This document shows, piece after piece, positions 1 through 7,840 of a DNA stretch of 7,840 nt (position 1 is the first letter of the stretch; each line of letters starts with the position of its first letter). The position numbers and the translations under genes are program-made. The DNA lies in NCBI GenBank assembly GCA_025453925.1, contig JALOPK010000287.1:1-7840 (forward strand), written 5' to 3'. The notes under the pieces were generated by a model. That model was not told where the DNA came from. It worked only from the letters and a program-made list of their open reading frames with translations, and searched no databases. The stretch is from Candidatus Eiseniibacteriota bacterium. GTDB lineage: Bacteria; JAFGKV01.

Positions 1-1
1 G

Positions 2-1642
2 CTCAGGACTCTCGGAGTCCTCAACGAATGGGTCGACGGACGGATCTGGAAATTCGAGGTCGATAACCGGCTCTTCCACCGATGGCGGTTCGGCGAGAAG
101 ATCCCGCCTGACCACAACTGCCCCGAGTATGTCGGCAAGCGGCTCTTCATGCGCCGGCTGGTCAATCTGCTCCACGAAGTAGGCGCCTCGGAGCTGGCCC
201 GGCAGTATGAATGGTGGACGTGCAAGAGCCAACCGAATGCCCTTCGGCGCCTGTCGACTTCGTCCGGGGAGGGTGGGCTCACCGCCATCGACTTTGCCTC
301 GGGGCTGGTCTTGCTCCCCCTGCTGCCTATGAGCCCAGCTGATGTCTGCCTCATTGTTCGCGGTCTCGCGCGTGGCCGGTTGGTTCAGTTCGACCGGGGG
401 GACCTGCGGAGGCTTCGGTCGTACGTCGCGTCAAACTCCGTGCTCTTCGAGGACATGGGTGGTGCGCTCGACGAACTCGAGGAACAGGAGACACGCTACC
501 GCGCATCGCAGCCCGATGTCACCCATCATGGCGTGCGTCTCCTCACTGATCGAACGCTCCGGTCAGACATCCGGAGAGGCGCCGTCCAGGCGTGGCTGCA
601 TCTCGGGCATCTGGATGCCGCGCACGCCGCATCGCTGAACAGCCGGACTGGCGCGTTCCGGCTCCTCTACGCAGTCTCATGGATTCCGCTGGTCGGGAAG
701 CTCATTCTGCGGCTCTGGGGTGAGGGCAGGTCCCGTGAGCATGCGGTTCGCTGCCTGCGGAGCCCCTCCTACCTCTGCCGAGCGTTCCGCGGGGACCGGG
801 CGGCAACGCTGATTCAATGGGCCCGCGGAGAACGGATTACTCCCCAGCGGGCGCGCGTGCTTCTGGACAAACCCATCCGGTTCGCCGTTGAGCGGGTCGG
901 CCTCTCGTGGCTGCCGCCGGTCTGGCATCGTTCGCTGGCGGAGCCATCGTGGGCCTGGCGCACCGTCAAGGCGAAGTTGGGCAGGGCCATCCGTTTCCTC
1001 GGTGATCCCGCATACCGTGAAGAACAGCTGCTCAGCGAGGTACGCGAGGGCCGCGAGGAAGGGATGCTGACGGACAGCGAGGCCGACCGGGTCGTCGCCC
1101 AGATCAAGGACCCCTACATCCAGAAATACCTGCGCTGTCTTGCGGTACACATCTGCACGCTGTTCATCAGCGAAATCACGGTCGTCATCGTGACGGCCGC
1201 GGTGACCCTCTACTGCCTGCTGCACCGCGGCATGCCCTGGGCCGCAAGCCTGGGCGCGGGCGGGGCAGCGGCAGCGGCCATGCAGCTCTTGCCAATCTCG
1301 CTGGGCTCGTTGACCCGCGGAACCTACGTGGTCTTCATTATGATCAAGGAACGCGACATCAGGAACTACTACATCGCTGCGCCGATTTCTTTCATCCGCG
1401 TCATTGGCTATCTTGCGTTTCCCCTTCAGATGGTCTCCCATGACCCCGCACTTGCGAGGTTCCTCGCCGGAAGATGGACTCGCCGGATGGTTCGCATCAT
1501 CCCGGTGTTCGGCGAGCATGGGGCATTGCTGGAGCACGGCGTCTTCGACGCGTTCTTCAACCTTCCTCTTTCACTCGCCCGGCTGATGCGCCGGCGCAAA
1601 CGGAGGACCGCCCCGGGACCCGGCGCACCCGTCGCTTCGTGA
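2..1642 (+). CDS. Membrane protein with kinase-like C-lobe motifs (5' partial)
   Basis: The reading frame is open from base 2 with no stop, so the gene starts left of the window. The ATG at 149 is probably an internal Met; 546 residues are visible. I do not recognise a named family. What can be seen: a QPNAL motif (Asn codon 236-238) followed by IDFASG (Asp codon 290-292), which resembles the catalytic-loop Asn and DFG-type Asp of protein-kinase-fold enzymes such as the AarF/ABC1 or WaaP types. The usual HxD catalytic His-Asp is not evident before PN. A long helical Arg-rich middle region follows, then hydrophobic segments at roughly 1151-1220, 1226-1305 and 1385-1435, suggesting two or three membrane helices. 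The C-terminus is very basic (RRRKRR), so it is probably cytoplasmic. The gene converges on the leftward operon and overlaps its last gene by 72 bp. That this is a real gene is well supported by length and protein-like composition; a kinase-like or pseudokinase-like role is inference. Confidence 0.8.
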   Translation, partial: LRTLGVLNEWVDGRIWKFEVDNRLFHRWRFGEKIPPDHNCPEYVGKRLFMRRLVNLLHEVGASELARQYEWWTCKSQPNALRRLSTSSGEGGLTAIDFASGLVLLPLLPMSPADVCLIVRGLARGRLVQFDRGDLRRLRSYVASNSVLFEDMGGALDELEEQETRYRASQPDVTHHGVRLLTDRTLRSDIRRGAVQAWLHLGHLDAAHAASLNSRTGAFRLLYAVSWIPLVGKLILRLWGEGRSREHAVRCLRSPSYLCRAFRGDRAATLIQWARGERITPQRARVLLDKPIRFAVERVGLSWLPPVWHRSLAEPSWAWRTVKAKLGRAIRFLGDPAYREEQLLSEVREGREEGMLTDSEADRVVAQIKDPYIQKYLRCLAVHICTLFISEITVVIVTAAVTLYCLLHRGMPWAASLGAGGAAAAAMQLLPISLGSLTRGTYVVFIMIKERDIRNYYIAAPISFIRVIGYLAFPLQMVSHDPALARFLAGRWTRRMVRIIPVFGEHGALLEHGVFDAFFNLPLSLARLMRRRKRRTAPGPGAPVAS

Positions 1643-2806
1643 CCCTCGGGCCGAGGAACCGATCCCGGCGCAGATGCCGCTCAGACGCCCGGCAAGGCCC
1701 CGCCAGCGCAGCTTCGCACTCCGAGACGAAACCACCACCAGGGCATGGCCCCGCCTCCTGAGCGCATGCATCTCTTCCAGTCTCAGCACCGGAATCCATG
1801 GCGGCAGGCGTCGACTCGGCCGCATGGAGAAGGGGATTCCCCCGTAACGATTCTCGAGGGAGAGGATCTCGTGCATCGAAAGCGAGAAGGGCTGGCGAAC
1901 CGAGTCGAACATCGGGATATGGTCCAATCCGTCGGTCGCAACCGCCCCAAGAAGGAGTTGCCTGAGCCGTTCACGAGAGGAGCGATCAAGGGTAGTGAAG
2001 TGAGACCCGATAGCGGCGTAGAGCTCAGGCCTTGATCGCGCCACGAATTCCTCGCCTGAACTGATGCTCTGCGCGTAGGTGGGCTCGAAAGAGGAATCGT
2101 GAGCATCCCAAAGCCCTTCCACCACATACCCGTCCGGGTCAAGGAACCGTCGGAATCCGAACCGTATCCCCTGTTTGAGGAACGAAACGGTGCTGAGCCG
2201 GCCGGCCAGTGGTATGCCCAGCATGCCCCTACCGCGGGAATCCTCCGCCTTCGAGACGAGGACCTGCCCCTTGAGGATCGAGGGTAGATTGACGGCCTTG
2301 CCGTTGTAGCGGATCGGCACCGAGGCGCCGGCGCAGAAGAAGGCGATCTCCTTTCGCTCCGAATTCCTCGCCCGGTTGATCCGTCGGATCGCGATCTGAT
2401 AGCCTGGCCTCCGCTCCCCGCGCGGCTGCAGCTTCCCGCGCCCTCGTTCGGCAACCAGCGTCCAGTCCTCGGAGGACACCTCAACCCTGGAAAACAAAAG
2501 CGCCAGTGACAGGATGGAAGTGCCGTGCTCCCGCTCCAGAGCCTCCAGCACCCTCTGCTGCTGGGCCGGATCGTCCCCCCCCAGGACCGAGAGGATGAGG
2601 TCACGCTCGGTGCGCGGGAATGCGAGGCCGTCTTGCCGAACCGCAACATGCGCGCTGCTGCTGACGATGTCGATACTGGAGGGAAGGTGACGCATTGCGT
2701 GGCGGACGAGCTGAACCAGGAAGTGCACATCATTGAGGTGTTGCCGTTCCGCGATCTTGCGCAATTCCGCCGCGAGATCGATGGTCAGAGCCAGGTTTTC
2801 AGTCAC
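1571..2806 (-). CDS. Degenerate GHKL/HSP90-like protein (candidate pseudo-ATPase)
   Basis: A 411-residue soluble protein with no signal peptide or clear membrane helix. I chose the GTG at 2806 over the in-frame start at 2893 because a GGGAGAG ribosome site lies about 7 bases upstream. It also gives an 8-bp overlap (GTGACTGA) with the preceding gene instead of a 95-bp one. The N-terminus can be laid on the neighbouring ATPase by eye. FLVQLVRH (residues 29-36) matches its N-box FLRELVQN, but Glu is Gln32 and Asn is His36. QDGLA (58-62) sits where DDGHG should be, so the G1 Asp is Gln58. GTSILSLALLF (from 95) sits where GVGFWSILRF is. A VPIRYNGKAVNL segment (about residues 160-175) and LKQGIRFGF resemble the transducer or middle part of HSP90-like proteins. 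IPMFDSV plus following text resembles the tail of the preceding gene's product. The last ~40 residues are low-complexity Gly/Ser/Arg and overlap the convergent gene, so the true C-terminus is less certain. The likely role is a non-catalytic partner of the ATPase (inference). Confidence 0.72.
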   Translation of the reverse strand: MTENLALTIDLAAELRKIAERQHLNDVHFLVQLVRHAMRHLPSSIDIVSSSAHVAVRQDGLAFPRTERDLILSVLGGDDPAQQQRVLEALEREHGTSILSLALLFSRVEVSSEDWTLVAERGRGKLQPRGERRPGYQIAIRRINRARNSERKEIAFFCAGASVPIRYNGKAVNLPSILKGQVLVSKAEDSRGRGMLGIPLAGRLSTVSFLKQGIRFGFRRFLDPDGYVVEGLWDAHDSSFEPTYAQSISSGEEFVARSRPELYAAIGSHFTTLDRSSRERLRQLLLGAVATDGLDHIPMFDSVRQPFSLSMHEILSLENRYGGIPFSMRPSRRLPPWIPVLRLEEMHALRRRGHALVVVSSRSAKLRWRGLAGRLSGICAGIGSSARGSRSDGCAGSRGGPPFAPAHQPGE

Positions 2807-4847
2807 GGCCCCGCTCTCCCTCAGTGGGACGAATGGCGTCCTCGCCCCAGTGGCGGCGAACCCGGTCAAAGGCGGCCCTGAACAGGCCTTCACAGGAGAG
2901 GTAGATCGGGAGCGCGCTCACCAGCATGCTGGCAGCATCGAGAACACCGCACCTGCTCCGCTCCACCCTCTCGCGCATTGCGGCGATCAGCGGATCGTCC
3001 TCTCCCAGCAGCGCATGGCGCCTGCCCCGCCCGTCACGCAGCTGAATCTCCAGTCCTCGGATTCCGGACCCCGGCACCACATGAACCCGGAAGAGCGGAT
3101 CCGCAGCGCGCACGACCCGCTCAACCAGGAGCAAGAAGTCAGGCGCCGGCCGGTCCTCGGCAATCAGGTCGTCCAGCCAGGTCACGGGGGGAAGGTAGGG
3201 AGCCATGGCTTTCGTCATCTCCGATGAGCCGTCAACCACCGGAACGCGGGGAAGATAGGCCAGTACTGGCGCACCAGGGGCCGCACCGAACAAGCGGCCC
3301 TGGGATGCCAGTCGCCCCAGTTCGAACAGACTCGTTCTACGCCCGTCGAGCAGGGGTATCACGGGGCGGAAATGAAGGTGCGCCTTGAGCGGCGCCCCAC
3401 GATCCTGCAAGTGATCGAAAAGATGTCTGACGTGAAACGGATCGGGCCTCGCGCGCCGGGCGTGGCGCTCCACGGCATATCCGACGATTCCTAGGAGCCC
3501 AACCGCGCCCAGGAGCCACCCGAGGATACGGCGCGAGGGGGATGAAGAGACGCCGGCTGTTGTCTCCGACGGCCCTTGGCAGTTGCGGGGTGCACCCGCC
3601 GCAGGAACGGCCCCGGTGAGATCGATAAACGCCCAGTCGTCCGCGCAGTATGCTGTCAGCGCGTGGAGGGGCCCGGTAATTCTGCCATTCCTCCCCGACA
3701 TGGCAACGGCAAGGTGAGCCTGGATACCGGCCGAACGGAGCAACAGCGCCATCACACCGTTGATCACATCGCAGTCGCCGGCGCCCCGTGCCAGGGCCCC
3801 GTCGAGCCACCGACCGGCCTCCGGGGGGGACTCGTGCTCCCGCCGGTACACGAACGACCTTCCTACGGCCGCGGCCAGCAGGGCCACCTTCACGTCGAGC
3901 CCCGCGCCCGCGGCCTTCGCCAGCGCTACGCTGAAGGAAGGCGGCCACGCGACATCCGGCGCCCCGGCGGGGAGGCACGACACGGGCAGGTGCCCCGGCA
4001 CCGCGACGTACGAGATCCACCCGGGCGTGGGAGCGACAACCAATGCCTCCCCGTGTGATCCCTGCCACACACTGCGAGACAGGCCGTTGTGCCGGAGGGA
4101 ACGAACGGCGACCACATGGCCTGGAGGCGTGGGCAGCATCATGGGGAGTCCCCCCCCGGACACCCGCATGCGAACCTCAACCTTGGCGCCCGTGTCAGGG
4201 TAGTCGGGGTAGGCGCCCTCCGCGTGCAGGGGTTCGCCCACGAATCCCTGCTGGGGATCGAATCGCGCCAGCAGCCTCGCGATGAACACCACCTCCTCAG
4301 GGCCGCTGTACGAGAAATCCCATGTCGGGATGCCGCCCTCCTCCGGCACTGACGCGCCATCCACGCCGAATGCCCGCTCGATCCGGTCAACGGGCTGTGC
4401 CGCCTGTCGGGGCGCACGGCCGGAGGAAGCCAACCCCAGCCTGTGGCGAAAGACACGCCAGTCGGCCTTCCCCGCACCCAGAGACCCTGCGACGATCCCT
4501 CCCAGGATCACCGCCAGTGCGGCCAGGGCCGCGGGATGCTCCATCAGGCATCGTCCGGCGCGCCACCAGAGGTTGCGAAGATCCATGGGCATGACGCCAC
4601 GAAGAAGCCGGTGATGAGCGGCGAGCAGTTCCTTCTCACATCGGCGGACGGCTCGCCGCAGGATCTCATCCTCCATCACGCTCCGACGATCCACAAGCAC
4701 CCGAAAGGAGTCGGCGTTGATGTGGACAACCGGGTAGAGTCCCCAGCCGCCGCGAGGCGCCGAGACTCCGTGCGAAGGTATGACCTCTTCGAGGCTTACC
4801 AGTTCTCTCACAAGGATACCGGCAGTGTAGATTCGAACCAACGGCAC
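2799..4847 (-). CDS. Two-pass membrane protein with HSP90-middle-like segment and extracytoplasmic transglutaminase-like domain
   Basis: Residues are counted from the GTG at 4847 (682 aa). The start is uncertain: the frame is open back to 5009 and another GTG at 4811 overlaps the previous stop as GTGA, but none has a good ribosome site. Residues 1-84 contain VRIYTAGILVREL and later VDRRSVMEDE, a pattern like the HSP90 middle-domain LYVRRVFI...VSRE segment. It probably continues the ATPase encoded just upstream. TM1 is about residues 105-124 and TM2 about 441-459, the latter followed by a basic ERHARRAR, which places the ~315-residue loop outside the cytoplasm. The loop ends in a transglutaminase/cysteine-protease-like core with a complete triad: Cys359 in GAGDCD (codon 3773-3771), His395 in PLHALTAY (3665-3663) and Asp409 in FIDLTG (3623-3621), preceded by a typical FVYRRE strand. 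The ~220-residue tail has no domain I can name, but its IPLLDG region (from residue 497) resembles part of the next gene's product. Crosslinking, hydrolysis or amidation of an envelope substrate is possible; the substrate is unknown. Confidence 0.78.
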   Translation of the reverse strand: MPLVRIYTAGILVRELVSLEEVIPSHGVSAPRGGWGLYPVVHINADSFRVLVDRRSVMEDEILRRAVRRCEKELLAAHHRLLRGVMPMDLRNLWWRAGRCLMEHPAALAALAVILGGIVAGSLGAGKADWRVFRHRLGLASSGRAPRQAAQPVDRIERAFGVDGASVPEEGGIPTWDFSYSGPEEVVFIARLLARFDPQQGFVGEPLHAEGAYPDYPDTGAKVEVRMRVSGGGLPMMLPTPPGHVVAVRSLRHNGLSRSVWQGSHGEALVVAPTPGWISYVAVPGHLPVSCLPAGAPDVAWPPSFSVALAKAAGAGLDVKVALLAAAVGRSFVYRREHESPPEAGRWLDGALARGAGDCDVINGVMALLLRSAGIQAHLAVAMSGRNGRITGPLHALTAYCADDWAFIDLTGAVPAAGAPRNCQGPSETTAGVSSSPSRRILGWLLGAVGLLGIVGYAVERHARRARPDPFHVRHLFDHLQDRGAPLKAHLHFRPVIPLLDGRRTSLFELGRLASQGRLFGAAPGAPVLAYLPRVPVVDGSSEMTKAMAPYLPPVTWLDDLIAEDRPAPDFLLLVERVVRAADPLFRVHVVPGSGIRGLEIQLRDGRGRRHALLGEDDPLIAAMRERVERSRCGVLDAASMLVSALPIYLSCEGLFRAAFDRVRRHWGEDAIRPTEGERGRD
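2814..2820 (-). promoter_or_regulatory. Shine-Dalgarno site that decides the start of the pseudo-ATPase gene
   Basis: On the minus strand the sequence reads GGGAGAG followed by a 7-base spacer and GTG at 2806. It lies inside the last codons of the preceding membrane protein gene. It supports the GTG at 2806 as the real start and coupled translation through the GTGACTGA overlap. Confidence 0.6.
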
Positions 4848-4861
4848 GTAGGCCGGATGTG
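4808..4861 (-). other. Frame junction between the ATPase domain and its apparent transducer segment
   Basis: In the ATPase frame, plausible helix sequence (VRDRLRHYAAHIR) runs to about 4853 and then becomes PTCRWFES before a stop at 4810-4808. From about 4853 the downstream gene's frame reads AYVPLVRIYTAG, a convincing beta-strand start of an HSP90-middle-like segment. Moving between them needs a -1 shift, equivalent to one base missing near the CCGGCC tract (4856-4851). I see no classical slippery heptamer here and no good ribosome site for an independent downstream start. Either an assembly or natural indel split one gene, or translation re-initiates at the GTGA overlap (4811-4808). Confidence 0.5.
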
Positions 4862-5482
4862 CGCCGCGTAGTGCCGCAGCCGATCGCGGACGGCGGCATG
4901 CAGCCCATCGACCGCGGCCGGCCCCGCGCCTCCGTCTCTGGTGAGCTCCACACGGGTCCCACGGTGCGGGATCGTCACGGGGACGGCTGTCAGCGTGCCC
5001 GCTCGACAATCGATCTCGAGTCCCACAGCGCCCTCGGCGCTGCGGGACGTCACGGTCACCGAGCGGGGCGCGAATCTCAGGATCGACCAGAATCCCACGC
5101 CGAAGTACCCGATGCTGCCGTCCTCGCCCTTGCTCGACGCATACAGACGCAAAAGGTAACGCCGTGCGACCTCCTCGCTCATGCCGTGCCCGTCATCCTC
5201 ACACGCCACGGACTCTCCGGCGGCATCATCCGCGACGGAGAGGTCGATGCGCCCGGCGTGGGCATCACGGCTGTTCTGCACCAGCTCGCGGAGAAACACC
5301 CACGGGTCGTCGCCGTAGCGTTGGGCCTCCTCGGCGGCGCGAGCGAGAAACGGCGCCGCCCCCATCAGGGAGACAAGATCACCGTCGCAATGAAGGTCCC
5401 CATTCTTGAGATCCGACCCGTGTTCCGACCCCGCTGGGTCATCAGGTGATGACCGTCCGTCGGCGTGAGTCGGCAGGATCAC
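4808..5482 (-). CDS. GHKL (HSP90-type) ATPase domain protein
   Basis: A 224-residue soluble ATP-binding domain of the GHKL superfamily (HSP90/MutL/histidine kinase fold). Visible motifs, numbered from the GTG at 5482: N-box FLRELVQNSRDA with the putative catalytic Glu66 and Mg-binding Asn70 (codon 5275-5273); G1 box DDGHGM with adenine-contacting Asp96 (5197-5195); a lid with YASSKGEDGS; G2 box GYFGVGFWS (from 5110); then GTRVEL. The 'FGVGFWS' G2 form is closest to HSP90-like rather than sensor-kinase ATPases, and there is no phosphoacceptor His or dimerisation helix. The protein stops right after the ATPase fold. The expected transducer/middle segment appears in the -1 phase in the next gene, so this may be the front half of a frame-broken longer gene. 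The start overlaps the hydrolase stop as GTGA, with AAGGA directly abutting the GTG. The in-frame ATG at 5365, just before GAAPFLARAA, is the alternative. Family call strong; partner and purpose inferred. Confidence 0.87.
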   Translation of the reverse strand: MILPTHADGRSSPDDPAGSEHGSDLKNGDLHCDGDLVSLMGAAPFLARAAEEAQRYGDDPWVFLRELVQNSRDAHAGRIDLSVADDAAGESVACEDDGHGMSEEVARRYLLRLYASSKGEDGSIGYFGVGFWSILRFAPRSVTVTSRSAEGAVGLEIDCRAGTLTAVPVTIPHRGTRVELTRDGGAGPAAVDGLHAAVRDRLRHYAAHIRPTCRWFESTLPVSL

Positions 5483-6636
5483 TCCTTGAGGGCGGTGACG
5501 CGGAAGAACCGCTGCGGAGAGCCGCTCTCACCGGTCCAGATCGTGTCGGCCGTGGTGCCCTCAATGCCCCAGGAGGAGATCGGATCGTGCGCCCCTTCCG
5601 ACGAGAAGATCTTGTAGGTAATCGCGAACGGGGAGGGTCTCCATGTGATCGCCACCGTCGGGGCGACTCTGACGATCTCAGTGACAACAGGGGGGGCGGG
5701 CGGGATGCCATCGCAGTCGTGCTGATACGTGATCGCTCCGCATGTCGCCAGCGAATCCTCGAACTCCCACCATGAGGCGTCCTCGCCCTTGAGGTGGAAG
5801 TCAAGCCAGGGAAGGACAAAGGCCTCGGTAAGAGCGTGCTGCGTGTCACGGTCAATCAAGGGGTCCGGCGCCCCGACTTCTCCCAGCTCGCAGTAGAAGT
5901 TCGACTCGGCGAATTGGCAATGGCTCCCTCCGGTGATCGAGACGAAGGTCTTGCAGGGAGATGCCAAGGCCTGGTACAGCGGGATCTGGTGCTGGCCGGG
6001 CGGCGCCACACCGTCGTACGATCCGGACACCACCAGGCAGGGTACCAGGACCCCTGCTGCCGCGGAAATCGCTGACGGATCTGTCTCAGCAGCAGCCAGG
6101 TTGGCCAGCGCAGTGATGGAGGCATCGGACGCGGCAGCCAGAACCGCGGCTCCGCCGCCCATTGAATGGCCCATGACGGCGGACGAGGAATCGAGGGCTC
6201 CATAGAACGGGGAAGCCGGTGTCATGGCCTCCAGACGGAGTCGCGACACAAGAAACGCCAGGTCCAGCGCCAGTTCTGCGTGATCCGGCACCAGCCCGGA
6301 TTCCGTGCGCGGAAGGGCGATGACATACCCCCGGGGAGTCATGGCCTGCCAGATATTCGCGTACGCACTCCACGACATGAGGTATCCGTGACCGAAAACG
6401 GCCACGGGGAATCCTCCATCCTCGGGCTGCGCAACCGGCACGTTGTTGCCGGCTGCGTCGGCAGGGTAGTAGATCTCCGTAAGAATCGCCCTTTCGTCTC
6501 GGGATGGATCGACGAAAGTGATGCTGCGGTGCCCGATCTCCCATGGAGTCTCCTGGGCCCACCCGGGGGAAGGCCCCGCGATACGGCCCAGACACCAGAG
6601 GAGAACGGCCACGGTGTCGCTCCGAATCGAGACCAA
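5479..6636 (-). CDS. Secreted alpha/beta hydrolase (PAF-acetylhydrolase/chlorophyllase-like lipase or esterase)
   Basis: An alpha/beta-hydrolase-fold enzyme, probably a carboxylester hydrolase acting outside the cytoplasm. With the TTG at 6636 as residue 1 (385 aa): an N-terminal signal peptide (short Arg-containing region, hydrophobic VAVLLWCLG, then GWAQE as likely cleavage site near residue 28); an oxyanion-type HGYLMSW; the nucleophile elbow GHSMGGG with Ser158 (codon 6165-6163); acid Asp208 in GSYDGVAPP (6015-6013); and His239 in GGSHCQFAE (5922-5920). The triad is complete. Cys240 and a Cys in SNFYCEL could form an exported-protein disulfide. A ~70-residue C-terminal extension reads like a fibronectin-III strand pattern (TITYK-type strand, ending RFFRVTALKE), common in secreted enzymes of some FCB-related phyla. 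The start is uncertain: TTG 6663 would overlap the kinase gene by 23 bp, and GTG 6612 has a better-spaced GGAG but gives a signal peptide with no charged start. It is coupled to the ATPase gene by GTGA. The exact substrate cannot be read from sequence. Confidence 0.85.
   Translation of the reverse strand: MVSIRSDTVAVLLWCLGRIAGPSPGWAQETPWEIGHRSITFVDPSRDERAILTEIYYPADAAGNNVPVAQPEDGGFPVAVFGHGYLMSWSAYANIWQAMTPRGYVIALPRTESGLVPDHAELALDLAFLVSRLRLEAMTPASPFYGALDSSSAVMGHSMGGGAAVLAAASDASITALANLAAAETDPSAISAAAGVLVPCLVVSGSYDGVAPPGQHQIPLYQALASPCKTFVSITGGSHCQFAESNFYCELGEVGAPDPLIDRDTQHALTEAFVLPWLDFHLKGEDASWWEFEDSLATCGAITYQHDCDGIPPAPPVVTEIVRVAPTVAITWRPSPFAITYKIFSSEGAHDPISSWGIEGTTADTIWTGESGSPQRFFRVTALKE
5483..5487 (-). 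promoter_or_regulatory. AAGGA ribosome site abutting the GTG of the ATPase gene
   Basis: The minus strand reads CAAGGAGTGATCCTG. The AAGGAG core runs into the GTG at 5482, leaving no normal spacer. The site may therefore mainly retain ribosomes finishing the hydrolase at the overlapping TGA, or serve a nearby non-standard codon such as the CTG at 5476. No other good ribosome site is seen before the ATG at 5365. Confidence 0.35.
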
Positions 6637-6640
6637 AGCC

Positions 6641-7840
6641 TCACATCCTGAGTGCTTCCCCAACCTTCACTCCAAGTTCCGCCATCCGATAGGGCTTCTG
6701 GACAAACCCGCTCATTCCATCGTCCAGGGCCTCCTGGATGCGGCCGTTCATTCCGAAACCGGTGGACAACAGCACCCGGATGGACGGATTGAGCTTCCGG
6801 AGCTCGGCGTAACACTCCCTCCCGTCCATCTCCGGCATGACAAGATCAATGATGACAAGGTCCACCGCGTCCGCGTGCTCGCGGTAGTACTGCACCGCCT
6901 GACTTCCGCTCTCTGCCGTCACAACCTCATGGCCCAGTTCCCGCAGAAGGTCACTCGCCACGTTTCGAACGACTTCTTCGTCATCAACCACCAGAACACG
7001 GCCGTGAGCGCAGGCGATGGCTGCCGGACCTTCGGCGGCGGCGCCCGCCCCCGCGCTCGGGGAAAGCGGGAGGTACACCTTGAAGGTCGCGCCCATTTCC
7101 GGTTCGCTGTACACCTCGATGTGCCCGCCATGGTTCCTCACGATGCCGTAGACCGTGGCGAGACCCATGCCGGTACCCAGACCAGGGGCCTTGGTCGTGA
7201 AGAACGGCTCGAAGATCCGTTGCTGGATCTCCTTGGGAATGCCCTGCCCGGTGTCCGTCACGGAGAGGAGGAGACGGGGCCCGGGCGTTGCCTCCGCATG
7301 GGATCGGCAGTACTCATCGTCCAGCCGCACGAGTTCGGTCTGGAAAATGAGTTCTCCGCCGCCGGGCATCGCGTCACGAGCGTTGATGCCGAGATTCAGC
7401 AGCACCTGGTGCATCTGCGCGGGGTCACCGGTCACCGTTGCGTCGCGGGCATTGAGGTTCAGCGACATCCGGATGCTGGGATCCATGGTGCGACACAGCA
7501 GCGCCACGACCTCGTGGATGGAGCGATGCAGGTCGACGGAGAGGACCTGGAGCTTGCCCCGTCGGGCGAAACCGAGGAGCTGTTTCGTAAGATCGGAAGC
7601 CCGCTCGGCGGTGTTCTCGATCGTTCGAGCGGCAAGGTGCGCGCGGCTGTTCTCCGGCAGTTCCTTGGTGAGAATGCTGGCGTAGCCGATGATGCCGGTC
7701 AGGAGATTGTTGAAATCGTGGGCGATCCCCCCGGCGAGCTGACCGATGGCCTCCATCTTCGCCGCCTGGCGAAGCTGTTCCTCCAGTCGCTTCCGCTCGG
7801 TGACGTCCCGGCCGCTGCCCTGGAATCCAACTATGATGTC
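6641..7840 (-). CDS. PAS-linked hybrid sensor histidine kinase with receiver domain (5' partial)
   Basis: The frame continues past the ATG at 7756 to the right edge, so the N-terminus lies outside the window; 399 residues are visible. The first ones ([14 protein letters not shown]) are the end of a PAS/PAC module followed by a coiled linker. The HisKA H-box is [11 protein letters not shown] with phosphoacceptor His at codon 7720-7718. The catalytic domain follows with N-box [12 protein letters not shown]1 DTGQGIP, F-box EPFFTTK and G2 [12 protein letters not shown] Pro/Ala-rich linker leads to a receiver domain: acidic pair VVDDEE, phosphoacceptor Asp in [11 protein letters not shown] (6847-6845), LLSTG and conserved Lys in QKPY. 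All residues needed for autokinase and phosphotransfer activity are present. The layout (PAS, IAHDFNN-type H-box, C-terminal receiver) resembles CckA-like hybrid kinases. The output domain is missing, so a phosphotransfer protein or regulator encoded elsewhere is expected. It sits first among the visible genes of the leftward cluster, ending 4 bases before the chosen hydrolase start. Confidence 0.95.

Follow-up and report, generated by a model that had tools for sequence, protein, structure and literature searches.

The window, a stretch of 7,840 nt from a little-known bacterial lineage, carries a leftward block that, as judged by alignment to a relative, is in its intact form a two-gene module: gene 1 encodes a GHKL ATPase domain joined to a membrane-bound transglutaminase-like domain, and gene 2 encodes a protein with a probable degenerate GHKL domain. 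The first-pass annotation had described the block as three consecutive overlapping genes in one coupled block. Three leftward ORFs are indeed present (4808-5482, 2799-5009 and 1571-2893, minus strand), but in the relative the first two are joined in a single frame, and by this comparison they are the halves of one gene. The three-gene appearance of the window copy is due solely to a deletion of about 127 nt and calls for caution in annotation.

Organization of the block

The only other genome found to have the block belongs to the same genus as the window (contig JAFGKV010000162.1, Ca. Fermentibacteria). There the ATPase and transglutaminase domains are encoded in a single 901-codon frame (L006:94-2799; protein P0006, 901 aa) in the order HSP90/MutL-like GHKL domain, transducer-like stretch, helix, extracytoplasmic transglutaminase-like domain, second helix and cytoplasmic tail. 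The block proteins diverge by 40-54% between the two genomes. Alignment to the relative places the start of the first ORF at about 5365 (ATG) rather than 5482, and that of the third ORF, gene 2, at 2806 (GTG) rather than 2893. The latter start overlaps the stop of the preceding transglutaminase gene by 8 nt (GTGACTGA), and the same 8 nt are shared in both genomes. This overlap is real. The first and second ORFs, by contrast, are two halves of a single gene in different frames, and the long stretch that they share is therefore an accident of reading frame. The features of the block and of its neighbour are listed in Table 1.

Table 1. Features of the block and of the adjoining gene in the window
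Feature	Position	Strand	Basis
Gene 1, 5' part of split fusion gene: GHKL (Bergerat-fold) ATPase domain	4808..5365	-	HATPase_c_3; ~60% identity to P0006 1-173
N-box QNSRD	5264-5278	-	
DDGHGM motif	5180-5197	-	
GVGFW motif	5087-5101	-	
Deletion site, ~127 nt (42 codons + 1 nt) relative to intact homologue	4848..4850	-	DNA alignment with L006
Gene 1, 3' part of split fusion gene: rest of transducer-like region, TM1, extracytoplasmic region with transglutaminase-like domain, TM2, ~220-aa cytoplasmic C-terminal region	2799..4847	-	48% identity to P0006 over 685 aa; Transglut_core; hydropathy
TM1	4491..4547	-	Kyte-Doolittle 1.81, window 19
Transglutaminase-like catalytic core	3606..3890	-	Pfam stretch P0002 374-440, extended through His and Asp kept in relative
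Catalytic Cys codon (GDCDV)	3771-3773	-	
His codon (HALTAYC)	3663-3665	-	
Asp codon (DLTGAV)	3621-3623	-	
TM2	3471..3527	-	Kyte-Doolittle 2.11
Gene 2 (third ORF): probable degenerate GHKL domain and C-terminal region	1571..2806	-	46% identity to P0007 in relative; hhalign
LVQLVRHAMR, N-box Asn replaced (gene 2)	2690-2719	-	
QDGLAF where DDGxGM expected (gene 2)	2618-2635	-	
EHGTSILS where GVGFW expected (gene 2)	2507-2530	-	
Convergent neighbour, cut by contig end: membrane C-terminus; kinase-like N-terminal region in intact homologues	2..1642	+	67% identity to P0008

Domains of the gene 1 protein

GHKL ATPases have known roles as chaperones, topoisomerases, clamps in mismatch repair and sensor kinases. 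The N-terminal domain of the gene 1 protein matched the Pfam profile HATPase_c_3 with 50.9 bits in the window and 36.6 bits in the relative (cut-off 25), and it has the N-box Asn, the DxGxG motif and the G2 glycines; it thus belongs to the GHKL superfamily, in agreement with the earlier description of the first gene product as an intact GHKL ATPase. Its closest GHKL kin are of the HSP90, MutL and sacsin types and not histidine kinases, and neither a HisKA nor a receiver domain was found by Pfam in the fusion protein of either genome. The domain is not a member of the HSP90 (HtpG) equivalog family (29.3 bits against a cut-off of 371), and its score with the MutL profile was 38.3 bits (family cut-off 180). 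Structure predictions for both block proteins had too few homologues to draw on and were of low confidence (mean pLDDT 34.9 and 39.4). A Foldseek search with the model of the relative's protein, informative for the GHKL domain only, matched HSP90 N-domains with E of about 1e-4.

The transglutaminase fold was assigned on Pfam and motif evidence rather than on predicted structure. The relative matched Transglut_core with 35.6 bits, and the window copy scored 22.7 bits, 0.3 under the cut-off of 23. The Cys, His and Asp residues are all retained in both copies despite 48% identity, and this triad within a Transglut_core domain places the protein in the transglutaminase-like superfamily. The sequence RNLWWR upstream of TM1 indicates that the N-terminus is inside and ERHARRARPD downstream of TM2 that the C-terminus is inside; with these positive-inside flanks of both helices the intervening loop is predicted to be outside. 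Hydropathy, flanking charges, the domain match and the conserved triad together bear out the original view of a two-helix membrane protein with a full Cys-His-Asp set in its extracytoplasmic loop.

The fusion gene is split in the window

The missing nucleotides lie at the GHKL/transducer junction, and it is there that the frame changes: the final 13 codons of the first ORF (4811-4849) are out of frame with respect to the intact homologue and unrelated to it, and conserved residues pick up again in the other frame at 4847. The 42 additional residues of the relative resemble an ordinary GHKL/transducer continuation (PIELTVNGERL). Visual inspection of the overlap (4808-4850) showed no slippery heptamer, and since residues are also missing at the junction, a change of frame would not by itself give back the protein; programmed frameshifting was rejected on these grounds. 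At 4808-4811 (GTGA) the stop codon that ends the first half shares nucleotides with a GTG in the second half, which makes a coupled re-start possible. In both halves of gene 1 the third codon positions diverge most (0.57 as against 0.28 and 0.21 for first and second positions in one half, 0.63 as against 0.37 and 0.34 in the other), and no stop has been gained in either.

The split reflects either a recent mutation or a fault in the assembly. A serious possibility, although we lean against it, is that the organism does carry the gene in this form, as a decaying pseudogene, and that the block is dispensable in this lineage. The frame-shifting deletion takes out 42 codons of the transducer-like region, and most of the restart codons of the second half have no Shine-Dalgarno-like sequence upstream; on the other hand, the remaining domains and catalytic residues are intact, further stops have not accumulated, the GTGA overlap would permit re-initiation, and assembly errors can occur in a short MAG contig. 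The pseudogene reading concerns the window copy only and is compatible with the explanation preferred below for the intact form. Three independent genes were rejected as the ancestral state because of the single frame of the relative. A version with three separate, translationally coupled genes, from which the relative's fusion was derived, could draw on the same stop/start overlap, but we regard it as highly improbable: the 42 extra residues fit the domain, the last 13 first-frame codons of the window bear no relation to it, conservation being found in the other frame, and a deletion is more likely than an insertion that by chance fused two genes in different frames right at a natural boundary between domains.

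Gene 2 probably encodes a degenerate GHKL domain

No sequence match to the gene 2 protein was found in Pfam, NCBIfam or PDB. Its pairwise alignment scores with the GHKL domain were at chance, and profile comparison was therefore used. Against a GHKL profile that included the block's own GHKL domain, hhalign gave a score of 37.3 (E 2.4e-4), the best of 150 shuffles reaching 25.2; the 126 matched columns lay in the register expected, and the score also exceeded that of the reversed sequence. Against a profile of 29 external sequences alone the score was 30.9 and that of the best shuffle 30.4. This modest match and the replaced motif residues (Table 1) suggest that gene 2 probably encodes a degenerate GHKL domain, and the second GHKL-like protein lacking key residues of the first-pass annotation can be kept at that grade.

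Possible function

The relative carries both domains in one polypeptide, and this strengthens the earlier idea that a cytoplasmic GHKL switch gates an envelope transglutaminase-like enzyme, with the direction of the signal still a matter of interpretation. We favour, with a confidence that falls a little short of even, a scheme in which the fused GHKL domain depends on ATP to control an envelope cysteine enzyme from the inside out. The cytoplasmic HSP90/MutL-like domain of the gene 1 protein would bind ATP, its state would be transmitted by way of the transducer-like segment and TM1, and it would thereby set the activity or exposure of the transglutaminase-like catalytic domain outside the membrane. 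The soluble gene 2 protein may dimerise with the active GHKL domain as a regulatory subunit. What is controlled from inside would probably be a cysteine enzyme of the envelope with amidase, protease or crosslinking activity. In the window the two gene 1 domains occupy different frames.

Signalling in the opposite direction would have the transglutaminase-like domain sense or process an envelope ligand and alter the cytoplasmic GHKL domain, which would relay the signal with the gene 2 protein. The topology is identical for both directions, sensors usually have an extracytoplasmic region between two helices, and GHKL folds are common among them. The fusion itself does not indicate which way a signal runs. 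We nevertheless consider such an outside-in sensor unlikely, as retention of Cys, His and Asp at so low an identity suggests enzymatic output over binding alone, HisKA and receiver domains are absent and the top GHKL kin are not histidine kinases. In MoxR/TgpA-type operons a cytoplasmic AAA+ ATPase is linked to a membrane-anchored transglutaminase, and their envelope role is poorly understood. Gene 1 might encode a TgpA-type protein with a swapped ATPase partner and a similar envelope role. The transglutaminase domain is nearest to the TgpA-type core among the matches examined: the top non-orthologous match of this half, L011, has Transglut_core and a weak DUF4129 by Pfam (profile E 6.1e-5; hhalign E 4e-5 over 143 columns). 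This match covers only the core and its approach, however, and neither the TgpA N-terminal helices nor DUF4129 was found by Pfam in P0006, which sets it apart from the TgpA-type architecture. The block's ATPase is GHKL and not AAA+, fused and not adjacent, and there are two helices versus several. Inspection of the relative's 12-kb contig revealed no MoxR-like gene beside the block. Taken with these differences, a TgpA-type origin appears rather improbable.

Comparison with known systems

With HSP90/HtpG and MutL, both among the best matches, the preferred inside-out module shares a GHKL domain followed by a transducer-like stretch; it differs in scoring far below the family cut-offs and in the membrane helices and transglutaminase domain that come after. 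A doubtful reading, the chaperone analogy included, is that of a new type of transmembrane machine: the GHKL domain would work as an HSP90-like ATP clamp, the pseudo-ATPase would be the partner that completes it, and the clamp would power the transglutaminase-fold enzyme that the same chain carries outside the membrane. If true, the direct linkage of an HSP90/MutL-type domain to a cysteine enzyme of the envelope would put the ATP clamp to a new use, with an HSP90-type cycle that signals or does work across a membrane, and it would offer a one-protein system for direct tests of inside-out control over envelope proteolysis or crosslinking.

Cytoplasmic control of a periplasmic transglutaminase-fold protease is known from LapD/LapG (PMC4359373, PMC3032545). 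There, nucleotide binding in the cytoplasm acts across the inner membrane to control a cysteine enzyme with the transglutaminase fold (PMC4359373), as may be the case here; LapG, however, is separate and soluble and LapD binds c-di-GMP, whereas here the enzyme and the GHKL domain form one polypeptide. P0001, P0002 and P0006 had no Pfam match to a c-di-GMP (GGDEF/EAL) receptor or a BTLCP-type protease, which places the block outside LapD/LapG. In a vWA-MoxR conflict subsystem an ATPase module is rarely tied to a transglutaminase-like peptidase (PMC7159879), but those systems consist of MoxR and vWA modules, and the terms GHKL and HATPase are absent from the main text of that paper. The matches from PADLOC were all weak and at the level of GHKL (TmtA, up to 28 bits), and membership in a defence system was rejected. 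Literature searches for this architecture found neither a describing paper nor a described system, in line with the first-pass annotation, which knew of no named system of this kind.

Distribution and neighbouring gene

Recurrence of the block, raised earlier as a check, was seen in so far as a second genome has it, but when 84,980 species were scanned for motifs and several hundred genomes were searched with profiles, it was found in only two genomes, both of one genus. No further members were found in viral contigs, plasmids or other genomes, and weak matches from the wider searches were general transglutaminases or MutL. Among 41 genomes, GHKL (PF13589) and transglutaminase (PF01841) loci were close together only at this block. 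The convergent kinase-like gene adjoins the block in the relative too. It was rejected as a component, since lone homologues stand without the block, amid unrelated neighbours, in six other genomes; it is probably not part of the block.

A single gene in the relative corresponds to two frames in the window

The first-pass annotation read the block as three coupled, overlapping genes for an intact GHKL ATPase, a membrane transglutaminase-like protein and a pseudo-ATPase. Three leftward frames are indeed present in the window, but in the sole same-genus relative compared (G001, contig C205; JAFGKV010000162.1, Candidatus Fermentibacteria Zod_Metabat.355) the first two are joined in a single 901-codon open frame (L006:94-2799, L006 being the relative's DNA carrying the block), here termed gene 1. 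The comparison set contained three genomes of the phylum. The window is the whole of contig C327 (7,840 bases) and derives from an incomplete genome (502 contigs, 82% complete).

DNA alignment with the relative showed that approximately 127 nt are absent from the window; the gap follows the codons for ...YAAHIRP and precedes those for ...VRIYTAGILV. After HIRP the first frame runs on for 13 unrelated codons and ends with a stop at 4808. Since 127 is not divisible by three, the downstream part of gene 1 lies in another frame, in which conserved residues pick up again at 4847. The supposed long overlap between the first two genes is thus the empty upstream portion of an open frame. The missing segment represents either a real deletion or an assembly error. 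The stop codon that ends the first half overlaps a GTG of the second (GTGA, window 4808-4811), so that, if the deletion is real, coupled translation or re-start of the second half would be possible.

Divergence between the two genomes at codon positions 1/2/3 was 0.28/0.21/0.57 for the GHKL part, 0.37/0.34/0.63 for the transglutaminase half and 0.43/0.36/0.58 for the third gene of the block (gene 2). No additional stops were found in either half of gene 1 in the window. Judged from these sequences, both halves have evolved as proteins, which suggests that the split, if real, is recent or tolerated.

Domain layout and possible function of the gene 1 protein

Features of the relative's intact protein (P0006) and genes around the block
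Feature	Location	Remarks
GHKL domain	P0006 25-115	Pfam 36.6 bits; window copy 50.9
Putative transducer-like stretch	P0006 ~175-310	reading of sequence, not from a profile
Membrane helix 1	P0006 317-335	arginine-rich flank on N-terminal side
Transglut_core	P0006 535-625	35.6 bits
Membrane helix 2	P0006 664-682	arginine-rich flank on C-terminal side
Kinase-like convergent family	window 2-1642 (+); L006:3950-6403 (-); L028-L033 (loci elsewhere)	~800-aa proteins
Alpha/beta hydrolase	window 5479-6663 (-)	directly upstream of block
Hybrid sensor kinase	window 6641-7840 (-)	truncated by contig end

The GHKL domain is closest to the HSP90, MutL and sacsin types; Foldseek matched HSP90 N-domains (E ~1e-4) with a poor structure model of the relative's protein as query. 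Given the arginine-rich flanks of the two helices, the positive-inside rule predicts that residues 336-663 are outside the membrane. The Cys, His and Asp of Transglut_core are all present in the window copy as well, and the C-terminal ~220 residues of P0006 had no match. Orthologues aside, the transglutaminase half was best matched, in a search of 386 genomes, by a transglutaminase that also shows a weak DUF4129 match.

Coupling between an ATPase and an envelope enzyme, as proposed in the first pass, gains from the fusion: with both domains in one polypeptide, their physical link in the relative is close to certain. The cytoplasmic ATP-binding domain may govern the envelope transglutaminase-like enzyme (inside-out control), or, as the main rival, the protein may act as an outside-in sensor. 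Inside-out control is preferred for two reasons: the catalytic triad has been retained in copies that share 48% identity, and LapD/LapG offers a precedent by analogy, in which a transglutaminase-fold protease is likewise under cytoplasmic control (PMC4359373, PMC3032545). The probable degenerate GHKL partner encoded by gene 2 suggests that the two GHKL proteins might form a heterodimeric clamp.

Gene 2 as a probable GHKL relative

Gene 2 starts at GTG 2806 and overlaps the preceding stop by 8 nt, an arrangement common to the relative. Its sequence had no match in Pfam, NCBIfam or PDB, and structure prediction yielded a poor model. In a profile comparison against 29 GHKL sequences from other genomes together with the two from the block itself, gene 2 scored 37.3 (E 2.4e-4, 126 columns), whereas the maximum of 150 column shuffles was 25.2 and the reversed alignment gave 22.1. 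The alignment is in the right register, with the N-box helix, QDG for DDGxG and EHG for the G2 box. Against the external sequences alone the score was 30.9, with one shuffle reaching 30.4, so profile support for a GHKL relationship is moderate. The absence of the Asn and the glycines is consistent with the proposed pseudo-ATPase.

Distribution and novelty

When 386 genomes were searched with profiles, convincing scores for gene 2 and for the transglutaminase half came only from the window genome and the relative. The transglutaminase half was not found in 87 genomes of two other phyla, a search run without positive control, whose negative outcome carries little weight. Two exact peptide patterns, scanned against 84,980 species, found the relative alone; distant members could escape such patterns. 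Among 41 genomes rich in both families, lists compared by eye placed GHKL and transglutaminase loci near each other at this block only. No description of the architecture was found in the open literature, within the limits of the library searched; the component parts are known, and the combination appears to be new.

Neighbouring genes

The convergent kinase-like gene occurs in six other genomes (five of the six outside the family), scattered over several lineages and with unrelated neighbours. Its products share kinase-like N-terminal motifs (VGGGFAGQVY, YALK, AVDF), and their membrane C-terminus is strongly conserved (PISPGS, YLAFP.QM, PVFGE.G.LLEH); none of the eight members had a Pfam match. 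The alpha/beta hydrolase looks secreted and matches a PETase-like Pfam family (69.9 bits against a cut-off of 28), and the sensor kinase contains HisKA, HATPase_c and receiver domains. The 3' end of gene 2 (window 1571-1690) is ~25 codons longer than that of the relative, and its 3' overlap with the convergent gene is 72 nt in the window versus 6 nt in the relative.
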